Positions 1-64,000 of a stretch of DNA of 64,000 nucleotides are shown here, in pieces. Position 1 is the stretch's first letter. Every line of letters starts with the position of its first letter. Under the pieces are notes generated by a model that saw nothing but the letters and a program-made list of their open reading frames with translations, did not search any database and was not told the DNA's origin. A program made the position numbers and the translations under genes. Source of the stretch: Chloroflexota bacterium (lineage in GTDB: Bacteria; Chloroflexota; Anaerolineae; Anaerolineales; Villigracilaceae); the NCBI GenBank assembly GCA_019873735.1, contig JAIOAQ010000012.1:1-64000 (forward strand). The letters are read 5' to 3'.

Positions 1-143
1 CCGGTCTGGCGGACGCGGGCGTAGATTTCGGCCGGGGAGAGGTGACCGTCGTGGTGCAGGGCTTCGAGGATGGCCAGCCGCTGCGGGGTCATGCGGTAGC
101 CGCGGGCGCGCAGCGCCTGGGAGTGTTGGGCAAGGCAGGACAT
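1..143 (-). CDS. Fur-family metalloregulator, N-terminal fragment
   Basis: About 47 codons are visible; the gene runs off the left edge. The reverse strand reads MSCLAQHSQALRARGYRMTP and continues QRLAILEALHHDGHLSPAEI, the usual start of a Fur/Zur/PerR winged-helix domain: an opening helix, R-x-T-x-Q-R, then the L-S-A-x-E-I/V helix leading into recognition helix 3. The C-terminal metal-binding half lies outside, so iron, zinc, manganese and peroxide sensing cannot be told apart. The ATG is chosen because the protein aligns from its first residues and an AT-rich palindrome sits 9 bp upstream, suggesting autoregulation. A second, complete Fur-family gene lies at about 11 kb, so this organism has at least two. 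Confidence 0.85.
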   Translation of the reverse strand, partial: MSCLAQHSQALRARGYRMTPQRLAILEALHHDGHLSPAEIYARVRQT

Positions 144-151
144 GAGGTTCC

Positions 152-189
152 TTATTGCAAAAAGTATCAATTGGTATTATATGCAATAA
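152..189. promoter_or_regulatory. Palindromic operator upstream of the Fur-family gene
   Basis: An interrupted palindrome of 38 bp is centred on CAATTG (168-173). The outer arms TTATTGCA (152-159) and TGCAATAA (182-189) are exact reverse complements, and the inner part AGTATCAATTGGTATT is nearly symmetric about the same centre. It is AT-rich in a GC-rich genome and lies directly before the Fur-type start codon. Binding by this Fur homologue is inferred from position. The sequence is not the classical GATAATGATAATCATTATC box, which leaves room for a PerR- or Zur-like specificity. Confidence 0.6.
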
Positions 190-220
190 GAGCAAGGTGT
201 CAATGTTATTTGAGTTCCTC

Positions 221-248
221 TTGACAGGCCTGCTGTTTTGCAGATAAT
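221..248 (+). promoter_or_regulatory. Promoter of the pheST T-box transcript
   Basis: A consensus -35 box TTGACA (221-226) and a -10-like GATAAT (243-248) are separated by 16 bp. Transcription would start around 255, just ahead of the T-box leader. Confidence 0.6.
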
Positions 249-254
249 AACAGC

Positions 255-540
255 ATTCAAATTTTTAAAGGCTGTGAAAGAGGAAAGTAGACCGGTGGAA
301 GCCGACAGGGAGGCGCGGGCTTAGACTGAGACCCCCGCTCGTGTGGAATCCGGCCGAAGTTCCCTCTGGAGCCGCTCCGGGGAAGGGCAGTTTGTCTGGT
401 AGTCGGAGCCGTCTCTCCAACGTTAGATGGAGTGCCAATCGCCATAAGGCCGTTGGCAGGAGTGGGTCGGTTTTCTGACCAAAGCGGGTGGTACCGCGGG
501 AATTTCTCCCGTCCCGGCAGGGACGGGAGTTTTTATGCAG
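255..540 (+). promoter_or_regulatory. T-box riboswitch leader (tRNA-Phe sensing)
   Basis: The leader shows the T-box hallmarks in order: a Stem I region with GAAAGTAGA near its start, the antiterminator T-box bulge GGTGGTACCGCGGG (487-500), and a strong rho-independent terminator with arms CTCCCGTCCC / GGGACGGGAG followed by TTTTT (505-535). Uncharged tRNA would pair with the bulge and stop terminator formation. The gene downstream is pheS, so the specifier should be a Phe codon; a TTC in GAAGTTCCC near 360 is a candidate, but I did not fold Stem I. It controls pheS and pheT together. Confidence 0.92.
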
Positions 541-609
541 GTGATCGTTGTGCCGTAATTTTGTCCAGAGTTTCATGATTGTGGTCCCATGGTCAGACTG
601 GAGGTTTAG

Positions 610-1668
610 ATGCTAGAGAGAATCGAGCAAATCAAAAAAGAGGCCTTAGAGTCTCTCCAAAAGGTGCAGGATGAGGCGGCGCTGGAGCAATGGCGCATTG
701 CTCATTTGGGGCGCAGTTCGCCGCTGATGCAAGTCTTTAGCGAATTTGGCGCTCTACCAAAAGAAGAACGTCCCCGCATTGGTCAGGCGGCTAACCAGGC
801 CAAACAGGTAATTGAGGCCTCGTTTTCTGAGCGTGCTCAGGCCATCCAGGAAATGAAGTTGAACCGTGCGCTGACAGAAGATACGCTGGATGTGACGTTG
901 CCGGGACGTGATTTCCGGCGTGGGCGCTTGCATCCGTCCACTCAGACAATGCGCCGGATACTGGCGATCCTGGCAGAGATGGGTTTCCAGGTCTTTACGT
1001 CGCGAGAGGTTGAGACGGATGAGTACAATTTCCAGTTGTTGAATTTCCCGCCGCATCATCCGGCGCGCGAGATGCAGGATACGCTTTATATCCAGGCTGA
1101 AGGGCGCGGCGACAATCCGCTTTTGCTCAAGACGCATACCTCGCCCGGGCAGATTCGCTCGATGCGTTATTTTGCAGCGCTGAACCCGGATAATCCACCG
1201 CCCATCCGGATTGCCTTGCCCGGCATGTGCTTCCGCGCCGAGCAGATTACGGCTCGTTCTGAAGTGCAATTCAACCAGGTGGAAGGATTGGCGGTCGGGG
1301 AGGGCATCACCTATGCCGACTTGAAGGGTACGCTGGCCGATTTTGCGCGCCGCATGTTTGGGCAAAATGCGCGCGTGCGTTTTCGCTCTTCATATTTCCC
1401 ATTTACAGAGCCAAGTGCTGAAGTGGATGTGGAATGTTTTGTCTGCGGCGGGAAGGGTTGTTCGGTTTGCAAGCAGTCGGGCTGGCTGGAGATTCTGGGC
1501 TGTGGGATGGTGCACCCGGTTGTTTTGCAAAATGGCGGCTATGACCCGCGCCGTTATACCGGTTATGCTTTTGGTATGGGGCCTGAACGTCAGGCTATGC
1601 TTCGTTATCGCATCAATGATATTCGTTATTTCTGGGGAAACGATATGCGTTTCCTCGAGCAGTTCTAG
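610..1668 (+). CDS. pheS: Phenylalanyl-tRNA synthetase alpha subunit
   Basis: Catalytic alpha chain of the (alpha-beta)2 enzyme that charges tRNA-Phe in the cytoplasm. At 352 aa it has the normal family length: an N-terminal coiled coil (about residues 1-90), then the class II synthetase core with motif 2 around LPGMCFRAEQITARSEVQFN and motif 3 near GFGMGPER-like YAFGMGPERQAML close to the C-terminus. The CFVCGGKGCSVCKQSGW four-cysteine insertion, also seen in Bacillus-type PheS, is complete and probably binds zinc. The ATG is preceded by TGGAGG at good spacing. pheT begins 9 bp after the stop, so the two are co-transcribed under the T-box leader. Confidence 0.97.
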   Translation: MLERIEQIKKEALESLQKVQDEAALEQWRIAHLGRSSPLMQVFSEFGALPKEERPRIGQAANQAKQVIEASFSERAQAIQEMKLNRALTEDTLDVTLPGRDFRRGRLHPSTQTMRRILAILAEMGFQVFTSREVETDEYNFQLLNFPPHHPAREMQDTLYIQAEGRGDNPLLLKTHTSPGQIRSMRYFAALNPDNPPPIRIALPGMCFRAEQITARSEVQFNQVEGLAVGEGITYADLKGTLADFARRMFGQNARVRFRSSYFPFTEPSAEVDVECFVCGGKGCSVCKQSGWLEILGCGMVHPVVLQNGGYDPRRYTGYAFGMGPERQAMLRYRINDIRYFWGNDMRFLEQF

Positions 1669-1677
1669 GAGGCCGGC

Positions 1678-4194
1678 ATGAAAGTCCCTCTTTCGTGGCT
1701 TAGAGATTTTGTTGATATCCACCTGCCCGTTGAAGACCTGGCGCGCAAGTTGACCGCCGCCGGGCTAGAGGTAGATAGTATCCGCTATGTTGGTTTGCCG
1801 GTGCCTGAAACCAAAGCCGGTGAGCGGCATGAATTTAAGAGCGATGGTATTGCCTGGGATCGGGAGAAAATTGTGGTGGCCGAAATTTATGAGGTGATGC
1901 CGCATCCCAATGCTGACCGCTTGGTGCTGTGCGACCTGTTCGATGGCAGGGAGAAACATATTGTCTTGACCGGCGCTCCGAATCTGTATCCTTACAAAGG
2001 TCAGGGCAAACTACCCAGGCCGATCAAGGTGGCCTATGCTAAGGAAGGCGCTACCCTTTATGATGGACATGCAGACGGCCAAACCTTGATGACGCTCAAA
2101 CGAACCAAGATTCGAGGGGTGGAGTCGTATTCGATGGCCTGTTCGGAGAAGGAACTCGGTATCTCCGATGACCACGAGGGGATTATCTTTCTGGATGATG
2201 ACGCCATTCCCGGCACGCCGCTGGCAGATTACATGGGCGATGTGGTCTTTGAGATTTCGATCTTGCCCAATATGGCGCGCTGTGCAAACATTTTCGGCAT
2301 TGCGCGCGAGGTGGCGGCGCTTACCGGTCAGCCTTTGAAAAAGCCGCAGATACGGGAGCAGGCCGGGGGGAGTCCGATCCGAGATTTGGTCAAAATCAGG
2401 ATTGAGAATCCGGAGTTGAATCCGCGCTTTGTGTTGGGACTCATCCGGAACGTGGAAATCAAGCCCAGCCCTTACTGGGTTCAGCGGCGTCTGCGCTTGG
2501 CGGGAATGCGCCCGATTAACAACGTGGTTGACGCGACAAACTACACAATGCTTGAAATTGGTGAACCATTGCATGCCTTTGATTATGATGTGCTTGTACG
2601 ACGGGCTGGCGGCCAGCCGGTGACAATCATTACCCGCACGGCCCGCCCCGGCGAGAAATTGACCACGCTGGATGGGGTAGAACGTACACTTTCTGAGAAC
2701 AACGTGCTGGTATGTGACTCTGCAGGGGCGCTTTCCATTGCAGGTGTTATGGGTGGGCAGGAGAGCGAAATCACGGAAGCCACGCGCAATATTTTGTTGG
2801 AAGGCGCGGCCTGGAACTTCATTAACATCCGGCGAACGGCGCGGGAGCATAATCTGCCCTCAGAGGCTTCCTATCGCTTTTCGCGCGGCGTTCACCCTGC
2901 CCTGGCCGATGTGGGCGTCCGCCGCTGTCTGGAGTGGATGGCTGCATGGGCGGGCGGCGTGGCTGCCCCCGACCTGGTGGATGCTTATCCTTTACCGCCG
3001 GTTGACCCGACAGTGGAGGTGACGCCGCGCGATGTGCGCCGTCTGTTGGGAATCGAGATGAGCGCTGAGCAGATTGCCGATCTGTTGCGGCGGGTGGAAT
3101 TCGAATGTCAGGTAGATGGCGATACGGTCACGGTCAAGACACCACCTTATCGGATGGATATTGGCGAGGGGGTGGTGGGGCTGGCCGATGTGCTGGAGGA
3201 AGTAGCGCGGCTGTATGGTATTGAGAATATTCCTGAAACGCGCATGGCCGACCCGCTGCCTCCGCAGTTGGGAAATCCTGCTTATGAGAGAGAAGAACAT
3301 TTACGCGATATTCTGGTCAACCTGGGTTTGCAGGAGGTTATTACCTATCGCCCGACATCACAAGAGCGTGAGGCCCGGCTGGGGATCGGTGGTGAGGCAG
3401 TGCGCATTGCCAACCCAATTGCTCCCGAACGTTCCATTTTGCGCCGCAGCCTGCTTGCCTCGGTCTTGGACATCACCGAGAAAAACGCCCGCTTGAGAGA
3501 GTCCCTTGCGTTCTTTGAAATTGGCCCCGTCTTTGTCTCGCGTGGGAATGATTTGCCGGATGAACCTCGCAAACTGGCGATTGTGTTGACGGGTAAGCGT
3601 TACAGCCAGGCGTGGGACAGCAAGTCTTCGGCTCTGCTGGATTTCTACGATTTGAAGGGCATCGTGGCCGGAATGCTGGATGCGCTTGCACTGCGCGGCG
3701 TCAGTTACGAACCTTTAAGAGAAAGCCCCATCTATCATCCTGGCAAATGCGCCCAGGTGATTTATGACGGCAAGATACTTGGCGTCTTTGGTGAGTTGCA
3801 CCCAACGATCCATGCGCGTTATGAGTTTGGGAATGCGCCTGTGTTGGGTGCGGAGTTTGATTTGGATCTCCTGCTTTCGGTTGAGCCGGTTTATACGATT
3901 CGTCCGGTTCCAGAGTTCCCGCCGGTATTGGAGGATATTGCTGTTGTTGTGGATGATGCTGTTCCGGCTGCCCAGGTTGAGGCGCTTATCCGTCAAACCG
4001 GCGGCAAGATGGTGACATCGGTGCGCCTGTTTGACGTTTTCCGCGGGGAGCAGATTGGCCGGGGTAAGAAGTCGTTGGCTTACAGCCTGACTTATCAGGC
4101 TGACAAGACGCTAACCGATGATGAGGTGGCTACGGTTCGCAATAAGATTGTGCAGCGGCTCCAGCGGGAACTTGGAGCGGTGCTCAGAACCTGA
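1678..4194 (+). CDS. pheT: Phenylalanyl-tRNA synthetase beta subunit
   Basis: The 838-aa beta chain carries the editing and tRNA-binding functions of PheRS. The N-terminus MKVPLSWLRDFVDIHLPVED is typical, followed by an OB-fold tRNA-binding domain (about residues 60-185, with HPNADRLVLCDL), the B3/B4 editing domain (about 230-400, with the SYRFSRGVHP block), B5 (about 420-500), a degenerate class II core, and the C-terminal ferredoxin-like anticodon-binding domain (about 745-838, ending in LQRELGAVLRT). The ATG follows GGAGGCCGGC. It is slightly longer than many PheT, mostly from a loop in the OB domain. It shares the pheS transcript and is followed by a terminator. Confidence 0.97.
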   Translation: MKVPLSWLRDFVDIHLPVEDLARKLTAAGLEVDSIRYVGLPVPETKAGERHEFKSDGIAWDREKIVVAEIYEVMPHPNADRLVLCDLFDGREKHIVLTGAPNLYPYKGQGKLPRPIKVAYAKEGATLYDGHADGQTLMTLKRTKIRGVESYSMACSEKELGISDDHEGIIFLDDDAIPGTPLADYMGDVVFEISILPNMARCANIFGIAREVAALTGQPLKKPQIREQAGGSPIRDLVKIRIENPELNPRFVLGLIRNVEIKPSPYWVQRRLRLAGMRPINNVVDATNYTMLEIGEPLHAFDYDVLVRRAGGQPVTIITRTARPGEKLTTLDGVERTLSENNVLVCDSAGALSIAGVMGGQESEITEATRNILLEGAAWNFINIRRTAREHNLPSEASYRFSRGVHPALADVGVRRCLEWMAAWAGGVAAPDLVDAYPLPPVDPTVEVTPRDVRRLLGIEMSAEQIADLLRRVEFECQVDGDTVTVKTPPYRMDIGEGVVGLADVLEEVARLYGIENIPETRMADPLPPQLGNPAYEREEHLRDILVNLGLQEVITYRPTSQEREARLGIGGEAVRIANPIAPERSILRRSLLASVLDITEKNARLRESLAFFEIGPVFVSRGNDLPDEPRKLAIVLTGKRYSQAWDSKSSALLDFYDLKGIVAGMLDALALRGVSYEPLRESPIYHPGKCAQVIYDGKILGVFGELHPTIHARYEFGNAPVLGAEFDLDLLLSVEPVYTIRPVPEFPPVLEDIAVVVDDAVPAAQVEALIRQTGGKMVTSVRLFDVFRGEQIGRGKKSLAYSLTYQADKTLTDDEVATVRNKIVQRLQRELGAVLRT

Positions 4195-4251
4195 AAAGAA
4201 TCTGGTCCGACAGGGGGATGGTAGGCAATGTCTCTTTTGGCTACTGAGCCG

Positions 4252-4316
4252 CATTCACTCCCAGTCCCTTCCGCCGGTGGAAGATGGGCTGGGAGTGAGT
4301 GTTTGGCCGCATTTTT
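4252..4316 (+). terminator. Terminator after pheT
   Basis: The arms TCACTCCCAG (4255-4264) and CTGGGAGTGA (4289-4298) form a long hairpin, and TTTTTT follows a few bases later at 4312. It lies between convergent pheT and metH. Confidence 0.7.
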
Positions 4317-7300
4317 TACTTCATCAACTGCTCTACACGACTCTCTCCTACGCTATAATACTTTGCCTGCGGGTGGTGGACGATGATGGCCGCGGTGGAT
4401 TGTTCGGGGATTAACTGGTAGGCAGGGCTGAGACTCATGCCGAGTTCTTTCTCCGCCGGCAGCAGGTCAAAGACCTTGCGGTGGTCTTCCAAGTCAGGGA
4501 TAGCGGGGTAGCCCCAGGAGTAGCGTTTGCCCTGGCCTTCGGGCAGTCCCAATTCGCGGCGGATGTGGCGGTGCAGGTATTCGGCGGTGGCTTCGGCGGT
4601 TTGGACAGCCAGCCCATGGACAAAGTAGGCTTCGGTGTAGTCGTGGGCGGCTTGCAGGGCGTCGAATTTTTCGGTGGCTGCCTGCCCGACGGTGACAACC
4701 TGGAAGGCGACGACATCCATTTGGCCAGAGTCGACGGAGGCGAAGTAGTCGGCCAGGCAGAGATGCTCGTCGTGATGTTGGCGGGGGAAGGTGAAACGGG
4801 CGATTTCCCTCGCCCCCCTCCCCTCTCCCATAGGGAGAGGGGAGCTGCCCTCACCCTGGCCCTCTCCCATAGGGAGAGGGGAGTAGATGATGAGGTCGTT
4901 GCCATCGGACTGGCAGGGGAAGTAGCCATAGACGGCTTGCGGTTTGAGCCAACCGGTTTTGAGGGCGTCGCGCTTCATCCGTTCCAGGCGGGCGTCGAAG
5001 TCGGCTTTGAGTTTGTCCCATTCAGCACCGTGAGCATTTTTTGCGCCCCAGGAGAGCCGATAGAGTTCATTGATGTTCAGGTGCTGGAAGATGATTTCAA
5101 GCGGCATGGCGCGGACAACTTTCCAGCCGTAAGAGACGCCAGGCGGGAGCGAAATGGGTTGAGGGACAATGGATGAGCGTTGAACGCTGACGGTTGACCG
5201 TTCCGCCTGGCTAGCCCTTCCGAGTTCCATATCCGCTTCTTTTTGGATTTGTTCGATGAGGGCCGGGCGTTTGGAGTCGTCAATCAGCATATCCATCGTT
5301 TCCAGGCCCTCGAAGGCATCTTTGCAGTAGAAGACGCCAGGCTGGTAGTAGGAGCCGTCTTCGGTTTGCAGGATACGGCGGCCAAAGCGGCGGTTGATGG
5401 CCGCTCCGCCGATAAGGACGGGGAATTTCAGTCCGCGCCGGTGCAGTTCGTTGACGATGAGCGGCATTTGTTTGGAGGTGCTGACCAGCAGGGCCGAGAG
5501 GCCAATAGCAGTGGCGTTCACTTCAACGGCCTTTGAGATGATGTTCTCGGCAGGAACTTGTTTACCCAGGTCAATCACCTGATAGCCGTTGTTGACGAGA
5601 ATAGTCTTGACCAGGTTTTTGCCGATGTCATGCACGTCGCCGTAGACGGTGGCGAGGACGACCGTGCCTTTGGTGACGCCTTCCACTTTCTCAAGGTAGG
5701 TTTCGAGGCGGGCGACGGCCTTTTTCATCACTTCGGCGGATTGCAGGACAAAGGGCAAGATGAGTTCGCCCGCGCCGAATTTGTCGCCGACTTCTTTCAT
5801 GGCGGGGAGGAGGATGGTGTTGAGGACGTGGACGGCGGCTTCGTGCGCAGTGCGTAGTGCGTGTTGCGTATCATCGTCTGGCTGGTCGGGCGTACTTGGG
5901 TACGTGTTTACCTGGCTACTGATGACTTCATCCACATCCGCTTCAATGCCCTCCTTATACCGCGCCACGATGCGGAAGCGCAGCCTTTCGGCGGGGGTCA
6001 TGCCCTCGAAGGGGTTGGCTTTGGCGGTTTCTTTTGTTTCGGCGCGGCCTTCGAAATATTCGATGTAACGCTGGAGCGCATCGGGGCGGCGGTTGAAAAT
6101 CAGGTCTTCGGCCAGTTCGCGCTCTTCGGCGGGGATTTCGGCGTAGGGTTTGATGTGGGCGGGGTTGACAATCGCCATATCCAGCCCGGCGCGGACGCAG
6201 TGATAGAGCATGACCGAGTTCAGGGTCGGGCGGACGTTGGCGGCCAGGCCAAACGACAGGTTCGAGACGCCCAGCGAGGTGAGGACGCCGGGCAGATTTT
6301 GCTTGATGAGACGGATTCCTTCGATGGTTTCGATGGCCGAGTTGGCAAATTCCGGGTCGCCGGTGGCGAGGGTGAAGGTCAGGGCGTCGAAGACCAGGGA
6401 AGAGGGAGCCAGGCCATGGTCGTTCACGGCGACATCGTATATGCGCTTCGCCACTTCCAGTTTACGCTCGCGGGTTTTTGCCATGCCGCTTTCGTCAATG
6501 GTCAGGATGATGACCGCGGCGTTGTGTTCTTTGGCAAGTTTGAAAACCTTATCGGCTTTTTCGCGCCCGGCTTCAAAATGGGTCGAGTTAATGAGACAGC
6601 GCCCCGGCGCAGTTTTCAGGGCGACTTCCAGTACGTCTAGTTCGGTGGTGTCAATCACCAGCGGCAGGTCAATGCCCGCCGTAACCAGTTTGCGGATGAC
6701 CTGGCGCATGAGATAGGGCTCATCGCCGCGCTCGGTGACCGCCACGGAAATATCCAGCCCGTGCGCGCCGTTATCCACCTGCTCGCGGGCAACGGTGAGA
6801 ATCGCATCCCAATCTTCGGCCAGCAGCATACGCTTGAAGGCGCGGCTGCCCTGGGCGTTACAGCGTTCACCAATCAGGAAGGGAGGAGGGTCTTGCTGCA
6901 TGGAGAGGGCTTTGATGCCGGAGGCCAGCCTGGGCGTGGTTTGCTGCGGCCGGGGGGGATGCGGCATGTCCCCTATTTTTTCCACCAGCAGTTTCAGGTG
7001 GGCGGGGGTGGTGCCGCAGCAGCCGCCCACGACCGAGATGTTGTGTTTGGTGACGAATTCGTAGAGCGCCTCGGCAAACGGTTCCGGTTCGAGCGGGTAA
7101 ACGGCCTGCCCATCCACATTGAGCGGCAGCCCGGCATTAGGGATGCACGAAACGGGCAGTTTCGTGCCTTCGCCGAGAATGCGGATGGGTTCGCGCATGT
7201 GTTCGGGGCCGGTGGAACAGTTCAGGCCGATAACGTCAATCGGCAGGTCTTCGAGGATGGCGATGGCGGCTTCGATGTCGGTGCCGAGCAGCATGCGTCC

Positions 7301-7978
7301 GCTGGTGTCGAGGGTCACCTGGCATTGAATCGGCAGGTAGATGCCGGTTTCTTCAAAGGCTTTGATGATACCGTGAATGGCGGCTTTGACCTCGAGGATG
7401 TCTTGCGAGGTTTCGATGAGAAGCAAGTCCACCCCGCCGCGAATCAGACCGACAGCCTGCTCGCGGAAGACATCGGCCAATTCGTCGAAAGAGATGTTGG
7501 AGAGTTCCGGGTCATCGGCGGAGGGGAGTTTGCCCGAGGGGCCGATGGAACCGGCGACGAAGCGGGGATGAGAGTCAGGAGTTAGGGGATAGGAGTTAGG
7601 AGACGTATCTACCTGTGTACCTGTGTACGTTTTTACCGAATATTCATCCGCCAGTTTGCGGGCCAGCCGAGCAGCCGCCTCGTTGATTTCAATTGTCCGC
7701 TCGGCCAGGCCGTATTCGCCCAATGTCAGGCGGTTGGAGCGGAAGGTGTCAGTTTCCAGCACGTCCACGCCGGCTTCGAGAAAGGAGCGATGAACGGCTT
7801 CTACGGCCTGAGGGTACGAGATGACCAGGTAGTCGTTACAGCCGTTGTATTGTTCGCCGCCGAAGTGCTCAGCGGTGAGATTCATTTTTTGCAAACTGGT
7901 GCCCATCGCGCCATCGAAGACGAGCACTTTCTTTTCGAGGGCGTCGAGGTAGCGGCGGTTAGTGTAGATTCGATTCAC
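4316..7978 (-). CDS. metH: Cobalamin-dependent methionine synthase
   Basis: Transfers the methyl group of 5-methyl-tetrahydrofolate to homocysteine through B12. All four modules are present in 1220 aa: a homocysteine/zinc domain (about 1-340; ligands Cys near 254 and the CC pair near 320 in GGCCGTTPAH), the pterin-binding barrel (about 355-650), the cobalamin module (about 680-930) with DVHDIG and the B12-ligand His at about 783, and the reactivation domain (about 980-1220, with SWGYPAIPDLEDHRKVF). The start is GTG, chosen for AGGAGTG 7 bases upstream. Three stretches (about residues 113-138, 688-715 and 1032-1055) look like in-frame insertions of short DNA repeats in loops or linkers; the catalytic blocks are intact. 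Confidence 0.96.
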   Translation of the reverse strand: MNRIYTNRRYLDALEKKVLVFDGAMGTSLQKMNLTAEHFGGEQYNGCNDYLVISYPQAVEAVHRSFLEAGVDVLETDTFRSNRLTLGEYGLAERTIEINEAAARLARKLADEYSVKTYTGTQVDTSPNSYPLTPDSHPRFVAGSIGPSGKLPSADDPELSNISFDELADVFREQAVGLIRGGVDLLLIETSQDILEVKAAIHGIIKAFEETGIYLPIQCQVTLDTSGRMLLGTDIEAAIAILEDLPIDVIGLNCSTGPEHMREPIRILGEGTKLPVSCIPNAGLPLNVDGQAVYPLEPEPFAEALYEFVTKHNISVVGGCCGTTPAHLKLLVEKIGDMPHPPRPQQTTPRLASGIKALSMQQDPPPFLIGERCNAQGSRAFKRMLLAEDWDAILTVAREQVDNGAHGLDISVAVTERGDEPYLMRQVIRKLVTAGIDLPLVIDTTELDVLEVALKTAPGRCLINSTHFEAGREKADKVFKLAKEHNAAVIILTIDESGMAKTRERKLEVAKRIYDVAVNDHGLAPSSLVFDALTFTLATGDPEFANSAIETIEGIRLIKQNLPGVLTSLGVSNLSFGLAANVRPTLNSVMLYHCVRAGLDMAIVNPAHIKPYAEIPAEERELAEDLIFNRRPDALQRYIEYFEGRAETKETAKANPFEGMTPAERLRFRIVARYKEGIEADVDEVISSQVNTYPSTPDQPDDDTQHALRTAHEAAVHVLNTILLPAMKEVGDKFGAGELILPFVLQSAEVMKKAVARLETYLEKVEGVTKGTVVLATVYGDVHDIGKNLVKTILVNNGYQVIDLGKQVPAENIISKAVEVNATAIGLSALLVSTSKQMPLIVNELHRRGLKFPVLIGGAAINRRFGRRILQTEDGSYYQPGVFYCKDAFEGLETMDMLIDDSKRPALIEQIQKEADMELGRASQAERSTVSVQRSSIVPQPISLPPGVSYGWKVVRAMPLEIIFQHLNINELYRLSWGAKNAHGAEWDKLKADFDARLERMKRDALKTGWLKPQAVYGYFPCQSDGNDLIIYSPLPMGEGQGEGSSPLPMGEGRGAREIARFTFPRQHHDEHLCLADYFASVDSGQMDVVAFQVVTVGQAATEKFDALQAAHDYTEAYFVHGLAVQTAEATAEYLHRHIRRELGLPEGQGKRYSWGYPAIPDLEDHRKVFDLLPAEKELGMSLSPAYQLIPEQSTAAIIVHHPQAKYYSVGESRVEQLMK
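4815..4886. repeat. Two copies of a GC-rich palindrome inside metH
   Basis: The palindrome CCCTCTCCCATAGGGAGAGG occurs twice, at about 4820-4841 and 4860-4881, separated by 19 bp. Read in the metH frame each copy encodes SPLPMGEG. Short palindromes of this type are usually dispersed intergenic repeats, so here they appear to have been absorbed into the coding frame of the MetH activation domain. Confidence 0.75.
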
Positions 7979-7981
7979 AAT

Positions 7982-8008
7982 TACACTCCTGTACGATGAA
8001 GGAGTGTA
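7982..8008 (-). promoter_or_regulatory. Hairpin covering the metH ribosome-binding site
   Basis: On the metH strand, TACACTCC and GGAGTGTA are exact 8-nt reverse complements with an 11-nt loop. The second arm contains the GGAG of the Shine-Dalgarno sequence of the GTG start. When paired, the ribosome site would be hidden, so metH translation may depend on opening this hairpin. I do not see a recognised cobalamin or SAM riboswitch core in the short space upstream. Confidence 0.5.
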
Positions 8009-8049
8009 TCATAGGGACACTCAGACTGTCAAATACCGTCAAATTTTCT

Positions 8050-8889
8050 CTATATTACCCGCTTTATCTGTTTGACGGCAAAGGCGAAGGTAAACCCCAG
8101 CGTGCTCGTCAGCACGATGGCCGCGCCGGAGGCGATGCCCAGGTAGTAGGAAACGTACAGGCCGACGACGCCGGACCCCGCCGCCAGCGCCGCGGCAATC
8201 GTCATCATCGGGAGCAGGCGCCGGGTCAGGAGCGAGGCGGTCGCCGCTGGGGTGACCAGCATGGCGACCATCAGCGCCACGCCGACCGTCTGCATGGCGA
8301 CGGCCACCGTCACGGCAATCAGCACCAGCATCAGGTTGTTGAAGCGCGTTACCGGCAGGCGCAGCGTCTGGGCCAGCACCGGGTCGAAGGAGATGACGAG
8401 GAATTCCTTGTATAAGGCGGCGATGACCAGCATCACTCCCAGCCCAAAGGCGGCCATCCAGGCCAGCCCCTGCACACTGACGCCCAGCACGTCGCCGAAG
8501 AGGAAGTGACTCAGGTCCACGGCGTAACTGCGGACGGTGGAGATCAGGGCAATGCCCAGGGCGAACATGCCGGCGAAGATGATGCCAATCGCGGTATCCT
8601 CTTTGATCCGCCCGCTGCGGCTGACGGCGCCGATGCCGAGCGAGGCCGCCACCGAAGTCCCCAGCGCCCACCAGAAGAGCGGCTCGCGCGCCCCACCGCT
8701 GACCAGGTAGCCGACCGCCACGCCCGGCAGGATGGTGTGCGCCAGGGCGTCGCCGAAGAAGGCCATGCCGCGCAGGACGACGTACGTCCCAACCACGGCG
8801 CAGATGACGCCTGCCAGCACGGCCGCGATCAGACCGCGCTGCATAAAAGCGTATTGAAGCGGAGTCAAGAGCCAGTCAAGCATGGGCAT
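8050..8889 (-). CDS. znuB: Zinc/manganese ABC transporter permease
   Basis: Integral membrane subunit of the metal importer formed with the two genes upstream on this strand. About 279 aa with eight or nine hydrophobic helices. The family blocks GTYVVLRGMAFFGDALAHT near the start and VTPAATASLLTRRL near residue 210 identify the ABC-3 permease family (ZnuB/MntB/TroC). The ATG in GAACATGCCCATGC is chosen because GAGGGGGG precedes it; a second ATG six bases on is equally possible. The start lies inside the end of the ATPase gene, so the two are translationally coupled. Zn versus Mn cannot be settled from the permease; the Zur-type gene in the operon favours zinc. Confidence 0.9.
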   Translation of the reverse strand: MPMLDWLLTPLQYAFMQRGLIAAVLAGVICAVVGTYVVLRGMAFFGDALAHTILPGVAVGYLVSGGAREPLFWWALGTSVAASLGIGAVSRSGRIKEDTAIGIIFAGMFALGIALISTVRSYAVDLSHFLFGDVLGVSVQGLAWMAAFGLGVMLVIAALYKEFLVISFDPVLAQTLRLPVTRFNNLMLVLIAVTVAVAMQTVGVALMVAMLVTPAATASLLTRRLLPMMTIAAALAAGSGVVGLYVSYYLGIASGAAIVLTSTLGFTFAFAVKQIKRVI

Positions 8890-9676
8890 GTTCGCCCCCC
8901 TCGCAGCAGGTATCGGTGATGATTTGACCATCCGGCAGGGTCATGTGTCCGCCGTAGGCCCGCACCAGCACTTCCGGGCGGAGCACCTGTTCGGGGACAC
9001 CGAAAGCCACCAGCCGCCGGTTGAGGAGCAGGAGGCGGTCGAAGTACCGCGCCGCCTGTTCGAGGTCGTGGGTGGCGACCATGACGGTGACGCCCTTGCG
9101 CTGCAACTCGCCAAGCAGGGCCAGCAGTCCCTCCTGAGCGGGCGCGTCCAGGCCGGTCAGCGGTTCGTCCATCAGCATCAGTTCGGCCTCCTGGGCCAGG
9201 GCGCGGGCGATGAACATGCGCTGCTGCTGTCCGCCCGAAAGTTCGCCGATCTGACGTCCGGCCAGGTCGGCAATGCCGACCGTCTCCAGCGCGGCGCGGA
9301 CGAGGTCCCAGTCGCGCTTCTTCGGCCAGCCCAGGAGGCCCAGTTTGGCGATGCGCCCCATCATGACCACGTCGGCCACCGAGACGGGGAAGCGCCAGTC
9401 CACCTGCGAACGCTGGGGGATGTAACCGATGCAAACGTGGCCGCCGGGGCCGGACCCGTAAACGGTCACTTCGCCCTCGCTTGGGCGCAGCACCCCGGCG
9501 ATGACCTTGAAGAGCGTGCTCTTCCCCGCGCCGTTCGGCCCGACGACGGCGACGCGCTCCCCGGCGTGCAGGTGGAAGGAAATGTCCTCCAGCGCGGTGC
9601 GCCCGTCGTAGCGCAGGGAGAGGCGCGCCACGTTGAGGATGGGCTGGTCGGGTTGATGGTGGACGTGAGGGTACAT
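8876..9676 (-). CDS. znuC: Zinc/manganese ABC transporter ATP-binding protein
   Basis: Cytoplasmic ATPase that drives the importer. All ABC motifs are visible in 266 aa: Walker A GPNGAGKSTL (about 47-56), Q-loop YIPQRSQVDW, signature LSGGQQQRMFIARAL (about 145), Walker B LMLMDEPLTGLD, and the H-loop ATHDL. The Q-loop text is typical of the manganese/zinc/iron branch. The N-terminus MYPHVHHQ and C-terminus EGGEHAHA are histidine-rich and may hold metal. The Shine-Dalgarno is weak. The upstream spacer contains GACTTTCGACTTTC-like heptamer repeats. Confidence 0.92.
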   Translation of the reverse strand: MYPHVHHQPDQPILNVARLSLRYDGRTALEDISFHLHAGERVAVVGPNGAGKSTLFKVIAGVLRPSEGEVTVYGSGPGGHVCIGYIPQRSQVDWRFPVSVADVVMMGRIAKLGLLGWPKKRDWDLVRAALETVGIADLAGRQIGELSGGQQQRMFIARALAQEAELMLMDEPLTGLDAPAQEGLLALLGELQRKGVTVMVATHDLEQAARYFDRLLLLNRRLVAFGVPEQVLRPEVLVRAYGGHMTLPDGQIITDTCCEGGEHAHA

Positions 9677-9747
9677 GCGTTGAAAGTCGAAAGTCAGATG
9701 GTCGGAAGTCCGGCAGGATAGGGCGCGGAGGAGGCGCTGGAGGGGAA

Positions 9748-10665
9748 TTATTTGAGCGCCTCGATGATTGCGCTGACATTATATCGCATGTACTTGAGGT
9801 ACGTATCGGCCTCGCCGCCCGGCTCGCCGAGCGAGCCCGAGTACAGGCTGACGACCCGAATCCCCGTATCGCGCGCCACCTGTTCGGCCAGGGCGGGATT
9901 CACGTCCCTGCCGACGAAAATGGCCGGCACACCCTGGGCGCGAATCAGGTCTTCGAGGGCGGCCAGTTCCCGCGCCGAGGGCGAGGCGTTGGTGCTGAAC
10001 GAGCCGACCAGCGCGCCGACCTGCTCGAAGCCGTACTCCTCGGCAAAGTAACCGAAGAGCAGGTGATCGGTGACCAGTTTGCGGCGTTCGGCCGGGACCT
10101 GCGCCACCTGGGCGCGGATCCAGGCGTCCACGTCGCGCAGTTCGGCGATGTAGGCTGCCGCGTTGGCCTGGTACTCGGCTGCGTGGGCCGGATCGGCCTG
10201 CGAGAGCGCGGCGGCGATGTTTTCCGTCCAGACGATGACGTTGTTCGGGTCGGTCCAGGTGTGTGGGTCGCCGCCTGCGTGGTCATGCTCTTCCCCTTCC
10301 CCCTCGCCTTCGAACGCGAGCGGCTCGATCCCCTCCGAGGCGTGGACGATGAGGCCGGCCGCGTTGGCCTCCAGGGCCGGCTCCAGGGCTTCTTCCAGGC
10401 CGAGGCCGTTGAGGACGATCACCTCCGCCTCGCTGACGGCGGCCATGTCCTGCGGGCGCGGCTCGAAGGTGTGCGGGTCGGCGCCGGGCGGGAAGAGAAC
10501 GGTCAACTCGATCCGGTCGCCGCCCACCTGGGCTACCACGTCGCCGACGATGGTGGTGGAGGCAACTACCTTGAGGCGGTCTCCGCCGCCGGTCGGCGCA
10601 CCGCCGCAGGCCGAAAGCAGCAGGACGATTATCGTCAGCAGGGAAGGAAAAGCGGCTCTTCTCAT
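9748..10665 (-). CDS. znuA: Zinc/manganese ABC transporter substrate-binding lipoprotein
   Basis: Extracytoplasmic metal-binding protein of the importer, about 305 aa. A signal peptide ends in the lipobox LLSAC (Cys around 21). The cluster A-I fold is recognisable from GADPHTFEPRPQDM, a short acidic/His loop EGEGEEHDHAGGDPHTWTDP, and TDHLLFGYFAEEYG, giving the usual His metal ligands. The modest His loop fits ZnuA or a mixed Zn/Mn protein. The ATG at MRRAAFPSLL is chosen over an upstream ATG because GAAGGTG lies 6 bases before it and the signal peptide begins there. An inverted repeat TTCTTTTTCATTAAGAA 25 bp upstream could be a weak regulator site. Confidence 0.92.
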   Translation of the reverse strand: MRRAAFPSLLTIIVLLLSACGGAPTGGGDRLKVVASTTIVGDVVAQVGGDRIELTVLFPPGADPHTFEPRPQDMAAVSEAEVIVLNGLGLEEALEPALEANAAGLIVHASEGIEPLAFEGEGEGEEHDHAGGDPHTWTDPNNVIVWTENIAAALSQADPAHAAEYQANAAAYIAELRDVDAWIRAQVAQVPAERRKLVTDHLLFGYFAEEYGFEQVGALVGSFSTNASPSARELAALEDLIRAQGVPAIFVGRDVNPALAEQVARDTGIRVVSLYSGSLGEPGGEADTYLKYMRYNVSAIIEALK

Positions 10666-10746
10666 GATTTCACCTTCGTGAAATTGATATTCTTTTTCAT
10701 TAAGAACGAGCATTTTTTATCGGGCTCCCCCTGGCCCCGATTTTGC

Positions 10747-10944
10747 TTAGCCAAAGCGAGGAAACCTGGTATGGAAGAATACCGAGCCAAGAATCAGGAG
10801 AAAAATCACCCCTGCCGTCAGCAGCAGAAACGGACGGATGCGCGGCACAGGTTTGCCCTTTTTCTCGGCTTCCTTGCGCTGCTGGCTATCGAGCGCAAGC
10901 CCGGCAGCCGCAGCAGTGGGGATGGCGGCGCAAAACATACACAT
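10747..10944 (-). CDS. Small CxxC membrane protein in the zinc operon
   Basis: A 65-aa protein beginning MCMFCAAIPTAAAAGLALDS, then a charged stretch (QQRKEAEKKGKPVPR), then one strong transmembrane helix (about residues 38-58) and a short basic tail. GGAGG sits 5 bases before the ATG, and it fits the gap between the zur-like gene and znuA on the same strand, so I treat it as real. The N-terminal C-x-x-C could coordinate metal or be redox-active. The function is unknown; the operon position suggests a small accessory factor for metal uptake. Confidence 0.7.
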   Translation of the reverse strand: MCMFCAAIPTAAAAGLALDSQQRKEAEKKGKPVPRIRPFLLLTAGVIFLLILGSVFFHTRFPRFG

Positions 10945-10980
10945 CAGGACCTCCGTAAGCAGCAGGTAAAAACCTGTCCT

Positions 10981-11403
10981 TTACTTCGTTTGGCACTCCC
11001 GGCACAAACCGTAGAGTTGCAGCCAGTGCGATTTGATCGCAAAGCCGGTCTGCTCGCCAACGCGGGAAAACAGGGCCTCCAGGTCATCGCCATCGAAGAG
11101 GACGGCGCGTCCGCAGCGCTCGCACAGCAGCAGGTGCTGGTGACCGATGCCGGCCTTGAGAAAGGCCTGACAGTCGCGGCTCTGGTGGACGCGCTGGATC
11201 AGGCCGAGTTGCTCCAGTTTTTCGAGCGTGCGATAGACCGTCACCAGGCCGAGGCGCGGGTCGCGCTGACGGGCGGCGTCGAAGACCTCGACCGGGGTCA
11301 GCGCCCGGTCGCTGGATTCCATCACCTCAACCACGGCGCGCCGCGCCCCGGTCAATCGGCAGCCGGTAGATTGGAGTTGGGCAAGCCAGGACTCTGTGTT
11401 CAC
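10981..11403 (-). CDS. zur: Zur/Fur-family transcriptional repressor
   Basis: A complete Fur-family regulator of about 140 aa: winged helix (about 1-85, with RLTGARRAVVEVMESSDRAL and LGLVTVYRTLEKLEQLGLI), then a dimerisation domain with H-Q-H and two CxxC pairs (CERCG and CRECQ) for structural zinc. The GTG start (VNTESWL) is preferred: the earlier ATG lies inside the operator, and aligned Fur proteins begin here. A near-perfect Zur/Fur box lies 13 bp upstream. As the first gene of the metal importer operon it probably represses that operon and itself when zinc (or another divalent metal) is plentiful. Confidence 0.85.
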   Translation of the reverse strand: MNTESWLAQLQSTGCRLTGARRAVVEVMESSDRALTPVEVFDAARQRDPRLGLVTVYRTLEKLEQLGLIQRVHQSRDCQAFLKAGIGHQHLLLCERCGRAVLFDGDDLEALFSRVGEQTGFAIKSHWLQLYGLCRECQTK

Positions 11404-11415
11404 GGGAAAGCCTTT

Positions 11416-11434
11416 ATTGAAAATGATTTTCAAT
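11416..11434. promoter_or_regulatory. Fur/Zur box
   Basis: ATTGAAAATGATTTTCAAT is a 9-1-9 inverted repeat, perfect on both sides of the central base. It matches the TGAAAATGATTTTCA type of box known for Zur and Fur in several phyla. It lies immediately before the zur-like gene, so repression of the whole zur-znuACB operon is the simple reading. Confidence 0.85.
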
Positions 11435-11467
11435 TACAGGCGGCTTGGTCGATTTGTCAATGAGGAA

Positions 11468-12838
11468 TCAGGTTGCTTGAGATCGTTTTACATCGCTAAT
11501 GGCTTTTTGGACATTCACAAAGGGCAAAATGATCAGTCCCATGACGAAGAAAAAGATCAGAGATAGAATGGCCGGCCGCAGACTGCCAAAGGCCTGATTC
11601 ATCAACCCAAACAGAAACGGCCCAACCCAGGAGGTGCCGCGCTCGCTGACTTCATAGAAGGAATAATATTCGGCTTCTTTGCCTTCTGGAATCATCTGTG
11701 CAAACAGACTACGGCTAATGGCTTGCGAGCCCCCCATGACAAGCGCAATAAAGAAACCCAGGATGAAAAATTCGATTACGCGAGTCTCGCCTTTCATGCC
11801 GCCGTAGGCATAAATGGTCACGCCGGCCCAGATGAAGAGACTGATGATAATAGCGCGCTTCGCACCTACCCAGCCGGCCAGTTTACCCCAGAAGAGGGCT
11901 CCAAAGAAGGCTACAAATTGAATCATTAAGATGACAATGGTCAGGGTAGACTGGTCGAGTTCCAGCCCCCCCTGAATCAGCGGCGCGGCTGCAAAGGTCG
12001 CCGAGACGGCAATGACGGTTTGAATGCCATCATTGTATAGAAAATAAGCAAGCAAGAATTTCAAGGTTTCAGGGAAATTCTTGATATCTTTCAGGGTATG
12101 TTTTAACTGTTTAAAGCCTACGCTCATGTAGGTCTCGTTTGCAGGCAATTTCCGGGCGGCATGCCGTGGCCGTAAACGCGCCCAGGTGATAAACGAAAAA
12201 CCAAGCCACCACAGGCCGGCTGAAGCCAGGTTGATGCGGATGGCCAGGCCGGTTGGGACGCCTAGTTTCTCCCGCAGCATGTAAAAGGCCAGATTAAGCA
12301 CCAGCAGGAGACCGCCGCCCAGGTACCCCATTGCCCAGCCGTAAGAGGAGACGCGGTCGCGCTGATCTTCGCTGGCGATGTCGGGCAGGTAGGAGTTGTA
12401 GAAGACCATGGCGGCTCCGAAAGCCAGGTTGGCAATGATATACAGTATGCCGCCCAGCCACCATAAGTTGCCGGTGACGAGAAAGAGCAGAATGGTTGCA
12501 ACGGCTCCAATCGTGGCAAACAACTGCATCATCTGTTTGCGTAAATGAGAGTAATCTGCAATTGCGCCAAGGATGGGCAGGAAAAGCACCTGCATGCCTA
12601 CTGAGAAGGAAATACAGTAAGGCAGAAAGGAATCGGGGGCAACCGGAATACCTAAAAAGGGGATGGTGGGGGTACCGGCGGCCTGTGCTGCCTCGCGTGC
12701 CAGACTGGCAACGTAAGGTCCCAGGAAAACCGTTCCAACCGTCGTGCTGAAGGCCGAGTTGGCCCAATCGTACATTGCCCAGCCACGAATTTCGCGCTTG
12801 TCGTTGATGGCAGGTGCCTGACTGATCGCTTTGCTCAT
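11468..12838 (-). CDS. UMF1/Atg22-type major facilitator transporter
   Basis: Membrane transporter of about 456 aa with 11-12 hydrophobic helices. The N-terminal block REIRGWAMYDWANSAFSTTV is the signature of the UMF1 (Atg22-like) family, whose bacterial substrates are mostly unknown; eukaryotic relatives export amino acids from the vacuole. Further family blocks are YNSYLPDI and SRSLFAQMIPEGKEAEYYSFYEVSERG in the second half. The ATG at MSKAISQAP is chosen because AGGAGG stands 4 bases upstream. It is transcribed alone; no neighbour suggests a substrate. Confidence 0.88.
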   Translation of the reverse strand: MSKAISQAPAINDKREIRGWAMYDWANSAFSTTVGTVFLGPYVASLAREAAQAAGTPTIPFLGIPVAPDSFLPYCISFSVGMQVLFLPILGAIADYSHLRKQMMQLFATIGAVATILLFLVTGNLWWLGGILYIIANLAFGAAMVFYNSYLPDIASEDQRDRVSSYGWAMGYLGGGLLLVLNLAFYMLREKLGVPTGLAIRINLASAGLWWLGFSFITWARLRPRHAARKLPANETYMSVGFKQLKHTLKDIKNFPETLKFLLAYFLYNDGIQTVIAVSATFAAAPLIQGGLELDQSTLTIVILMIQFVAFFGALFWGKLAGWVGAKRAIIISLFIWAGVTIYAYGGMKGETRVIEFFILGFFIALVMGGSQAISRSLFAQMIPEGKEAEYYSFYEVSERGTSWVGPFLFGLMNQAFGSLRPAILSLIFFFVMGLIILPFVNVQKAISDVKRSQAT

Positions 12839-13070
12839 TCTGCCTCCTGTGTAACAGCAAAATTTTCTTGCACCTGGTTGATAACTTATGAAACCCCGTA
12901 TCAAGCCGGGCGTTTTGGTAGAGATTTGTCTCTGCCACGCTGAATTATACACGTTTTGGGTATCTCCCTATTGGTAACCAGCCTACCCGCTTTTGCTCTC
13001 AGTCTCTTATCTCTCTCAAGGTGTCTGTTCAGGCGAGACTATGAATTTCACCAAAGCCCTCCGGATGGTT

Positions 13071-13076
13071 TAAAAT
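13071..13076 (+). promoter_or_regulatory. Leaderless-type -10 element before the first M1 lipoprotein
   Basis: TAAAAT ends exactly 6 bp before the ATG at 13083, placing the expected transcription start at or next to the start codon. No Shine-Dalgarno is visible. The same spacing recurs at 16339-16344 and 24584-24589. Confidence 0.5.
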
Positions 13077-13082
13077 ACCCGC

Positions 13083-14573
13083 ATGCAGAAATTTATTTCT
13101 CTTTTCCTGTCCCTCTTTCTGCTGACGGCTTGCGTTTCCACCCAAAGGTCTGACGAAGCGACGATAGCCGCGCCTACTTCAAAGCCATTCCATCGGCCCA
13201 GTGAAACACCCGCGCCCACAATGACGCCTGTTGAGACGCCCTTGCCGCCCATCCCGGAACGCCCGCAATACACATTCTTTGTTACCTTAGATTATGCCGC
13301 CAAAAGCGTGAGTGTCTCGCAGACGGTTATCTATCCGAATGACACCGGCGAGACGCTTGAAAGCCTGGTGCTGGCGGTTGTCCCCAACATGTGGCCGAAT
13401 TGTTTTCACCTGACATCCTTGAGCATCGACAACGTCTCCACGGCGGACTATACCCTTTCTGGTCAGCGCCTGGAAGTATATCTCCCCTCCCCGCTACTGC
13501 CCCAAGAGGTTGTTGCCCTTTCTATAGACTACACTCTGTCTTTGCCCTTTGCAGCCCAGGCCGATCCCAGCCAGGAACGGCCGCGTATTTTCGGCTACAC
13601 CGAACGGCAGGTCAACCTGACCAACTGGTACCCTTTTATTGTCCCCTATCTTGCCGGACAGGGCTGGATATTGCACGACCCCTGGTATTACGGGGAACAC
13701 CTGGTCTATGAAGCCGCTGATTATACGGTTAACTTCAGGACGTTGAATCTGACAGAAGGTCTTGTGGTGGCCAGCAGCGGGTGGCTTGAAACAGATGGGG
13801 AGTGGAAGCGGTATACGCTGTCTGCAGGCCGCGCTTTTGTCTTTTCTGTCAGCCCGCAATTCGAAGTGGATTCTATGCAGGTAGATAATGTCGTCCTTTA
13901 CAGTTATTACTTTCCGGTCATGCAGGCACATCGCAAAGGCGGACAGGATGTGCTTATGGTCACCGCTCAGGCACTTGAACTTTTTAGTCGGCGTTTTGGC
14001 CCTTACCCGCATCGCACGTTGAGCGCGGTGATGGGCGACTTCAACGATGGCATGGAATATTCAGCCTTCTTTTTTATGCCGCGCGATTTCTACAATTCCA
14101 GCGCAGATACACCTCAAAACTATCTGACCTTTGTTGCTGCACATGAGACTGCCCATCAATGGTGGTTTGAAGCGGTTGCCAGCGATCAGGCGCTTGAACC
14201 CTGGCTGGACGAGTCGCTGTGTAATTACAGCGAGCGCCTGTACTACGAGACCTATTATCCCGACCTGGTAGCCTGGTGGTGGCCATATCGCATGTACTAC
14301 TATGATGCCCGCGCAAAAATAGACATTCCCGTGTACGAAGGAGGCGGTTTTCAACCGTACACAAACGCCACCTACTTCCGCGGCGCGCACTTTCTTGAAG
14401 ATTTGCGTACCCGCATTGGGGATGACGCCTTTTTTGCTTTTCTAAAGGATTACCGGCTGCAGTATGAAGGCCGCATTGCTACCTCGGCCGATTTTTTCAC
14501 CGTCTTACGTCAACACACGGATGCGGATTTTTCAGATCTGCTGCAGACGTATTTCAAGAATCCTGACCGATGA
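13083..14573 (+). CDS. M1-like zinc metallopeptidase lipoprotein (copy 1)
   Basis: A 496-aa secreted lipoprotein: the signal peptide MQKFISLFLSLFLLTAC gives a lipobox with Cys17, then a Ser/Thr/Pro linker to about residue 60, an N-terminal beta domain (about 60-240), and a gluzincin catalytic domain. His354-Glu355-x2-His358 (HETAH followed by QWW) and Glu377 in LDESLCNYSE form the HExxH-x18-E zinc site of family M1. The family N-terminal substrate GAMEN motif is only loosely recognisable (DGMEYS). It probably trims peptides at the cell surface. The next gene is a paralogue overlapping by 4 bp. Confidence 0.88.
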   Translation: MQKFISLFLSLFLLTACVSTQRSDEATIAAPTSKPFHRPSETPAPTMTPVETPLPPIPERPQYTFFVTLDYAAKSVSVSQTVIYPNDTGETLESLVLAVVPNMWPNCFHLTSLSIDNVSTADYTLSGQRLEVYLPSPLLPQEVVALSIDYTLSLPFAAQADPSQERPRIFGYTERQVNLTNWYPFIVPYLAGQGWILHDPWYYGEHLVYEAADYTVNFRTLNLTEGLVVASSGWLETDGEWKRYTLSAGRAFVFSVSPQFEVDSMQVDNVVLYSYYFPVMQAHRKGGQDVLMVTAQALELFSRRFGPYPHRTLSAVMGDFNDGMEYSAFFFMPRDFYNSSADTPQNYLTFVAAHETAHQWWFEAVASDQALEPWLDESLCNYSERLYYETYYPDLVAWWWPYRMYYYDARAKIDIPVYEGGGFQPYTNATYFRGAHFLEDLRTRIGDDAFFAFLKDYRLQYEGRIATSADFFTVLRQHTDADFSDLLQTYFKNPDR

Positions 14574-16090
14574 AACCGATCATTGGTTGTGTATTGCTCT
14601 TGACCTTGCTCCTGACGGCTTGCCTTCCTACCACGCCTGTGACGGTTCCTTTGCCTACCCCCTGGTTGGTCACCCCAAACCCGAATGCGACTCTCACCCC
14701 GACGCCTTTCCGGCCGGCGCCGGCGGCCACACCCACCCTGTTGACTTTACCGCCTGCTCCCGCGCCGACCCTGCCTGCGGCAACGCCGGTAAACGTGCCT
14801 CTTTCTCAACCGAGTGGGGTGCGCCCGCACTACACCTTTTATGTTAATCTGGACTATCATACCCATCAGGTAGCCGCCCAGGAGGTGATCCAGTATCCCA
14901 ATCAAACCGGCGTTCCGCTGGAACGGCTGGTCCTATCTGTCCAGCCCAATTTATGGACGGGGTGCTTTACCCTTTCCAGCCTGACGCAAAATGACCGGCC
15001 ATTGACCGCCACGCTGGATGGGCAGCGTATGGATGTGATCCTCCCGACCCCTCTTCAGCCAGGAGAGACCATCACATTGGCGGTGGGATTTCAACTGAAC
15101 CTGCCGCCCAAGAAGTTTGAAGGGACATTTGGCTTTCTGGGGTATCAGGTTAATCTGACAAACTGGTATCCGTTTGTCGTTCCGTATGATCCGGCTCAAG
15201 GCTGGATTTTGCACGACCCCTGGCCGTTTGGCGAGCACCTGGTCTATGACGCGGCCGATTTTGACCTCTATTTGCAACTGGCAGAGGGCAGTGAAGATGT
15301 AATCATAGCGGCCAGCAGCCCAGGCGTGGCCGAAAATGGTTGGACGCATTATCACCTGGAGGGTGCGCGCACGTTTGCGCTTTCGGCCAGTGACCAGTTC
15401 AAAATAGCGGAATCGGCCCTGGGGGCGATCCCGATCCGCTCGTATTATTTTGGCAAACAAGGGGCAGGGGAACGTCTTGCCTCGGCGGCCACCCAAGCGC
15501 TGGCGATTTTCCAGGCGCGCTTTGGTCCATATCCTTATTCCAGCCTGAGCATTGTTGCCACCGAGTCGCCAGATGGACAGGAATTTGATGGGCTGGTTTT
15601 CCTTTCAGAAGAGTTTTATGAGCAGTATCAGGGAGGGATTAAAAATAACCTTGTCAGCATTGGTGTGCATGAAATTGCACATCAGTGGTGGTTTGGGCTG
15701 GTGGGCAACGACCAGGCATTGGAACCCTGGCTGGATGAAGCGCTGGCTACTTACAGTGAACGCGTCTTTTATGAGTACTATGACCTGACAAGTTGGTGGT
15801 GGGGCTTTCGCGTCAATTACTTCAGTCCGGCGGGCTGGGTGGATACGAATGTTTATGATGGCATTGCCTTCCGTCCCTACACCAATGCTGTGTATCTGCG
15901 CGGCGCAAAATTTATGGAGGCTCTCCGTTTGCGCATAGGCGATGAGGCCTTCTTTGCCTTTTTGCAAGACTATGCCGGACGCTATGGGCGGCGTCGTGTG
16001 GCGGCCGCCGATTTCTTTGCCGTCTTGCATGAGCATACCTCTGCAGATGTTTCGGATATTGTCGGCGCCTATTTTAAGCATGCGCCTTAA
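14570..16090 (+). CDS. M1-like zinc metallopeptidase lipoprotein (copy 2)
   Basis: 506 aa, clearly a tandem duplicate of the preceding gene: the same lipobox type (LLLTAC), a long Pro/Thr spacer (about residues 20-80), the same VNLTNWYPFIVPY-like block (here QVNLTNWYPFVVPY) and the same GWILHDPWPFGEHLVYDAAD text. The zinc site is intact: His367-Glu368-x2-His371 and Glu390. The ATG overlaps the previous stop as ATGA, so both are made from one message. Sequence drift outside the core suggests an old duplication, perhaps with different peptide preferences. Confidence 0.88.
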   Translation: MKPIIGCVLLLTLLLTACLPTTPVTVPLPTPWLVTPNPNATLTPTPFRPAPAATPTLLTLPPAPAPTLPAATPVNVPLSQPSGVRPHYTFYVNLDYHTHQVAAQEVIQYPNQTGVPLERLVLSVQPNLWTGCFTLSSLTQNDRPLTATLDGQRMDVILPTPLQPGETITLAVGFQLNLPPKKFEGTFGFLGYQVNLTNWYPFVVPYDPAQGWILHDPWPFGEHLVYDAADFDLYLQLAEGSEDVIIAASSPGVAENGWTHYHLEGARTFALSASDQFKIAESALGAIPIRSYYFGKQGAGERLASAATQALAIFQARFGPYPYSSLSIVATESPDGQEFDGLVFLSEEFYEQYQGGIKNNLVSIGVHEIAHQWWFGLVGNDQALEPWLDEALATYSERVFYEYYDLTSWWWGFRVNYFSPAGWVDTNVYDGIAFRPYTNAVYLRGAKFMEALRLRIGDEAFFAFLQDYAGRYGRRRVAAADFFAVLHEHTSADVSDIVGAYFKHAP

Positions 16091-16091
16091 A

Positions 16092-16205
16092 GGTAACCGC
16101 CTCCCCTCCCGCAGGTCAATTTCCAAACCACAAGATGTCTCTGATTGCTGACATCGGTTACCAGCCCCGTTCTAACCTGCGGGAGGGTTAAGGGTAGGTG
16201 ATTAC
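16092..16205. repeat. Palindromic element, copy A
   Basis: The arms CCCTCCCGCAGGT (16104-16116) and ACCTGCGGGAGGG (16175-16187) are exact reverse complements, flanked by further partly matching ends (GTAACCGCCT ... AGGTGATTAC). The interior (CAAGATGTCTCTGATTGCTG, then CGTTCTAACC) resembles the interior of the copy at 43.7 kb. It begins 2 bp after the stop of the M1 gene and could act as its terminator or as an RNA-stabilising stem. See also 26023-26146 and 43722-43843. Confidence 0.85.
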
Positions 16206-16338
16206 GTTTTTTTTTGCGTATCTCAATGGTTTATCCTGCCTATCCTGTCCATCCTGTTCAAAAGGGCAGTTATCTAAATTCCTTGAATGGGGGCTGGGAT
16301 TTTTGCAGAGAACCATTGCCTGTGGGCAAGTACGGGAG

Positions 16339-16344
16339 TAAGAT
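16339..16344 (+). promoter_or_regulatory. Leaderless-type -10 element before the riboflavin-type reductase
   Basis: TAAGAT lies 6 bp before the ATG, with no Shine-Dalgarno between, so the transcript probably starts at the AUG. Confidence 0.5.
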
Positions 16345-16350
16345 AAAGTC

Positions 16351-17046
16351 ATGCAGCGTCCCTATGTCTTAGTTAATGTTGCCAGCAGTGCAGATGGCAA
16401 AATTGATACCGTTGCCCGCCGCGGTGCAACCCTTTCATCCATGGCCGACAAACGGCGGGTGGATGAATTGCGCGCCGATGTAGATGCCATCCTGGTCGGC
16501 GGGCGGACACTGATAGACGAAGACCCCAAACTGACCGTCCGAGATGAGATGCTCAGGCAAAAGCGCCTGGAGCGCGGCTTGCCTGAGAACCCCATCAAAG
16601 TTGGCGTCGTCAGCCTGGCCGAGTTGTCCCTGGATGGCGATTTCGTCACCGCCGGCCCGGCCGAAAGGTTGATTTTCACCACACGGCGTACCCCGCCGGA
16701 ACAAATCATCCGCCTTGAAAAGGCCGGCGTCCAGGTCTACGTGAGTGGGGAAAACCGCGTCGACTTGCTGGAAGTGCTTTCCACCCTTTATCAAATTGGC
16801 GTGCGCCGGCTGATGGTAGAAGGCGGCGGGACGATTCTGGCCGAATTTTTCCGCCTTGGCGTTGTGGACGAACTTACCATTTACATCGCTCCTAAAATTT
16901 TGGGCGGCGCTACGGCGCCCACCCTGGCTGATGGCCCTGGCTTTGATGAAACAAATGCTCCCCGCTTGCATCTAATCTCTGTGGAGAAGGTAGACCCTGC
17001 AGGCGGGATTCTCCTGCACTACAAAACCGACTCTTCTGTAACTTAG
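16351..17046 (+). CDS. RibD C-terminal-type pyrimidine reductase
   Basis: 231 aa, a stand-alone DHFR-fold reductase related to the C-terminal half of RibD and to archaeal/fungal 2,5-diamino-6-ribosylamino-pyrimidinone 5'-phosphate reductase. Visible blocks are VNVASSADGKIDT at the start, DAILVGGRTLIDEDPKLTVR (about 45-65), and RLMVEGGGTILAEFFRLGVVDELTIYIAPKILGG (split across about residues 152-190), which includes the NADPH-binding glycine motif. It lacks a deaminase domain. GTP cyclohydrolase II follows 20 bp later, which supports a role in riboflavin or a related flavin pathway. No other rib gene is in the window. Confidence 0.85.
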   Translation: MQRPYVLVNVASSADGKIDTVARRGATLSSMADKRRVDELRADVDAILVGGRTLIDEDPKLTVRDEMLRQKRLERGLPENPIKVGVVSLAELSLDGDFVTAGPAERLIFTTRRTPPEQIIRLEKAGVQVYVSGENRVDLLEVLSTLYQIGVRRLMVEGGGTILAEFFRLGVVDELTIYIAPKILGGATAPTLADGPGFDETNAPRLHLISVEKVDPAGGILLHYKTDSSVT

Positions 17047-17066
17047 CCATTTCATAGGAGTAAAAC

Positions 17067-17831
17067 ATGGGACTTCCCCCGCTTAAAATCAAGCAGTTGT
17101 TGGATGAAAATTTGCATCACGAATGTGAGGGCGTTGGTCCAGAACATGTCTGTGTCAGCATTGCAGCCATTGCCAATCTCCCCAGCCGCTTTGGCGATTT
17201 CCAAATTGTGGCCTTTTATAACAACAAGGATAACAAAGAGCATGTCGCTATTGTGCATGGCGATGTGACCGAGGCCGAAGATGTGCCGGTGCGCGTTCAC
17301 TCAGAATGTCTTACCGGCGATGTCATTGGCTCTTTGCGTTGCGACTGCCGCGACCAACTCGAATCGGCCCTGCGGATGATTGGACAAATGGAACGCGGCA
17401 TCCTGCTCTATATGCGTCAGGAAGGCCGCGGCATTGGCTTGATTAATAAAATCCGCGCCTATGCTTTACAAGAGCAGGGCTTTGATACGGTAGATGCCAA
17501 CCTGGCGCTTGGCTTCCGTGATGACGAGCGCGAATACAGTGTGGCAGCCCACATGCTCATGTCACTGCACGTCAAGTCCGTCCGCCTGATTACGAACAAC
17601 CCAAAGAAAATTGAAGACCTGACCCAACACGGCATTAAAGTTATCGGCCGTATTCCGCACATCATGCCGCCCAATGAACATAACCAGTTTTATCTTGAGA
17701 CCAAAGCCCAAAGGTCGGGGCATCTCATCGACTTTTATGGCCGCGAACGGCTGCCCGAACAGGCCGACCCGCCCATTGTAGAAGGCATGGATGAGGAAGT
17801 GCTGGCCGTGATTCGAAAATATTATCGGTAG
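17067..17831 (+). CDS. ribA: GTP cyclohydrolase II
   Basis: Opens GTP to the pyrimidine that starts riboflavin synthesis. The 254-aa protein has the RibA zinc site SECLTGDVIGSLRCDC (Cys-x10-Cys-x-Cys, about residues 80-95), the GTP-binding RQEGRGIGL block (about 118-126), and the family sequence LGFRDDEREYSVAAHML and RLITNNPKKIEDL. There is no DHBP synthase (RibB) domain; instead about 70 extra residues at the N-terminus hold no motif I recognise. GGAG lies 9 bases before the ATG. It is in an operon with the reductase upstream and an SDR 9 bp downstream. Confidence 0.93.
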   Translation: MGLPPLKIKQLLDENLHHECEGVGPEHVCVSIAAIANLPSRFGDFQIVAFYNNKDNKEHVAIVHGDVTEAEDVPVRVHSECLTGDVIGSLRCDCRDQLESALRMIGQMERGILLYMRQEGRGIGLINKIRAYALQEQGFDTVDANLALGFRDDEREYSVAAHMLMSLHVKSVRLITNNPKKIEDLTQHGIKVIGRIPHIMPPNEHNQFYLETKAQRSGHLIDFYGRERLPEQADPPIVEGMDEEVLAVIRKYYR

Positions 17832-17840
17832 AGAGGAAAA

Positions 17841-18551
17841 ATGACTATTGAGAAACGTACAATTGTTGTCACCGGCGCGACCGGCGGATTGGGTGCCGTT
17901 CTGACGCGCCAACTGGCCGCCCGCGGCGCAGACCTGGTCCTCTTAGACCGCGATGCAGAGCGGCTCACTTCTTTGACCTCTGACCTGCTTCTGTCCGAAG
18001 AGCGTTTCCTGACCCGCAGCGTGGACCTGCTCAACCCCGCCGAAACGCGTCAGGCCGCCGAAGCGGCCCTGGCCCGTTTTGGCCATATAGACGCCCTCTT
18101 GCATCTGGTCGGCGGCTGGACAGGCGGCAAAACCTTGCTTGAAGCCCCTGCAGAGGACCTGACCTTTATGCTCAGTCAGCATATCTGGACCTCCTTCAAC
18201 GTGGTGCAGGCCTTTGTCCCACATCTTGTGGCGAATGGGTGGGGGCGTGTTGTGATGATCACATCCCCTTATGCTGCCAACCCTGCTGCCAAAGGCGGAC
18301 CATATGCCATTGGCAAGGCAGGGCAAGAAACGCTTATCCTTACCCTGGCGCAAGAATTGAAAGGCACCGGCGTCACTGCAAATTTACTGCAAGCCAAAAC
18401 GATTGATGTCAAGCATGAAAAGGTAACTGCTCCTACCCCGCAGAACGCAGGCTGGACGACCCCCGAAGAAATCTCGGCTGCTGTTCTCTATCTCCTCTCT
18501 GACGAGGCTGGGACAATCAACGGTGCGAAAATTCCGTTGTTCGGCGGCTAG
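17841..18551 (+). CDS. Short-chain dehydrogenase/reductase
   Basis: 236 aa with the classical SDR layout: the nucleotide-binding motif TGATGGLG (about 11-18), a DRD-type residue after beta-2 suggesting NAD(H) preference, HLVGGW in place of the common NNAG motif, catalytic Ser in ITSPYAANP and Tyr-x3-Lys in PYAIGK (about residues 155-159). GAGAGGAAAA precedes the ATG. It is the third gene of the flavin-type operon, but the substrate cannot be told; the variant NNAG position is mildly unusual. Confidence 0.85.
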   Translation: MTIEKRTIVVTGATGGLGAVLTRQLAARGADLVLLDRDAERLTSLTSDLLLSEERFLTRSVDLLNPAETRQAAEAALARFGHIDALLHLVGGWTGGKTLLEAPAEDLTFMLSQHIWTSFNVVQAFVPHLVANGWGRVVMITSPYAANPAAKGGPYAIGKAGQETLILTLAQELKGTGVTANLLQAKTIDVKHEKVTAPTPQNAGWTTPEEISAAVLYLLSDEAGTINGAKIPLFGG

Positions 18552-18609
18552 GCATAACTGCCAGCGGCCAAACAGCAGCCAGGCCATGCCAAATATCTGA
18601 CAATGATTA

Positions 18610-18668
18610 GGACGTCCCAAAGGCTTTCGGGAATGAAGTTGCTTTCCGTATCAGCCTTTGGGACGTCC
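18610..18668. terminator. Large perfect hairpin between convergent genes
   Basis: GGACGTCCCAAAGGCT and AGCCTTTGGGACGTCC are 16-bp perfect reverse complements with a 27-nt loop. There is no clear T-tract, but the site lies exactly between convergent SDR and bacterioferritin genes, so a bidirectional terminator or a palindromic repeat are both possible. Confidence 0.6.
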
Positions 18669-18678
18669 GGTACGCCGG

Positions 18679-19146
18679 TTAACTGATTTGCTCAACCAGG
18701 TACATCTTGATGCCCAGGGTATTGATTTGTTCGATCTGGGCTTCCAGCCAGTCAAGATGTTCCTCTTCGTCTTTCAGAATCGATTCGAGCAGTTCGCGGC
18801 TGCCGTTATCGCCAGCCTCCACCGCCTGCTTGATGGCCGCATTATAGGCCTGAATGGCTTCCGTTTCGGAGGCCAAATCGTTCCTGTGTTGGCTTTCCAC
18901 GTCTGCGCCAATGTGAATCTTCTTGAGATTTGAGACGATGGGGATGCCTTCCAGGAAGAGGATACGCCCGATCAGGCTTTCGGCATGTTTCATCTCTTCA
19001 ATCGCGCGTTTCTCCGCGGTTTCGGCCAGTTTATCGTAGCGCCAGTTGGCGCACATTTCGGCATGGACCATGTACTGGTTAATGGCGGTCAACTCGTCGG
19101 AGAGCAAGTCGTTCAGGGTTTCGATAATTTTAGGGTTGCCTTTCAT
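18679..19146 (-). CDS. bfr: Bacterioferritin
   Basis: Iron-storage 24-mer subunit, 155 aa. Numbering from the chosen ATG reproduces the Escherichia coli residues: Glu18, Glu51, His54, Glu94, Glu127 and His130 form the di-iron ferroxidase centre, and Met52 is the haem ligand. It is therefore a haem-type Bfr with a complete active site. An upstream GTG is possible, but AAGGTGA lies 5 bases before this ATG. Iron-dependent control is likely in principle, but I see no Fur box directly upstream. Confidence 0.96.
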   Translation of the reverse strand: MKGNPKIIETLNDLLSDELTAINQYMVHAEMCANWRYDKLAETAEKRAIEEMKHAESLIGRILFLEGIPIVSNLKKIHIGADVESQHRNDLASETEAIQAYNAAIKQAVEAGDNGSRELLESILKDEEEHLDWLEAQIEQINTLGIKMYLVEQIS

Positions 19147-19148
19147 GA

Positions 19149-19674
<526 letters not shown>

Positions 19675-19676
<2 letters not shown>

Positions 19677-19709
19677 GTCTCGCCCGGCAGAAGCGCCAGG
19701 GCGAGACTT
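19675..19709. terminator. Terminator between NUDIX gene and thrS
   Basis: The arms AAGTCTCGCCC and GGGCGAGACTT are perfect 11-bp complements around a 13-nt loop. The site lies between convergent genes and overlaps the NUDIX stop codon. Confidence 0.7.
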
Positions 19710-19714
19710 AGCGG

Positions 19715-21526
19715 CTATAACTCGCTTGAGCGTTTGGCAATCCGTTCTTTAATGCGTGCCAGGAATTCGCCCAAGGGGATGCTGTTTTGCTGCGAACCAT
19801 CGCGCATGCGCAGAGAAACCGTTCCGGAGGCCATCTCGTTGTTGCCTACTACCAGCATGTAGGGGACTTTCATCAACTGGGCCTGACGAATCTTGGCATT
19901 CATGCGTTCTGCTCCCGTATCCACATTGACGCGAATGCCTTCAGCCCGCAGTTGTGCGGCTATCTGTGAGGCGTATTCGTTCTGGGCATCGGTGATGGGA
20001 ATGACGCGCACTTGCTCTGGGCACAGCCAGACCGGGAAAGCGCCGGCGTAGTGTTCAATGAGAAAACCAATCATGCGTTCATGGGTGCTGAGTGGTGCGC
20101 GGTGAATGCAGAGCGGCGTTTCTTCTACCCCATCCTTGTTGACGAATTTCAGGTCAAACCGTTCTGGTACTGCAAAGTCCACCTGATTTGTTGCCAGGGT
20201 GAACTCACGCCCAATGGCGCTCCAAATCTGGACGTCAATTTTGGGACCGTAAAAGGCGGCCTCGTCCTGGGCCTCGACAAAAGGAACCCCGCCGTTTGTC
20301 ATGGCGCGGCGCACCATATCCTCTGTTTTGAGCCACAGGCGTTCGTTGTCTACATACTTCTTGCCCAGCCCGGCTTTGGCATGCAAACTCAGGCGCATGA
20401 CATATTTTTGGATGCCGAAGAGTTCAAAATATTTCTTATACAGGTCAATCACGCCCATGAATTCCTGCTCAAACTGTTCTTCTGCGCAATAGATATGGGC
20501 GTCGTTCATCTGCATTGAGCGGACGCGCATCAGGCCGAAGAGTTCCCCCGATTTCTCGTAGCGGTAGCAGGTGCCATATTCTGCCAGGCGGATAGGCAGG
20601 TCGCGGTAGGAACGTGGTTTGGATGCAAAGATTTTGTGATGCATAGGGCAGTTCATTGGCTTGACATAATACCGTACGCCCTCCAGTTCCATGGGCGGGT
20701 ACATGCTCTCGGCATAATAGGGCAGGTGACCAGAGCGGATGAACAAGTCCTCTTTTGTCACGTGTGGTGTACGCACCCGCAAATAACCGGCTTTTTCTTC
20801 CATCTCCTTGGCCAGGCGTTCCAGTTCTTCAATCATAATTCCGCCGTTGGGTAACCAGAGCGGGAGGCCGGGTCCCACTTCATCATCGTAGATGAAGATT
20901 TCGAGTTCCTTGCCCAGTTTGCGGTGATCGCGCTTGCGAGCCTCTTCCAGCATGGCGAGGTATTCTTCCAGTTCTTGGGCGGTCCGCCAGGCCGTGCCGT
21001 AGATGCGGGTCAACATCTTGTTCTTTTCATCGCCGCGCCAGTATGCCCCGGCAATGGACATCAACTTGATGGCCGAAGGGTTGATTTGGCGTGTGTTTTC
21101 CACATGCGGCCCGCGGCACAGGTCAACGAATGTATCATGCTTATAAATCGAAATTTCCGGCTTTGTGTCCAGCGGATTGCCATATTCATCAAAGCCGCCT
21201 TGCTCGAGGCCTTGAATCAGTTCCAGTTTATATGGCTGGTCTTTGAAAATTTGCCGTGCCTCCTCAGCCGAGACCACCTCTTTGACGAAGGGGTGCCCGC
21301 CGGCAATGATTTGACGCATGCGCTTTTCGATTTTCTCTAAATCTTCATTGGTGATTGGCTGTGGCAAATCAAAGTCATAATAAAAGCCATTTTCTATTGG
21401 CGGGCCAATGGTGTATTTGGCCTCTGGGTAATATTCCAGCACGGCTTGCGCCATGATATGTGCCGCCGAGTGGCGGATGCGGTAGAGTTGCGAGTCTTCG
21501 TAACGTTCTTCAGAATGGTTGGACAT
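19715..21526 (-). CDS. thrS: Threonyl-tRNA synthetase lacking the TGS domain
   Basis: 603 aa. The first residues enter straight into the N2 editing domain (His19-x3-His23 in RHSAAH, later CRGPHVENTRQI), with no N-terminal TGS (N1) domain, unlike the usual 640-aa bacterial enzyme. The catalytic core follows: motif 1 near IRSGHLPYYAESM, MNCPMHHKIF with the zinc Cys, motif 2 RYEKSGELFGLMRVR, EAAFYGPKID, motif 3 LCIHRAPLSTHERMIGFLIE, then the anticodon domain (WLCPEQVRVIPITD). The ATG follows AAAGGAAAAGGAAA. It is controlled by a T-box leader and its own promoter. Confidence 0.96.
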   Translation of the reverse strand: MSNHSEERYEDSQLYRIRHSAAHIMAQAVLEYYPEAKYTIGPPIENGFYYDFDLPQPITNEDLEKIEKRMRQIIAGGHPFVKEVVSAEEARQIFKDQPYKLELIQGLEQGGFDEYGNPLDTKPEISIYKHDTFVDLCRGPHVENTRQINPSAIKLMSIAGAYWRGDEKNKMLTRIYGTAWRTAQELEEYLAMLEEARKRDHRKLGKELEIFIYDDEVGPGLPLWLPNGGIMIEELERLAKEMEEKAGYLRVRTPHVTKEDLFIRSGHLPYYAESMYPPMELEGVRYYVKPMNCPMHHKIFASKPRSYRDLPIRLAEYGTCYRYEKSGELFGLMRVRSMQMNDAHIYCAEEQFEQEFMGVIDLYKKYFELFGIQKYVMRLSLHAKAGLGKKYVDNERLWLKTEDMVRRAMTNGGVPFVEAQDEAAFYGPKIDVQIWSAIGREFTLATNQVDFAVPERFDLKFVNKDGVEETPLCIHRAPLSTHERMIGFLIEHYAGAFPVWLCPEQVRVIPITDAQNEYASQIAAQLRAEGIRVNVDTGAERMNAKIRQAQLMKVPYMLVVGNNEMASGTVSLRMRDGSQQNSIPLGEFLARIKERIAKRSSEL

Positions 21527-21585
21527 TTTCCTTTTCCTTTCGACAGCGGGCGGCGGATGGCCAACAACGGCCGTTTGCCCAAAAT

Positions 21586-21886
21586 AAAAAACTCTCGCCC
21601 AAAGTACGGGGCGAGAGCGCCGAATGCGGTCACGCGGTTCCACCCGATTTGCCATCAGACCGGCCTATGTAGCCGTTCTTGTGGCATCTTTGGGGGCCGA
21701 TAACGGGGCCAGACGTTCCACTTACTGGACGCTTGCTTTCGCCACGCGTCGTTCAGTTTTCTGCTCGCGGGTGGTTTTCGGCAAGCCTACCTGAGACAGG
21801 CTCTCAATCAACGGCCTATCCTCCCTGTCAGGAGCGGGAATGCCTACTCGTCCCGGTCATCGCATTTGGTGATATGATGACGAATT
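21586..21886 (-). promoter_or_regulatory. T-box riboswitch leader of thrS
   Basis: Read on the minus strand the leader ends with the T-box bulge CGGGTGGAACCGC (21646-21634) and then a terminator, GGCGAGAG/CTCTCGCC arms with a T-run (21617-21586), 60 nt before the ATG. About 240 nt of structured Stem I-III sequence precede them. Uncharged tRNA-Thr should favour antitermination. The specifier is presumably a Thr codon (an ACC lies in AAAACCACCC), but I did not fold it. Confidence 0.9.
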
Positions 21887-21892
21887 GCGCCT

Positions 21893-21920
21893 ATTATATG
21901 CGGCTTTGTGGCTGTGTCAA
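21893..21920 (-). promoter_or_regulatory. Promoter of the thrS T-box transcript
   Basis: On the minus strand TTGACA (21920-21915) and TATAAT (21898-21893) are perfect consensus boxes separated by 16 bp, just upstream of the T-box leader. Confidence 0.8.
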
Positions 21921-21989
21921 GCGGCGGGCGTTATTGTTTTGCCAAGTCTTAAGGTAAAATAAAGTGCATTTTTTCACAGGAGTTTCACC

Positions 21990-23012
21990 TTGAGCGATAC
22001 ATTGAAAATCGTCATTCCAATGGCCGGATTGGGCACACGCATGCGGCCACAGACCTGGAGCAAGCCCAAGCCTCTTGTTTCTGTGGCGGGCAAGACCGGC
22101 CTGGAGCATTTGCTGGATACATTCGATTCACTCCCCGACCCCAAACATACCGAATATGTCTTTATTGTCGGCTACCTGGGCGACCAGATTCGTCCTTTTA
22201 TGGAGGCTAACTATCCGCACCTGAAGGTGCATTATGTCACCCAACCGGAAATGAAAGGACAGTCTCATGCCCTCTGGCTGGCACGCGAGCACTTGCATGG
22301 ACCACTGGTGATGCTGTACTCAGATACCCTCATTGAGACGGATTTCCGCTTTCTGGCCAACGAACAGAAAGATGGGGTTGCCTGGGTCAAGGCCGTTCCA
22401 GACCCGCGCCGCTTTGGCGTAGCCGAAGTGGACTCTAGTGGGCGTGTCACCCGCCTTGTGGAAAAGCCAACCTCCCTGGATAACAACCTGGTTTTGGTGG
22501 GGTGCTACTACTTCAAGGAAGGCGAGGCGCTGGTCAGCGCTATTGAAGAGCAAATGCGGCGTAACATTCAACTCAAGGGCGAATACTTCCTGGCCGATGC
22601 GGTCAATGTCATGCTTGAACGCGGCGCCGACTTTCGCACGCAAGAAGTCAAGGTCTGGCTGGATACCGGCACAATTGAAGCCACGCTGGAAACCAACCGC
22701 TATTTCCTGGATCATGGCCGGGAGAATCAGGCTGCTCACCTTGGCGAAGACGTGGAAATCATCCGCCCCGTGTTTATTCATCCTACCGCACAGGTGGAAA
22801 ATTCCAAAATTGGGCCCTACGTCTCCATCGGAGCCGAATGCCGGGTTGTAGATAGCAAAATCGAAAACAGCATCCTGGAAGCGGGTGCATACATCGAGTC
22901 GGTCAGCCTGGCCAAATCGTTCATTGGACGCAAAGCCGAAGTGCGCGGGCGCGGCCCGGAAGAAGGCGCTTGCTCACTCAATATCGGCGATAATTCCAGT
23001 GTGATCATGTAG
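21990..23012 (+). CDS. Sugar-phosphate nucleotidyltransferase with beta-helix domain
   Basis: A 340-aa NDP-sugar pyrophosphorylase. The N-terminal signature KIVIPMAGLGTRMRPQTWSK, then PKPLV, is the G-x-G-T-R-x(6)-P-K-P nucleotide-binding motif; VEKP near residue 155 and GEYFLADAVN near 200 are typical of glucose-1-phosphate thymidylyl/uridylyltransferases. From about 255 there are left-handed beta-helix hexapeptides (PTAQVENSKIGPYVSIGAEC). The start is TTG, supported by CAGGAG 7 bases upstream. It probably supplies an activated sugar for cell-surface polymers; the exact sugar is not readable. A terminator follows at once. Confidence 0.88.
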   Translation: MSDTLKIVIPMAGLGTRMRPQTWSKPKPLVSVAGKTGLEHLLDTFDSLPDPKHTEYVFIVGYLGDQIRPFMEANYPHLKVHYVTQPEMKGQSHALWLAREHLHGPLVMLYSDTLIETDFRFLANEQKDGVAWVKAVPDPRRFGVAEVDSSGRVTRLVEKPTSLDNNLVLVGCYYFKEGEALVSAIEEQMRRNIQLKGEYFLADAVNVMLERGADFRTQEVKVWLDTGTIEATLETNRYFLDHGRENQAAHLGEDVEIIRPVFIHPTAQVENSKIGPYVSIGAECRVVDSKIENSILEAGAYIESVSLAKSFIGRKAEVRGRGPEEGACSLNIGDNSSVIM

Positions 23013-23043
23013 AGATGCCAAGGGCATCTCTACATTATTTTTC
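23009..23043 (+). terminator. Terminator after the nucleotidyltransferase gene
   Basis: GTAGAGATGCC and GGCATCTCTAC are 11-bp perfect arms with a 3-nt loop, followed by ATTATTTTTCT. The left arm contains the stop codon of the gene. Confidence 0.85.
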
Positions 23044-23049
23044 TTGCCC

Positions 23050-23262
23050 ATGTCCGATCTTGTCACATGCCGCTCTGGGTTTACCTATGCAGAATGTCCC
23101 CTCTCCATTTTCTGGGAGGGGAAGAGGCTGACGGTGCAGGCCGTCTTGCAGCGTTGGCGTCTGCCGGCGGGCATTTGCTTTTGGGTGCGCGCCGAAGACG
23201 GACGCTCTTACGAACTGCATTACCGGGAGGTAAATGACGAGTGGCACATTCATCCACTCTAA
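23050..23262 (+). CDS. Small uncharacterised protein
   Basis: A 70-aa protein starting MSDLVTCRSGFTYAECPLSI, with RWRLPAGICFWVRAEDGRSY and ending NDEWHIHPL. The composition is that of a small folded beta-rich domain with no signal or membrane segment, reminiscent of small proteins that combine a W-R-x-P segment with a closing W-x-I/L motif. I cannot name the family with confidence. It ends 9 bp before the aminotransferase start and so may share its message. The Shine-Dalgarno is poor. Confidence 0.6.
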   Translation: MSDLVTCRSGFTYAECPLSIFWEGKRLTVQAVLQRWRLPAGICFWVRAEDGRSYELHYREVNDEWHIHPL

Positions 23263-23271
23263 GGAGGCTCT

Positions 23272-24450
23272 ATGCAGGAAGTCGGAAGTGTTCGTTACCT
23301 TTCCCGGCGGGTGGCCGGACTAAAGCCCTCGGGCATTCGAAAGTTCTTTGACATTGCTGCTACCATGAAGGATGTGATCTCCCTGGGCATTGGTGAGCCG
23401 GATTTTACAACCCCGGCTCCCGTGTTGGAGGCCGGCATCCAGTCTTTGCAGCGAGGCGAGACGCATTACACCTCAAATGCCGGCAAATTGGAACTGCGTC
23501 AGGCCATCGCGGAAAACTTACAGCGCCTTTATGGGGTTACCTATGACCCTGTCAATGAGATTATCGTCACCGTGGGCGTATCAGAAGCGCTTTACCTGGC
23601 GATGACGGCCCTGCTCGATCCGGGCGATGAGGTCATCATCCCGACGCCGTGCTTTGTCTCCTATCAGGCCGAGGTCATTTTGGCCGGCGGGGTGCCGGTA
23701 GAAATTCCCACCCGCATTGAGGATAATTTCCAGGTGGACCCGGCGCGGATACGGGAAGCGATTACGCCGCGCACCAAGGTCATCTTCATCGGGTATCCGA
23801 GCAATCCCACCGGCGCCGTAGCCGAGCGGGAACGCCTGTTAGAAATTGCCAGGATCGCCGAACAAAACGACCTGATCATTGTGTCGGACGAAATTTACGA
23901 CCGGCTGGTTTATGATTTTCAGCATGTTTGTGTCCCCAGCCTGGGTGAAAGCATCAAACGCAGGACCATTCTGCTGGGCGGCTTCTCGAAGAGTTATGCC
24001 ATGACCGGCTGGCGTATTGGTTATGCGGCCGCGCCGGTGGACTTCATCAAAGGCATGGTGCGGATTCATCAGTACACCATCATGTCCGCGCCGACGACAG
24101 CCCAAGACGCTGCCCTGGAGGCGCTTAAGAACGGCGAGCCGCATGTGCAGGAAATGTTGGCAGAGTACAATCGCCGCCGCCGCTTGATTGTGGATGGCTT
24201 GAACCGATTGGGTTTGACCACCTTTGAGCCGCGCGGCGCTTTTTATGCTTTTCCGAAAATCGGCGCTTCAGGCATGGATGATGAGACCTTTGCCGAGAAA
24301 CTTTTGCGCGAAGAACATGTAGCCGTTGTGCCGGGCAATGCCTTTGGCCCTGGCGGCGAAGGTTTTGTACGTGCCTGTTATGCGACCGCCTACGAGCAAA
24401 TCGAAGAAGCCTTGCATCGCATGGAGCGATTCATGCAGCGTTACGGTTAG
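23272..24450 (+). CDS. PLP-dependent class I/II aminotransferase
   Basis: 392 aa, fold-type I aminotransferase. Landmarks are the N-terminal SLGIGEPDFTTP, the Y-T-S-N-A-G-K-L-E-L-R block (about 66-76), the cofactor Asn/Asp/Tyr region GYPSNPTGA and VSDEIYDRLVYD (about 175-220), the Schiff-base Lys in GGFSKSYAMTGWRIG (about residue 240), and the substrate-carboxylate Arg near the end in GFVRACYAT. It is closest in feel to the aspartate/aromatic/diaminopimelate aminotransferases of the PatA group; the natural substrate is unclear. AAGGAGG lies 5 bases before the ATG. Confidence 0.9.
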   Translation: MQEVGSVRYLSRRVAGLKPSGIRKFFDIAATMKDVISLGIGEPDFTTPAPVLEAGIQSLQRGETHYTSNAGKLELRQAIAENLQRLYGVTYDPVNEIIVTVGVSEALYLAMTALLDPGDEVIIPTPCFVSYQAEVILAGGVPVEIPTRIEDNFQVDPARIREAITPRTKVIFIGYPSNPTGAVAERERLLEIARIAEQNDLIIVSDEIYDRLVYDFQHVCVPSLGESIKRRTILLGGFSKSYAMTGWRIGYAAAPVDFIKGMVRIHQYTIMSAPTTAQDAALEALKNGEPHVQEMLAEYNRRRRLIVDGLNRLGLTTFEPRGAFYAFPKIGASGMDDETFAEKLLREEHVAVVPGNAFGPGGEGFVRACYATAYEQIEEALHRMERFMQRYG

Positions 24451-24462
24451 AAAAGCCTTGCC

Positions 24463-24560
24463 GGTGGGACGGAGGTACGTTCGTCATCGGGCATCTACAG
24501 GTTGCCGCCGGGCTTGCAGGCATGTTGAGGCAACGCTTGGGTGCTGCAATCCGTCCCACC
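24463..24560 (+). terminator. Long hairpin after the aminotransferase gene
   Basis: GGTGGGACGGA and TCCGTCCCACC are perfect 11-bp ends of a 98-nt hairpin that contains a second internal pairing (GGTTGCC / GGCAACG). TTTTG follows the right arm. It may serve as a terminator; its size suggests a small palindromic element. Confidence 0.6.
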
Positions 24561-24562
24561 TT

Positions 24563-24589
24563 TTGACAAGCGGGGAATTCGGTTAAAAT
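24563..24589 (+). promoter_or_regulatory. Leaderless-type promoter of the response regulator
   Basis: TTGACA (24563-24568) and TAAAAT (24584-24589) are separated by 15 bp, and the ATG comes exactly 6 bp after the -10 box with no Shine-Dalgarno. Confidence 0.55.
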
Positions 24590-24595
24590 AGCAGC

Positions 24596-25222
24596 ATGAA
24601 TATTCCTTATGGCCCTTTACTGATTGTTGAAGACGTTCCCAATGTTCGCGAATTGCTAGAAGTTACCTTGCGCTTTAAAGGCTATGCGGTAATCAGCGCG
24701 CGCAATGGGCAGGAAGCACTGGAACTGCTGCAAAAAGAACGCCCGGCCCTGATTATTACCGACATCCTGATGCCCAAATTGGATGGCTTTGCGCTGGTGC
24801 AACGTTTGCGTACCGACCCGAAAACGCGCAACATCCCCGTTATTTTCCTTTCGGCAACCTATGTCACACCCGAAGACAAAGCCTTTGCGATGAGTCTGGG
24901 AGCGGCTCGTTTCCTGGAAAAGCCAATTGATACCGAAGAATTCCTCCTGACCATTGCCGAACTTCTCACCCAAGGCCCGCCCACCTTGCCCAATCCGCTT
25001 GATGAGCGAACGTTCTATGCCGGCTATCGTGAACGCCTGGAAAATAAATTGCGTTATAAAAACACGCAAATTGCGCGTACCGAGCGTTTGTTACAAACCC
25101 TGCCGGAGAATCAACGCCCAGCCTTTCAGGCGCTGTTGGAGCAGGCCTTGAACGATCGGGCCGAAATCCAGGCCGAATTGGATCAGATTTACAAAATCCT
25201 TGAAGAATATCAGGGCAAATGA
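24596..25222 (+). CDS. Response regulator with helical C-terminal domain
   Basis: 208 aa. Residues 8-125 form a CheY-like receiver: the acidic pair ED (12-13), the phosphoacceptor Asp in LIITDILMPKLDGF (about residue 57), Ser/Thr in IFLSAT (about 87) and Lys in FLEKPI (about 109). The remaining 80 residues are charged and helical (RERLENKLRYKNTQIARTER) and probably coiled coil, not a known DNA-binding domain, so the output may be by protein contact. No histidine kinase is adjacent. The gene overlaps the next by 4 bp. Confidence 0.88.
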   Translation: MNIPYGPLLIVEDVPNVRELLEVTLRFKGYAVISARNGQEALELLQKERPALIITDILMPKLDGFALVQRLRTDPKTRNIPVIFLSATYVTPEDKAFAMSLGAARFLEKPIDTEEFLLTIAELLTQGPPTLPNPLDERTFYAGYRERLENKLRYKNTQIARTERLLQTLPENQRPAFQALLEQALNDRAEIQAELDQIYKILEEYQGK

Positions 25223-26022
25223 ACTCACCCTCCCTTGCCGACTTGCAACATCTGGCACGCCGGGCCGGCCAGATTCTGCGCGCCGCTTATGAGCAGGAAC
25301 ATCAGATTGGTTACAAGGGGGTCATTGACCTGGTAACCGAAGTTGACCACCAATCAGAAGCCCTGATCCTGACCGAGATTCAGCGCCTCTTTCCGGGCCA
25401 CCGCATCCTGGCCGAGGAGAGCGGAGGCGTGGCAGGTGCAGACGGCCACATCTGGTATGTTGATCCGTTGGATGGCACGGTCAACTATGCCCATGGCGTG
25501 CCGTTTTTCTCGGTGTCTATTGCCTATTCCTATCAAGGCCTAACCCGTCTGGGCGTGGTGTATGACCCTATGCGCGATGAACTATTCGCTGCCGAGCGCG
25601 GACAAGGCGCCTGGCTCAACGGCCGCCCGTTGTGTGCCTCCTCCGCCACAGAGTTGGGAAAGTCCTTGCTGGTTACAGGGTTTCCTTACAATGCCTGGGT
25701 GACACCCGACGACAATATCGAAAACTTTGCGCGTTTCTCAAAACGCAGCCAGGGCGTCCGGCGCCTTGGCTCGGCCGCGCTTGACCTGTGCTACATCGCT
25801 GCAGGCCGTCTGGACGGTTACTGGGAACTCACCCTCAACCCGTGGGACGTGGCCGCTGGCGGCCTGATTGCCGAACAGGCGGGAGCAATTGTCACCAACT
25901 TGCAAGGCGCACCTGATTACCTGTCACCGCCTAATTCCATTCTGGCAGCCGCTCCAGGGATTCACGCCGCTATGCTCGAGGTATTGCATCTGCAGCCGGC
26001 GGCCTTGAATCCTGAGACCTGA
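25219..26022 (+). CDS. Inositol monophosphatase family protein
   Basis: 267 aa, Li-sensitive, Mg-dependent phosphatase fold. The metal site is visible as Glu in LAEESGG (about 68), Asp82-x-x-Asp85-Gly-Thr in VDPLDGTVN, and the C-terminal Asp in LNPWDVAAGGLIAEQAGA (about 212). The family includes inositol, fructose-1,6-bis- and histidinol phosphatases, and SuhB; the sequence resembles SuhB/IMPase generally. It is translationally coupled to the response regulator through ATGA. Confidence 0.92.
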   Translation: MNSPSLADLQHLARRAGQILRAAYEQEHQIGYKGVIDLVTEVDHQSEALILTEIQRLFPGHRILAEESGGVAGADGHIWYVDPLDGTVNYAHGVPFFSVSIAYSYQGLTRLGVVYDPMRDELFAAERGQGAWLNGRPLCASSATELGKSLLVTGFPYNAWVTPDDNIENFARFSKRSQGVRRLGSAALDLCYIAAGRLDGYWELTLNPWDVAAGGLIAEQAGAIVTNLQGAPDYLSPPNSILAAAPGIHAAMLEVLHLQPAALNPET

Positions 26023-26146
26023 AGTAATTACTTGCAACCCTCCCGCAGGTTAGACTGGGGCTGGCGGCCAATGCCAGCACTTGCGAAGACGTCTTCTGGC
26101 TTGGACATTGTGCCAAAACCTGCGGGAGGGTAGGCTTTGTGATTGC
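26023..26146. repeat. Palindromic element, copy B
   Basis: The arms CCCTCCCGCAGGT (26038-26050) and ACCTGCGGGAGGG (26118-26130) are identical to copies A and C. Read in reverse, its interior (GCACAATGTCCAAGCCAGAA, then GACGTCTTC) matches copy C (GCGCAATGTCCAGGCCAGAA, then GGCGTCTCC), so copy B is inserted in the opposite orientation. It starts directly after the phosphatase stop codon. Confidence 0.85.
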
Positions 26147-26411
26147 ACATGTAAAGCACATGTGCAAGTACATGGCGGGCAAGCCGTCAGGGGGATAGAA
26201 GCACTTTTTTCTTCTCTTCACTATGTTATAGCGATGACAGGATGACCGCCGGTTTTACCGGTGCCTTGCCGTTCTGGTCCAATTGCCAGGGACAGCAGGT
26301 TTGGGCGGCCAGACAGGCCAGGGGGCTGAAGGCAGCAAGTTTGGCGCCGCAGCCAGAGCAGGGCTTCTATTGTCAACTCAACTTGCCGGCCGGAAATCAT
26401 CCCATTTTAAT
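26147..26411. other. Intergenic stretch without a supported gene
   Basis: Between copy B and the operator region I find no ORF with a plausible start and no RNA gene that I recognise. There are short inverted repeats (GCACATGTGC; CCGGTTTTACCGG) and a GC-rich patch followed by an abrupt change to AT-rich DNA at about 26395. Confidence 0.5.
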
Positions 26412-26441
26412 AATATCAAACTTGATATTAATAATATCAAG
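26412..26441. promoter_or_regulatory. Two overlapping TTGATATT palindromes (operators)
   Basis: AATATCAAACTTGATATT (26412-26429) is an 8-2-8 perfect inverted repeat. It shares one arm with a second perfect palindrome at 26421-26441 whose core is TTGATATTAATAATATCAA (26422-26440). The three half-sites are alternately oriented and lie just upstream of a consensus promoter. A dimeric regulator, possibly the HTH-bearing DUF2089 protein encoded downstream, is the obvious candidate. Confidence 0.75.
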
Positions 26442-26448
26442 TTTTAAC

Positions 26449-26476
26449 TTGACATTTTTAAATAATTTTGTATAAT
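26449..26476 (+). promoter_or_regulatory. Consensus promoter of the DUF2089 operon
   Basis: TTGACA (26449-26454) and TATAAT (26471-26476), both perfect, are spaced 16 bp apart and immediately follow the double palindrome. The next start codon with a Shine-Dalgarno is at 26521. Confidence 0.85.
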
Positions 26477-26520
26477 AACTTTAGATTTCGTGTTTGCCTT
26501 TTAAAATCGGAGAAACTGTT

Positions 26521-26748
26521 ATGCACCACCCTGCCCCTCCCACCGTTTCGCTATCCGCCTTTTTGCCTGCCGGCGAGGTAAAACTCCCCGAATACCCGTC
26601 CTGCCTGCTTGCAGAACACAAGCCCCGCGGGCGTATTGCCGCCTTGCGTCAGCAGGTAGGCGACCTGTTGATTTCGATTGGCCTGAAGATTAAGGGCCAA
26701 TCCCCCAGCCTGCAAGTTTTCCCGTCACCTGCCAGGAGGTCTTCATGA
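26521..26748 (+). CDS. Small protein preceding DUF2089
   Basis: 75 aa, MHHPAPPTVSLSAFLPAGEV at the start. The middle is the helical RGRIAALRQQVGDLLISIGL, followed by a short basic tail. GGAG precedes the ATG by 7 bases, and the stop overlaps the next start by ATGA, which supports translation. The helical segment recalls short amphipathic helices found in other small genes of this operon type. It could be a membrane-associating or partner peptide. I cannot assign a family. Confidence 0.6.
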   Translation: MHHPAPPTVSLSAFLPAGEVKLPEYPSCLLAEHKPRGRIAALRQQVGDLLISIGLKIKGQSPSLQVFPSPARRSS

Positions 26749-27131
26749 AGCCAGTTCTCACCCAGTGCCCGGTGTGTAAAGGCGAATTGACCGTTACGCG
26801 CTTGTATTGCCCGTCTTGCGATACCACCATTGAAGGCCGTTTTGTGGCTGGTTCCTTTGCCTACCTCACGCCAGAACAACTTAAATTTGTCGAGATGTTT
26901 GTGCGCTGTGAAGGCAAAATCAATCGGATGGAAGATGAAATGGGACTTTCTTATCCTACCATCCGCAACCGCCTGCATGAAATTATCCGTGCGATGGGTT
27001 ACGAACCCGGCAAGGATGAGCCGGCTGAAGCCGTTAGCGAAGAACGCCGCCGGCAGATTCTTGAAGACCTGGATGCCGGCCGCATCACAGCCGAACAGGC
27101 CATGCGTATCCTGAGCGGTGAGGAGGCCTGA
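26745..27131 (+). CDS. DUF2089 zinc-ribbon/HTH protein
   Basis: 128 aa. A four-cysteine zinc ribbon (Cys8, 11, 22, 25: CPVC and CPSC) leads into a helix-turn-helix of the kind TPEQLKFVEMFVRCEGKINR, then MEDEMGLSYPTIRNRLHEII. The C-terminal 30 residues (SEERRRQILEDLDAGRITAE, then QAMRILSG) are a short helical hairpin of the same type seen at the ends of the next proteins. DUF2089 proteins are regarded as putative transcription regulators. Here it is the likely regulator of this operon, perhaps responding to the repeat protein downstream. Confidence 0.85.
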   Translation: MKPVLTQCPVCKGELTVTRLYCPSCDTTIEGRFVAGSFAYLTPEQLKFVEMFVRCEGKINRMEDEMGLSYPTIRNRLHEIIRAMGYEPGKDEPAEAVSEERRRQILEDLDAGRITAEQAMRILSGEEA

Positions 27132-27132
27132 C

Positions 27133-28275
27133 ATGCAACGCCAGACTGTCATTTGCGGCTCCAGCCCAAAGGTACGCCTGCGCTCTGTCCCAGGCGATTT
27201 GCGCCTCAGCGGCTGGGAACGTGATGAAATTTCGGCCAAAACCAATGGCGACCTGCTGGAGTTGTTGGGCAATGAAGGCGGCTTTGACCTGTCTTGTGAT
27301 GATGATCTCATCCTCTCGGTTCCCATTACTGCTGAACTCACGATTGAATCGGTGGGCGGTGATGCCGACTTGCGCGGTTTGAATGGTTTGTGTCAGGTTG
27401 AGCAGATTGGGGGCGATTTTGTCGGGCGGAACATCGGTTCTTTTCGGACCCAAAACGTGGGCGGCAACCTGAGTCTGCGCGGGGTTGCGGGCGACGTCTC
27501 GGCTGCCAATGTGGGCGGCGATGCCAGCCTGCGCGCTGCCCAGGCCAACATCTCCCTATTGGCTGTGGGCGGGGATTTGCACCTGCGCGGCGCATCGGGC
27601 AACCTTTCGGCCAGTGTGGGCGGCGATGCGGTGCTGTACCTTGAACCACGCCCCGAGGCTGAAATCACGCTCACTGCCGGCGGCGACATCCTCCTGCGTC
27701 TGCCACCCGATGCAGATGCCCGCCTGGAACTCCAGGGCGGGGGCAGCGATTCCATCCATGTCAACCTGCCCGGCATAACCTTTGATGAGCAGGCGTGGAG
27801 CGGCCAAATCACGCTGGGAGAAGGCCGCGCCCGCATTAACCTGGTTGCAGGCGGTGAGATTACCGTTACCAGTCAGGCCGAAGAGTGGCAATCAGCCGCC
27901 GAGTTTGATTTTGATATGGACTTTGATTTCGATATGGATTTTCCCAACTTGCCGGCCGATTTGTCGGGCCGGATTGAGCGCGAAGTTGAGTATGCTGCCC
28001 GCCAGGCTGAGCGTGCCAGGGAACGCGCCGAAGCCGCCAGGCAGCGTGCCCAGCAGAAGGCGCGCGAGGCCGAGCGCCGGATTCAGGCGAAAGTCAACGC
28101 CCGCGTTGGCCGCTGGGGCATGGACTGGAGCGGTACGATTCCGCGTCCACCCCGTCCGCCCGCGCCGCCTTCAGAGCCGGTCAGCGACGAAGAACGCCTG
28201 ACCATTCTGCGTATGCTGGCCGAAAAGAAAATCACGGCCGAAGAAGCCGAAAAATTGCTGGCCGCACTGGAGTAA
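27133..28275 (+). CDS. VGGD-repeat beta-helix protein with SHOCT-like tail
   Basis: 380 aa. Residues about 10-240 are an iterated beta-solenoid in which VGGD recurs about every 18-20 residues (SVGGDADLRG, NVGGNLSLRG, NVGGDASLR, AVGGDLHLRG, SVGGDAVLYL), as in DUF4097/adhesin-like domains. An acidic FDFDMDFDFDMDF run (about 258-270) and a charged coiled coil (about 280-325) follow, then a Pro-rich linker and a C-terminal helical hairpin, SDEERLTILRMLAEKKITAE plus EAEKLLAAL, of the SHOCT/LiaX-YvlB type. No signal peptide. It starts at the ATG after GAGGAGG. Inferred role: sensor or scaffold in envelope stress. Confidence 0.8.
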   Translation: MQRQTVICGSSPKVRLRSVPGDLRLSGWERDEISAKTNGDLLELLGNEGGFDLSCDDDLILSVPITAELTIESVGGDADLRGLNGLCQVEQIGGDFVGRNIGSFRTQNVGGNLSLRGVAGDVSAANVGGDASLRAAQANISLLAVGGDLHLRGASGNLSASVGGDAVLYLEPRPEAEITLTAGGDILLRLPPDADARLELQGGGSDSIHVNLPGITFDEQAWSGQITLGEGRARINLVAGGEITVTSQAEEWQSAAEFDFDMDFDFDMDFPNLPADLSGRIEREVEYAARQAERARERAEAARQRAQQKAREAERRIQAKVNARVGRWGMDWSGTIPRPPRPPAPPSEPVSDEERLTILRMLAEKKITAEEAEKLLAALE

Positions 28276-28279
28276 CCTG

Positions 28280-28900
28280 ATGTCATCCGAAGAACGACGC
28301 AAAATCTTGCAAATGGTGGAAGATGGCAAAATTACGGCCGCGCAGGCGGTGACCCTGATGAAGGCGCTGGAAGAGGATGAGCCTGAAGCACAGATTTCGC
28401 CCCTCGAAACCGAAGCAGGCGCGGGGTCCGTTTCTGAGCCGGACCCTGGGCTGGCTGCCACAGCCGAAAAAGCGCGCTCGCTCTGGCAGATTCCGCTCTG
28501 GTTGGGCGTCGGCCTGACGGTGCTCAGCGCCGTCCTGATCTACTGGATCATGTCCTCCTCTGGCTATAACTTCTGGTTCTACTGCATGTGGTTGCCTTTG
28601 CTGGCGGGCGTGGCGCTCACCGCGCTGGCTGCGGCCAGCCGTACAATGCGCTGGCTGTTTGTGCGCGTTGACCAAAAGCCAGGGGAATACCCACAGAAAA
28701 TCATTTTGGGCTTCCCGCTGCCTTTGCGTCTGGCCGGCTGGTTTCTGCGTACTTTTGGGCACAAAATCCCCAGCCTGCATAAGACGAATGCAGATGAGAT
28801 TCTACAAGTGCTGGATGCTGCCGGTGCTGCCGGCGCGCCGCTGATTGTGAATGTGGAAGACGAAGAGGACGGCGAACGCGTCCAGGTTTTCATTGGGTAG
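28280..28900 (+). CDS. Membrane protein with SHOCT-like N-terminus
   Basis: 206 aa. The first 30 residues (SSEERRKILQMVEDGKITAA and QAVTLMKALE) repeat the helical hairpin found in three neighbouring genes. After a spacer there are two transmembrane helices (about 72-92 and 98-116), a basic loop, and a cytoplasmic domain ending in IVNVEDEEDGERVQVFIG. The same ending style (DVVDEEDGEHVEIFVE) closes the gene at 30386, so the two are partial paralogues. It lies 4 bp after the repeat protein and 5 bp before the MFS gene. Confidence 0.75.
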   Translation: MSSEERRKILQMVEDGKITAAQAVTLMKALEEDEPEAQISPLETEAGAGSVSEPDPGLAATAEKARSLWQIPLWLGVGLTVLSAVLIYWIMSSSGYNFWFYCMWLPLLAGVALTALAAASRTMRWLFVRVDQKPGEYPQKIILGFPLPLRLAGWFLRTFGHKIPSLHKTNADEILQVLDAAGAAGAPLIVNVEDEEDGERVQVFIG

Positions 28901-28905
28901 GAAAG

Positions 28906-30153
28906 ATGGACGCTCCTCTCACTCCCGTTATTGAACGAAAGAAAAGCACCCTGCTCAGCGGGCTGCTCTTGCTCTTTTTGCTGGCCATGATTCTGGCCAA
29001 TTTAGGGGGCAATATGTATGGGCCGCTGATGTCGCTCTACATTAAGGACTTGGGCGCGTCTGTGCCGCAGATTGGCCTGTTCTTTACCATCTCATCCATC
29101 ATCCCCCTGGCGTTGCAGATTTTGGGCGGCTGGATTTCGGATTCGGTGGGCCGCCTGCGGGCGATTGCTTTTGGCAGCCTGGCCGGGACATTGGCTTATG
29201 TGGCCCTCATCCTGGCTCCTACCTGGGAATGGTTGCTGCTTGGTTCGGCTTTCTTTGCAGTGGGTTCTTCGCTGGTCGGACCTAGTTTCGACGCGTTTAT
29301 TGCCGAGCATTCTGAGGAAGATAATCGCGCCCGCATGTTTGGCATTACACAGGCCATTTTCATGGTGGTTGGTGTGGCCGGGCCGCTGCTCGGCGGCTGG
29401 CTGGCAAAGGGATATGGCTTCAAGTTCATGCTCATGGTTGCCGGGGTGCTTTATGCGGCCGCGACGATAATCCGTGTGGGCATGGCGCGCGACGCGGCCC
29501 GCGGGGCGGGAGCAGCGTCTCACCGGCCGCTGACTCTGGCAAGTCTGGGCTCGAATCTGAGCGCCATGCTCGGCTTGCTGCTGGGCGGAGGGGTGCTTAC
29601 CTGGATTCTGATCACCGATGGCATACGCGATACGTCCTTTGCGCTTTCGATGAACCTGCTTTCTGTCTTTATGCAGGAATTTGGCAAGTTAGACCTGACC
29701 CAAATCGGTTTCACCAATAGTATTTTCGGCTTGTTTGTCATGCTCACCACCATTCCGGCCGGCTGGCTGGCCGATAAGGCGGGCGAGCGGGTGGCCATTG
29801 CAGTTGGCTTTTTGCTGATCGGCATTTCCATTGGCGGCCTGGTCCTCCTGCCGCCAGCGGTGCTCTGGATGTATGCTGCCGGCTGGGCGGTGGCCGGTAT
29901 TGGCGTGGGCTTGATTTCGCCCGCTTACCAGTCCCTGATCAGCAAGGCTGTTCCGGCGCACTTACGCGGGACGGCTTTTGGATTGTTCAGCACCAGCCTG
30001 GGCTTGATTTCCCTGCCGGCGCCCTGGCTGGGCGCGCAACTGTGGCAGCAAGTTGGACCGCGTTTCCCCTTCCTGATTACGGCGGCGGTCTCGATTCTGT
30101 CTATCATTCCGATTTGGCTCAAATTTAAATTGCATCAGGAGGAGAAGGATTAA
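28906..30153 (+). CDS. MFS exporter (paralogue 1)
   Basis: 415 aa, 12 predicted helices. Family blocks: ILANLGGNMYGPLMSLYIKD in helix 1, GGWISDSVGRLRAIAFGSLA (the MFS motif A region), and GWLADKAGERVAIAVG between helices 8 and 9. The charged loop LKFKLHQEEKD ends the protein. It is highly similar over its full length to the transporter at 60846, including the block TAFGLFSTSLGLISLPAP. It is the last cistron of the tightly packed DUF2089 operon, so it is probably induced under the same stress. The substrate is unknown; drug or lipid-like compounds are plausible. Confidence 0.88.
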   Translation: MDAPLTPVIERKKSTLLSGLLLLFLLAMILANLGGNMYGPLMSLYIKDLGASVPQIGLFFTISSIIPLALQILGGWISDSVGRLRAIAFGSLAGTLAYVALILAPTWEWLLLGSAFFAVGSSLVGPSFDAFIAEHSEEDNRARMFGITQAIFMVVGVAGPLLGGWLAKGYGFKFMLMVAGVLYAAATIIRVGMARDAARGAGAASHRPLTLASLGSNLSAMLGLLLGGGVLTWILITDGIRDTSFALSMNLLSVFMQEFGKLDLTQIGFTNSIFGLFVMLTTIPAGWLADKAGERVAIAVGFLLIGISIGGLVLLPPAVLWMYAAGWAVAGIGVGLISPAYQSLISKAVPAHLRGTAFGLFSTSLGLISLPAPWLGAQLWQQVGPRFPFLITAAVSILSIIPIWLKFKLHQEEKD

Positions 30154-30184
30154 CTTCTTGCGATAGAAAGTGAAATTAAAGAGG

Positions 30185-30357
30185 TCACTGCAAAAAGTCA
30201 CAACGCAAAGCCGCCAGGGTGCAAAGGCGCAAAGAAGGATGATATCTGTTTTTGAGAACACGTTTTTACGCTTAAAAACGGCGCTTTGCTTAAGTTGATG
30301 TATAAAACTTTGCGGCTCTGCGCCTTTGCGTTAAAGATTTTGACCTTTTTGCAGTGA
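30185..30357. repeat. Imperfect inverted-repeat (MITE-like) element
   Basis: The left arm starts TCACTGCAAAAAGTCA and the right arm, reversed, TCACTGCAAAAAGGTCA. Inside both arms is an iterated AACGCAAAG/GGCGCAAAG heptamer-like pattern (left CAACGCAAAGCCGCC..., right AACGCAAAGGCGCAGAG). Arms are about 45-50 bp, total 173 bp, with no coding capacity. It separates the MFS gene from the next SHOCT-like gene and looks like a non-autonomous insertion. Confidence 0.75.
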
Positions 30358-30385
30358 GTCATTAAACTTATAGAGGAGAGATTTT

Positions 30386-30766
30386 ATGGCAACGACAGAA
30401 GAGCGTATGAAAATTTTAAAGATGATTGAAGAAGGGAAAATCAGCGCCGAAGAGGGAGCGCGTTTGCTGGCTGCACTTAATCAGGGACGCAAAGCAGTCT
30501 CAACGGGGATGCAGGTTGGAGCAGGCGCCCCGCGCTGGCTGCGCGTTCGCGTCACCGATATCCGAACCGGCCGCTCTAAGGCTTCTGTCCAAATTCCGCT
30601 CACCTTGGTGGATGCCGGCCTGAAGATCGGCGCTCATTTTGCCCCCGAGGTTGAAGGCGTGGATATGTCCAATGTCATGGATGCCCTGCGGGCCGGCATG
30701 AGCGGGAAAATCATTGATGTTGTTGACGAGGAAGATGGCGAGCACGTGGAAATTTTCGTTGAATAA
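30386..30766 (+). CDS. SHOCT-like cytoplasmic protein
   Basis: 126 aa. The N-terminal hairpin TTEERMKILKMIEEGKISAE, then EGARLLAAL, is the same module as in the two genes before the MFS pump. The rest, with WLRVRVTDIRTGRSKASVQI and PLTLVDAGLKIGAHFAPEVE, is a beta-rich domain ending in an acidic tail. No membrane segment. GAGGAGAGA precedes the ATG. It probably belongs functionally to the DUF2089 operon although an inverted-repeat element now intervenes. Its stop abuts the stop of the convergent epimerase gene. Confidence 0.75.
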   Translation: MATTEERMKILKMIEEGKISAEEGARLLAALNQGRKAVSTGMQVGAGAPRWLRVRVTDIRTGRSKASVQIPLTLVDAGLKIGAHFAPEVEGVDMSNVMDALRAGMSGKIIDVVDEEDGEHVEIFVE

Positions 30767-31762
30767 TCACGCACTTGCGAACTGCAGCCGGTTTTCCAGA
30801 AACCAGCGAACCGTATCCGTCAGCGACTCCTTGAGCGAACGCGGGGCATACCCCAGTTCGCGCGTCGCTTTGGCATGGCTGATGTGTGAGTTGCTTGCCA
30901 GCACTTCCAGCGAATAGGGGGTGAAACGCGGCCTCGCGTTTTGCAGCCGATAGAAGATGGGTGCCAGGCGCGCCCCAAACCTTGCCAGCGCACGCGGCAC
31001 TTTGAGCGTGAAGAACCCCCGTCCCGTAATCTCGCGCACGGTCTCCAACAGGTAACGCACCGAGATGCGTTCTCCAGACAAGATGTAACTTTCCCCTTTT
31101 CTCCCTTTCTCGGCGGCCAGAATCAGCCCTTGCGCCACATCGCGCACATCCACAAAGTCATAGGCGCCTTCTACATACAAGGTTGGACGACACAGGGCGG
31201 CGTCGCGAATCACCCCTCCCATTTCTGAGAGACGAAAATCATAAGGCCCGATCACGCCTGTCGGACAGGCAATGACGGCATCCAATCCCTCCTGAGCCGC
31301 TTTCTGCACTTCCAGCGTCGCGGCGGCCTTTGAGCGGTCGTATTCTCCGTAGGGGTTATTGGGATCGTAAGGCAAACTTTCGTCAATCACGCCGCTCTCC
31401 ACACGCCGGATGGCATGAATCGAACTGGTGTACACGAAACGCTCCACCCCCTCCTGCCGGGCCGCCTGAATCGCATTCAGGGTTCCCTGGACATTCACAT
31501 TCCAGACTTGCGGCTGGTACCCGGGCAGAATCGAAATCCTGCCTGCCAGATGATAGACAATTTCCACACCCTTGCAAGCCTGACGCAGCGATTCTTCATC
31601 CAGCACATCCCCTTCCAGCGGCTCTATATCTAGACCCTCTAAAGGGGCGCGGCTTTCTCCGGGCAGAATCAACGCCCGGACTTTGTGTCCCTGCTCAAGC
31701 AGACGGCGGACCAGCACATTCCCAATATGGCCGGTAGCGCCGGTGACCAGAACACTTGACAT
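30767..31762 (-). CDS. NAD-dependent epimerase/dehydratase (extended SDR)
   Basis: 331 aa. Extended-SDR features: TGATGHIG at the N-terminus (G-x-x-G-x-x-G), Asp in LEGDVLD, YHLAGRIS, catalytic Thr/Ser in FVYTSSIHAI, Tyr-x3-Lys in YDRSK (about residue 140-145), and ACPTGVIGPYD. The overall type is that of dihydroflavonol-4-reductase or hopanoid-associated sugar epimerases. The substrate is unknown. It lies 3 bp downstream of a TetR gene on the same strand and is probably under that regulator. Confidence 0.87.
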   Translation of the reverse strand: MSSVLVTGATGHIGNVLVRRLLEQGHKVRALILPGESRAPLEGLDIEPLEGDVLDEESLRQACKGVEIVYHLAGRISILPGYQPQVWNVNVQGTLNAIQAARQEGVERFVYTSSIHAIRRVESGVIDESLPYDPNNPYGEYDRSKAAATLEVQKAAQEGLDAVIACPTGVIGPYDFRLSEMGGVIRDAALCRPTLYVEGAYDFVDVRDVAQGLILAAEKGRKGESYILSGERISVRYLLETVREITGRGFFTLKVPRALARFGARLAPIFYRLQNARPRFTPYSLEVLASNSHISHAKATRELGYAPRSLKESLTDTVRWFLENRLQFASA

Positions 31763-31765
31763 GGC

Positions 31766-32362
31766 TCACTCCTTTTGAGCGGCAAGCCCGTTCATCATAA
31801 TTTTCAAGGATTCGGTGGTAATCGCTTGCCAGTCGTCCTCTTGCGGGTCAAGCAGACCCTGCAGCAGCATACCCACTGCCAGGGCAACGATCAACCGCGC
31901 TGCCGCCTGGGGCTCTACCGGCCGAAAGACACCTTCGGCGACTCCCTGTTCGATCAGGCTGGCAAAGTAGTCCCGATAGCGGCGGTAAGGCGCGATTGTC
32001 GTCTGCCAGACGGCCTCGTCACGGCTGGCCTGCGCCCAAAATTCGAGAAACATGGGCAAGCGTTGGTCGGCATCCCGGAAGATTCCCGGCACGGCGGCGG
32101 TCATGCGCATGAAAATCTGGGCTGCATTCTCGGCGCCCTGGCGTGCCTGTGCAAACTGCGCGTCCAGCCCATCCAGCCAATCGTGCAGCAATTGTAGAAA
32201 GACAGCCTGTTTTGTGGGAAAGTGATGGTAAAAAGCGCCTTTGCTGACGCCGGCTTCGGCACAGATATCCTCCACTGAGGCGGCCTCATAGCCCAAACGG
32301 GCAAACAGGGTGAGTGCGGCTTGCAAAATATTGGCGCGTGTTTCTTCGCTGCGAGTCTGCAT
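31766..32362 (-). CDS. TetR-family regulator
   Basis: 198 aa. The N-terminal HTH is complete: TRANILQAALTLFARLGYEA, then SVEDICAEAGVSKGAFYHHF, the standard TetR recognition helix. The C-terminal ligand domain is helical and ends with a TetR_C-like segment (AARLIVALAVGMLLQGLLDP). A perfect 18-bp palindrome lies 15 bp upstream of the ATG, so autorepression is likely, with the downstream epimerase as co-regulated partner. Confidence 0.93.
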   Translation of the reverse strand: MQTRSEETRANILQAALTLFARLGYEAASVEDICAEAGVSKGAFYHHFPTKQAVFLQLLHDWLDGLDAQFAQARQGAENAAQIFMRMTAAVPGIFRDADQRLPMFLEFWAQASRDEAVWQTTIAPYRRYRDYFASLIEQGVAEGVFRPVEPQAAARLIVALAVGMLLQGLLDPQEDDWQAITTESLKIMMNGLAAQKE

Positions 32363-32377
32363 GGAACTCCTTGTAAG

Positions 32378-32395
32378 ATACCGACCGGTCGGTAT
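32378..32395. promoter_or_regulatory. TetR-type operator
   Basis: ATACCGACCGGTCGGTAT is a perfect 9-9 palindrome immediately upstream of the TetR gene and is of the ACCGACCGGTCGGT kind often bound by TetR-family proteins. Confidence 0.85.
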
Positions 32396-32437
32396 GAATT
32401 GTAGACCTTTTCCCCCCTCTCGTCAAGGGCGAAAGGG

Positions 32438-32989
32438 CTAATGGCTGAACACCCCTATCAGTTCACTGTAGCCCAGTATATGACCCTGCATTGCCGCTTC
32501 GACGGCTTTCTTTTCAGCCTTCTCTGGCAGGTTGGGAACGATGTCCAGCGCATACAATCGAAAAACGTAATGATGGGTGCCAGAAGGCGGACAGGGGCCG
32601 CCGTAGGCTGCCTCTCCCCAAGAGTTTTTTCCAAACAATATGGCCACCTCGTCATAGCGCCGGCCGTTCTGGATGCCCTCCTCCAGGGTGCGGACATCGG
32701 CCGGGATGTAATATACCACCCAATGTACCCACGTTCCCAGGGGGGCGTCAGGGTCCTCCATGATGAGCACCAGACTCTGAGTCCCTGCTGGCGGATCGCT
32801 CCAGGCAAGCGGCGGCGAGACATTTGCTCCGCGGCAGGTGTAATCTTCTGGGATGACGGCCCCCGGCGCAAAGGCCGGGCTGGTCAGCGAGAAGGACGGC
32901 AATGCGGATTCGGGCGTTGCTGTGGCCGGTGTGCAAGCCGTCCAGAATATCAAAAAGGCAACCAAAAAGGAGATTCTACGGATGGACAT
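32438..32989 (-). CDS. YbhB/YbcL-type PEBP lipoprotein
   Basis: 183 aa. A signal peptide with lipobox FWTAC (Cys about 19) precedes a phosphatidylethanolamine-binding-protein fold: AFAPGAVIPEDYTCRGANVS, PPLAWSDPPAGTQSLVLIME, the DPDAP ligand-site motif (about 80-84), HWVVYYIP and GGPCPPSGTHHYVFRLYALD. Bacterial members are called Raf-kinase-inhibitor-like, but their ligand is unknown. This one is anchored outside the membrane, whereas many are cytoplasmic. Confidence 0.9.
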   Translation of the reverse strand: MSIRRISFLVAFLIFWTACTPATATPESALPSFSLTSPAFAPGAVIPEDYTCRGANVSPPLAWSDPPAGTQSLVLIMEDPDAPLGTWVHWVVYYIPADVRTLEEGIQNGRRYDEVAILFGKNSWGEAAYGGPCPPSGTHHYVFRLYALDIVPNLPEKAEKKAVEAAMQGHILGYSELIGVFSH

Positions 32990-33000
32990 AACGGCCTCTT

Positions 33001-34368
33001 CTAGGCGAACGATCCTGACCAGGTTTCGAACTTGCGTCCGCGGCGCTCATCATCCGTATAAAAGCACAAATACGTCAGCACTTGATAGGGGACGAATTTT
33101 TGTGCTTTGGGCTGATAAACGGCTAAATCGTAGTAGGTGTGCCACGTGCCAGAGTTGAAGTAGATCTGAGCCGCCGGATACGGCGTCGCGCCGGTTGCAT
33201 CCAGCGAGACGATTTCGTGGTGGTGGGTGTGTCCGTAAACGATAAACTGTGCGCTTTTATTCAAGAAGGCGGTCTCTTTGAGGGCGTTTTTGGCAAAGGA
33301 AATCTCACCGGATTCCCACATTCTGTGTTTTAGCCAGGTAAGGATATCGTTGATGGTATTGAATTTGGCTCGCTTGGAGAGCCGCAGAATCACTTCCAGC
33401 GCATCTACCATATCCAGTTGCAGCCATTTGTCGGCCTGACGCACAAAATCGAGCGCCAGAAATTCTTCTCCCATTTGATCCCAAATGGCTTTGAGCCTGT
33501 CTTGAACGCTGCAACCCTGACAGTGTTCGCGAATCTGGCCGGCAATCCAGAGCGGAGCAGCCAGCGCGGGGCGGACGTTGGTCAATTCGCGCAAATTTTC
33601 CACCAGCGTTTCGGGGGCCTGGTCACCGAGTTGGCGGCGAATCTCCAGTGGAAAACGGTTGAGCATTTCTACGGCAAAAGCATCGCCGAGTGTGGCGGCG
33701 TTACGGCCGGCCTGCCGGTTGTAATTGAATGAGTCGTAGATATCCCCGTGCCGGGCCAGCAGGGCGTAGCGGCTGAACAGTTCTTGAATTTGTTCCGACT
33801 CGGCTGCTTCGTGTGGAAACGGCCCGGGCGGATTGGCCAATCCCATCGCCTGGATAATCTCGCTTCGAATCGCGTCAAAGGCGTTGCCGGGGAGGTGATA
33901 GTACCAATCGTGATTGCCTACCATGTAGTAGATGCGCGCCGGCACGGGCAGACGCACCTTGCTTTTGGAGGCCGGTTGACCCATGCGGTTGGCAGGGGGC
34001 AGGGTCACCAGTTCGCCAGAAGCGGCGCGGCGCAAGACGTCGGCCGCCGAAGCATTTTGCGTCAGAACGCGGCGGGTGATCTCGGCCAGTTTCGCGGCGA
34101 ATTGCGGCAGGCGGGGATCGCTCCAGGGGCGGATTTCGGTTCCATCGGGATCAGGTTCCAGCCAGAGCGTGGAATGAAGCGGGTCGAGCGCGTCACCCAG
34201 CAGGAGGATATCCATGCTTTGCAGCGGGCGATAGGTGCCGTCTTTACGCCATGAGGCGCTGAAGGCTAATTCACGCAGGCGGTCGCCAAAAAGATAAAAG
34301 GCGCTGGACGAAATCGAACGTCCACAGGTACCATCACCGAGATGAATGTCGCTGAGAATGACAAGCAT
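33001..34368 (-). CDS. Calcineurin-like metallophosphoesterase
   Basis: 455 aa. The di-metal site is visible: Asp-x-His in LVILSDIHLGD (7-9), GDALDP (about 56), GNHDWYYH (about 151, the GNH[DE] motif) and GHTHHHE (about residue 375). The long insert between the third and last motifs (about 180-340) is helical and unknown. The size and architecture suggest a phosphodiesterase acting on nucleotides or lipids rather than a small UDP-diacylglucosamine hydrolase. It is monocistronic, separated by 11 bp from the PEBP gene, so co-transcription is possible. Confidence 0.87.
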   Translation of the reverse strand: MLVILSDIHLGDGTCGRSISSSAFYLFGDRLRELAFSASWRKDGTYRPLQSMDILLLGDALDPLHSTLWLEPDPDGTEIRPWSDPRLPQFAAKLAEITRRVLTQNASAADVLRRAASGELVTLPPANRMGQPASKSKVRLPVPARIYYMVGNHDWYYHLPGNAFDAIRSEIIQAMGLANPPGPFPHEAAESEQIQELFSRYALLARHGDIYDSFNYNRQAGRNAATLGDAFAVEMLNRFPLEIRRQLGDQAPETLVENLRELTNVRPALAAPLWIAGQIREHCQGCSVQDRLKAIWDQMGEEFLALDFVRQADKWLQLDMVDALEVILRLSKRAKFNTINDILTWLKHRMWESGEISFAKNALKETAFLNKSAQFIVYGHTHHHEIVSLDATGATPYPAAQIYFNSGTWHTYYDLAVYQPKAQKFVPYQVLTYLCFYTDDERRGRKFETWSGSFA

Positions 34369-34418
34369 GTTGGCCTCCCGCGTTTATTATAGCAAACGGC
34401 GCTTTGTCCTTTTGTCCA

Positions 34419-34922
34419 TTATTCTGGCCCTTTCCTCAGCCAGGAAACCAGTTGTGAAATTCCCCAGGCGCTGGTCAACGCCAGGAAGAGAGCCCACTCA
34501 AAACTGAAGCGTAGTTGGATGAGCATGGCTGCCGAAGCCAGCGCCAGCCCTGTCAACGTGACGATGGCCAGCCGTGCCAGGTGACCGTGCTCCAGCGCGC
34601 GGCGCTCGGCGTCGTCTTTGCTGCCGGAAACATGCAGGCGGGAGATGAAATTCGCCAGATCCCAGTTGACCAATGCCCCAAGTACGCCGGCGGTTATCCA
34701 GCCAATGGAAAGATCCAGCCAGATGCCAAAGCCGGCCGCGACGACGGCCAGGAGCAGACCAATGCTTGCCGCCCAGTAACGGCGGTAGAACAGGGCAATC
34801 AGCCACAGCAAGCCGACGCAGCCGATTGCCCAGGCGGTGATATGCTGGCCGCTCTCCAGGTATCCCCAGGTCAATGTAGCCGTGCATACAACCAGGCTGA
34901 GATACATTACGAGAAGGCTCAT
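34419..34922 (-). CDS. Polytopic membrane protein of the MoxR/DUF58 operon
   Basis: About 167 aa with four or more hydrophobic segments and a cytoplasmic loop SRLHVSGSKDDAERRALEHG. The ATG is chosen for GGGAGGTGAA directly before it, 1 bp after the DUF58 stop. I do not recognise a family. Its place at the end of the operon suggests an accessory membrane component. Confidence 0.7.
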   Translation of the reverse strand: MSLLVMYLSLVVCTATLTWGYLESGQHITAWAIGCVGLLWLIALFYRRYWAASIGLLLAVVAAGFGIWLDLSIGWITAGVLGALVNWDLANFISRLHVSGSKDDAERRALEHGHLARLAIVTLTGLALASAAMLIQLRFSFEWALFLALTSAWGISQLVSWLRKGPE

Positions 34923-34923
34923 T

Positions 34924-36204
34924 TCACCTCCCGATGGCCCTTTGCCAGGCAGGCGGACGTCCAAATGCTGCGCCGGCGGCCTGCTCAAAAGGCTGCTTCA
35001 CGTCCCAATCCAGCACCTGTATGCCGGCGCGTTGGAGTTTCATCAACAGCAGGCGGCGTTCCAGGTGGATGACGCGCGCGGCCAAGGCGGTTTCAGGCGT
35101 GGACGGCAGTTTCTCCTGCTCAAAGGTTACCGGGTTGGGACTGATCACCATCACTTGATAGCCACGCGAACGCAGAGAGATCAGCACCGAGAGGTCATCT
35201 TCTGCCAGCGGGCTGATAAGCACAATTTGTGAATGGGCGGGAAAAAGCCGTGTTGGGATGTGCGCCAGGTCAGAAAAGACCTGACTTTCACCGGGCTCGG
35301 CGTGAGAAAGCGCCTGTAAGAGACGCTCGCGCTGAATTTTGCCGTAGCCGGGAAAGGTCCAGTTCAAATAGCGGCCATAGAGCAACAACCCAACGCGATT
35401 GCCTTGAGAGATGAAGGCATCTGCCAGCGCCGTGGCGGCCAGCACCGAATATTCGAACAGAGAGCGGTCGCTGCCGATGACGTTGGTGCGGTAACGGCCA
35501 TCCAGCACAATGCCCACGTCGGCCACCCTTTCCTGCTCAAATTCATTGGTGAAAATAGCCTGCGTTTGACGTGCAGAAACATGCCAGTTAATCCGGTGGG
35601 GCGAATCGCCCGGCTGATATTCGCGCACGCCAAAGAACTCTACACCCGCTCCGCCAACGCGTGCCGGGATCGTGCCGGAGTAGACGCGCGTTTGGCGCGG
35701 ACGAATGACAATGCGCTGCAGGCGCAGAACCGGCGGCAGGACGAAAAGATGCCCGGGCGTGGAAAATGTCCGTTCACGCTGGACCAGCCCAAAGTGGTCC
35801 CGAACCGTAACGCGTAAGGCCGGGAAGGGGTAGTAGCCGCGTCCGGCTCTGATGGTATACGTCCACTTCAGAGTCTGTCCGTTTTTCAGAGAAAACATGC
35901 GCCGGGCTGTGCCTTCGATGACCTTCAGGCCTGAAGAGATCTGATCTTCTACCTGGATTTCATCCAACGCGCTGCCGAGGTTGGTCAGCGTGAGCGTGAC
36001 CGTGACAGGCGTCCCGGCCAGGACGCGCTCGGCGCTTAAGGAACGATGGATCTCCAGGCGCGGTTCGGCGGGAGCATGCAGCAAGCCCGCCAGGAAGTAC
36101 AGCGCCAGCAGCAGCGCCAGGGCCAGGAAACGACCCTGTAAAGTAATCAACCCGGCAATGACCAGTGCGTACAATGCAATGGCCAGCAGAAACGTGCGCC
36201 ACAT
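34924..36204 (-). CDS. DUF58 domain protein
   Basis: 426 aa. Two N-terminal transmembrane helices (about 5-45) are followed by a beta-rich region and then the DUF58 core, with FFGVREYQPGDSPHRINWHV, SARQTQ and FTNEFEQERVADVGIVLDGR, which resembles a von Willebrand A-like fold. Such proteins nearly always pair with MoxR AAA+ ATPases, as here (the MoxR gene ends 2 bp upstream). The pair is thought to help assemble or mature other complexes, usually at the membrane. Confidence 0.9.
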   Translation of the reverse strand: MWRTFLLAIALYALVIAGLITLQGRFLALALLLALYFLAGLLHAPAEPRLEIHRSLSAERVLAGTPVTVTLTLTNLGSALDEIQVEDQISSGLKVIEGTARRMFSLKNGQTLKWTYTIRAGRGYYPFPALRVTVRDHFGLVQRERTFSTPGHLFVLPPVLRLQRIVIRPRQTRVYSGTIPARVGGAGVEFFGVREYQPGDSPHRINWHVSARQTQAIFTNEFEQERVADVGIVLDGRYRTNVIGSDRSLFEYSVLAATALADAFISQGNRVGLLLYGRYLNWTFPGYGKIQRERLLQALSHAEPGESQVFSDLAHIPTRLFPAHSQIVLISPLAEDDLSVLISLRSRGYQVMVISPNPVTFEQEKLPSTPETALAARVIHLERRLLLMKLQRAGIQVLDWDVKQPFEQAAGAAFGRPPAWQRAIGR

Positions 36205-36206
36205 CT

Positions 36207-37169
36207 TCAGTCTTCACTCACAACCGGCACCGGAACCTGGGCAAAGACCTCTTGGATCACGTCTTCCACAGCCTTGGCAGCCATCCAGTATTCTGGCTGG
36301 AGGATGATGCGGTGTGCCAGGACAGGCATGGCGTAACGCTTGATGTCGTCTGGGATCACATAGGCCCGGCCCTGCATGGCGGCCTGGGCGCGCGCTATCT
36401 TGAGGAAAGCCAGTGAACCGCGCGGACTGGCCCCAACCGCTACGCGCCGGTCACTGCGCGTGCGGTGGACAATCTCGGCAATGTAGGCCTCCAGGTCTTT
36501 ATCCACATGCACGCTTTCAATCGCCTGGCGCATGGCAAGCAATTGGGCCGCGTCGGTGATCTGCCGCAAAACAACCTCGTCCTGGCGGCGTTCGGCGCGG
36601 CGGTGCAGGATTTCCTGCTCCTGCTGCTGGTCTGGGTAGCCAACCGAAAGTTTGAGCATGAAGCGGTCCAGTTGCGCCTCGGGCAGGGGAAAGGTGCCCT
36701 CATACTCGATGGGATTTTGCGTCGCCAACACCAGAAAAGGCTCTGGCAGGGGCAGGCTCTCGCCTTCCAGCGTTACCTGTCCTTCCTGCATGGCTTCCAG
36801 CAGGGCCGATTGCGTCTTGGGGCTGGCGCGGTTGATCTCGTCGGCCAGGAGGATATTGGCAAAGATTGGGCCGCGTCGCAGTTCGAAGCGGTTTTCCGCG
36901 CGGTTGAAAATGTATCCGCCGGTAATGTCGCCGGGCAGCAGATCGGGAGTAAACTGGATGCGTTTGAACTCCAACCCCAGGACGACGGCGAAACTGCGCG
37001 CGGTTAACGTCTTGCCCAGGCCGGGAAAATCCTCCAAAAGCACATGTCCGCCGGCCAGCACAGCGGCCATCACCATTTCCAGCAGGCTGCGTTTGCCGAC
37101 CACTGCGCGCTCCACTTCGGCAATCACCTGCCGGCTCACTTGCGAAACTTCATCAATTTCTGCGCTCAC
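36207..37169 (-). CDS. MoxR-family AAA+ ATPase
   Basis: About 320 aa. Walker A PGLGKT (about 49-54), with the MoxR-specific GGHVLLEDFPGLGKT context; Walker B LLADEINRASPKTQSALLEA (about 108); sensor ATQNPIEYEGTFPLPEAQLD; a C-terminal lid with RGSLAFLKIARAQAAMQGR. The start codon GTG (VSAEIDEV) is preferred because GGAGA lies 6 bases upstream; a TTG 24 bases earlier is the alternative. It overlaps the end of the preceding membrane gene and is translated with DUF58. Confidence 0.93.
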   Translation of the reverse strand: MSAEIDEVSQVSRQVIAEVERAVVGKRSLLEMVMAAVLAGGHVLLEDFPGLGKTLTARSFAVVLGLEFKRIQFTPDLLPGDITGGYIFNRAENRFELRRGPIFANILLADEINRASPKTQSALLEAMQEGQVTLEGESLPLPEPFLVLATQNPIEYEGTFPLPEAQLDRFMLKLSVGYPDQQQEQEILHRRAERRQDEVVLRQITDAAQLLAMRQAIESVHVDKDLEAYIAEIVHRTRSDRRVAVGASPRGSLAFLKIARAQAAMQGRAYVIPDDIKRYAMPVLAHRIILQPEYWMAAKAVEDVIQEVFAQVPVPVVSED

Positions 37170-37758
37170 GATAGGTCTCCAATTGGGATTCAAGATATGC
37201 GATTACAGGACCGATTTCCATGTCAAAGGGTGTCTCTGGCGGAGGTGCAAACAAGCCGCGGCGTGGAAATTCGGCAAACGAACGGTTCAACCCCGACTCC
37301 AGGTAGGCTTGCACATCCCCGGGCGGATTCCAGCCCCGGCCGCTCAGCATGAAGGGCGGGCCGCTCAGATCTTCGCCGCGCTGGATGAGGATATCCCGCG
37401 CCAGATGGCCCAGACGGTTGGCAATCTGCCACTTGAAATAGACGCCGTTCTGCCGCTGGGCAAGCCACCAGGCGAAATTCTGAACAGGGCCGCGTTCAAG
37501 CCGCCGCCGTCTCTTGTCTCTCCCTGAGGGGCGTTCACGTCCATACAGACTGGCAAAGGCCAGCAAAGCCGCGGCCGTGACCAGCAGGGACCAGTAAACG
37601 ACTTGCCCGATTGAGCGGTAGAGAATCCCGGCTGCCCACCAGAAGTAAGATAGCGGCAGAAGGACGGTATCTCGAATGACATCCTGAAAGAGAAACGCCA
37701 AAAGGGCCGCGGCGGCCAGCAGTCCTGCTGCCAGGCGCAGTCTGCCTTTGTGGCTCAT
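37153..37758 (-). CDS. Membrane protein of the MoxR operon
   Basis: 201 aa. Two N-terminal transmembrane segments (about 6-25 and 45-68), a strongly basic loop (GRERPSGRDKRRRRLERG), and a soluble C-terminal domain with WLAQRQNGVYFKWQIANRLG. The start overlaps the DUF4129 stop as ATGA, and GGGGAG is 7 bases upstream. It is not a family I can name, but its position between DUF4129 and MoxR is a common layout for these clusters. Confidence 0.75.
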   Translation of the reverse strand: MSHKGRLRLAAGLLAAAALLAFLFQDVIRDTVLLPLSYFWWAAGILYRSIGQVVYWSLLVTAAALLAFASLYGRERPSGRDKRRRRLERGPVQNFAWWLAQRQNGVYFKWQIANRLGHLARDILIQRGEDLSGPPFMLSGRGWNPPGDVQAYLESGLNRSFAEFPRRGLFAPPPETPFDMEIGPVIAYLESQLETYRERRN

Positions 37759-38633
37759 AGCGACTCCCCGCATGCATGCAAGATGTCTCTCAGGCAGGCA
37801 ACGGCTTCTTCGGCCTCGGTGGGAGTAGACCTCAGACCGCCATAACGCACTTTTTCAAACAGGCGTGTCAGGCGCTGAACCGGTTCTGCCGGCAGGCCGG
37901 CCTGTTCCAGGCGGGCAGCAAACTCGCTGGGTGTCATTGCCTGCGGCCGTCCCAAACCGCGCTGAGTGCTGACCGCCTTGCTCATGCGCACATAACAGCG
38001 GATCACAGTATCGTCAAACGACTCCCCGGCGTGAATTTCGTCCAGAGCAAGGCGGGCAATGTGGGCCAGTTCTCTTGGCAGGCTGCTCTGCTGTGAACGG
38101 CTGCGCCTCCAGGCCCAGTACCCAAAACCCAACAGGGCCAGAAACAAAATGGTGCCGGTGAGAAGAATCCACCAGGTTGAAATAACCGGCGGCGTGAAGG
38201 AGGCAATTACCCCCTCGGCAGGCTGTTCCAGGTCAAACCCCTGCAGGCTGCCCGCCTCTGTTGATGCTGGCAGGGCAGTGTTGTGAGATTTCCTTATCAC
38301 CCATGAGACCAGCCACAGCGTCAACGCCAGCCGCAGGATGGTTTTCAGCAGGCGCTTGCGGCCTTCGGGAGTCATCAGCAAGAGCAGAATGCCCAGCAAG
38401 AAGACTGCTAGCAGTATCAGCATCAACTGCTGAATCAGCGTAATTTGCTTCAGCCTCCAGATGAATTCCCCCGGCAGCGTGCGTTCATTGTCCGGCGAAA
38501 CGTAATGAACGGCCGGCTTGAAATCCAGGCCGTTCAGGCTGGCGGCCAGCAAAAACAAGGCTGCCAGGCCCAGTATGCCCAGCACCAGTGCCCACCAGCG
38601 GTTCTCATTCAAGCGCGCCCAAAAAGGTTTCAC
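37755..38633 (-). CDS. DUF4129 domain protein
   Basis: 292 aa. Three transmembrane segments (about 15-35, 68-90, 152-176) and a C-terminal cytoplasmic DUF4129 domain marked by YVRMSKAVSTQRGLGRPQAM, then TPSEFAARLEQAGLPAEPVQ and LTRLFEKVRYGG. In transglutaminase-like TgpA proteins this domain follows a protease; here it stands alone. First gene of the DUF4129-membrane-MoxR-DUF58-membrane operon. Confidence 0.87.
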   Translation of the reverse strand: MKPFWARLNENRWWALVLGILGLAALFLLAASLNGLDFKPAVHYVSPDNERTLPGEFIWRLKQITLIQQLMLILLAVFLLGILLLLMTPEGRKRLLKTILRLALTLWLVSWVIRKSHNTALPASTEAGSLQGFDLEQPAEGVIASFTPPVISTWWILLTGTILFLALLGFGYWAWRRSRSQQSSLPRELAHIARLALDEIHAGESFDDTVIRCYVRMSKAVSTQRGLGRPQAMTPSEFAARLEQAGLPAEPVQRLTRLFEKVRYGGLRSTPTEAEEAVACLRDILHACGESL

Positions 38634-38676
38634 GGTAAGGATATTTTACTCCAAAGCAGTGATATACTTTGCTTCC

Positions 38677-39444
38677 ATGGAAAAACCGCTTGCCAGTCGG
38701 GTTGCGCTGATTACGGGCTCAGGTCGCGGCATTGGGCGGGCCATTGCCCTGCATTTTGCCCGCCTCGGAGCCGATATCGTCGTCAATTTTTTCCGTAACC
38801 GCGCCCCCGCTGAGGAGACCGCGGCGCAGATTCGTGCCCTGGGCTGCCGCGCCCTGGTCGTCAAGGCCAATGTCGGTCAAATTGAGGACATTCAGCGTCT
38901 CTTTGAGGCCACAGAAGCCCACTTTGGCAGGCTGGATATCTTCATCCACAATGCCGCCTCCGGCTATAACCGCCCGGTCATGGGACAAAAACCAAAAGGC
39001 TGGGATTGGACGATGAACATTAATGCCCGCTCGTTCCTTTTCTGTGCCCAGCGGTGTGTACCGCTGATGAAAAAGGACGGCGGGCGTATCATCAGCATTA
39101 CCAGCCCCGGTTCGCAGCGAGTGCTACCCGATTACGCCGTAGTTGGCGCCAGCAAAGCCGCCCTGGAGGCTCTGACGCGCTACCTGGCTGTAGAACTGGC
39201 TCCCTATGGGATTCACGTGAACGCCATCTCTCCTGGCGTGGTCGAGACCGAGGCGCTGCAGCATTTTGAGGCGTTCAAACGAGAAGACCTGATCGCAAAG
39301 GCCGTTGCTGCTACGCCGGCCGGCCGCCTGGTCACGCCGGAGGATATTGCCGGCGTGGCGGCCTTCCTGTGTTCCCCTGCTGCTGATATGATCTGTGGAC
39401 AGGTAATTGTCGTGGACGGCGGCTATACCCTGCCGGTCCGCTAA
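38677..39444 (+). CDS. fabL: Enoyl-ACP reductase of FabL type (SDR)
   Basis: 255 aa. Unlike a classical SDR with Tyr-x3-Lys, it has Tyr153-x6-Lys160 in DYAVVGASK, the spacing of enoyl-ACP reductases. Other blocks resemble Bacillus subtilis FabL: GSGRGIGRAIALHF, LVVKANVGQ, NAASGYNRPVM, WDWTMNINA, KAALEALTRYLAVELAPYGI and a C-terminal GQVIVVDGG. The likely role is the last step of the fatty-acid elongation cycle, with NADPH. No other fab gene is nearby. TATACT stands 8 bp before the ATG with no Shine-Dalgarno, another leaderless-type start. Assignment is by motif, not by search. Confidence 0.75.
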   Translation: MEKPLASRVALITGSGRGIGRAIALHFARLGADIVVNFFRNRAPAEETAAQIRALGCRALVVKANVGQIEDIQRLFEATEAHFGRLDIFIHNAASGYNRPVMGQKPKGWDWTMNINARSFLFCAQRCVPLMKKDGGRIISITSPGSQRVLPDYAVVGASKAALEALTRYLAVELAPYGIHVNAISPGVVETEALQHFEAFKREDLIAKAVAATPAGRLVTPEDIAGVAAFLCSPAADMICGQVIVVDGGYTLPVR

Positions 39445-39529
39445 AATGATTTTTTGTACCAACATTTTTTGCTGTAATGTCACCAATTGGCAAACACCCA
39501 ACCTGTGACAGAGAACTCAGAAGTACCTT

Positions 39530-40744
39530 ATGTCCATTCAATGGGATTCGCTCCCAAAAGTTCACCAAGCAATTGCAAAAAGCGGGCTCTCGCAGGCCGA
39601 TCAAGAAAGGTTGATTCGGCTGATTGAAATCCTGTCTTTCTCTGACAGAGAGCAAGACAGCGACGACGCGCTGGATGTCCACGCTTTCCTGTCCACCTTC
39701 CAACAACAAGCCAGAGAATTGGACACCCTGCGCCACCTGAGCAGCAAATTGACTGCCAGCCTTGACCTGAAAATGGTGCTCAAGGCAGTCGCCGGTGAAG
39801 CCATGCGCCTCATCCAGAATGCCAAAAATGTAAACATCTTCCTCTACGATGCCGAAGCGGACCGATTGGATTTTGGCCTGGCCATGGACGAGAATGGCAC
39901 CCACAACCAGCCTTTCTCACAACCCCGCCCCAATGGCTTGACGTTTACTGTTGCTCACAAGAGACAGATTGTCACTGTAGAGAACATGTCCGCCTCACCC
40001 CTCTTCCAGAATGCCCCCGAAACCTGGAAGGGTTCTATTATTGGCATCCCGCTTACAATCGGCGAAAAGGTTGTAGGCGTGATGAACATTTCCCGTTCGA
40101 TCACCGGCAACTTCTCAGATTCAGAATTGCGCCTGCTCAACCTGCTGGCAGAGCAAGCCGCCATCGCCATTTCCAATGCCCGCCTGCATACTTTGCTCAA
40201 TCGTCAGGCATATACCGATCCCATCACCGGCCTGCCCAACCGCCGCGCCCTCGATGAGCATTTGGAAAGCGAAATTCAACAGGCGCGCCGCACCTTGAGA
40301 AACTTTGCGGTGATTATGATGGACCTTGACCACTTTAAGGAAATCAACGACACTTATGGTCACTATGTGGGCGACCAGATCTTGCGGGCGACTTTCAATT
40401 ACCTGGCGCAGCACTTACGCTCCACCGACTTCTTGTCTCGCTTCGGCGGCGACGAACTGACGCTCGTCCTCAGTGATGTGGACCTATCTGCTGCCGTGTC
40501 TGTTTGTAAAAAGGTGAATGAGGCTTTCTCCGACTACCACGTTCAACTGCCGGATGGCAAACGCACAAAAATCGGCATTTCTGGCGGCATTGCCGTCTAT
40601 CCGCTCCATGGCCGCACAGCCAGAGATTTGTTACGAGCAGCAGATGAAGCCCTCTACCGCGCCAAAAGAAGCACGCGCGGCACCTTTGTTGTTGCCCAAC
40701 CGCTCACAGATAACCACTCCACGATGTATGGGCCAACGTCATAA
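39530..40744 (+). CDS. GAF-GGDEF diguanylate cyclase (GGDEL variant)
   Basis: 404 aa, no membrane segment. Residues about 60-215 form a GAF sensor domain (LRHLSSKLTASLDLKMVLKA, later LLNLLAEQAAIAISNARLH), and about 225-395 a GGDEF domain: DPITGLPNRRALDEHLE, then VIMMDLDHFKEINDTYGHYV, then FGGDEL at 305-310. The last signature residue is Leu rather than Phe; this position often varies without loss of activity, so c-di-GMP synthesis remains likely. The acidic Asp/Glu pair and the DxD region are intact. No clear Shine-Dalgarno. Confidence 0.9.
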   Translation: MSIQWDSLPKVHQAIAKSGLSQADQERLIRLIEILSFSDREQDSDDALDVHAFLSTFQQQARELDTLRHLSSKLTASLDLKMVLKAVAGEAMRLIQNAKNVNIFLYDAEADRLDFGLAMDENGTHNQPFSQPRPNGLTFTVAHKRQIVTVENMSASPLFQNAPETWKGSIIGIPLTIGEKVVGVMNISRSITGNFSDSELRLLNLLAEQAAIAISNARLHTLLNRQAYTDPITGLPNRRALDEHLESEIQQARRTLRNFAVIMMDLDHFKEINDTYGHYVGDQILRATFNYLAQHLRSTDFLSRFGGDELTLVLSDVDLSAAVSVCKKVNEAFSDYHVQLPDGKRTKIGISGGIAVYPLHGRTARDLLRAADEALYRAKRSTRGTFVVAQPLTDNHSTMYGPTS

Positions 40745-40783
40745 GCCGGCCCTATTTGCCTTTTCCTTTCCGAAGAACAAACA

Positions 40784-42385
40784 ATGCCGACCCTTGTCCA
40801 GACCTTGCCTGCCACTGACCCGGCCTTCCTGCGTATTGTGGCGGAAGGCTGGGGACTGGAAGCGGCACCTCATCTGACGGCAGAGATCCTGAGCGCCTCT
40901 CTCCTGGACCCGAACCTGGCGCGCGAAATCCAGGAGACTCTTCCACCCGAAGCGCGAGCCGCCCTGGATGCGCTGCGGCAGGCCGGCGGGCGTCTGCCGT
41001 GGTCAACCTTTGTCCGCCGTTTTGGGGAAATGCGCGCCGCCGGACCGGCTTGCCGGGACCGTGAGCAATACTACCGCCATCCAATTTCTCCGGTTGAAAC
41101 GCTTTACTATCGCGCCCTGATCGCCAGGGCCTTCTTCGATACGCCCTCCGGGCCGCAGGAGTTTGCCTACATCCCCGACGATTTGTTGCCTTTGATTCTT
41201 CCCCTTGAAGAAAAATCTGCCCCTGTGTCATCCGGCGAACCGCTAGGGCGGCCTGCTTCTCCAAAAGAACGGCAGCATCCCTTGCCTGTCAATGACCGTC
41301 TTCTGGACGATTTGACAACCGCCCTGGCGGCCCTGCGCATGGGATTGGATATTCCCCAGGCGTCACACTGTAATTATTCGCCCCAGGTGCTGAAAGATTT
41401 TTTGGCCGCAGCCGGCCTGACAGTTAAGGATGTACCCCGCCCCGAAGCCGTCCGCACTTTTTTAGAGGCCGAGCGCCATCAGGCATTAATCCTGCTGACC
41501 AAATCCTGGCGGGAAAGCCAATCGTTTAATGAGTTGCGGCAGATAAGCGGCCTGATATTTGAAGGCGAGTGGACGAATGACCCCCTGGCAACCCGCCAGC
41601 GTTTGCTGGGCTGGCTGGGCCAACTGCCGCGCGGTCAGTGGTGGAGTCTGCCGGCTTTTGTCCGTCACATCAAAGAGCAATTTCCCGATTTTCAGCGCCC
41701 GGCAGGAGATTACGATTCCTGGTTTATCCGGCGTAGTGCCGATGGGGTTTACCTGCGCGGCTTTGAGCATTGGGATGCTGTAGATGGGGCGCTCATCCGT
41801 TATATGATTTGCGGCCCGCTGTATTGGCTGGGGATGGTAGCCTTGGCCTGCGCCGAGGAAGACGGGCCGGTGACCGCCTTCCGCATTGTCGAAAAACGGC
41901 TGGTCAGTAAGGAAGATGGTAAACTGACCGTGCTTTCAAATGGACGTATCTGCGCATCTCGCAGCCTGCCCAGAGTAAGCCGTTACCTGCTGGCGCGCTT
42001 TTGTGACTGGGAGGATGAAAAGCCAGACGAATATTGCTATCGCATCAGCACCCGTTCTCTGAAGAAAGCCCAGGAACAGGGCTTGAAGGTGAGTCAATTG
42101 CTTAGCCTGCTGGCAAAGAATTCTGCCACAGAGATTCCCCCTGTGCTGGTCAAGGCACTGAAGCGGTGGGAAATTAACGGGACTGAAGCCCGGGTGGAGA
42201 GCCATGTCATTTTGAGGGTCAGCCGGCCCGAGGTCCTGGATGAACTGCGCAGGTCAAAGGCTGCCCGCTTCCTGTCTGAGCCGCTCGGTCCAACGGCTGT
42301 GATTGTCAAGCGCGGGGCGGTCTCCCAGGTGCTGGCTGTGTTGACCGAGATGGGTTTGCTGGCAGATGTGCAGACCGATTCGTAA
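40784..42385 (+). CDS. XPB/Ssl2-like helicase-associated domain protein
   Basis: 533 aa, no Walker motifs. The text ETLPPEARAALDALRQAGGR, then LPWSTFVRRFGEM, is typical of the winged-helix repeats in actinobacterial 'helicase-associated' proteins, and ALIRYMICGPLYWLGMVALA plus a C-terminal VIVKRGAVSQVLAVLTEMGL match the Helicase_C_3 (XPB/Ssl2 N-terminal-like) region. It may bind DNA without being a helicase. No Shine-Dalgarno is evident. The gene stands alone downstream of the GGDEL gene. Confidence 0.65.
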   Translation: MPTLVQTLPATDPAFLRIVAEGWGLEAAPHLTAEILSASLLDPNLAREIQETLPPEARAALDALRQAGGRLPWSTFVRRFGEMRAAGPACRDREQYYRHPISPVETLYYRALIARAFFDTPSGPQEFAYIPDDLLPLILPLEEKSAPVSSGEPLGRPASPKERQHPLPVNDRLLDDLTTALAALRMGLDIPQASHCNYSPQVLKDFLAAAGLTVKDVPRPEAVRTFLEAERHQALILLTKSWRESQSFNELRQISGLIFEGEWTNDPLATRQRLLGWLGQLPRGQWWSLPAFVRHIKEQFPDFQRPAGDYDSWFIRRSADGVYLRGFEHWDAVDGALIRYMICGPLYWLGMVALACAEEDGPVTAFRIVEKRLVSKEDGKLTVLSNGRICASRSLPRVSRYLLARFCDWEDEKPDEYCYRISTRSLKKAQEQGLKVSQLLSLLAKNSATEIPPVLVKALKRWEINGTEARVESHVILRVSRPEVLDELRRSKAARFLSEPLGPTAVIVKRGAVSQVLAVLTEMGLLADVQTDS

Positions 42386-42399
42386 TCTGAGACCAGCGA

Positions 42400-42405
42400 T
42401 ATAAT
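42400..42405 (+). promoter_or_regulatory. -10 element upstream of the KBL-type gene
   Basis: A perfect TATAAT lies 60 bp before the chosen start codon, directly after the preceding gene. No good -35 match. Confidence 0.4.
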
Positions 42406-42465
42406 TTGTCTGTAAGGCTTTGCAATGGCCTCAATTTGGAAATATAACCCAAAATGGAGATGACT

Positions 42466-43647
42466 ATGTCCAAAATTGACTGGATCACCCAAGAACTTGA
42501 GGGCCTGAAATCTCAGGGCCTGTATAACCGCATCCGCACCATTGGCTCGCCGCAAGGCGCCTGGCTGATAGTGGACGGCAAACGGGTGCTCAATTTCTGT
42601 TCTAACAACTATCTCGGCCTGGCCAATCATCCGGTGCTGGTAAAAGCAGCCAAAAAGGCAATTGACGAGATGGGTGTTGGGCCGGCGGCAGTGCGCTCAA
42701 TTGCCGGGACGACTACGCTGCATGTTGAACTGGAAAAGCGCCTGGCGGCTTTCAAGGGTGTGGAAGCAGCCATTACCTTCCAAAGCGGCTTTAATGCCAA
42801 TGTGGCCACCATCCCGGCTTTGGTCGGGAAAGAAGATGTCATCTTTTCGGACCGATTGAATCATGCCAGCATTATTGACGGCTGCCGCCTTTCGGGCGCC
42901 AAGATCATCGCCTACGAGCATTGTGATGTCGATTCGCTGGAATCGGCCATTCGAGAGAACCTTTCTCAATATCGCCGGGCCATCATCATTACGGATGGCG
43001 TCTTTAGCATGGACGGTGATGTGGCGCCGTTGGATAAGATCTACGAAGTGGCTCGAAAGTACGATATCTTATTGATGGTGGATGACGCCCATGGCGAGGG
43101 TGTGCTCGGCAAGGGTGGGCGCGGCATTGTGGATCACTTCAATCTGCATGGCAAGGTGGATGTGGAAGTGGGTACGCTTTCCAAGGCCTTTGGCGTTGTC
43201 GGCGGGGTTGTGGCCGGGAATGCTGTCATTATTGAGTGGTTACGCCAGCGGGGGCGCCCCTTCCTGTTCTCGTCGGCGGTTACTGCTCCAGATGCGGCCG
43301 CCTGTATTGCTGCGATTGATTTGCTCGAGTCTTCGACTGAGTTGGTGGACAAATTGTGGGAGAACGCGCGCTACTTTAAGGCCGAGATGAAGAAACTGGG
43401 CTTTGATACCGGTGTCAGCACCACGCCGATTACCCCCATCATGCTCGGGGAGGCCCCTCTGGCGCAACAATTCAGCCGCGAACTGTTTGAGGCCGGTGTG
43501 TTCGCGATGGCTATCGGCTATCCGACCGTGCCGCAGGGCAAGGCGCGCATTCGCGTGATGATTTCGGCTGCCCATAGCAAAGAGGATCTCGACCGGGGGT
43601 TGGAGGCTTTTGCTGGTGTAGGGCGTAAACTGGGTGTGCTTCGCTAG
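42466..43647 (+). CDS. kbl: Glycine C-acetyltransferase / AONS-family enzyme
   Basis: 393 aa, fold-type I PLP enzyme of the alpha-oxoamine synthase family. Landmarks: [15 protein letters not shown] (about 45-60), [10 protein letters not shown], the cofactor-binding [15 protein letters not shown] (about 205) and the Schiff-base Lys in [12 protein letters not shown] (about 242). The pattern is closest to glycine C-acetyltransferase (2-amino-3-ketobutyrate CoA ligase), which acts in threonine breakdown; 8-amino-7-oxononanoate synthase (BioF) is the main alternative. No threonine dehydrogenase or bio gene is adjacent to decide. The start is the third nearby ATG, after GGAG. Confidence 0.85.
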
Positions 43648-43674
43648 CCTGCCGTTTCCTGGTCTTGTAAATTG

Positions 43675-43708
43675 CAGAGACGGCTCAAGCGGCCGTCTCT
43701 GTGTTTAT
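43675..43708 (+). terminator. Terminator after the KBL-type gene
   Basis: CAGAGACGGC and GCCGTCTCTG are perfect 10-bp arms with a 7-nt loop, then TGTTTATTG. Confidence 0.75.
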
Positions 43709-43721
43709 TGCTGAAAAACGT

Positions 43722-43843
43722 GTAACTGCCTGCCCTCCCGCAGGTTGTGGCGCAATGTCCAGGCCAGAAGGCGTCTCCATGATTGCCGGCATTGCTTGCC
43801 GACACCGTTCTAACCTGCGGGAGGGTTAAGAGCAGGCAATTAC
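43722..43843. repeat. Palindromic element, copy C
   Basis: The best preserved of the three. The outer ends GTAACTGCCTG and CAGGCAATTAC are near-perfect complements, and the inner arms CCCTCCCGCAGGT (43733-43745) and ACCTGCGGGAGGG (43813-43825) are exact. The interior GCGCAATGTCCAGGCCAGAA matches copy B read in reverse. It ends 7 bp before the 3' end of the lamin-tail gene. Confidence 0.88.
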
Positions 43844-43850
43844 AAAAACG

Positions 43851-46394
43851 TTATTTGAACAGCGCTGGCCAGCGCCACTGGTTGGTATCCAGCCAGAACT
43901 CTCCCTCAGTGCGGTCCCAAAAGGCAAGCCGCCAGATACCCAGCCCTGGTGCGCCGCACTCGGTGCTGGCGATCGTCTCAGGAACAGTATCGGGCAGGAG
44001 ACATGCAGGGGGGGCTGGCCGCGCCTGCCAGGGTTTGTAAATGACCGGTGTAGGCGTGGGACCTGTTGTGTTGGGCAGGCCTGGCGAAGGGGCGCAAGAA
44101 TCGTTCCAGCGGATGTAACCGTCTGGTTGGCGGCACCACGTCTGGTTGGCGTATTTGACGACCCCGTAGGTGTAAGCATCTGAAACGTCACCATTCGGTT
44201 TGAGCAGGCGAACCGTATCGCCGCCATCGCTGAGCGAGATGCCGGTTACAGAGGCATAATAGACGGCATGTTCGCCTGGCTTGAGGCTGCGGCCGGGCAG
44301 GCGGTAAGGCTCAGAACCCTGGTCGGCTTCATCATCCAGTTCCCAGCCGGAAAGGTTGATGGTGGTGACGCCGGCATTGTAGATTTCGATGTACTCATCA
44401 AATACATCTATCTTGCCGTCGTTGTTCCAGTCCTGTCCGGCGCGTGGCACAAACTCATTCAGCACCAGGCGCGGCACAGGCGTGGGCGTGCGGTAGGGAA
44501 CCTTGGTAGGCGTGCGGGTGATGGTTGGGGTACGCGTGACCGTCGGCGTTTTGGAGGGGGTCGGGGTGACGCTGGCGGCCCAATTTGCCCGTCCGGGTGT
44601 GCCGTAGATTGGGTTTTGAGCCTTGTCTTTCCCGTTTTTGACGACGCCGGTGTTGGTGATCCAGGCGGCCGGACCGTCTGCTTGGCCAGTGCGTCGTTCC
44701 ATGGTGGGCCGATAAGTAGTGTTGGCGCCGGCTGGCCAGGCTACGCTGTCGTCTTCATTGGCGGAATCAACCACCGTGCCATCTGGCGCCAGCAAGCGCA
44801 GGACTTCGCCATCATTTGAAAGCGCGCCGCTGTATTGGATTTGCCTGACGCCGCTATCCAGGCTGCCAGGGTAGAAGGTGTCGGCGCTTCGTACCAGCAG
44901 CAAGTACTCGCCCGCTGCGATGATAATCCCGTTAAGCGAGAACCATGGGCTGCCATCTGAACTGATCAGGTACCAGCCGTTTAAGTTAACATCGGCGCTA
45001 TTGGGGTTATAGAGTTCAATCCATTCATGGTCGGCGTCGGCACGTGTGCCTGCCCAGGCGACCTCATTGATGATGACCGTCAGGCCGCTATAGCGGGTGG
45101 GCGTAGGTGTGGCCGAACGCGTTGGGGTCGGTGTGTTGGTAAGCGTAGCCGTTGGGCTTGGAGTGGCGGTGACGGTAGATGCCCAATTTGCCTGCCCGGG
45201 TGTGCCGTTGATGACATTGCCCGTTCGGTCAACTGCAAAGGTGTAACCGGGGATGCCGTTGAAGGTTAACCAGTTCTCATCGCTATCTACCAAGACGGTT
45301 CCACCGGCAGAACCGCGTTCCATGCTGGCATACGGATCGAAACGCGTGCCGGCCGGCCAAGGGCCGCCGTCATTGTTGGCCGTATCTACGATGTCATTGG
45401 TGGATGAATACAGCACCAGACGGTTCCCAGAAGGGCTTAAGGGGCTGAAATCATAGATTAGATTGGCGGGCTGGTTGGTGACGTTTTCGCGCGGTTCGAT
45501 CAGGTAATAACCGCCGGCGGCGATATTGCCGCTAAGCGGAATTTCGGTTGTCCCGCCGATCGCTGTCAAGCGCCAGCCATTGAGTGAAATGGAAACAGGG
45601 CTGGGGTTGTAGAGTTCAATCCACTGGCCTGAAATGCCATCTGCTTTTGTGCCGCCCCAGGCAATTTCGTTGATGACCACATCTCGTGTGCCTACCGCGG
45701 TGGGGGTGGGCTGGCAAACGTTCGGTACAATCGTGGAACTGTTACGCGGGTTGGATGGGTTTGCAATCCCAAAGTCTGTTGCGTTGTTATTGCCATCCAG
45801 ACATGCTCCCCAGTTACCGCCGGGGAGACGTTGGTAGCCCTTGTTCTCATTTGTTGTCATTGGGGTAAGCGTGCTACCCTCTTTGTAACTGGAGCCGCTG
45901 CTCATCCCAACCTGATCTACAATTTCTGTGCCGTCGCAATCTCCTGTAATGGGAGGCTGGCACAGGGCAATGCCGCCATCGTCTGTAATTCCGTTGGTGT
46001 TTGAAAATACCGCATCGGGCGGCGTTGAGCCTGAATAACCGCCTGTGCGGTTGTTGACAATCAGGTAATGCATTCCTGGTGAAAGAATCGTCCCGCCTGG
46101 CACGGTGGCCCGTAGTCCAAGGCTGCCGGAGGCATTGGATACCCATATTTGCCAGTTGCCGATATTTACATCCGCCGATGTTGGGTTGAACAATTCCACG
46201 AATTCATCATATCCCCCGTTGGGACCTCGCGTCCGAAATTCGCTGATAACTACAGTGCCGGGTAACTGCCTTGCCGGTGCGGCTTGAGCCGGTGCAGTCC
46301 AGCCGCGCGGCCAGAGCGCACCGGTTAGCAGGCCGAGTGCCAGCAACCCGGTCAACCAGCGAAAGAAATGTCTTTTGATTGGCAGAGTGCGCAT
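43851..46394 (-). CDS. Secreted protein with four lamin-tail domains
   Basis: 847 aa. The signal peptide (about 1-38, ending APAQAAPA) precedes four lamin-tail (LTD) domains, each with an I/L-N-E-x-x-x...E-x-I/V-E-L/I-Y/F-N core and an L/I-N/S-G-W strand: PGTVVISEFRTRG, RDVVINEIAWGG, LTVIINEVAWAG and PRLVLNEFVPRAG. Thr/Pro-rich linkers (TPTPTRSATPTPT style) separate them and are likely glycosylated. There is no sortase or S-layer motif; the C-terminus ends LDTNQWRWPALFK. Function is probably surface adhesion or matrix. The palindromic element C sits at its 3' end. Confidence 0.85.
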   Translation of the reverse strand: MRTLPIKRHFFRWLTGLLALGLLTGALWPRGWTAPAQAAPARQLPGTVVISEFRTRGPNGGYDEFVELFNPTSADVNIGNWQIWVSNASGSLGLRATVPGGTILSPGMHYLIVNNRTGGYSGSTPPDAVFSNTNGITDDGGIALCQPPITGDCDGTEIVDQVGMSSGSSYKEGSTLTPMTTNENKGYQRLPGGNWGACLDGNNNATDFGIANPSNPRNSSTIVPNVCQPTPTAVGTRDVVINEIAWGGTKADGISGQWIELYNPSPVSISLNGWRLTAIGGTTEIPLSGNIAAGGYYLIEPRENVTNQPANLIYDFSPLSPSGNRLVLYSSTNDIVDTANNDGGPWPAGTRFDPYASMERGSAGGTVLVDSDENWLTFNGIPGYTFAVDRTGNVINGTPGQANWASTVTATPSPTATLTNTPTPTRSATPTPTRYSGLTVIINEVAWAGTRADADHEWIELYNPNSADVNLNGWYLISSDGSPWFSLNGIIIAAGEYLLLVRSADTFYPGSLDSGVRQIQYSGALSNDGEVLRLLAPDGTVVDSANEDDSVAWPAGANTTYRPTMERRTGQADGPAAWITNTGVVKNGKDKAQNPIYGTPGRANWAASVTPTPSKTPTVTRTPTITRTPTKVPYRTPTPVPRLVLNEFVPRAGQDWNNDGKIDVFDEYIEIYNAGVTTINLSGWELDDEADQGSEPYRLPGRSLKPGEHAVYYASVTGISLSDGGDTVRLLKPNGDVSDAYTYGVVKYANQTWCRQPDGYIRWNDSCAPSPGLPNTTGPTPTPVIYKPWQARPAPPACLLPDTVPETIASTECGAPGLGIWRLAFWDRTEGEFWLDTNQWRWPALFK

Positions 46395-46636
46395 ATTACC
46401 CTATAAAATACGGCAGCCATCGAGGCGGCAGGGAAAACATACCTGCTTATTGTACCTGATGGTCTGCCAAAAGGGAGCCGGGGCCGCTTGCAAAATTTTC
46501 GGGAGGCGAGACGAACATCCCTCCTTAGAAACCGCGCAGTGCGCGGCAGGAAAAGGCGTGCTGCTCAGGTTCGGAAGACGACCGGGTACCTCGACGGCCT
46601 GAAGAAAATGATTCTCGCGGGACCTCGAAGAGGGGA
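46395..46636. other. Hairpin-rich spacer between spoVS and the lamin-tail gene
   Basis: No supported gene. There are several short stems: GGGAGG ... CCCTCC, CCGCGCAGTGCGCGG, and two occurrences of ACCTCGA with partial complements. A structured RNA or simply a terminator region for spoVS is possible; I could not match any RNA family. Confidence 0.4.
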
Positions 46637-46897
46637 TCAGCGCGGCGTGATGACCAGTTTTATGGCTGTACGCACCTTATCGTCAATTTCAACATCCACA
46701 AACTCTGGCACGCAGACCACTTCCAGCCCATCGGCGGCCAGGTAACCAGTTGCCAATACCAATGCCTTGATGGCCTGGTTAACCGCGCCTGCGCCAATGG
46801 CCTGTACTTCAGCGCGCTTGTGCTCTCGAAAGACACCCGCTATCGCCCCAGCGACGGCAGAGGTACGGGAGTTTGCAGAAACTTTAATCATATCCAT
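46637..46897 (-). CDS. spoVS: SpoVS-like protein
   Basis: 86 aa, the exact family length. MDMIKVSANSRTSAVAGAIA, then QAIGAGAVNQAIKALVLATG and DKVRTAIKLVITPR match the small Alba-like fold of stage V sporulation protein S. In Bacillus it affects sporulation timing, but homologues occur in many non-sporulating phyla including Chloroflexota, where a nucleic-acid-binding role is presumed. GGGAGG precedes the ATG. Promoter boxes on this strand: TTGAAT (46971-46966) and TACAAT (46948-46943), 17 bp apart. Confidence 0.92.
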   Translation of the reverse strand: MDMIKVSANSRTSAVAGAIAGVFREHKRAEVQAIGAGAVNQAIKALVLATGYLAADGLEVVCVPEFVDVEIDDKVRTAIKLVITPR

Positions 46898-47279
46898 GGC
46901 GAACCTCCCAGTTTGAAAAGAGGGGCTGTTATTCTTGAATTGATTGTACAAGATTTACCGACTCAATTCAAGCGGTTTTCCAGAACCACCTGGTTTCTTG
47001 TCGGTCTTGCATTCCCTTGCAGCGGCATTGACAAAATGACCAGACTCGCGCCGCAAAAAGTGCCTGTGCCTTTCTCAAAAGTTTTGCTCGCCCGTGCTTT
47101 TCAGGTATACTGTAATCGTCTCTACGTTTCCCAAAAGGCAGGGTTAGTCTTGCCATCTTGGCCGGGGTAAAGAGACCGGTTTTCCCTGTGGGCCGTATTC
47201 GAAAGATGGACAACGCAAGCGTCCCGGCACACATGGCTTTGTCAGGTTCGATATCAACTTCCTTTCAATGCAGGCAATT
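46898..47279. other. Divergent regulatory region between spoVS and a membrane gene
   Basis: It contains the spoVS promoter on the minus strand, and on the plus strand TTGCTC (47084-47089) and TATACT (47106-47111) 16 bp apart. The second promoter would give the downstream membrane gene a leader of about 160 nt with several stems. An open frame through it (from 47158) has no Shine-Dalgarno and is not called. Confidence 0.5.
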
Positions 47280-47654
47280 ATGGAAACGATTTCAAGATTT
47301 CTCTTACCAGGATCATTGTTGCTGCTCGTTTACGTTTTTGGCTTTTGGGTGAGCACTCTTGGCAAGCCGTATCATGGATTGCTTTTTAACCTTCACAAAC
47401 TGATTGCACTTGGAGCAGTGATTTTGGGAGTCATTCGAGTCAGCAACTTGCTCAAAGATGCAAACATTCAATTCGTTATGATTGCGCTGGCGGCGGTCTG
47501 TGTTTTATGTATTGTTGTCTTATTTGCGACGGGTGCCTTGATGAGTGTTGGCAGGCTTCGTCATGCCCCGCTGTTGATAATTCACAGAATCGCACTGACT
47601 GCCTTGCCGCTTGCGGTGACATCTATGCTTTATTTTCTGACCGGCGGTAAATGA
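47280..47654 (+). CDS. Small polytopic membrane protein
   Basis: 124 aa with four hydrophobic helices (about 5-25, 40-58, 67-87, 98-118). Starting METISRFLLPGSLLLLVYVF. Conserved-looking histidines lie in KPYHGLLFNLHKL and RHAPLLIIHR; pairs of His in helices can be haem ligands, but no family could be named. The Shine-Dalgarno is weak. Confidence 0.6.
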   Translation: METISRFLLPGSLLLLVYVFGFWVSTLGKPYHGLLFNLHKLIALGAVILGVIRVSNLLKDANIQFVMIALAAVCVLCIVVLFATGALMSVGRLRHAPLLIIHRIALTALPLAVTSMLYFLTGGK

Positions 47655-47817
47655 ATAGAGGCCGCTCAGGGCCTCTGTTGTGGCCAGACGGGAAGTGTAC
47701 AAACGCCCAAGTATCATCCGCACCTGTCTTCTTGGAAGAGGCAGCGAACCATTGCGTATAGAATTGGGTTATGCGCTTGCTAAACCACATAATCAAAGTA
47801 CACAAGGAATTGATAAT

Positions 47818-48636
47818 ATGACTCGAAACACAGACCTATGGTTATGGCTTACTGTTCCTATCGCCATTCTCCTGGCGATTGCATCAGGAAGCGGCGTATG
47901 GGTGAGCAACATCTATCGCGACACTCCTAATCTTGTGGCTCAAGCAATCGGACAGGATGCAATCACGCTTGGGGTTGCTCTTCCCACCCTGATCATTAGC
48001 GCGCTTCTTGCTGGTCGAGGTTCCCAAGGGGCGCGGCTGGTCTGGTTAGGGGGATTGATTTATACAGTGTATACCTATGTCGGTTATGCATTTTCTGTTC
48101 GCTTCAACTCGCTGTTCCTGGTTTATGTTGCCCTATTGGGATGCTCGACTTATGCTTTAATCGGTGGCCTTGCGACGACGGATTGGGCTGGCATCAAGAC
48201 GAGATTCACAGAGCAGACGCCTGTCAAAGCGGTAAGCATCTATCTAGGGGTGATAGCGGCTCTTTTCTATTTGCTGTGGTTGAGTGAGGCGGTGCCCGCT
48301 TCACTTACAGGATATCCTCCTCAAAGTCTGATCGATGCCGGAACGCCAACCAATTTTGTGCAAGTGCTGGATATGGCCTGGCTGCTTCCCGCTGTTGTGA
48401 TAACAGCCACCAGCCTGTGGCGCAGATTGCCTCTGGGGTATGTGCTTGCGGGAGCATTACTCTCCCACTTTGTATTGCTTACCCTGGCGATTCTTTCCAT
48501 GGTGGCGTTTTTGGTGCGGGCAGGTCAACCTGTGGCGATCCCGCAAGTGGTGATTTATGGGGTATTATTGCTCCTCAGCCTTGGGTTGTGGGTTGTATAT
48601 TTGAAAAATTTGAAGCCGCAGCATATTCCAGCGTAG
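47818..48636 (+). CDS. Polytopic membrane protein, uncharacterised
   Basis: 272 aa with about eight transmembrane helices and short loops; begins MTRNTDLWLWLTVPIAILLA. No recognisable transporter or enzyme motif. AAGGA lies 9 bases before the ATG; an in-frame extension upstream lacks a site and overlaps the previous gene's tail region. Another small membrane gene follows after 17 bp with its own AAGGAG, so these form a short operon. The composition is lower in GC than much of the window. Confidence 0.7.
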   Translation: MTRNTDLWLWLTVPIAILLAIASGSGVWVSNIYRDTPNLVAQAIGQDAITLGVALPTLIISALLAGRGSQGARLVWLGGLIYTVYTYVGYAFSVRFNSLFLVYVALLGCSTYALIGGLATTDWAGIKTRFTEQTPVKAVSIYLGVIAALFYLLWLSEAVPASLTGYPPQSLIDAGTPTNFVQVLDMAWLLPAVVITATSLWRRLPLGYVLAGALLSHFVLLTLAILSMVAFLVRAGQPVAIPQVVIYGVLLLLSLGLWVVYLKNLKPQHIPA

Positions 48637-48653
48637 ACTATAAGGAGTCTGAC

Positions 48654-49028
48654 GTGCATATCCTTTTTGCTTTAATCTTCTTTGGCCACGGTTTTGCTCA
48701 CTTGCCGGGCTTCTTAGCATATTGGAAACTTGCCGACTTCAAAGAAATGCCTTACAAGACCACTGTCCTTGCAGGCAAGTTCGATGTCGGTGATGTAGGT
48801 ATCCGGGTGTTCGGATTCCTGTGGTTAATCGCGGCACTGGCATTTTTGGCTTCCAGTATCAGTGTGGGGCTACGGCTTTCCTGGTGGCAGTCGGCGGCCT
48901 TGGTCACTTCGACTTTCTCGCTTGTTCTCTGCATCATCGGTTTGCCGGATACGCGCTTTGGTCTCTTCGTCAATATTGTCCTGATTGCATTTCTGCTGCT
49001 AAACAGGCAAATGGGTTGGCTGTTGTGA
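48654..49028 (+). CDS. Small membrane protein, uncharacterised
   Basis: 124 aa from a GTG start (MHILFALIFFGHGFAHLPGF), AAGGAG 6 bases upstream. Four helices; a His-rich first helix (FGHGFAHLPG). Probably co-transcribed with the 272-aa membrane protein. The function is not readable. Confidence 0.65.
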   Translation: MHILFALIFFGHGFAHLPGFLAYWKLADFKEMPYKTTVLAGKFDVGDVGIRVFGFLWLIAALAFLASSISVGLRLSWWQSAALVTSTFSLVLCIIGLPDTRFGLFVNIVLIAFLLLNRQMGWLL

Positions 49029-49137
49029 GCGTTGTAAGGTAACTGCCAGACGTGCTACCTGCCCTATAATCTGCCGCGCAATGGTGAGTGCTTGACTGGT
49101 TAACAGCCAGTTCAAAGTCAGTGGAATTTCCCCGCAA

Positions 49138-49500
49138 TCAGCGCCAAGGCTGGCTTTGTATTCTTTCCACGATTCCCCGAATCCGTTCCGGCTCGTCTGT
49201 CCCGTCCAGGCTGCCTAACACTTCTGTCAGTGGGGCAATTCGTTCGCATGCCAGCGCCAGGTCGCCTTGATTGAAGGCCAGCAGGGCCAGTTCGGCCTGG
49301 AGTTCGGCAACGCGCCCGGGGCGGGGAATTTCGCTGCGCAGTTGCAGGCCGCGGGTCAGGGCGGATTCGGCGGCGGGGAAATCTCTATCGGCCAACTCGA
49401 TTCTGCCCAGATAGTAAAGCGCATTGGCCAGGTTGACTTTGTCGCCGGTTTGCTACGAAAGGGCAATTGCGGCACGGGCATTTTCGCGCCCCTCGGCCGC
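49138..49500 (-). pseudogene. TPR-protein remnant with internal stop
   Basis: On the minus strand the frame reads ENARAAIALS, then TAG at about 49452-49454, then QTGDKVNLANALYYLGRIEL and continues through two more TPR-like helices to TGA at 49138. The stop replaces what was probably a CAG in a tetratricopeptide repeat (like those at the C-terminus of AfsR/LuxR-type regulators). The 5' part of the gene is missing at about 49500, where an unrelated plus-strand fragment begins. Confidence 0.7.
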
Positions 49501-49840
49501 CTACCTGGGTGGGATGGGCGACCTGCTCCAGCGGCAGATCTTACAACTCGCCCTCGGCGCCGCAGCGGGCGGCGTGCGCGAAGTCCACACCGGCAGCGCC
49601 GCCTTTCAGCAAAAGTACATGCGCTGGGCGCAGAATCCGGGCGAAATCCGCCTCTCTCCTGCTCTCGAAACCGCCCTGTTGAACTGGAAAAGCGTCCCGC
49701 CTCTGGTCAAACGAACCTCCGAAGGCCTGACCATCGAACTGCGCGGCGCCCGCCTTTCCAAACCCGCCGATTTGCAGGCGCTGGTGCAATTGGGAGAATT
49801 GTTTTTAAGAAAATCACCCCCGTTTGAAATACTTCCCTAA
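49500..49840 (+). pseudogene. C-terminal fragment of an unidentified gene
   Basis: An open frame without its own start or Shine-Dalgarno encodes YLGGMGDLLQRQILQLALGA and ends SPPFEILP. The text looks like a normal C-terminus (amphipathic helices, RGARLSKPADLQALVQLGEL). It abuts the broken TPR gene head to head at about 49500, so both were probably truncated by one rearrangement. Family unknown. Confidence 0.5.
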
Positions 49841-49847
49841 AGACAGG

Positions 49848-49920
49848 TGGGCCCAGCAGGATTCGAACCTGCGGCCAAGCGATTATGAGTCGCCTGCTCT
49901 TACCGCTGAGCTATGGGCCC
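49848..49920 (-). tRNA. tRNA with CAT anticodon, probably tRNA-Ile2
   Basis: 73 nt, cloverleaf complete: acceptor GGGCCCA / TGGGCCC, D-arm GCTCAGCGGTAAGAGC, anticodon stem GCGAC/ATCGC around CTCATAA, T-arm CAGGTTCGAATCCTG. The anticodon is CAT. The D and anticodon arms (GAGCAGGCGACTCATAATCG) match the known E. coli ileX type rather than Met tRNAs, so this is probably the lysidine-modified Ile2 tRNA. The 3' CCA is not encoded in full. Confidence 0.9.
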
Positions 49921-49998
49921 GTTAAAGTAATCAGTGAGCAGTGCCCAGTGAACAACGCAGACTGATCACCGGAGACTGTTCACTGACCTGCATAACAG

Positions 49999-50070
49999 AG
50001 CGGGCGACGGGACTCGAACCCGCGAATATCAGCTTGGAAGGCTGATGCCTTACCACTTGGCGACGCCCGC
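49999..50070 (-). tRNA. tRNA-Gly (TCC)
   Basis: 72 nt: acceptor GCGGGCG / CGCCCGC, anticodon stem CAGCC/AGCTG around TTCCAA (anticodon TCC, read on the minus strand), T-arm CGGGTTCGAGTCCCG. CCA is not encoded. It lies 78 bp from the Ile2 tRNA on the same strand, with imperfect CAGTGAACAG-like repeats between them. Confidence 0.95.
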
Positions 50071-50148
50071 AACAAGCACCCCGATTCTACCGTGAGGCGG
50101 GCAGGAGGTCAAGCGTCATGCGTTCAAAATTCAGTCACTGAATTTTAC

Positions 50149-50177
50149 TTGACAAAAAACACATTCCGGGTTATACT
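50149..50177 (+). promoter_or_regulatory. Promoter of the Rrf2 regulator
   Basis: TTGACA (50149-50154) and TATACT (50172-50177) with 17-bp spacing, directly before the shared operator. Confidence 0.8.
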
Positions 50178-50178
50178 T

Positions 50179-50207
50179 GTACTATAATTCCTATTGTTTT
50201 AGTAGAC
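50179..50207. promoter_or_regulatory. Rrf2-type operator, copy 1
   Basis: The 29-bp site starts GTACTATAATTCCTAT and ends TTTTAGTAGAC. The dyad TACTA ... TAGTA spans 15 bp. A near copy in the opposite orientation precedes the transporter operon at 50724-50752; the two agree at about 24 of 29 positions. AT-rich Rrf2/CymR sites with ATAATTCC-TAT cores are known, which fits the adjacent gene. Confidence 0.75.
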
Positions 50208-50217
50208 TTTCAACCCT

Positions 50218-50679
50218 ATGCGACTCTCTAAACGTGGTGAATATGGCTTGCGGGCCATGATTGTGCTGGCAGATACCCCCAACCCGGGCGGGCCGTATCC
50301 TGTCATGCAAATCAAAGAGATTGCGCAACGCGAAAATATCCCGGCTAAATTCCTTGAGCAGATCCTGCTTGCCCTTAAGAACGCCGGGCTGTTGCAAAGC
50401 AAAATGGGCGTTGGCGGTGGTTACTACCTGGCCAGGCCGCCGCAGGAGATCACCCTCGGACATATCGAACGTGTCCTGGATGGTCCCCTGGCGCCCATCC
50501 GTTGCGTCAGCCAGATGGCCTACGAACCATGCGGCTGCCCCGATGCCGAGACCTGCGGCCTGCGCATGGTCATGGGCGATGTACGTAATGCCATCGCCGA
50601 TATCCTTGACCATACCACGCTAGCCGATGTCACCAAACGGGTACATGCTGTTCGAGCAATGAAACAGAAACCCGAGTAA
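50218..50679 (+). CDS. Rrf2-family transcriptional regulator
   Basis: 153 aa. N-terminal winged helix MRLSKRGEYGLRAMIVLADT; recognition region IPAKFLEQILLALKNAGLLQ, SKMGVGGGYYLARPPQEITL. Four cysteines (Cys96, 105, 107, 113) occupy the loop where IscR-type members hold an iron-sulfur cluster, though with different spacing, so cluster or redox sensing is plausible. Related regulators control iron-sulfur (IscR), cysteine/sulfur (CymR) or nitrosative stress (NsrR) genes. The operator is repeated before the next operon, making that its probable target. Confidence 0.88.
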   Translation: MRLSKRGEYGLRAMIVLADTPNPGGPYPVMQIKEIAQRENIPAKFLEQILLALKNAGLLQSKMGVGGGYYLARPPQEITLGHIERVLDGPLAPIRCVSQMAYEPCGCPDAETCGLRMVMGDVRNAIADILDHTTLADVTKRVHAVRAMKQKPE

Positions 50680-50723
50680 GTGAATGTGCCGCCAGTGGGG
50701 CGGCGGATTTTCATTACCCGAAA

Positions 50724-50752
50724 GTATACTAAATCTATAGGAATTATAATAC
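50724..50752. promoter_or_regulatory. Rrf2-type operator, copy 2
   Basis: The site (starting GTATACTAAATCTATAGG on the plus strand, ending AATTATAATAC) is the reverse-orientation copy of 50179-50207. It includes a TATAAT (50745-50750) that could be the -10 box of the transporter operon, so binding would block transcription. Confidence 0.75.
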
Positions 50753-50776
50753 TTTGACAATTTGGAGTAACTTAGC

Positions 50777-51802
50777 ATGATTAGCGCCAAACATCTGTAC
50801 AGACTTTTTGCCCTGTTGACCCTCTTTGGCCTCCTGCTGACGGCTTGCGGTTCAAACGCCCCCGAGCCTGCTCCCGCTGAGACGGAATCTGCCGCGGCTG
50901 AGGCCCCCGCCGCTACCCAGGAGCCGGCTGACACGCTTGAAGGCACCATCACCATCTCCGGCGCTTTTGCCCTCTACCCGATGATGACCCGCTGGGCCGA
51001 AGAATTCCAGAAGCTGCACCCCAACGTCCAGTTTGACATCTCCGGCGGCGGTGCCGGCAAGGGCATGACCGACGCGCTCTCCGGCGCGGTGGATATCGGC
51101 ATGGTCTCGCGCTCGATCAAACCCGAAGAAGAAGCCCAGGGCGCTTATGGCGTGGCTGTGGTCAAAGATGCCGTCTTCCCGACCATCAATGCCAACAATC
51201 CTGTTGTTGACGACATTATGTCCAAGGGCATCACGCAAGACACCTTCATCAAAATCTTCATCACCGGCGAAATTACCACCTGGGGCCAGGTGGTCGGCAA
51301 ACCTGAGATTACCGATGAGATTCACGTCTACACCCGCTCCGACGCCTGCGGCGCGGCCGAAATGTGGGCCAAGTTCACCGGCGACAAGAAGCAGGAAGAC
51401 CTGCTGGGTGTGGCCGTCAACGCCGACCCCGGTCTGCTCGCAGCCGTCATCAAGGACCCGCTGGGCATCGGCTACAACAACCTTGGTTACGCCTACGATA
51501 TTAGCGCCGACACCCCTGTGGCTGGCGCGCTGGTCGTCCCGATTGACCTGAACTCAGACGGACAGGCTCAGGATGATGAGAAGTACGAAACCATGAGCGA
51601 AGCAATGGAAGCGGTTGCCTCCGGTAAGTACCCCTCCCCGCCGGCGCGCCCGTTGAACGTAGTCACGAAGGGCAAACCCACCGGTCTAACACAAACCTTC
51701 ATCCTGTGGATACTGACCGATGGCCAGCAGTTCGTTGGCGAGGCCGGTTATGTCCAACTCCCGGCCGAACAACTGGCAGAATCGCTTGCAAAGGTTAAGT
51801 GA
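50777..51802 (+). CDS. Pst-like anion-binding lipoprotein
   Basis: 341 aa. Lipobox LLLTACGS (Cys about 23), acidic/Ala-rich linker to about 50, then a PstS-type periplasmic fold: SGAFALYPMMTRWAEEFQKL, ISGGGAGKGMTDALSGAVDI, and ITGEITTWGQVVGKPEI. In PstS the phosphate site includes the block R-S-D-x-S-G-T; here it reads Arg187-Ser-Asp-Ala-Cys191-Gly-Ala193, so the Ser and Thr hydroxyls are replaced by Cys and Ala. That suggests a ligand other than phosphate, or altered affinity. It is followed by the permeases and ATPase without a break. Standard tools would call it pstS. Confidence 0.88.
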   Translation: MISAKHLYRLFALLTLFGLLLTACGSNAPEPAPAETESAAAEAPAATQEPADTLEGTITISGAFALYPMMTRWAEEFQKLHPNVQFDISGGGAGKGMTDALSGAVDIGMVSRSIKPEEEAQGAYGVAVVKDAVFPTINANNPVVDDIMSKGITQDTFIKIFITGEITTWGQVVGKPEITDEIHVYTRSDACGAAEMWAKFTGDKKQEDLLGVAVNADPGLLAAVIKDPLGIGYNNLGYAYDISADTPVAGALVVPIDLNSDGQAQDDEKYETMSEAMEAVASGKYPSPPARPLNVVTKGKPTGLTQTFILWILTDGQQFVGEAGYVQLPAEQLAESLAKVK

Positions 51803-52800
51803 TGAGTCTGCAAGATATCGTCATAAAGGAACAACCAAATGCGCAGAAGGAAGGCCGGCCCTCCCGGCCTTCCCTGGCGTCCCGGCGCAGGCAGGAGCGC
51901 GTCGCCGGGCGCACTTTGTTTATCATCACCCTGCTGCCAGTCATCCTGATCGTGCTGATCACGGCAGCGCTGGCAATGCGTTTCTGGCCAATCTTGAAAG
52001 AATACTCCTTGTGGGAACTGGTCAGTGGCACGGTCTGGAAGCCAATGCAGGGCAAGTTTGGTTTCTGGCCGTTCATCGCCGGGACCTTCTGGGTGACCAT
52101 CGTGGGTGTGGGGTTGGCCGTGCCACCCTGCCTGCTGACGGCGCTGTATCTCTCGGAATACGCCCGTGCGGCGACGCGTGCCTTAATGAAACCCCTGCTT
52201 GACCTGCTGGCGGCCATCCCGTCAGTGGTATATGGCGTCTGGGGTGTGGTGGCAATCGTCCCCTTCGTAGGAGATACGCTGGCTCCGTGGTGTAAGAAAA
52301 CCCTGGGCTTCATCCCGCTGTTTACGTCCAAGAATCCCACCGGTTACAGTATTCTGGCAGGCGGCATTGTGCTGGCCGTCATGATCGCGCCCTTCATCAT
52401 CGCGGTGACCTACGAGGTGCTGGCAACCGTCTCACAAGGCCTGCGCGAGGCTTCGCTGGCGGTTGGGGCGACGCGCTGGCAGACCATCCGCGCCATTGTC
52501 ATCCGCCAGACCATGCCCGGCATTGTGGCCGGGGTGGTGCTGGGAGCGACGCGCGCCCTTGGGGAAACCATGGCCGTGCTGATGGTCGTCGGGAACGTGC
52601 CGCAGGTGCCGAAATCCATCTTCGACACTGCCTATCCGCTCCCGGCGCTGATTGCCAATAACTACGGCGAGATGATGTCCATTCCGCTCTATGACGCGGC
52701 CCTGCTGGGCGCAGCCTTTATGCTTTTGGTCATTGTCCTGGTATTCAATGTTGTCTCCACGCTGGTACTCCAGCGTATGTTGGGCAGGAGGTGGGTATGA
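51802..52800 (+). CDS. Pst-like ABC permease (PstC type)
   Basis: 332 aa. After a basic cytoplasmic N-terminus, six transmembrane helices; the core carries the ABC permease loop GLREASLAVGATRWQTIRAI (EAA motif) and KFGFWPFIAGTFWVTIVGVG. The ATG at 51802 overlaps the binding-protein stop (GTGATGA). PstC family by overall text; larger extracytoplasmic loop GDTLAPWCKKTLGFIPLFTS is unusual. Works as a heterodimer with the next gene. Confidence 0.88.
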   Translation: MSLQDIVIKEQPNAQKEGRPSRPSLASRRRQERVAGRTLFIITLLPVILIVLITAALAMRFWPILKEYSLWELVSGTVWKPMQGKFGFWPFIAGTFWVTIVGVGLAVPPCLLTALYLSEYARAATRALMKPLLDLLAAIPSVVYGVWGVVAIVPFVGDTLAPWCKKTLGFIPLFTSKNPTGYSILAGGIVLAVMIAPFIIAVTYEVLATVSQGLREASLAVGATRWQTIRAIVIRQTMPGIVAGVVLGATRALGETMAVLMVVGNVPQVPKSIFDTAYPLPALIANNYGEMMSIPLYDAALLGAAFMLLVIVLVFNVVSTLVLQRMLGRRWV

Positions 52801-53657
52801 GAAAACGCTGGCAACGACGCCATATCGTCGAGGGGATCATGAAGGGACTCATGCTGGCCTCGTTTGCAGTGGTAGCCGGCAGTTTGGGCCTGATCCTGTG
52901 GATCGTGGTCTCGCGCGGCCTGCCCGCCCTGACCTGGGACATGGTCAGCCAGACTCCCAAGGGCGGCTTCTACCTGGGCAAGGAGGGCGGCATCCTGAAC
53001 GCCATCATCGGCTCGCTCTACCTGGCAGGCGGCGGCACGCTGCTGGCCCTGGTCTTCAGCCTGCCGATTGCTCTTTATCTTGAAACATACCTGGGCGACT
53101 GGCGCTGGGGACAATATGTACGCTTAGCGCTGGACGTGTTATGGGGCATTCCGTCCATCGTTTATGGCGCGTTTGGCTTCACGCTCATGCTGGCAGTGGG
53201 CATGCGCGCTTCCCTGCTGGGCGGCATCTTCGTGCTGACCCTGCTGGAACTGCCCATCATGACGCGCGCCATGGACGAGGTCATCCGGCGCATGCCCGCA
53301 GAACTGGAGCAGGCTGCGCTGGCCCTGGGTTCCAACCGGTTGGAAGTGGCCACGCGCGTGGTCACGCGCCAGATGCTGCCGGGCATTGTCACGGCCATCC
53401 TGCTGGCTTTCGGACGCGGCATAGGCGACGCGGCCTCGGTGCTGTTTACAGCCGGGTTCACCGACCGCATTCCCAAGTCGCTGCTCGACCCGGCGGCTTC
53501 CCTGCCGCTGGCGGTCTTTTTCCAGTTGGGCATGCCCTATCCCGAAGTCCAGCAGCGGGCTTACGCTTCAGCGCTGGTCCTGACGATCATTGTGCTGGCC
53601 ATCAGCCTGGGATCGCGTTGGATTTCAGGACGATTATCGAAGTATGTTTTGAAGTAG
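52797..53657 (+). CDS. Pst-like ABC permease (PstA type)
   Basis: 286 aa, six helices. EAA loop MPAELEQAALALGSNRLEVA (about 165-185) and the PstA-like GGFYLGKEGGILNAIIGSLY near residue 60. AGGAGG lies 5 bases before the ATG, which overlaps the previous stop (ATGA). The end of the gene is 8 bp before the ATPase. Confidence 0.9.
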   Translation: MRKRWQRRHIVEGIMKGLMLASFAVVAGSLGLILWIVVSRGLPALTWDMVSQTPKGGFYLGKEGGILNAIIGSLYLAGGGTLLALVFSLPIALYLETYLGDWRWGQYVRLALDVLWGIPSIVYGAFGFTLMLAVGMRASLLGGIFVLTLLELPIMTRAMDEVIRRMPAELEQAALALGSNRLEVATRVVTRQMLPGIVTAILLAFGRGIGDAASVLFTAGFTDRIPKSLLDPAASLPLAVFFQLGMPYPEVQQRAYASALVLTIIVLAISLGSRWISGRLSKYVLK

Positions 53658-53665
53658 AGGACTAT

Positions 53666-54421
53666 ATGGAAGCACACATCCAGGTACGCAACCTGAACGC
53701 TTTTTACGGGAAGACGCAATCGCTGAAAGACATCAACATCGAGATTCCCCGCCGGCAGATCACAGTCATCATGGGTCCCTCCGGCTGTGGGAAGACCACC
53801 CTGCTGAAAACCTTCAACCGTTTCCTCGAACTGGTTGACGATACAAAGATCACCGGCGAAGTGCTGGTGGATGGGCGGAATATCTACGACCGCGACGTGG
53901 ATGTGACCGAAGTGCGCAAGTGTATCGGACTGCTGGCCCAGCGTCCGTACCCCCTGCCGATGTCCATCTATGAGAACGTGGCTTACGGCATGCACATTCA
54001 TAGGATGAAGAACAGCCGTGACGAGTACCGCAAGGCGGTGCGTCATTACCTGGAAGTGACCGGGCTTTATGAGGAAGTCAAGCACCGGTTGATGACTCCC
54101 GCTACTAGCCTTTCGATCGGACAACAACAACGGCTCTGCCTGGCCCGCGGCCTGGCCGTGGAACCGGAGATCATCCTCGGCGACGAGCCAACCTCGGCGC
54201 TTGACCCGATTTCCTCGCAGCACATTGAAAGGCTGTTGCTCGACCTGAAGCAGGATTACACCATTGTGGTTGTGACCCATACCCTGCGCCAGGCCAAGCG
54301 GCTGGCAGATTACGTCATCTACATGTACATGGGCGAGGTGCTCGAATCTGGCCCGGCAAGAGAAGTGTTCAACAACCCCCGCCACGAACGGACGCGGGCG
54401 TATTTGGAAGGCCAAATCTGA
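53666..54421 (+). CDS. Pst-like ABC ATPase (PstB type, divergent signature)
   Basis: 251 aa. Walker A GPSGCGKTTL (about 37-46), Q-loop in LLAQRPYPLPMSIYENVAYG (as in PstB), signature LSIGQQQRLCLARGLAVEP, Walker B ILGDEPTSALDP, H-loop VTHTL. The signature Gly of LSGGQ is Ile here, and Walker B has Gly before the Asp where PstB usually has Met; both are otherwise normal. It has the PstB-specific N-R-x-x-E/D insert (NRFLELVDDTKITGEVLVDG). The differences indicate a distinct subfamily, but with an intact catalytic Glu. Confidence 0.9.
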   Translation: MEAHIQVRNLNAFYGKTQSLKDINIEIPRRQITVIMGPSGCGKTTLLKTFNRFLELVDDTKITGEVLVDGRNIYDRDVDVTEVRKCIGLLAQRPYPLPMSIYENVAYGMHIHRMKNSRDEYRKAVRHYLEVTGLYEEVKHRLMTPATSLSIGQQQRLCLARGLAVEPEIILGDEPTSALDPISSQHIERLLLDLKQDYTIVVVTHTLRQAKRLADYVIYMYMGEVLESGPAREVFNNPRHERTRAYLEGQI

Positions 54422-54448
54422 TTCTGTTTCTACCAAGGAGAATGCAAA

Positions 54449-55213
54449 ATGGACATTGTGTTTGCCATACTGCTGTACACCCTGGTCGGTTTCGTCGCGC
54501 AGATGATCGACGGCGCACTGGGCATGGCTTATGGGGTCAGTTCCAACACCTTCCTGCTCAGCGTAGGCGTTCAGCCCAAGGTTGCCAGTGCCTGCGTACA
54601 CCTGGCCGAGACCTTCACCACCGGCGTCTCGGGCTTCTCGCACTGGAAACTCGGCAATGTGGACAAAGAACTCTTCAAGAGGCTCATCATTCCCGGTGTC
54701 CTGGGAGCGGTTGTCGGTGCCTACATCCTGACCCAGATTGACGGCAATGTGATCAAGCCTTGGGTCTCCGGTTATCTGCTGATTATGGGCATCGTCATTC
54801 TGGTTAAGGCCATCCGGCACAACGGCGAGCATAATGAAGTGACCAGCCATATCAGCCTTTTAGGCTTGATTGGCGGTTTCTTCGATGCCATCGGCGGCGG
54901 GGGCTGGGGACCGATTGTCACCACGACGCTGGTGGCACGCGGCAAGCATCCGCGCTTTGCTATCGGCTCGGTCAACTCATCTGAGTTTTTCATCACCTTC
55001 TCGCAGTCCGTTGTTTTCGTCTTCACCCTCTCTGCCGACTTGCTCGCCAACTGGCCCATCATTGTCGGGCTTTTGCTGGGCGGCGTGATTGCTGCGCCGC
55101 TGGCCGCAATGGTTGCCAGGAAGTTGCCGGTCAAAGTCCTGATGGCGTTGGTGGGACTGCTCATCATCGTTTTGAGCCTGCGCACGATTTTAATGTCGCT
55201 GGGCGTCATCTAG
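54449..55213 (+). CDS. TauE/SafE (TSUP) anion permease
   Basis: 254 aa, seven or eight helices. The family blocks are FVAQMIDGALGMAYGVSSNT near the N-terminus and GGFFDAIGGGGWGPIVTTTL in the second repeat, i.e. the two G-G-G-x-G-P-like cores of TSUP transporters, which move sulfite, organosulfonates and related anions. AAGGAG is 6 bases before the ATG; the gap from the ATPase is 27 bp with no terminator. As last gene of the Rrf2-linked operon it points to sulfur anions as the cargo of the set. Confidence 0.9.
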   Translation: MDIVFAILLYTLVGFVAQMIDGALGMAYGVSSNTFLLSVGVQPKVASACVHLAETFTTGVSGFSHWKLGNVDKELFKRLIIPGVLGAVVGAYILTQIDGNVIKPWVSGYLLIMGIVILVKAIRHNGEHNEVTSHISLLGLIGGFFDAIGGGGWGPIVTTTLVARGKHPRFAIGSVNSSEFFITFSQSVVFVFTLSADLLANWPIIVGLLLGGVIAAPLAAMVARKLPVKVLMALVGLLIIVLSLRTILMSLGVI

Positions 55214-55216
55214 GCA

Positions 55217-55259
55217 AAATAACAGGTGACAGGCTGTTATCGTCTGTCACCTGTTATTT
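55217..55259. terminator. Terminator after the anion-transport operon
   Basis: AAATAACAGGTGACAG and CTGTCACCTGTTATTT are perfect 16-bp arms around an 11-nt loop. T/A ends on both sides make it effective for both convergent genes. Confidence 0.9.
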
Positions 55260-55266
55260 TAAGAAC

Positions 55267-55968
55267 TCACCAGATGCCCGGCAAAAGGCGATAGCGCGTT
55301 TTGCGCGTATATGCCTGGTAGCCGGGCAATTCGGCTTGCAGGGTCTGGTCTTCCAGCGCGGTGCGGACAATGAGTAGAATTGTCAACAGACCTGCCGGCA
55401 CGAAAGTCCAAAGCGAATCCAGGAGCAGCGGGCTGAGCAGGTACGTCAACAGGGCGCCGGCATAGCCCGGGTGCCGCACCCAGGCATAGGGTCCGCTTGA
55501 GACGACATGGTGGCCGCGTTCTTTTTGAATACGCACCACGCCGGAGAAGAAACGGTTCTCCATCAATGCCCAGGCGCCAAGGGCAAAACCGGCGCTCATC
55601 AGCACGATGGCGGCAACTTTCCAGCCGAGTCCCAATTTGAGCATAGACCAGCCGTAACGCATGTCCAGGCCGGCCGTCAGCGGGATCAGCGCGCCGCCCA
55701 GCCCCACCAGACGTGCCAGTACCTTGTCCCAGGGCTGAATGTCGTCGTGCCGGGTGAATTTGGCCCGTTCCGCAATCAGGTCGGGATGTTTTTTGGCGGC
55801 CAGCACGCGGCTGACGATGAAGCCCAGGATGCCAAGCAGGGCATAATACCAGGCTTCCCACCAGTCCCAATGCCAGGAGACCAACATGGGCAAAAAAGGT
55901 ACCAGGATGACGAACACAAACACCTGGACGATGACAGGCAGAGTCATAAGTTTCGGCCGCGCGGACAT
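55267..55968 (-). CDS. Isoprenylcysteine methyltransferase-like membrane protein
   Basis: 233 aa, five or six helices. The C-terminal block SSGPYAWVRHPGYAGALLTY is the ICMT/phospholipid-methyltransferase signature (G-P-Y-x-x-x-R-H-P-x-Y-x-G), followed by RTALEDQTLQAELPGYQAYT. It binds S-adenosylmethionine in the C-terminal half. Bacterial members methylate unknown lipids or small molecules. The ATG follows GGAGGCAACC. Monocistronic. Confidence 0.88.
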   Translation of the reverse strand: MSARPKLMTLPVIVQVFVFVILVPFLPMLVSWHWDWWEAWYYALLGILGFIVSRVLAAKKHPDLIAERAKFTRHDDIQPWDKVLARLVGLGGALIPLTAGLDMRYGWSMLKLGLGWKVAAIVLMSAGFALGAWALMENRFFSGVVRIQKERGHHVVSSGPYAWVRHPGYAGALLTYLLSPLLLDSLWTFVPAGLLTILLIVRTALEDQTLQAELPGYQAYTRKTRYRLLPGIW

Positions 55969-56078
55969 GGTTGCCTCCGGGTAAGTAGCGGTTTTGGTCT
56001 CATTATACCTTCCATGTTTGCAACTTTTCTGGCTCAAGCCCATCTAATGCGTGTGACTTTCAATCAGGAGTTTAGAAC

Positions 56079-56483
56079 ATGGAAATGATCATTGACTTCC
56101 CCGGCGGCGCACGCGTAGACGCCCATTTTGGTCCTTACACGGTTCATACAGACCAGCCTCCGCAGGGCGGCGGCGAAGGTTCGGCGCCAACCCCATTTGC
56201 TGTTTTTTTGGCCTCTCTGGGAACCTGTGCCGGAATTTACGTGCTGGGCTTTTGCCGGCAGCGCGGCCTGCCAACAGACGGCATCCGCATCATTCAGCGC
56301 CTGCAAAGCAATCCTTTCAGCGGGATGGTAGAAAAGGTCGAAATGGAGATTCAAGTCCCGCCAGATTTCCCGGAAAAATACCGCCCTTCGCTGATCAAGT
56401 CGGCAGAACTGTGTGCGGTCAAAAAGCACATGGAAAACCCGCCCGCCTTTGAAATCTATACCCGCGAAGTGCAGACGGCCTGA
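56079..56483 (+). CDS. OsmC-family peroxidase-like protein
   Basis: 134 aa. GGGEGSAPTPFAVFLASLGT, then CAGIYVLGFCRQRG with the first Cys (about 50) and Cys111 in SAELCAVKKHM, the two cysteines of the OsmC/Ohr hydroperoxide-reducing site. The spacing is closer to the YhfA/OsmC-like branch than to Ohr. The likely role is in thiol-dependent oxidant defence. The ATG at MEMIIDFPGG follows a weak AGGAGTTTAG. Confidence 0.9.
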   Translation: MEMIIDFPGGARVDAHFGPYTVHTDQPPQGGGEGSAPTPFAVFLASLGTCAGIYVLGFCRQRGLPTDGIRIIQRLQSNPFSGMVEKVEMEIQVPPDFPEKYRPSLIKSAELCAVKKHMENPPAFEIYTREVQTA

Positions 56484-56508
56484 GCAGCCTGACAAGACTC
56501 AACTTAAG

Positions 56509-56549
56509 ACCGGCTCCAGAGTCATCCTCTCTGGAGCCGGTTTCGTTTT
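56509..56549 (+). terminator. Terminator after osmC-like gene
   Basis: CCGGCTCCAG (56510-56519) and CTGGAGCCGG (56531-56540), 11-nt loop, then TTTCGTTTTG. Confidence 0.8.
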
Positions 56550-56567
56550 GCCTTCTGACGGGGATGG

Positions 56568-56573
56568 TATAAT
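56568..56573 (+). promoter_or_regulatory. -10 element upstream of the polyprenol-kinase-like gene
   Basis: A perfect TATAAT sits right after the terminator. It would give a leader of about 105 nt before the next ATG. Confidence 0.45.
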
Positions 56574-56687
56574 GCACCGCAACCTGCCGGCGTGGAACAC
56601 CTTGGAAGCACATGCTGCGATGCGTGGTTCTGTTCCAGCAGGTGATAAATCCGGCTGTGCCGATCTTTTTGCCCTGCGTGTATTGCC

Positions 56688-57395
56688 ATGAACTCATTTG
56701 TCGCTCTGTTCCTCACCTTTGCTGCCGCAATTACCTGGCTGCGGACGCTCGATTTCTTTGCCCATCGGGGCTGGATTGAATCCCGCCTGAGCCGCAAGAT
56801 CATTCACATTGGCACCGGCCCAATCTATGTTTTGTGCTGGCTGCTCTTTCCTGGCGAGTGGTATGACCGCTGGCTGGCTGCTCTTGTGCCAGGGCTCATC
56901 ACCGTTCAGTTTGCACTGGTTGGGCTGGGGCTGATCAAAGACGAAGCCACGGTCAAGTCGATGGCGCGCAGCGGCGACCGGCGTGAGATTCTGCGCGGCC
57001 CGCTTTTTTACGGCGTCGTGTTCGTCCTGCTGACTTTGGTGTACTGGAAAGAGTCCCCCATTGGCATTGCCGCCTTGATGCTGATGTGCGGCGGCGACGG
57101 CGTGGCCGATCTGGTTGGAAGACGTTTCCCCCGGCCGAGGTTGCCCTGGAGTCCCAAAAAGACCGTAGCCGGATCGTTAAGCGTCTTTCTCGGCGGCTGG
57201 GTCCTGTCCTTTGCCGTACTGGCCGTCTACGTCAGCGCGGCGGTTCTTCCTGGACCCTGGACTGGCTACCTGCTCCCAATCACGCTCATTGCCCTGGGAG
57301 GAACACTGGTTGAGTCCCTGCCATACCCCGATATCGACAACATCACGGTGACGGCGGCAGCAGTGTTGATCGGCCATCTGCTTGCGTGGCCTTAG
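56688..57395 (+). CDS. Dolichol/phytol kinase-like membrane protein
   Basis: 235 aa with seven hydrophobic helices. SRKIIHIGTGPIYVLCWLLF, then MLMCGGDGVADLVGRRFPRP, then SPKKTVAGSLSVFLGGWVLS and VESLPYPDIDNITVT match the CTP-dependent polyprenol/phytol kinase (VTE5/SEC59, CDP-archaeol synthase-like) family. In bacteria it may phosphorylate isoprenoid alcohols. No clear Shine-Dalgarno. Confidence 0.82.
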   Translation: MNSFVALFLTFAAAITWLRTLDFFAHRGWIESRLSRKIIHIGTGPIYVLCWLLFPGEWYDRWLAALVPGLITVQFALVGLGLIKDEATVKSMARSGDRREILRGPLFYGVVFVLLTLVYWKESPIGIAALMLMCGGDGVADLVGRRFPRPRLPWSPKKTVAGSLSVFLGGWVLSFAVLAVYVSAAVLPGPWTGYLLPITLIALGGTLVESLPYPDIDNITVTAAAVLIGHLLAWP

Positions 57396-57484
57396 ATTAA
57401 TCCTGGCTTAAAACCCTTGACGGATTCCCTGTAGCAGTGATAGACTTGTCCCGCTCGAAAATCTATAGAAAGGAGACGCGCTTC
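57396..57484 (+). promoter_or_regulatory. Promoter of the methyltransferase/acetyltransferase operon
   Basis: TTGACG (57417-57422) and TAGACT (57441-57446), 18 bp apart, suit a start at about 57453. The transcript would first carry the 30-codon upstream ORF and the double terminator. Confidence 0.55.
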
Positions 57485-57577
57485 ATGAATCGATACATTT
57501 TCAATAAATTCTGCGCCCGCAATGACGCTGGCAGCGGTAGCGTATCGCGTTCGCGGAGTGCGCCTGCCTTCAGGTAA
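57485..57577 (+). CDS. Upstream ORF (candidate leader peptide)
   Basis: 30 codons: MNRYIFNKFCARNDAGSGSV, then SRSRSAPAFR and stop. AAAGGAG stands 8 bases before the ATG, better than the site of the downstream methyltransferase. It ends 22 nt before the first of two terminators. Leader peptides of this size in front of terminators control antibiotic-resistance genes by ribosome stalling in several phyla; the role here is inferred from layout alone. Confidence 0.55.
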   Translation: MNRYIFNKFCARNDAGSGSVSRSRSAPAFR

Positions 57578-57598
57578 ACTATACGCATAGTCCCTTGA

Positions 57599-57637
57599 CG
57601 GCCACGGAGCACTCCTGCCCGTGGCCGTTTTGTTTTT
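57599..57637 (+). terminator. Leader terminator 1
   Basis: CGGCCACGG (57599-57607) pairs with CCGTGGCCG (57619-57627); TTTTGTTTTTT follows. It lies between the upstream ORF and the methyltransferase gene. Confidence 0.85.
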
Positions 57638-57653
57638 TCCCCCCTTTCCCAGG

Positions 57654-57690
57654 CGGCCATGGGTCAAGTCCCGTGGCCGTTTTTGTTTGT
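57654..57690 (+). terminator. Leader terminator 2
   Basis: CGGCCATGGG (57654-57663) pairs with CCCGTGGCCG (57670-57679) with one G-T pair; TTTTTGTTTGTTTG follows. The right arm and tail repeat those of terminator 1, so arm 1 could also pair with the second right arm. Confidence 0.85.
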
Positions 57691-57729
57691 TTGCTGCAGT
57701 TTGCACAGATTGAGAATTTGAGTAGAAAA

Positions 57730-58509
57730 ATGACAACGATCCAGAATCCAGAACTTTTTGAACGTTTGATTGCTGAGGCCCTGGCGCAAGATTTCTCAGG
57801 CTGGGACTTTTCCTGGCTGGAGGGGCGCTGGGAAGAGGACGATCTGCCCTGGGATTTTTGCAAGATTGTTTTCGAGCGCAGCCGCAGCGTACAGTCACTG
57901 CTGGACATGGGCACAGGCGGCGGGGAGATGCTCTCCACGCTGGTGCCTTTCCCGCCGCAGACCTGGGCTACAGAAGGCTACCCGCCCAATGTGCCGGTGG
58001 CGCAGGCCCGGCTGGCTCCGCTGGGCTGCTGGGTCGTGGCGGTGGACGGTGAAGATGATAAACTGCCGTTCAAAGATGCAACCTTCGACCTGATCATCAA
58101 CCGGCATGAGTCCTACGCCCCGAAAGAAGTGCGCCGCATCCTGAAGCCGGGCGCGAGCTTCATCACCCAGCAGGTTGGCGGCAGGCACACCATCCGGCTG
58201 AACGAATGGCTTCAGGAGACAGTGGATTACGAATACGCCGACTGGGCCCTTGAGAAAGCAGTCCATCAATTGGAAGACGCCGGCTTCCAGATCCTGGATG
58301 CGCGCGAGGCTTTTCCTGGCAAACGCTTCTTTGACATTGGCGCAGTGGTCTTCTACCTGAAGATCATTGCCTGGCAAATCGAAGATTTCAGCGTTGAACG
58401 TTATTACGACAAACTGGCCGCCCTGCACAATGAAATCCAGACACGCGGCGCATTTGAGGCCAGCAGTCATTATTTTTACATTGAGGCACGTAAGAAGAAG
58501 GAGAGATGA
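57730..58509 (+). CDS. SAM-dependent methyltransferase
   Basis: 259 aa. Class I Rossmann fold: motif I LLDMGTGGGEMLSTL (about 58-72), acidic motif II region VVAVDGEDDKLPF, motif IV-like DLIINRHES (about 118) and post-motif LKPGASFITQQVGG. The substrate is unknown; no RNA-binding or zinc domain is attached, and the family resembles small-molecule methyltransferases. The ATG has only a weak Shine-Dalgarno (TTTGAG), fitting control from the leader. It begins 40 nt after terminator 2. Confidence 0.85.
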   Translation: MTTIQNPELFERLIAEALAQDFSGWDFSWLEGRWEEDDLPWDFCKIVFERSRSVQSLLDMGTGGGEMLSTLVPFPPQTWATEGYPPNVPVAQARLAPLGCWVVAVDGEDDKLPFKDATFDLIINRHESYAPKEVRRILKPGASFITQQVGGRHTIRLNEWLQETVDYEYADWALEKAVHQLEDAGFQILDAREAFPGKRFFDIGAVVFYLKIIAWQIEDFSVERYYDKLAALHNEIQTRGAFEASSHYFYIEARKKKER

Positions 58510-58513
58510 CACC

Positions 58514-59086
58514 ATGAGCATTGCAACACCCTTATTTGAGGCCGAACACATCTGCCTGGGGCCGATTGATTATGAAAAAGACCCCGAAGTGGAAGCCCGC
58601 TGGACGGAGGATGCCGAGTTCATGCGCATGATGTACCCCGAATCTGTTCATCCGCTTTCGGTCTGGCACATCAAGCGCAAGTATGAGGAAATAGAAAAAT
58701 CTATGGATGAAGAGCGCAGCCGTTTCTTTTTCCATGTCCGTTTGAGGAGCGACCAGCGGCTGATTGGCCTGGCAGACCTGCACTCGATTTCCTGGTCCAA
58801 CCGGATTGGCTCTGTGCGGCTGGGGATCGGTCTGCCCGAAGACCGACGCAAAGGCTACGGCAGCGAGACGCTTGTCTTATTGTTGCAATACGCTTTTAGC
58901 GAGTTGAATCTTTTTCGGCTGACGGCTGAAATGCCGGCCTACAACCTTGGCGGGCTGGTGCTCTTTCACAAGTTTGGTTTTGTAGAGGAGGTCCGGCGGC
59001 GGGAAGCCGCCTATCGCGACGGCCGCCGCTGGGACGTGCTACATCTTGGTTTGCTTTGCGATGAATGGCAAAGGATGCAGAAATGA
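58514..59086 (+). CDS. GNAT acetyltransferase (RimJ/RimL type), copy 1
   Basis: 190 aa. RLGIGLPEDRRKGYGSETLV (motif A, with the R/Q-x-x-G-x-G/A acetyl-CoA loop RKGYGS at about 113-118) and FHKFGFVEEVRRREAAYRDG are typical of the RimJ/RimL/spermidine-acetyltransferase branch. Four bp after the methyltransferase, overlapping the next GNAT gene by ATGA. The protein it acetylates, or a drug, is unknown. Confidence 0.9.
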   Translation: MSIATPLFEAEHICLGPIDYEKDPEVEARWTEDAEFMRMMYPESVHPLSVWHIKRKYEEIEKSMDEERSRFFFHVRLRSDQRLIGLADLHSISWSNRIGSVRLGIGLPEDRRKGYGSETLVLLLQYAFSELNLFRLTAEMPAYNLGGLVLFHKFGFVEEVRRREAAYRDGRRWDVLHLGLLCDEWQRMQK

Positions 59087-59640
59087 ACACAGAATTGCTC
59101 AAAGGAAGTCTTGTGCGCCTGGGCGCTTTTGACCCGGAAATTGCAGCCGATCTCTTTGTCCGCTGGGGCGCAGATAGTGAATATCAGCGCTTGCTGGACT
59201 GGGACCCCGCGCTACGCTTTTCAAAGAAGTCCAATCGGGACTGGCTGGAGAAACACATGGACAAGTATTTTGAACATGCTTTTCTCATCCGCACGCTTGA
59301 AGATGACCGACCGATTGGCGAGATTGGCCTGAGCATTGTCTGCTGGAATTGGAGAGATGCTTATGTGGGCATTGGCCTGGGCGAACGTTCTCACTGGGGC
59401 AAAGGCTACGGGACAGACGCTATGCGCGTCATCCTGCGCTACGCCTTCATGGAGTTGGACCTGCACCGCGTCAGCCTGGATGTCTTTGAGTACAACCTGC
59501 GCGCCGTCCGCTCGTATGAGAAATGCGGTTTTGTGGTCGAAGGCCGGGCGCGGGCGTTGTTGCAACGCGAAGGCCGCCGCTGGGATGTCATTTACATGGG
59601 AATTCTTAAGGAAGATTGGCTCAAGCAAAATACACTGTAA
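59083..59640 (+). CDS. GNAT acetyltransferase (RimJ/RimL type), copy 2
   Basis: 185 aa. The acetyl-CoA loop WGKGYGTDAM and YEKCGFVVEGRARALLQREG mark a paralogue of the previous protein; both end with a W-D-V-x-x-x-G/L pattern (RRWDVIYMGILKEDWL). AAGGA is 8 bases before the ATG. The tandem pair suggests duplication followed by specialisation. Confidence 0.9.
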   Translation: MNTELLKGSLVRLGAFDPEIAADLFVRWGADSEYQRLLDWDPALRFSKKSNRDWLEKHMDKYFEHAFLIRTLEDDRPIGEIGLSIVCWNWRDAYVGIGLGERSHWGKGYGTDAMRVILRYAFMELDLHRVSLDVFEYNLRAVRSYEKCGFVVEGRARALLQREGRRWDVIYMGILKEDWLKQNTL

Positions 59641-59801
59641 TTGCTGGCCGAGAGAACACCCAGAAGTGCCGTCAGGCGAGTTTGGCCTTTTGCTCAACCT
59701 CTGGGCCTTGCCAGACAACATGGCAAAGCGGCAGTTACAACCACGCGATCGATAATCTGTCTCTTCTGTCTGGATGGCACGAAGAGAGAAAGGGAAAAAA
59801 C

Positions 59802-60785
59802 ATGTCTAACACACTTTCTCCTGGGTATGAGTTACGTCCTGCCTGCTGGGACGATGCGCCTGCAGTGCTGGACTTAATGGATCTTGTCTCGGTAACGTTG
59901 GGTGACCCCGCTGGTAGCGGTCTGACCGTAGACGAGTTGCTGAATGAGTGGAGGCTGCCCGGCTTCAACCTGGTTGAGGATACCTGGGTGGTGGTGGCGC
60001 CGGATGGCACGCTGGCAGGTTATGAGGAAATTCTTAATCGTGGCCAGTTTGCCGCCTTGAGCGGTGATGGCTATGTCCATCCGTTGCATACAGGCCGCGG
60101 TATTGGCACGACCATGCTGCGCGCGATGGAAAGACGCGCCCGCGAATTGATGGCCAAGGCTGCTCCTGACTTGCGGGTTTACATACGCAATGGCATGGAG
60201 TTAAAGGATGAAGCCGGCTGCATTTTGCATGAGGAAGAAGGCTATCGTCGGGTGCGCTATTTCTGGCAGATGGAGATTGAATTATACGGCGCCCCCCAAG
60301 AACCGGTTTGGCCGGAGGGCATCCGCCTGCTGCCGCTGCGGGTGGGACAGGATGAATATGCCATGTATGAACTCATGGAAGAGGCCTTCCGAGACCACTG
60401 GGGCCATGTGCCGCGCAGTTTTGATGTCTGGCGGCATCGCACCATCGACGCACCCGGTTACGATCCGTCCCTGTGGTTCATTGCCTGGGACGGGGATCAG
60501 GTTGCGGGCGGGGTCATGAACCGTTACCGCGGTCAGAAAGGCTGGGTGGGAACGTTGGGAGTCCGCCGCCCGTGGCGCAAGCAAGGTTTGGGGCTGGCTC
60601 TCCTATTGCACAGTTTTGGCGAGTTCCACCGGCGCGGGTTTTCTCGCGTTGGCCTGGGCGTGGATGCTGCCAACCTGACCGGGGCCACCCGTCTGTACGA
60701 GAAGGCCGGGATGCATGTTGTTCAGGAGTATGTGCTCTATGAAAAAGAATTGCGTCCTGGCCGGGAAATTGAAGAAGAAACATGA
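59802..60785 (+). CDS. Double-domain GNAT acetyltransferase
   Basis: 327 aa with two GNAT halves. Half 1 (about 1-155) has the loop HTGRGIGTTMLRAMERRARE; half 2 (about 165-315) has VRRPWRKQGLGLALLLHSFG and LGVDAANLTGATRLYEKAGM. The two-domain layout resembles mycothiol synthase MshD and some aminoglycoside or phosphinothricin acetyltransferase relatives; MshD in particular has this order. Mycothiol is not expected in Chloroflexota, so another substrate is likely. A 161-bp gap precedes it. Confidence 0.85.
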   Translation: MSNTLSPGYELRPACWDDAPAVLDLMDLVSVTLGDPAGSGLTVDELLNEWRLPGFNLVEDTWVVVAPDGTLAGYEEILNRGQFAALSGDGYVHPLHTGRGIGTTMLRAMERRARELMAKAAPDLRVYIRNGMELKDEAGCILHEEEGYRRVRYFWQMEIELYGAPQEPVWPEGIRLLPLRVGQDEYAMYELMEEAFRDHWGHVPRSFDVWRHRTIDAPGYDPSLWFIAWDGDQVAGGVMNRYRGQKGWVGTLGVRRPWRKQGLGLALLLHSFGEFHRRGFSRVGLGVDAANLTGATRLYEKAGMHVVQEYVLYEKELRPGREIEEET

Positions 60786-60845
60786 TTGAGGTTGTGCTGT
60801 GCCTGGGAACGCAGCACGCCTTTGAAGCCGGTAAGGAAAATAAAG

Positions 60846-62084
60846 ATGACAGAGATTGCTATTGAAACTACGAAAGAAAGCCGCATTTCGCTGCTAAATG
60901 GGTGGCTGTTGCTATTCATGTTTGCCATGATTCTGGCAAACATCGGCGGGAATATGTATTTTCCCATTTTGCCGCTCTATTTACAGGATCTGAATGCTAC
61001 TGTTCAACAGGTAGGGTTGTTCTTTACCCTTTCGCGCATCATCCCGCTGGCTTTGCAAATTTTGGGCGGTTGGATGTCTGATACCCTGGGCCGCTTGCGC
61101 AGTATTGCCATTGGCAGTATCGGCGGCATGATTGGTTTTGTGTTTATGCTGGTTGCGCCGACCTGGCAATGGCTGCTGGTTGCTATGGCTTTTGGGGCTG
61201 TCTCTGGGGCGCTGGTTGGGCCAAGTTTTGATGCTTTCATTGCTGAAAACTCGGATGAATCCAATCGGGCGCGCGTCTTCGGCATTACCCAGTCGCTGTT
61301 CATGATTGTGGCCGTCATTGGCCCGTTTCTGGGCGGCTGGCTGGCTGATGACTACAGTTTCCGTTTTATGCTTTTGGTGGCTGCCCTGCTGTATTTAGGC
61401 GCGACGATCATTCGCATTGGCATGGCCCGGCGGGCGAGAGAAAGCGAGGAAAAGAAGGCTGAAAAACTGAATTTCTTGGGGCTGAAGGCCAATTTGGGCG
61501 CCGTGTTCGGTATGGTCTTTTCTGGTGGGATCATCACCTGGATCATGATTACCGATGGCGTGCGCGATACGGCTTTTGCCTTGTCCGACAACTTGACGTC
61601 TCTCTACATGGGAGATGTGGCCGGCATGTCCATGAAGCAGATCGGTTTGGTCAACAGTTTGTTCGGTCTGTTCATGATGCTCTTTACCTATCCTGGCGGC
61701 TGGCTGGCCGATAAGAAAGGTGAGCGGATTGGCATTGCTGCAGGCTTTGGGTTGATCGGCCTATCGTTTTTTGTCTTTCTACTGAACAAGGCCACGGTTT
61801 GGATGTTTGGCTTCAGTTGGGCGCTGGCAGGAATTGGCGCTGGTTTGCTCAGCCCGGCTTACTCGTCGCTCATCAGCAAGGCTGTGCCGGAGAAACTGCG
61901 TGGTACGGCTTTTGGCCTGTTCAGCACCAGCCTGGGACTGATCTCTTTGCCCGCTCCGGCGCTGGGCGCTCTGTTGTGGGATAGTTTTAACCCGCGCTTT
62001 CCGTTTATCGTTACGGCTGCGGTGGTGCTGGCGACCATTATCCCGGCCTGGGTGAAATTCAAGTTACCACAGGTTCAAGAGTAA
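60846..62084 (+). CDS. MFS exporter (paralogue 2)
   Basis: 412 aa, 12 helices. Nearly the same text as the transporter at 28906: GNMYFPILPLYLQDLNATVQ, then RIIPLALQILGGWMSDTLGR, GWLADKKGERIGIAAG and TAFGLFSTSLGLISLPAPAL. AAGGA is 9 bases before the chosen ATG; an earlier in-frame TTG is not preferred. Placed last in the methyltransferase/acetyltransferase operon, it is the best candidate for drug or toxin export, coupled to chemical modification by the enzymes upstream. Confidence 0.88.
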   Translation: MTEIAIETTKESRISLLNGWLLLFMFAMILANIGGNMYFPILPLYLQDLNATVQQVGLFFTLSRIIPLALQILGGWMSDTLGRLRSIAIGSIGGMIGFVFMLVAPTWQWLLVAMAFGAVSGALVGPSFDAFIAENSDESNRARVFGITQSLFMIVAVIGPFLGGWLADDYSFRFMLLVAALLYLGATIIRIGMARRARESEEKKAEKLNFLGLKANLGAVFGMVFSGGIITWIMITDGVRDTAFALSDNLTSLYMGDVAGMSMKQIGLVNSLFGLFMMLFTYPGGWLADKKGERIGIAAGFGLIGLSFFVFLLNKATVWMFGFSWALAGIGAGLLSPAYSSLISKAVPEKLRGTAFGLFSTSLGLISLPAPALGALLWDSFNPRFPFIVTAAVVLATIIPAWVKFKLPQVQE

Positions 62085-62089
62085 TTTGA

Positions 62090-62142
62090 GAAGCAGGCAA
62101 CAAGCCTAAAAGAAGAGGCTGGTTGCCTGCTTCGCTGTTTTT
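62090..62142 (+). terminator. Terminator after the exporter
   Basis: GAAGCAGGCAAC (62090-62101) and GTTGCCTGCTTC (62122-62133), with inner AAGCCT/AGGCT pairing, then GCTGTTTTT. Confidence 0.9.
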
Positions 62143-62214
62143 CGATGGTTTTAATGGCCGGACTTCGGGTACAATAAAACAAGAGCATTGCTTTGTCTGG
62201 AAAGGAGATTTGAG

Positions 62215-62550
62215 ATGCAATTGCGTTGTTCTTACTGCCAGACCATGTTTGCGATCAGCCGGGATGAAATGCTCTCGGCTTTGCAGTATGTAACCGAAGA
62301 GGACCTGCTTTATTACGATGCCCATTGTCCTAAGTGCCGGCGTGCCAACCGGGTGGAACGGGCGAAACTCCAGCGCGCCTACCCGAACTGGCAGGAGGTG
62401 CTCAAAGAAAAGGCAAAAGAGGCAGCCAAAACGGAGAAGGAAGCCGCAAAAGCCTTGAAGCAGGAACAATCTGCGGCAGAAGCCGCCTCTGCTTCGCCGG
62501 AAGCATCTGAGCTGCAGGCCAAAACCAAAAAGACGGTAAAGAAGGCGTGA
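62215..62550 (+). CDS. Zinc-ribbon protein with charged coiled coil
   Basis: 111 aa. Cys5-x2-Cys8 (MQLRCSYCQTMF) and Cys38-x2-Cys41 (HCPKCRRANR) form a zinc ribbon; the rest is an Ala/Lys/Glu-rich coiled coil (LKEKAKEAAKTEKEAAKALK). AAAGGAG precedes the ATG by 8 bases and TACAAT at 62170 could be its -10. It overlaps the HAD gene by 4 bp. No specific function known. Confidence 0.75.
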   Translation: MQLRCSYCQTMFAISRDEMLSALQYVTEEDLLYYDAHCPKCRRANRVERAKLQRAYPNWQEVLKEKAKEAAKTEKEAAKALKQEQSAAEAASASPEASELQAKTKKTVKKA

Positions 62551-63173
62551 CGATTCGGGCTGTTTTCTTTGACCTGGGTGGGGTGATTGTCCGCACTGAG
62601 TATCAGGCGCCGCGCGAACGACTGGCACAGCGCCTGGGTTTGAGTTACGAAGACCTGGAGCGGATTGTCTTTGAGAGCAAGTCCAGCCGGCAAGCCTCAT
62701 TGGGAGAAATTGATACCGATACTCACTGGGAAGTGGTTGTCCGCACGCTGGGGTTGCCGCCCGAACAAAAAGAGGCGGTGCGTGCTGAGTTTTTTGCCGG
62801 TGATATCATTGACCGGGATTTAATCGGTTTTCTGCGTTCCCTGCGGCCGGTTTACAAAACCGGGCTGATTTCAAATGCCTGGCCTGACTTGCGCGATTAC
62901 ATTGTCCATCAGGGCTTTGATGATGCTTTTGAGCAGATGATTATTTCGGCCGAGGTGAAGGTGATGAAGCCCGAAGGCAGGATTTATCAAATTGCGCTGG
63001 AGCGGGCGGGGGTGAGGCCAGAGGAAGCCGTCTTTGTGGACGATTTTATTGAGAACGTACGCGGCGCCCAAGCCGTAGGGATGCATGCTCTCCACTTTCG
63101 CGAAACAGCAGAGACGGTGGCTGCATTGCGGGACCTTTTGGGCCTTGCTGGGCCTGAGCGGAAAGCGGCATAG
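62547..63173 (+). CDS. HAD-superfamily hydrolase
   Basis: 208 aa. Motif I FFDLGGVIV with Asp9 (the second usual Asp is Gly, as in the DLGGVI group that often has Asp-x-Gly), motif II SNAW (about 108), Lys in VKVMKPEG (about 130) and motif IV FVDDFIEN (about 167). The group contains haloacid dehalogenase-like and sugar phosphatases (YihX type). The GTG start overlaps the previous stop. Confidence 0.9.
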   Translation: MTIRAVFFDLGGVIVRTEYQAPRERLAQRLGLSYEDLERIVFESKSSRQASLGEIDTDTHWEVVVRTLGLPPEQKEAVRAEFFAGDIIDRDLIGFLRSLRPVYKTGLISNAWPDLRDYIVHQGFDDAFEQMIISAEVKVMKPEGRIYQIALERAGVRPEEAVFVDDFIENVRGAQAVGMHALHFRETAETVAALRDLLGLAGPERKAA

Positions 63174-63212
63174 GGGTTCGCGGTTTGTCGGCTGATGAAT
63201 GCAGATATGGCT

Positions 63213-63249
63213 AAAAAATAAGCCGGGCTTTCAACCCGACTTATTTTTT
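63213..63249. terminator. Bidirectional terminator
   Basis: AAAAAATAAGCCGGG and CCCGACTTATTTTTT form a stem with A- and T-runs on either side, between convergent HAD and jag genes. Confidence 0.85.
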
Positions 63250-63266
63250 AAGGCTGTCAGTGCCGA

Positions 63267-64000
63267 TTACGATTTTTTGGGGATGATGGTTACTTTGCGG
63301 GCGGGTTCTTCGCCGATGCTTTCGGTTGTAACCGCGGGGTGATTGCGCAGTTCCAGGTGAACAATGCGGCGTTCTGCGGCGGTCATCGGTTCTAGCACCT
63401 GGCGGCGCCCGGTTTTGACGGCCTGTTCGGCCATTCGGCGGGCCATGTGGCGCAATTGCCGCTCGCGCCGGGAACGATACCCCTCGACATCCACAATCAG
63501 GTGTACCCACTGTTGGGTTTGCTTGCTCACGATTAGACTGGCAATGTGTTGCAGGGCGTTGAGGGTCTCAGAGCGGCGGCCGATCAGTACGCCCAGGTCA
63601 TCGCCGTGAATATCTACCTGGATGATGGTGCGATTCTCGCGGTCTTTTTCTCCGTAGCGTGCCGCGACTTGCGCGGTCAGGCGTAAGTGATGCAGCAGGG
63701 TGGAGACGGTCTGCTCGGCGAGGGCAAGCATGGGATCTTCTACGGGGGGCGCTGATGCCGGTTTAACGGGAGCCGGCTGCGGCTCTGGAATGGAACCGGA
63801 GGCGGCAGGCGCTTCCTGCAAGTCCGAGGCTTTGACCGTCAGCCGCACGCGCACCTGTCGTCCGCCAAGTCCAAACAGGCCTTTGCTCCCGGCATCCAGA
63901 ACTTCCACTTCTACCGCTTCGGCCGGCAGGCCAAGTTGACTCAGCCCCTGGCTGATCGCCTGTTCGACTGAAGGGGCTATGATTTCAAGCGTGGTTCTTT
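63267..64000 (-). CDS. jag: Jag/KhpB RNA-binding protein, 3' part
   Basis: Starts outside the window; 244 codons are visible. The first residues (TTLEIIAPSVEQAISQGLSQ, then LGLPAEAVEVEVLDAGSKGL) are the Jag_N domain; a Pro/Ala linker follows; then a KH domain with GVLIGRRSETLNALQHIASL (GRRS in place of GRRG) and the R3H domain, RQLRHMARRMAEQAVKTGRR and AAERRIVHLELRNHP. In Firmicutes KhpB binds RNA with KhpA and is linked to cell elongation; the gene usually sits beside yidC/rpmH/rnpA, which should lie to the right. Confidence 0.93.
   Translation of the reverse strand, partial: RTTLEIIAPSVEQAISQGLSQLGLPAEAVEVEVLDAGSKGLFGLGGRQVRVRLTVKASDLQEAPAASGSIPEPQPAPVKPASAPPVEDPMLALAEQTVSTLLHHLRLTAQVAARYGEKDRENRTIIQVDIHGDDLGVLIGRRSETLNALQHIASLIVSKQTQQWVHLIVDVEGYRSRRERQLRHMARRMAEQAVKTGRRQVLEPMTAAERRIVHLELRNHPAVTTESIGEEPARKVTIIPKKS

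Follow-up and report, generated by a model that had tools for sequence, protein, structure and literature searches.

DUF2089 has been described, in the available portions of Ravi et al. (2024; PMC11237479), as a zinc ribbon-HTH-SHOCT protein within a four-gene Toastrack context, and a transcriptional output has been predicted there for DUF2089-Toastrack operons; the domain is also mentioned in PMC2686095 and PMC2671507. The operon analysed here shares with the Toastrack context a DUF2089 protein composed of a zinc ribbon, an HTH and a putative SHOCT-like domain, together with a putative Toastrack gene. To the published account, as far as its available portions go, we add a DNA site, an operator architecture and a regulon, all as predictions, and exporters as members of the operon.

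Two other groups of systems are comparable, again judging from the available text of the sources. The Lia, Yvl and Psp envelope-stress systems of Bacillota (PMC9239133, PMC12791056) include a Toastrack (LiaG/YvlB-like) partner, as the present operon probably does, and the likeness extends to LiaF-TM-like genes among the apparent targets and to a predicted HTH fold near the DNA-binding domains of LiaR and VraR. Unlike those systems, the DUF2089 operon contains no two-component system that we recognised; the proposed regulator is a one-component protein with a zinc ribbon and a SHOCT-like tail, and its apparent regulon consists mostly of exporters. In leaderless bacteriocin clusters (PMC10707071, PMC7332713, PMC9484092), DUF2089 also adjoins efflux or ABC transporter genes, but these proteins are from Bacillota and shorter (98 aa in PMC10707071, 89 aa in PMC7332713), and the available text of the three papers does not describe DUF2089 regulation. 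No DNA site recognised by DUF2089 turned up in our search of the subscription-free literature, in the portions available. With the present analysis, a widespread DUF (encoded in 143 of 199 sampled Anaerolineae genomes) gains a concrete candidate DNA site and promoter register. It also gains a candidate regulon, made up of multidrug-type exporters and Lia-like membrane proteins, in a group of bacteria for which hardly any experimental genetics exists.

Promoter and repeats in the window

The window is the whole 64,000-nt stretch of Chloroflexota DNA that was analysed. A TTGACA-16-TATAAT promoter lies on its forward strand at 26449-26476 (TTGACA 26449-26454, TATAAT 26471-26476), matching the consensus hexamers at 12 of 12 bases, in an island with a GC fraction of 0.20 (26400-26499) against mostly 0.45-0.65 in the flanks. 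Both features had been pointed out in the initial annotation, as had three half-sites directly upstream, AATATCAA (26412-26419), TTGATATT (26422-26429) and AATATCAA again (26433-26440), all of which are present. The first two form the 8-2-8 palindrome that had been described, with one additional matching pair. The second palindrome exists but had been cut short: rather than 10-1-10, it is a perfect 13-1-13, AAACTTGATATTA-A-TAATATCAAGTTT (26418-26444, without strand). When the AT island was shuffled 20,000 times with its composition preserved, an arm of 13 was reached 4 times, and 30 shufflings of the entire window, in blocks of 100 bases, gave no arm longer than 12. The window holds a second perfect inverted repeat with 13-nt arms, at 23007-23035 with a 3-nt spacer, at the end of a gene that we named nucleotidyltransferase-like by eye (21990-23012); it is probably a terminator stem.

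Overlooked until now was an exact direct repeat. The 13-mer TTAATAATATCAA, which has the form TYRA-N5-TYRA, occurs at 26407-26419 (site 1) and again at 26428-26440 (site 2), and a further 21-bp step leads to TTGACATTTTTAA at 26449-26461 (site 3), the first six bases of which are the -35 box; all three are read on the forward strand. The 13-1-13 palindrome arises where sites 1 and 2 abut. The 19-bp palindrome TTGATATTNNNAATATCAA has a single exact copy in the window's genome, where the nearest other sequences carry two mismatches, and it was rejected as the conserved unit because it occurs there only once.

Conservation of the array across DUF2089 promoters

The initial annotation had suggested that the palindromes could be the site of the DUF2089 regulator, a view that turned on the presence of the motif before other DUF2089 operons. 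An array does precede these operons across Anaerolineae, and the proposal is partly supported, with a redefined site; the exact 19-bp palindrome is confined to its own genome, and palindromy is not the conserved feature of the array. The starting set comprised 79 DUF2089 loci, and the nearest DUF2089 homologs all come from Chloroflexota assemblies, mostly Anaerolineales or Anaerolineae. A consensus promoter was found inside an AT island in 71 of the 79 loci, as far as 1.7 kb upstream of DUF2089 where an MFS gene comes first, and its spacer was 16 bp in 68 cases and 17 bp in the other three. The eight loci without a promoter above the AT threshold include seven with a less AT-rich promoter and one at a contig edge.

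After the three promoters with 17-bp spacers had been set aside and 8 redundant sequences removed from 69, the remaining 61 promoters, including that of the window, were aligned on the -35 box. TYRA occurs at positions -42, -33, -21, -12 and +9 in 26, 23, 27, 31 and 22 of them (43, 38, 44, 51 and 36%), compared with a mean of 3% at other positions (z 14-19 for the five columns). Shuffled promoters gave TYRA in about 2 of 61 sequences per column and in 10 at most in any column. An alignment-free count of the spacing from one TYRA element to another shows maxima at 9, 12, 21 and 30 bp (z 22, 13, 24 and 12), and the G and C bases of the AT islands cluster at the Y and R columns within the array. 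Given these columns in register and the spacing peaks, the operator is built from a conserved 13-bp unit, TYRA-N5-TYRA, which recurs at 21-bp intervals and whose proximal copy is fused with the -35 box. In the window, site 1 corresponds to columns -42 and -33, site 2 to -21 and -12, and site 3 to 0 and +9. None of the five TYRA elements stands in exact register in 15 of the 61 promoters, and some promoters hold the array displaced by 1-2 bp.

Several controls bear on the arrangement. In all 61 loci, a position weight matrix built without close relatives of the test sequence gave the true promoter the top rank, and on held-out sequences the true order of the operator columns scored better than all 500 permutations (z 5.9). 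The same held for 22 exporter promoters that were picked by protein homology and not by their DNA (z 5.4, 500 of 500 permutations beaten); these are the promoter-bearing rows of a set that omits the query L229, one duplicate (L256), and L225, L240, L254 and L257, as well as L222, L223 and L224, MFS loci that were already among those selected with profile R1 (see below). Control promoters of the same loci (AT threshold 0.55, 16 members) barely follow the order (z 1.8, with 16 of 500 permutations as good). Among other AT-rich promoters of these loci, 43 of 55 have no TYRA in register, a count in which one control (L039), and perhaps a few more, really belongs to DUF2089.

Outside the class, the full array was absent from 22 DUF2089 loci of other Chloroflexota classes, a few of which retain a proximal TTGACTTTNTTAA-like site. 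DUF2089 genes were also located on plasmids of Bacillota and Legionella. The DUF2089 proteins of two loci (L062 and L064) carry an EERWGSYPT insertion directly before the recognition helix, and the arrays in their promoters are degenerate; this pair could possibly serve as a natural test of protein-DNA co-variation.

Genomic distribution of the array

A degenerate pattern with two mismatches also matched GC-rich coding repeats (e.g., in G023), and a profile (R1) was therefore used instead; GC-rich matches to the pattern were set aside by eye, and no count given here rests on that search. R1 was built on 60 promoters, with the window left out, and run over 61 whole genomes, matches being listed down to an E-value of about 0.11. 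Many training loci come from the genomes searched, while the window and all matches away from DUF2089 lie outside the training set. The window's genome has one full-length site (E 2.6e-9); its next matches, at 0.06 or weaker, are limited to the promoter portion of the profile or to pieces of it.

Matches below 1e-3 number 47, and in 32 of them a DUF2089 gene on the same strand follows within 2.2 kb. Of the remaining 15, 11 stand before MFS exporters (of two types), a SHOCT gene or the ATPase of an ABC exporter. Two precede LiaF-TM-like membrane proteins (PF18917), the ORFs of which, as called, begin some 310 and 520 bp further on; one is the antisense echo of an island before DUF2089, and one strong match (G044:C7) precedes unassigned ORFs. 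The 37 genomes with a match below 1e-3 are all among the 55 of 61 that encode DUF2089 (p 0.002), a test that is partly circular because most matches sit in the DUF2089 operon itself; no match below 1e-3 was found in genomes without DUF2089, nor in 18 of the 55 with it. Across the class, with 24 candidates scored per genome, 18 of 22 matches lie directly upstream of DUF2089 (positions compared by eye), and all 22 genomes with a match encode DUF2089, as against 143 of 199 overall (p 0.0004). The other four comprise one before an MFS_3-type gene, one near a contig end and two before unrelated ORFs. Weaker R1 matches precede genes that appeared by eye to be phytoene synthase-like and phytoene desaturase-like (L181 and L183, in G013 and G031), the match at L183 covering roughly the promoter half of the model.

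Within the listed E-value range, R1 matches precede 11 of 32 MFS_3-type genes (the query included, and two through the promoter part alone) and 3 of 7 ABC orthologs, and such a promoter is missing from 12 of the 17 detached genes of the window's own MFS type that were examined, including one in the window at 60876-62078. These counts speak against a broad regulon. The MFS, ABC and SHOCT gene types behind 11 of the detached matches recur inside DUF2089 operons of other genomes, and an exporter or SHOCT gene may therefore either belong to a DUF2089 operon or, once detached, carry its own copy of the operator.

The operon and its DUF2089 protein

The promoter is followed on the forward strand by six genes. 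The first encodes a 75-aa leader protein (26521-26748), a weakly homologous counterpart of the small first ORFs of many related operons; it had no Pfam or NCBIfam match, and a protein search of 60 relatives returned no clear homolog. The first ORF after the promoter encodes a protein of 70-80 aa in about 30 loci. Most of these contain the segment G-x-x-[LM]-[IV]-x-x-G-x-[KR]-[LI], which 19 of 31 sequences in the alignment and 18 of 712 background ORFs match, a comparison in which the pattern was written after inspection of the alignment and the similarity lies in this one short segment. Small first ORFs stand upstream of DUF2089 in the window and in L009, L015, L021, L040, L058, L068 and L075, and the three that were searched against Pfam had no match. 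They may, from their sequences, possibly be a new small-protein family of the DUF2089 operon.

Next come DUF2089 (26745-27131), the candidate operator-binding protein, and a Toastrack (DUF4097/LiaG-like) protein with a C-terminal SHOCT-like domain (27133-28275), which scores below the curated cut-offs (DUF4097 16.4 bits, cut-off 22.9; LiaG model E 6.8e-8, 32.1 bits, cut-off 285). A SHOCT-like protein with hydrophobic segments (28280-28900), in a gene order conserved among the loci, an MFS exporter (28906-30153), detached homologs of which bear the operator in some relatives, and a further SHOCT-like protein (30386-30766), with an operator-bearing detached homolog in G049, complete the operon. 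Near DUF2089 in the 79 loci, several of which are on contigs that end early, we found an MFS gene of one or both types in 57, the Toastrack gene in 71 and the last SHOCT gene in 70; in L075 an ABC exporter gene lies within the operon.

The DUF2089 protein (PF09862/PF22747/PF22746) has a well-supported HTH domain (78.4 bits, Pfam cut-off 33.4) and N-terminal zinc ribbon (55.6 bits, cut-off 27.6), the cysteines C8, C11, C22 and C25 of which are nearly invariant in 52 homologs. Its C-terminal SHOCT-like domain falls below the cut-off (23.4 bits, cut-off 27), with two C-terminal helices predicted. The same 52 proteins scarcely vary in the segment SYPTIRNRLHEVIRALGYEPG, which surrounds the predicted recognition helix. 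In an AF2 model (pLDDT 82), residues 34-90 were closest to DosR (Z 6.9, rmsd 1.9 over 51 aligned residues), VraR (6.6) and LiaR (6.4), followed by sigma region 4 (5.8) and Fis (5.5). As regards the tetrahelical HTH fold of NarL/LuxR-type proteins, the model lies near such domains, sigma region 4 and Fis, with every score under Z 8 and below the level for family membership. When the DUF2089 profile was searched against solved structures, no hit was significant (best E 0.044), and Foldseek gave no match below 0.001.

Proposed mechanism and alternatives

The array stands before the same gene cluster, and before detached export genes, in many relatives, and it is therefore probably a switch read by DUF2089. 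We consider it rather probable that 26407-26461 is a three-site operator to which DUF2089 binds, and that until an envelope or drug signal releases it the protein represses the operon that encodes it as well as, in relatives, exporter genes that have become detached. Several phased sites, one of them overlapping the promoter, make up the layout of a tandem-operator autorepressor, and this layout is seen at 26407-26461. We infer that DUF2089 dimers would bind cooperatively; with the sites 21 bp, or two helical turns, apart, they would be stacked along a single side of the double helix. Site 3 embraces the -35 box and, once occupied, would deny it to RNA polymerase. Repression would then cover the leader protein, DUF2089, the Toastrack-SHOCT protein, the SHOCT protein, the MFS exporter and the last SHOCT protein, and in relatives would extend to LiaF-like membrane proteins and to exporters of the MFS and ABC types encoded apart from the operon.

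It is unlikely, in our estimation, that the array is instead the operator of another regulator, encoded elsewhere and common in Anaerolineae, which controls the DUF2089 operon and the exporters. The window does contain a TetR gene (31766-32362), the link between DUF2089 and the site is drawn from sequence, and the regulators surveyed were those within the operon. Against this, DUF2089 is the sole HTH gene recognised in minimal operons of the form promoter-DUF2089-SHOCT-MFS (e.g., L073, L074, L076, L077, L079 and L080; their other ORFs lay outside the Pfam scan), every genome with an array match encodes DUF2089, and the DUF2089 recognition segment is nearly invariant.

That DUF2089 acts on the array as an activator and not as a repressor seems quite unlikely. 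In its favour, sites 1 and 2 are located upstream of the -35 box, and the HTH is like NarL/LuxR-type domains and sigma region 4. Against it, the -35 hexamer falls within site 3, and the promoter already matches the consensus at every hexamer base. Very improbable is that the AT-rich stretch is a UP element or curved DNA boosting a strong promoter, with the palindromes as by-products of AT composition: a GC-poor island does lie directly upstream of a consensus promoter, and parts of the array overlie the expected location of a UP element, but the 9/12/21-bp spacing of TYRA is far above that in composition-matched shuffles, the islands' G and C gather at the Y and R columns of the array, held-out sequences favour the true column order over every permutation, and most other AT-rich promoters of the same loci are without TYRA.

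If DUF2089 is the repressor, its release by an envelope or drug signal would perhaps run via its SHOCT and Toastrack partners, and the architecture of the proteins suggests relief through contact of the partners' SHOCT-like domains with the SHOCT-like tail of DUF2089. A wider form of this idea, which we put forward as possible though doubtful, is a kinase-free envelope-stress switch across Anaerolineae, in which a one-component zinc-ribbon/HTH repressor on 21-bp phased arrays would be pulled off the DNA by SHOCT-SHOCT contacts with membrane-proximal SHOCT, Toastrack and leader proteins, derepressing drug exporters and membrane-repair genes.

Other features of the window

Directly 3' of an inositol monophosphatase gene, at 26037-26131, is a GC-rich inverted repeat with perfect 15-bp arms (ACCCTCCCGCAGGTT / AACCTGCGGGAGGGT) separated by 65 nt, which had no Rfam match. 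A long imperfect inverted repeat at 30185-30365, with arms CGCAAAGGCGCAAAG / CTTTGCGGCTCTGCGCCTTTGCG and GTCACTGCAAAAAGTC / GACCTTTTTGCAGTGAGTC, sits between the MFS gene and the last SHOCT gene and, judged by eye, looks like a MITE-type element. A T-box leader (RF00230, 101 bits) is present at 265-519.
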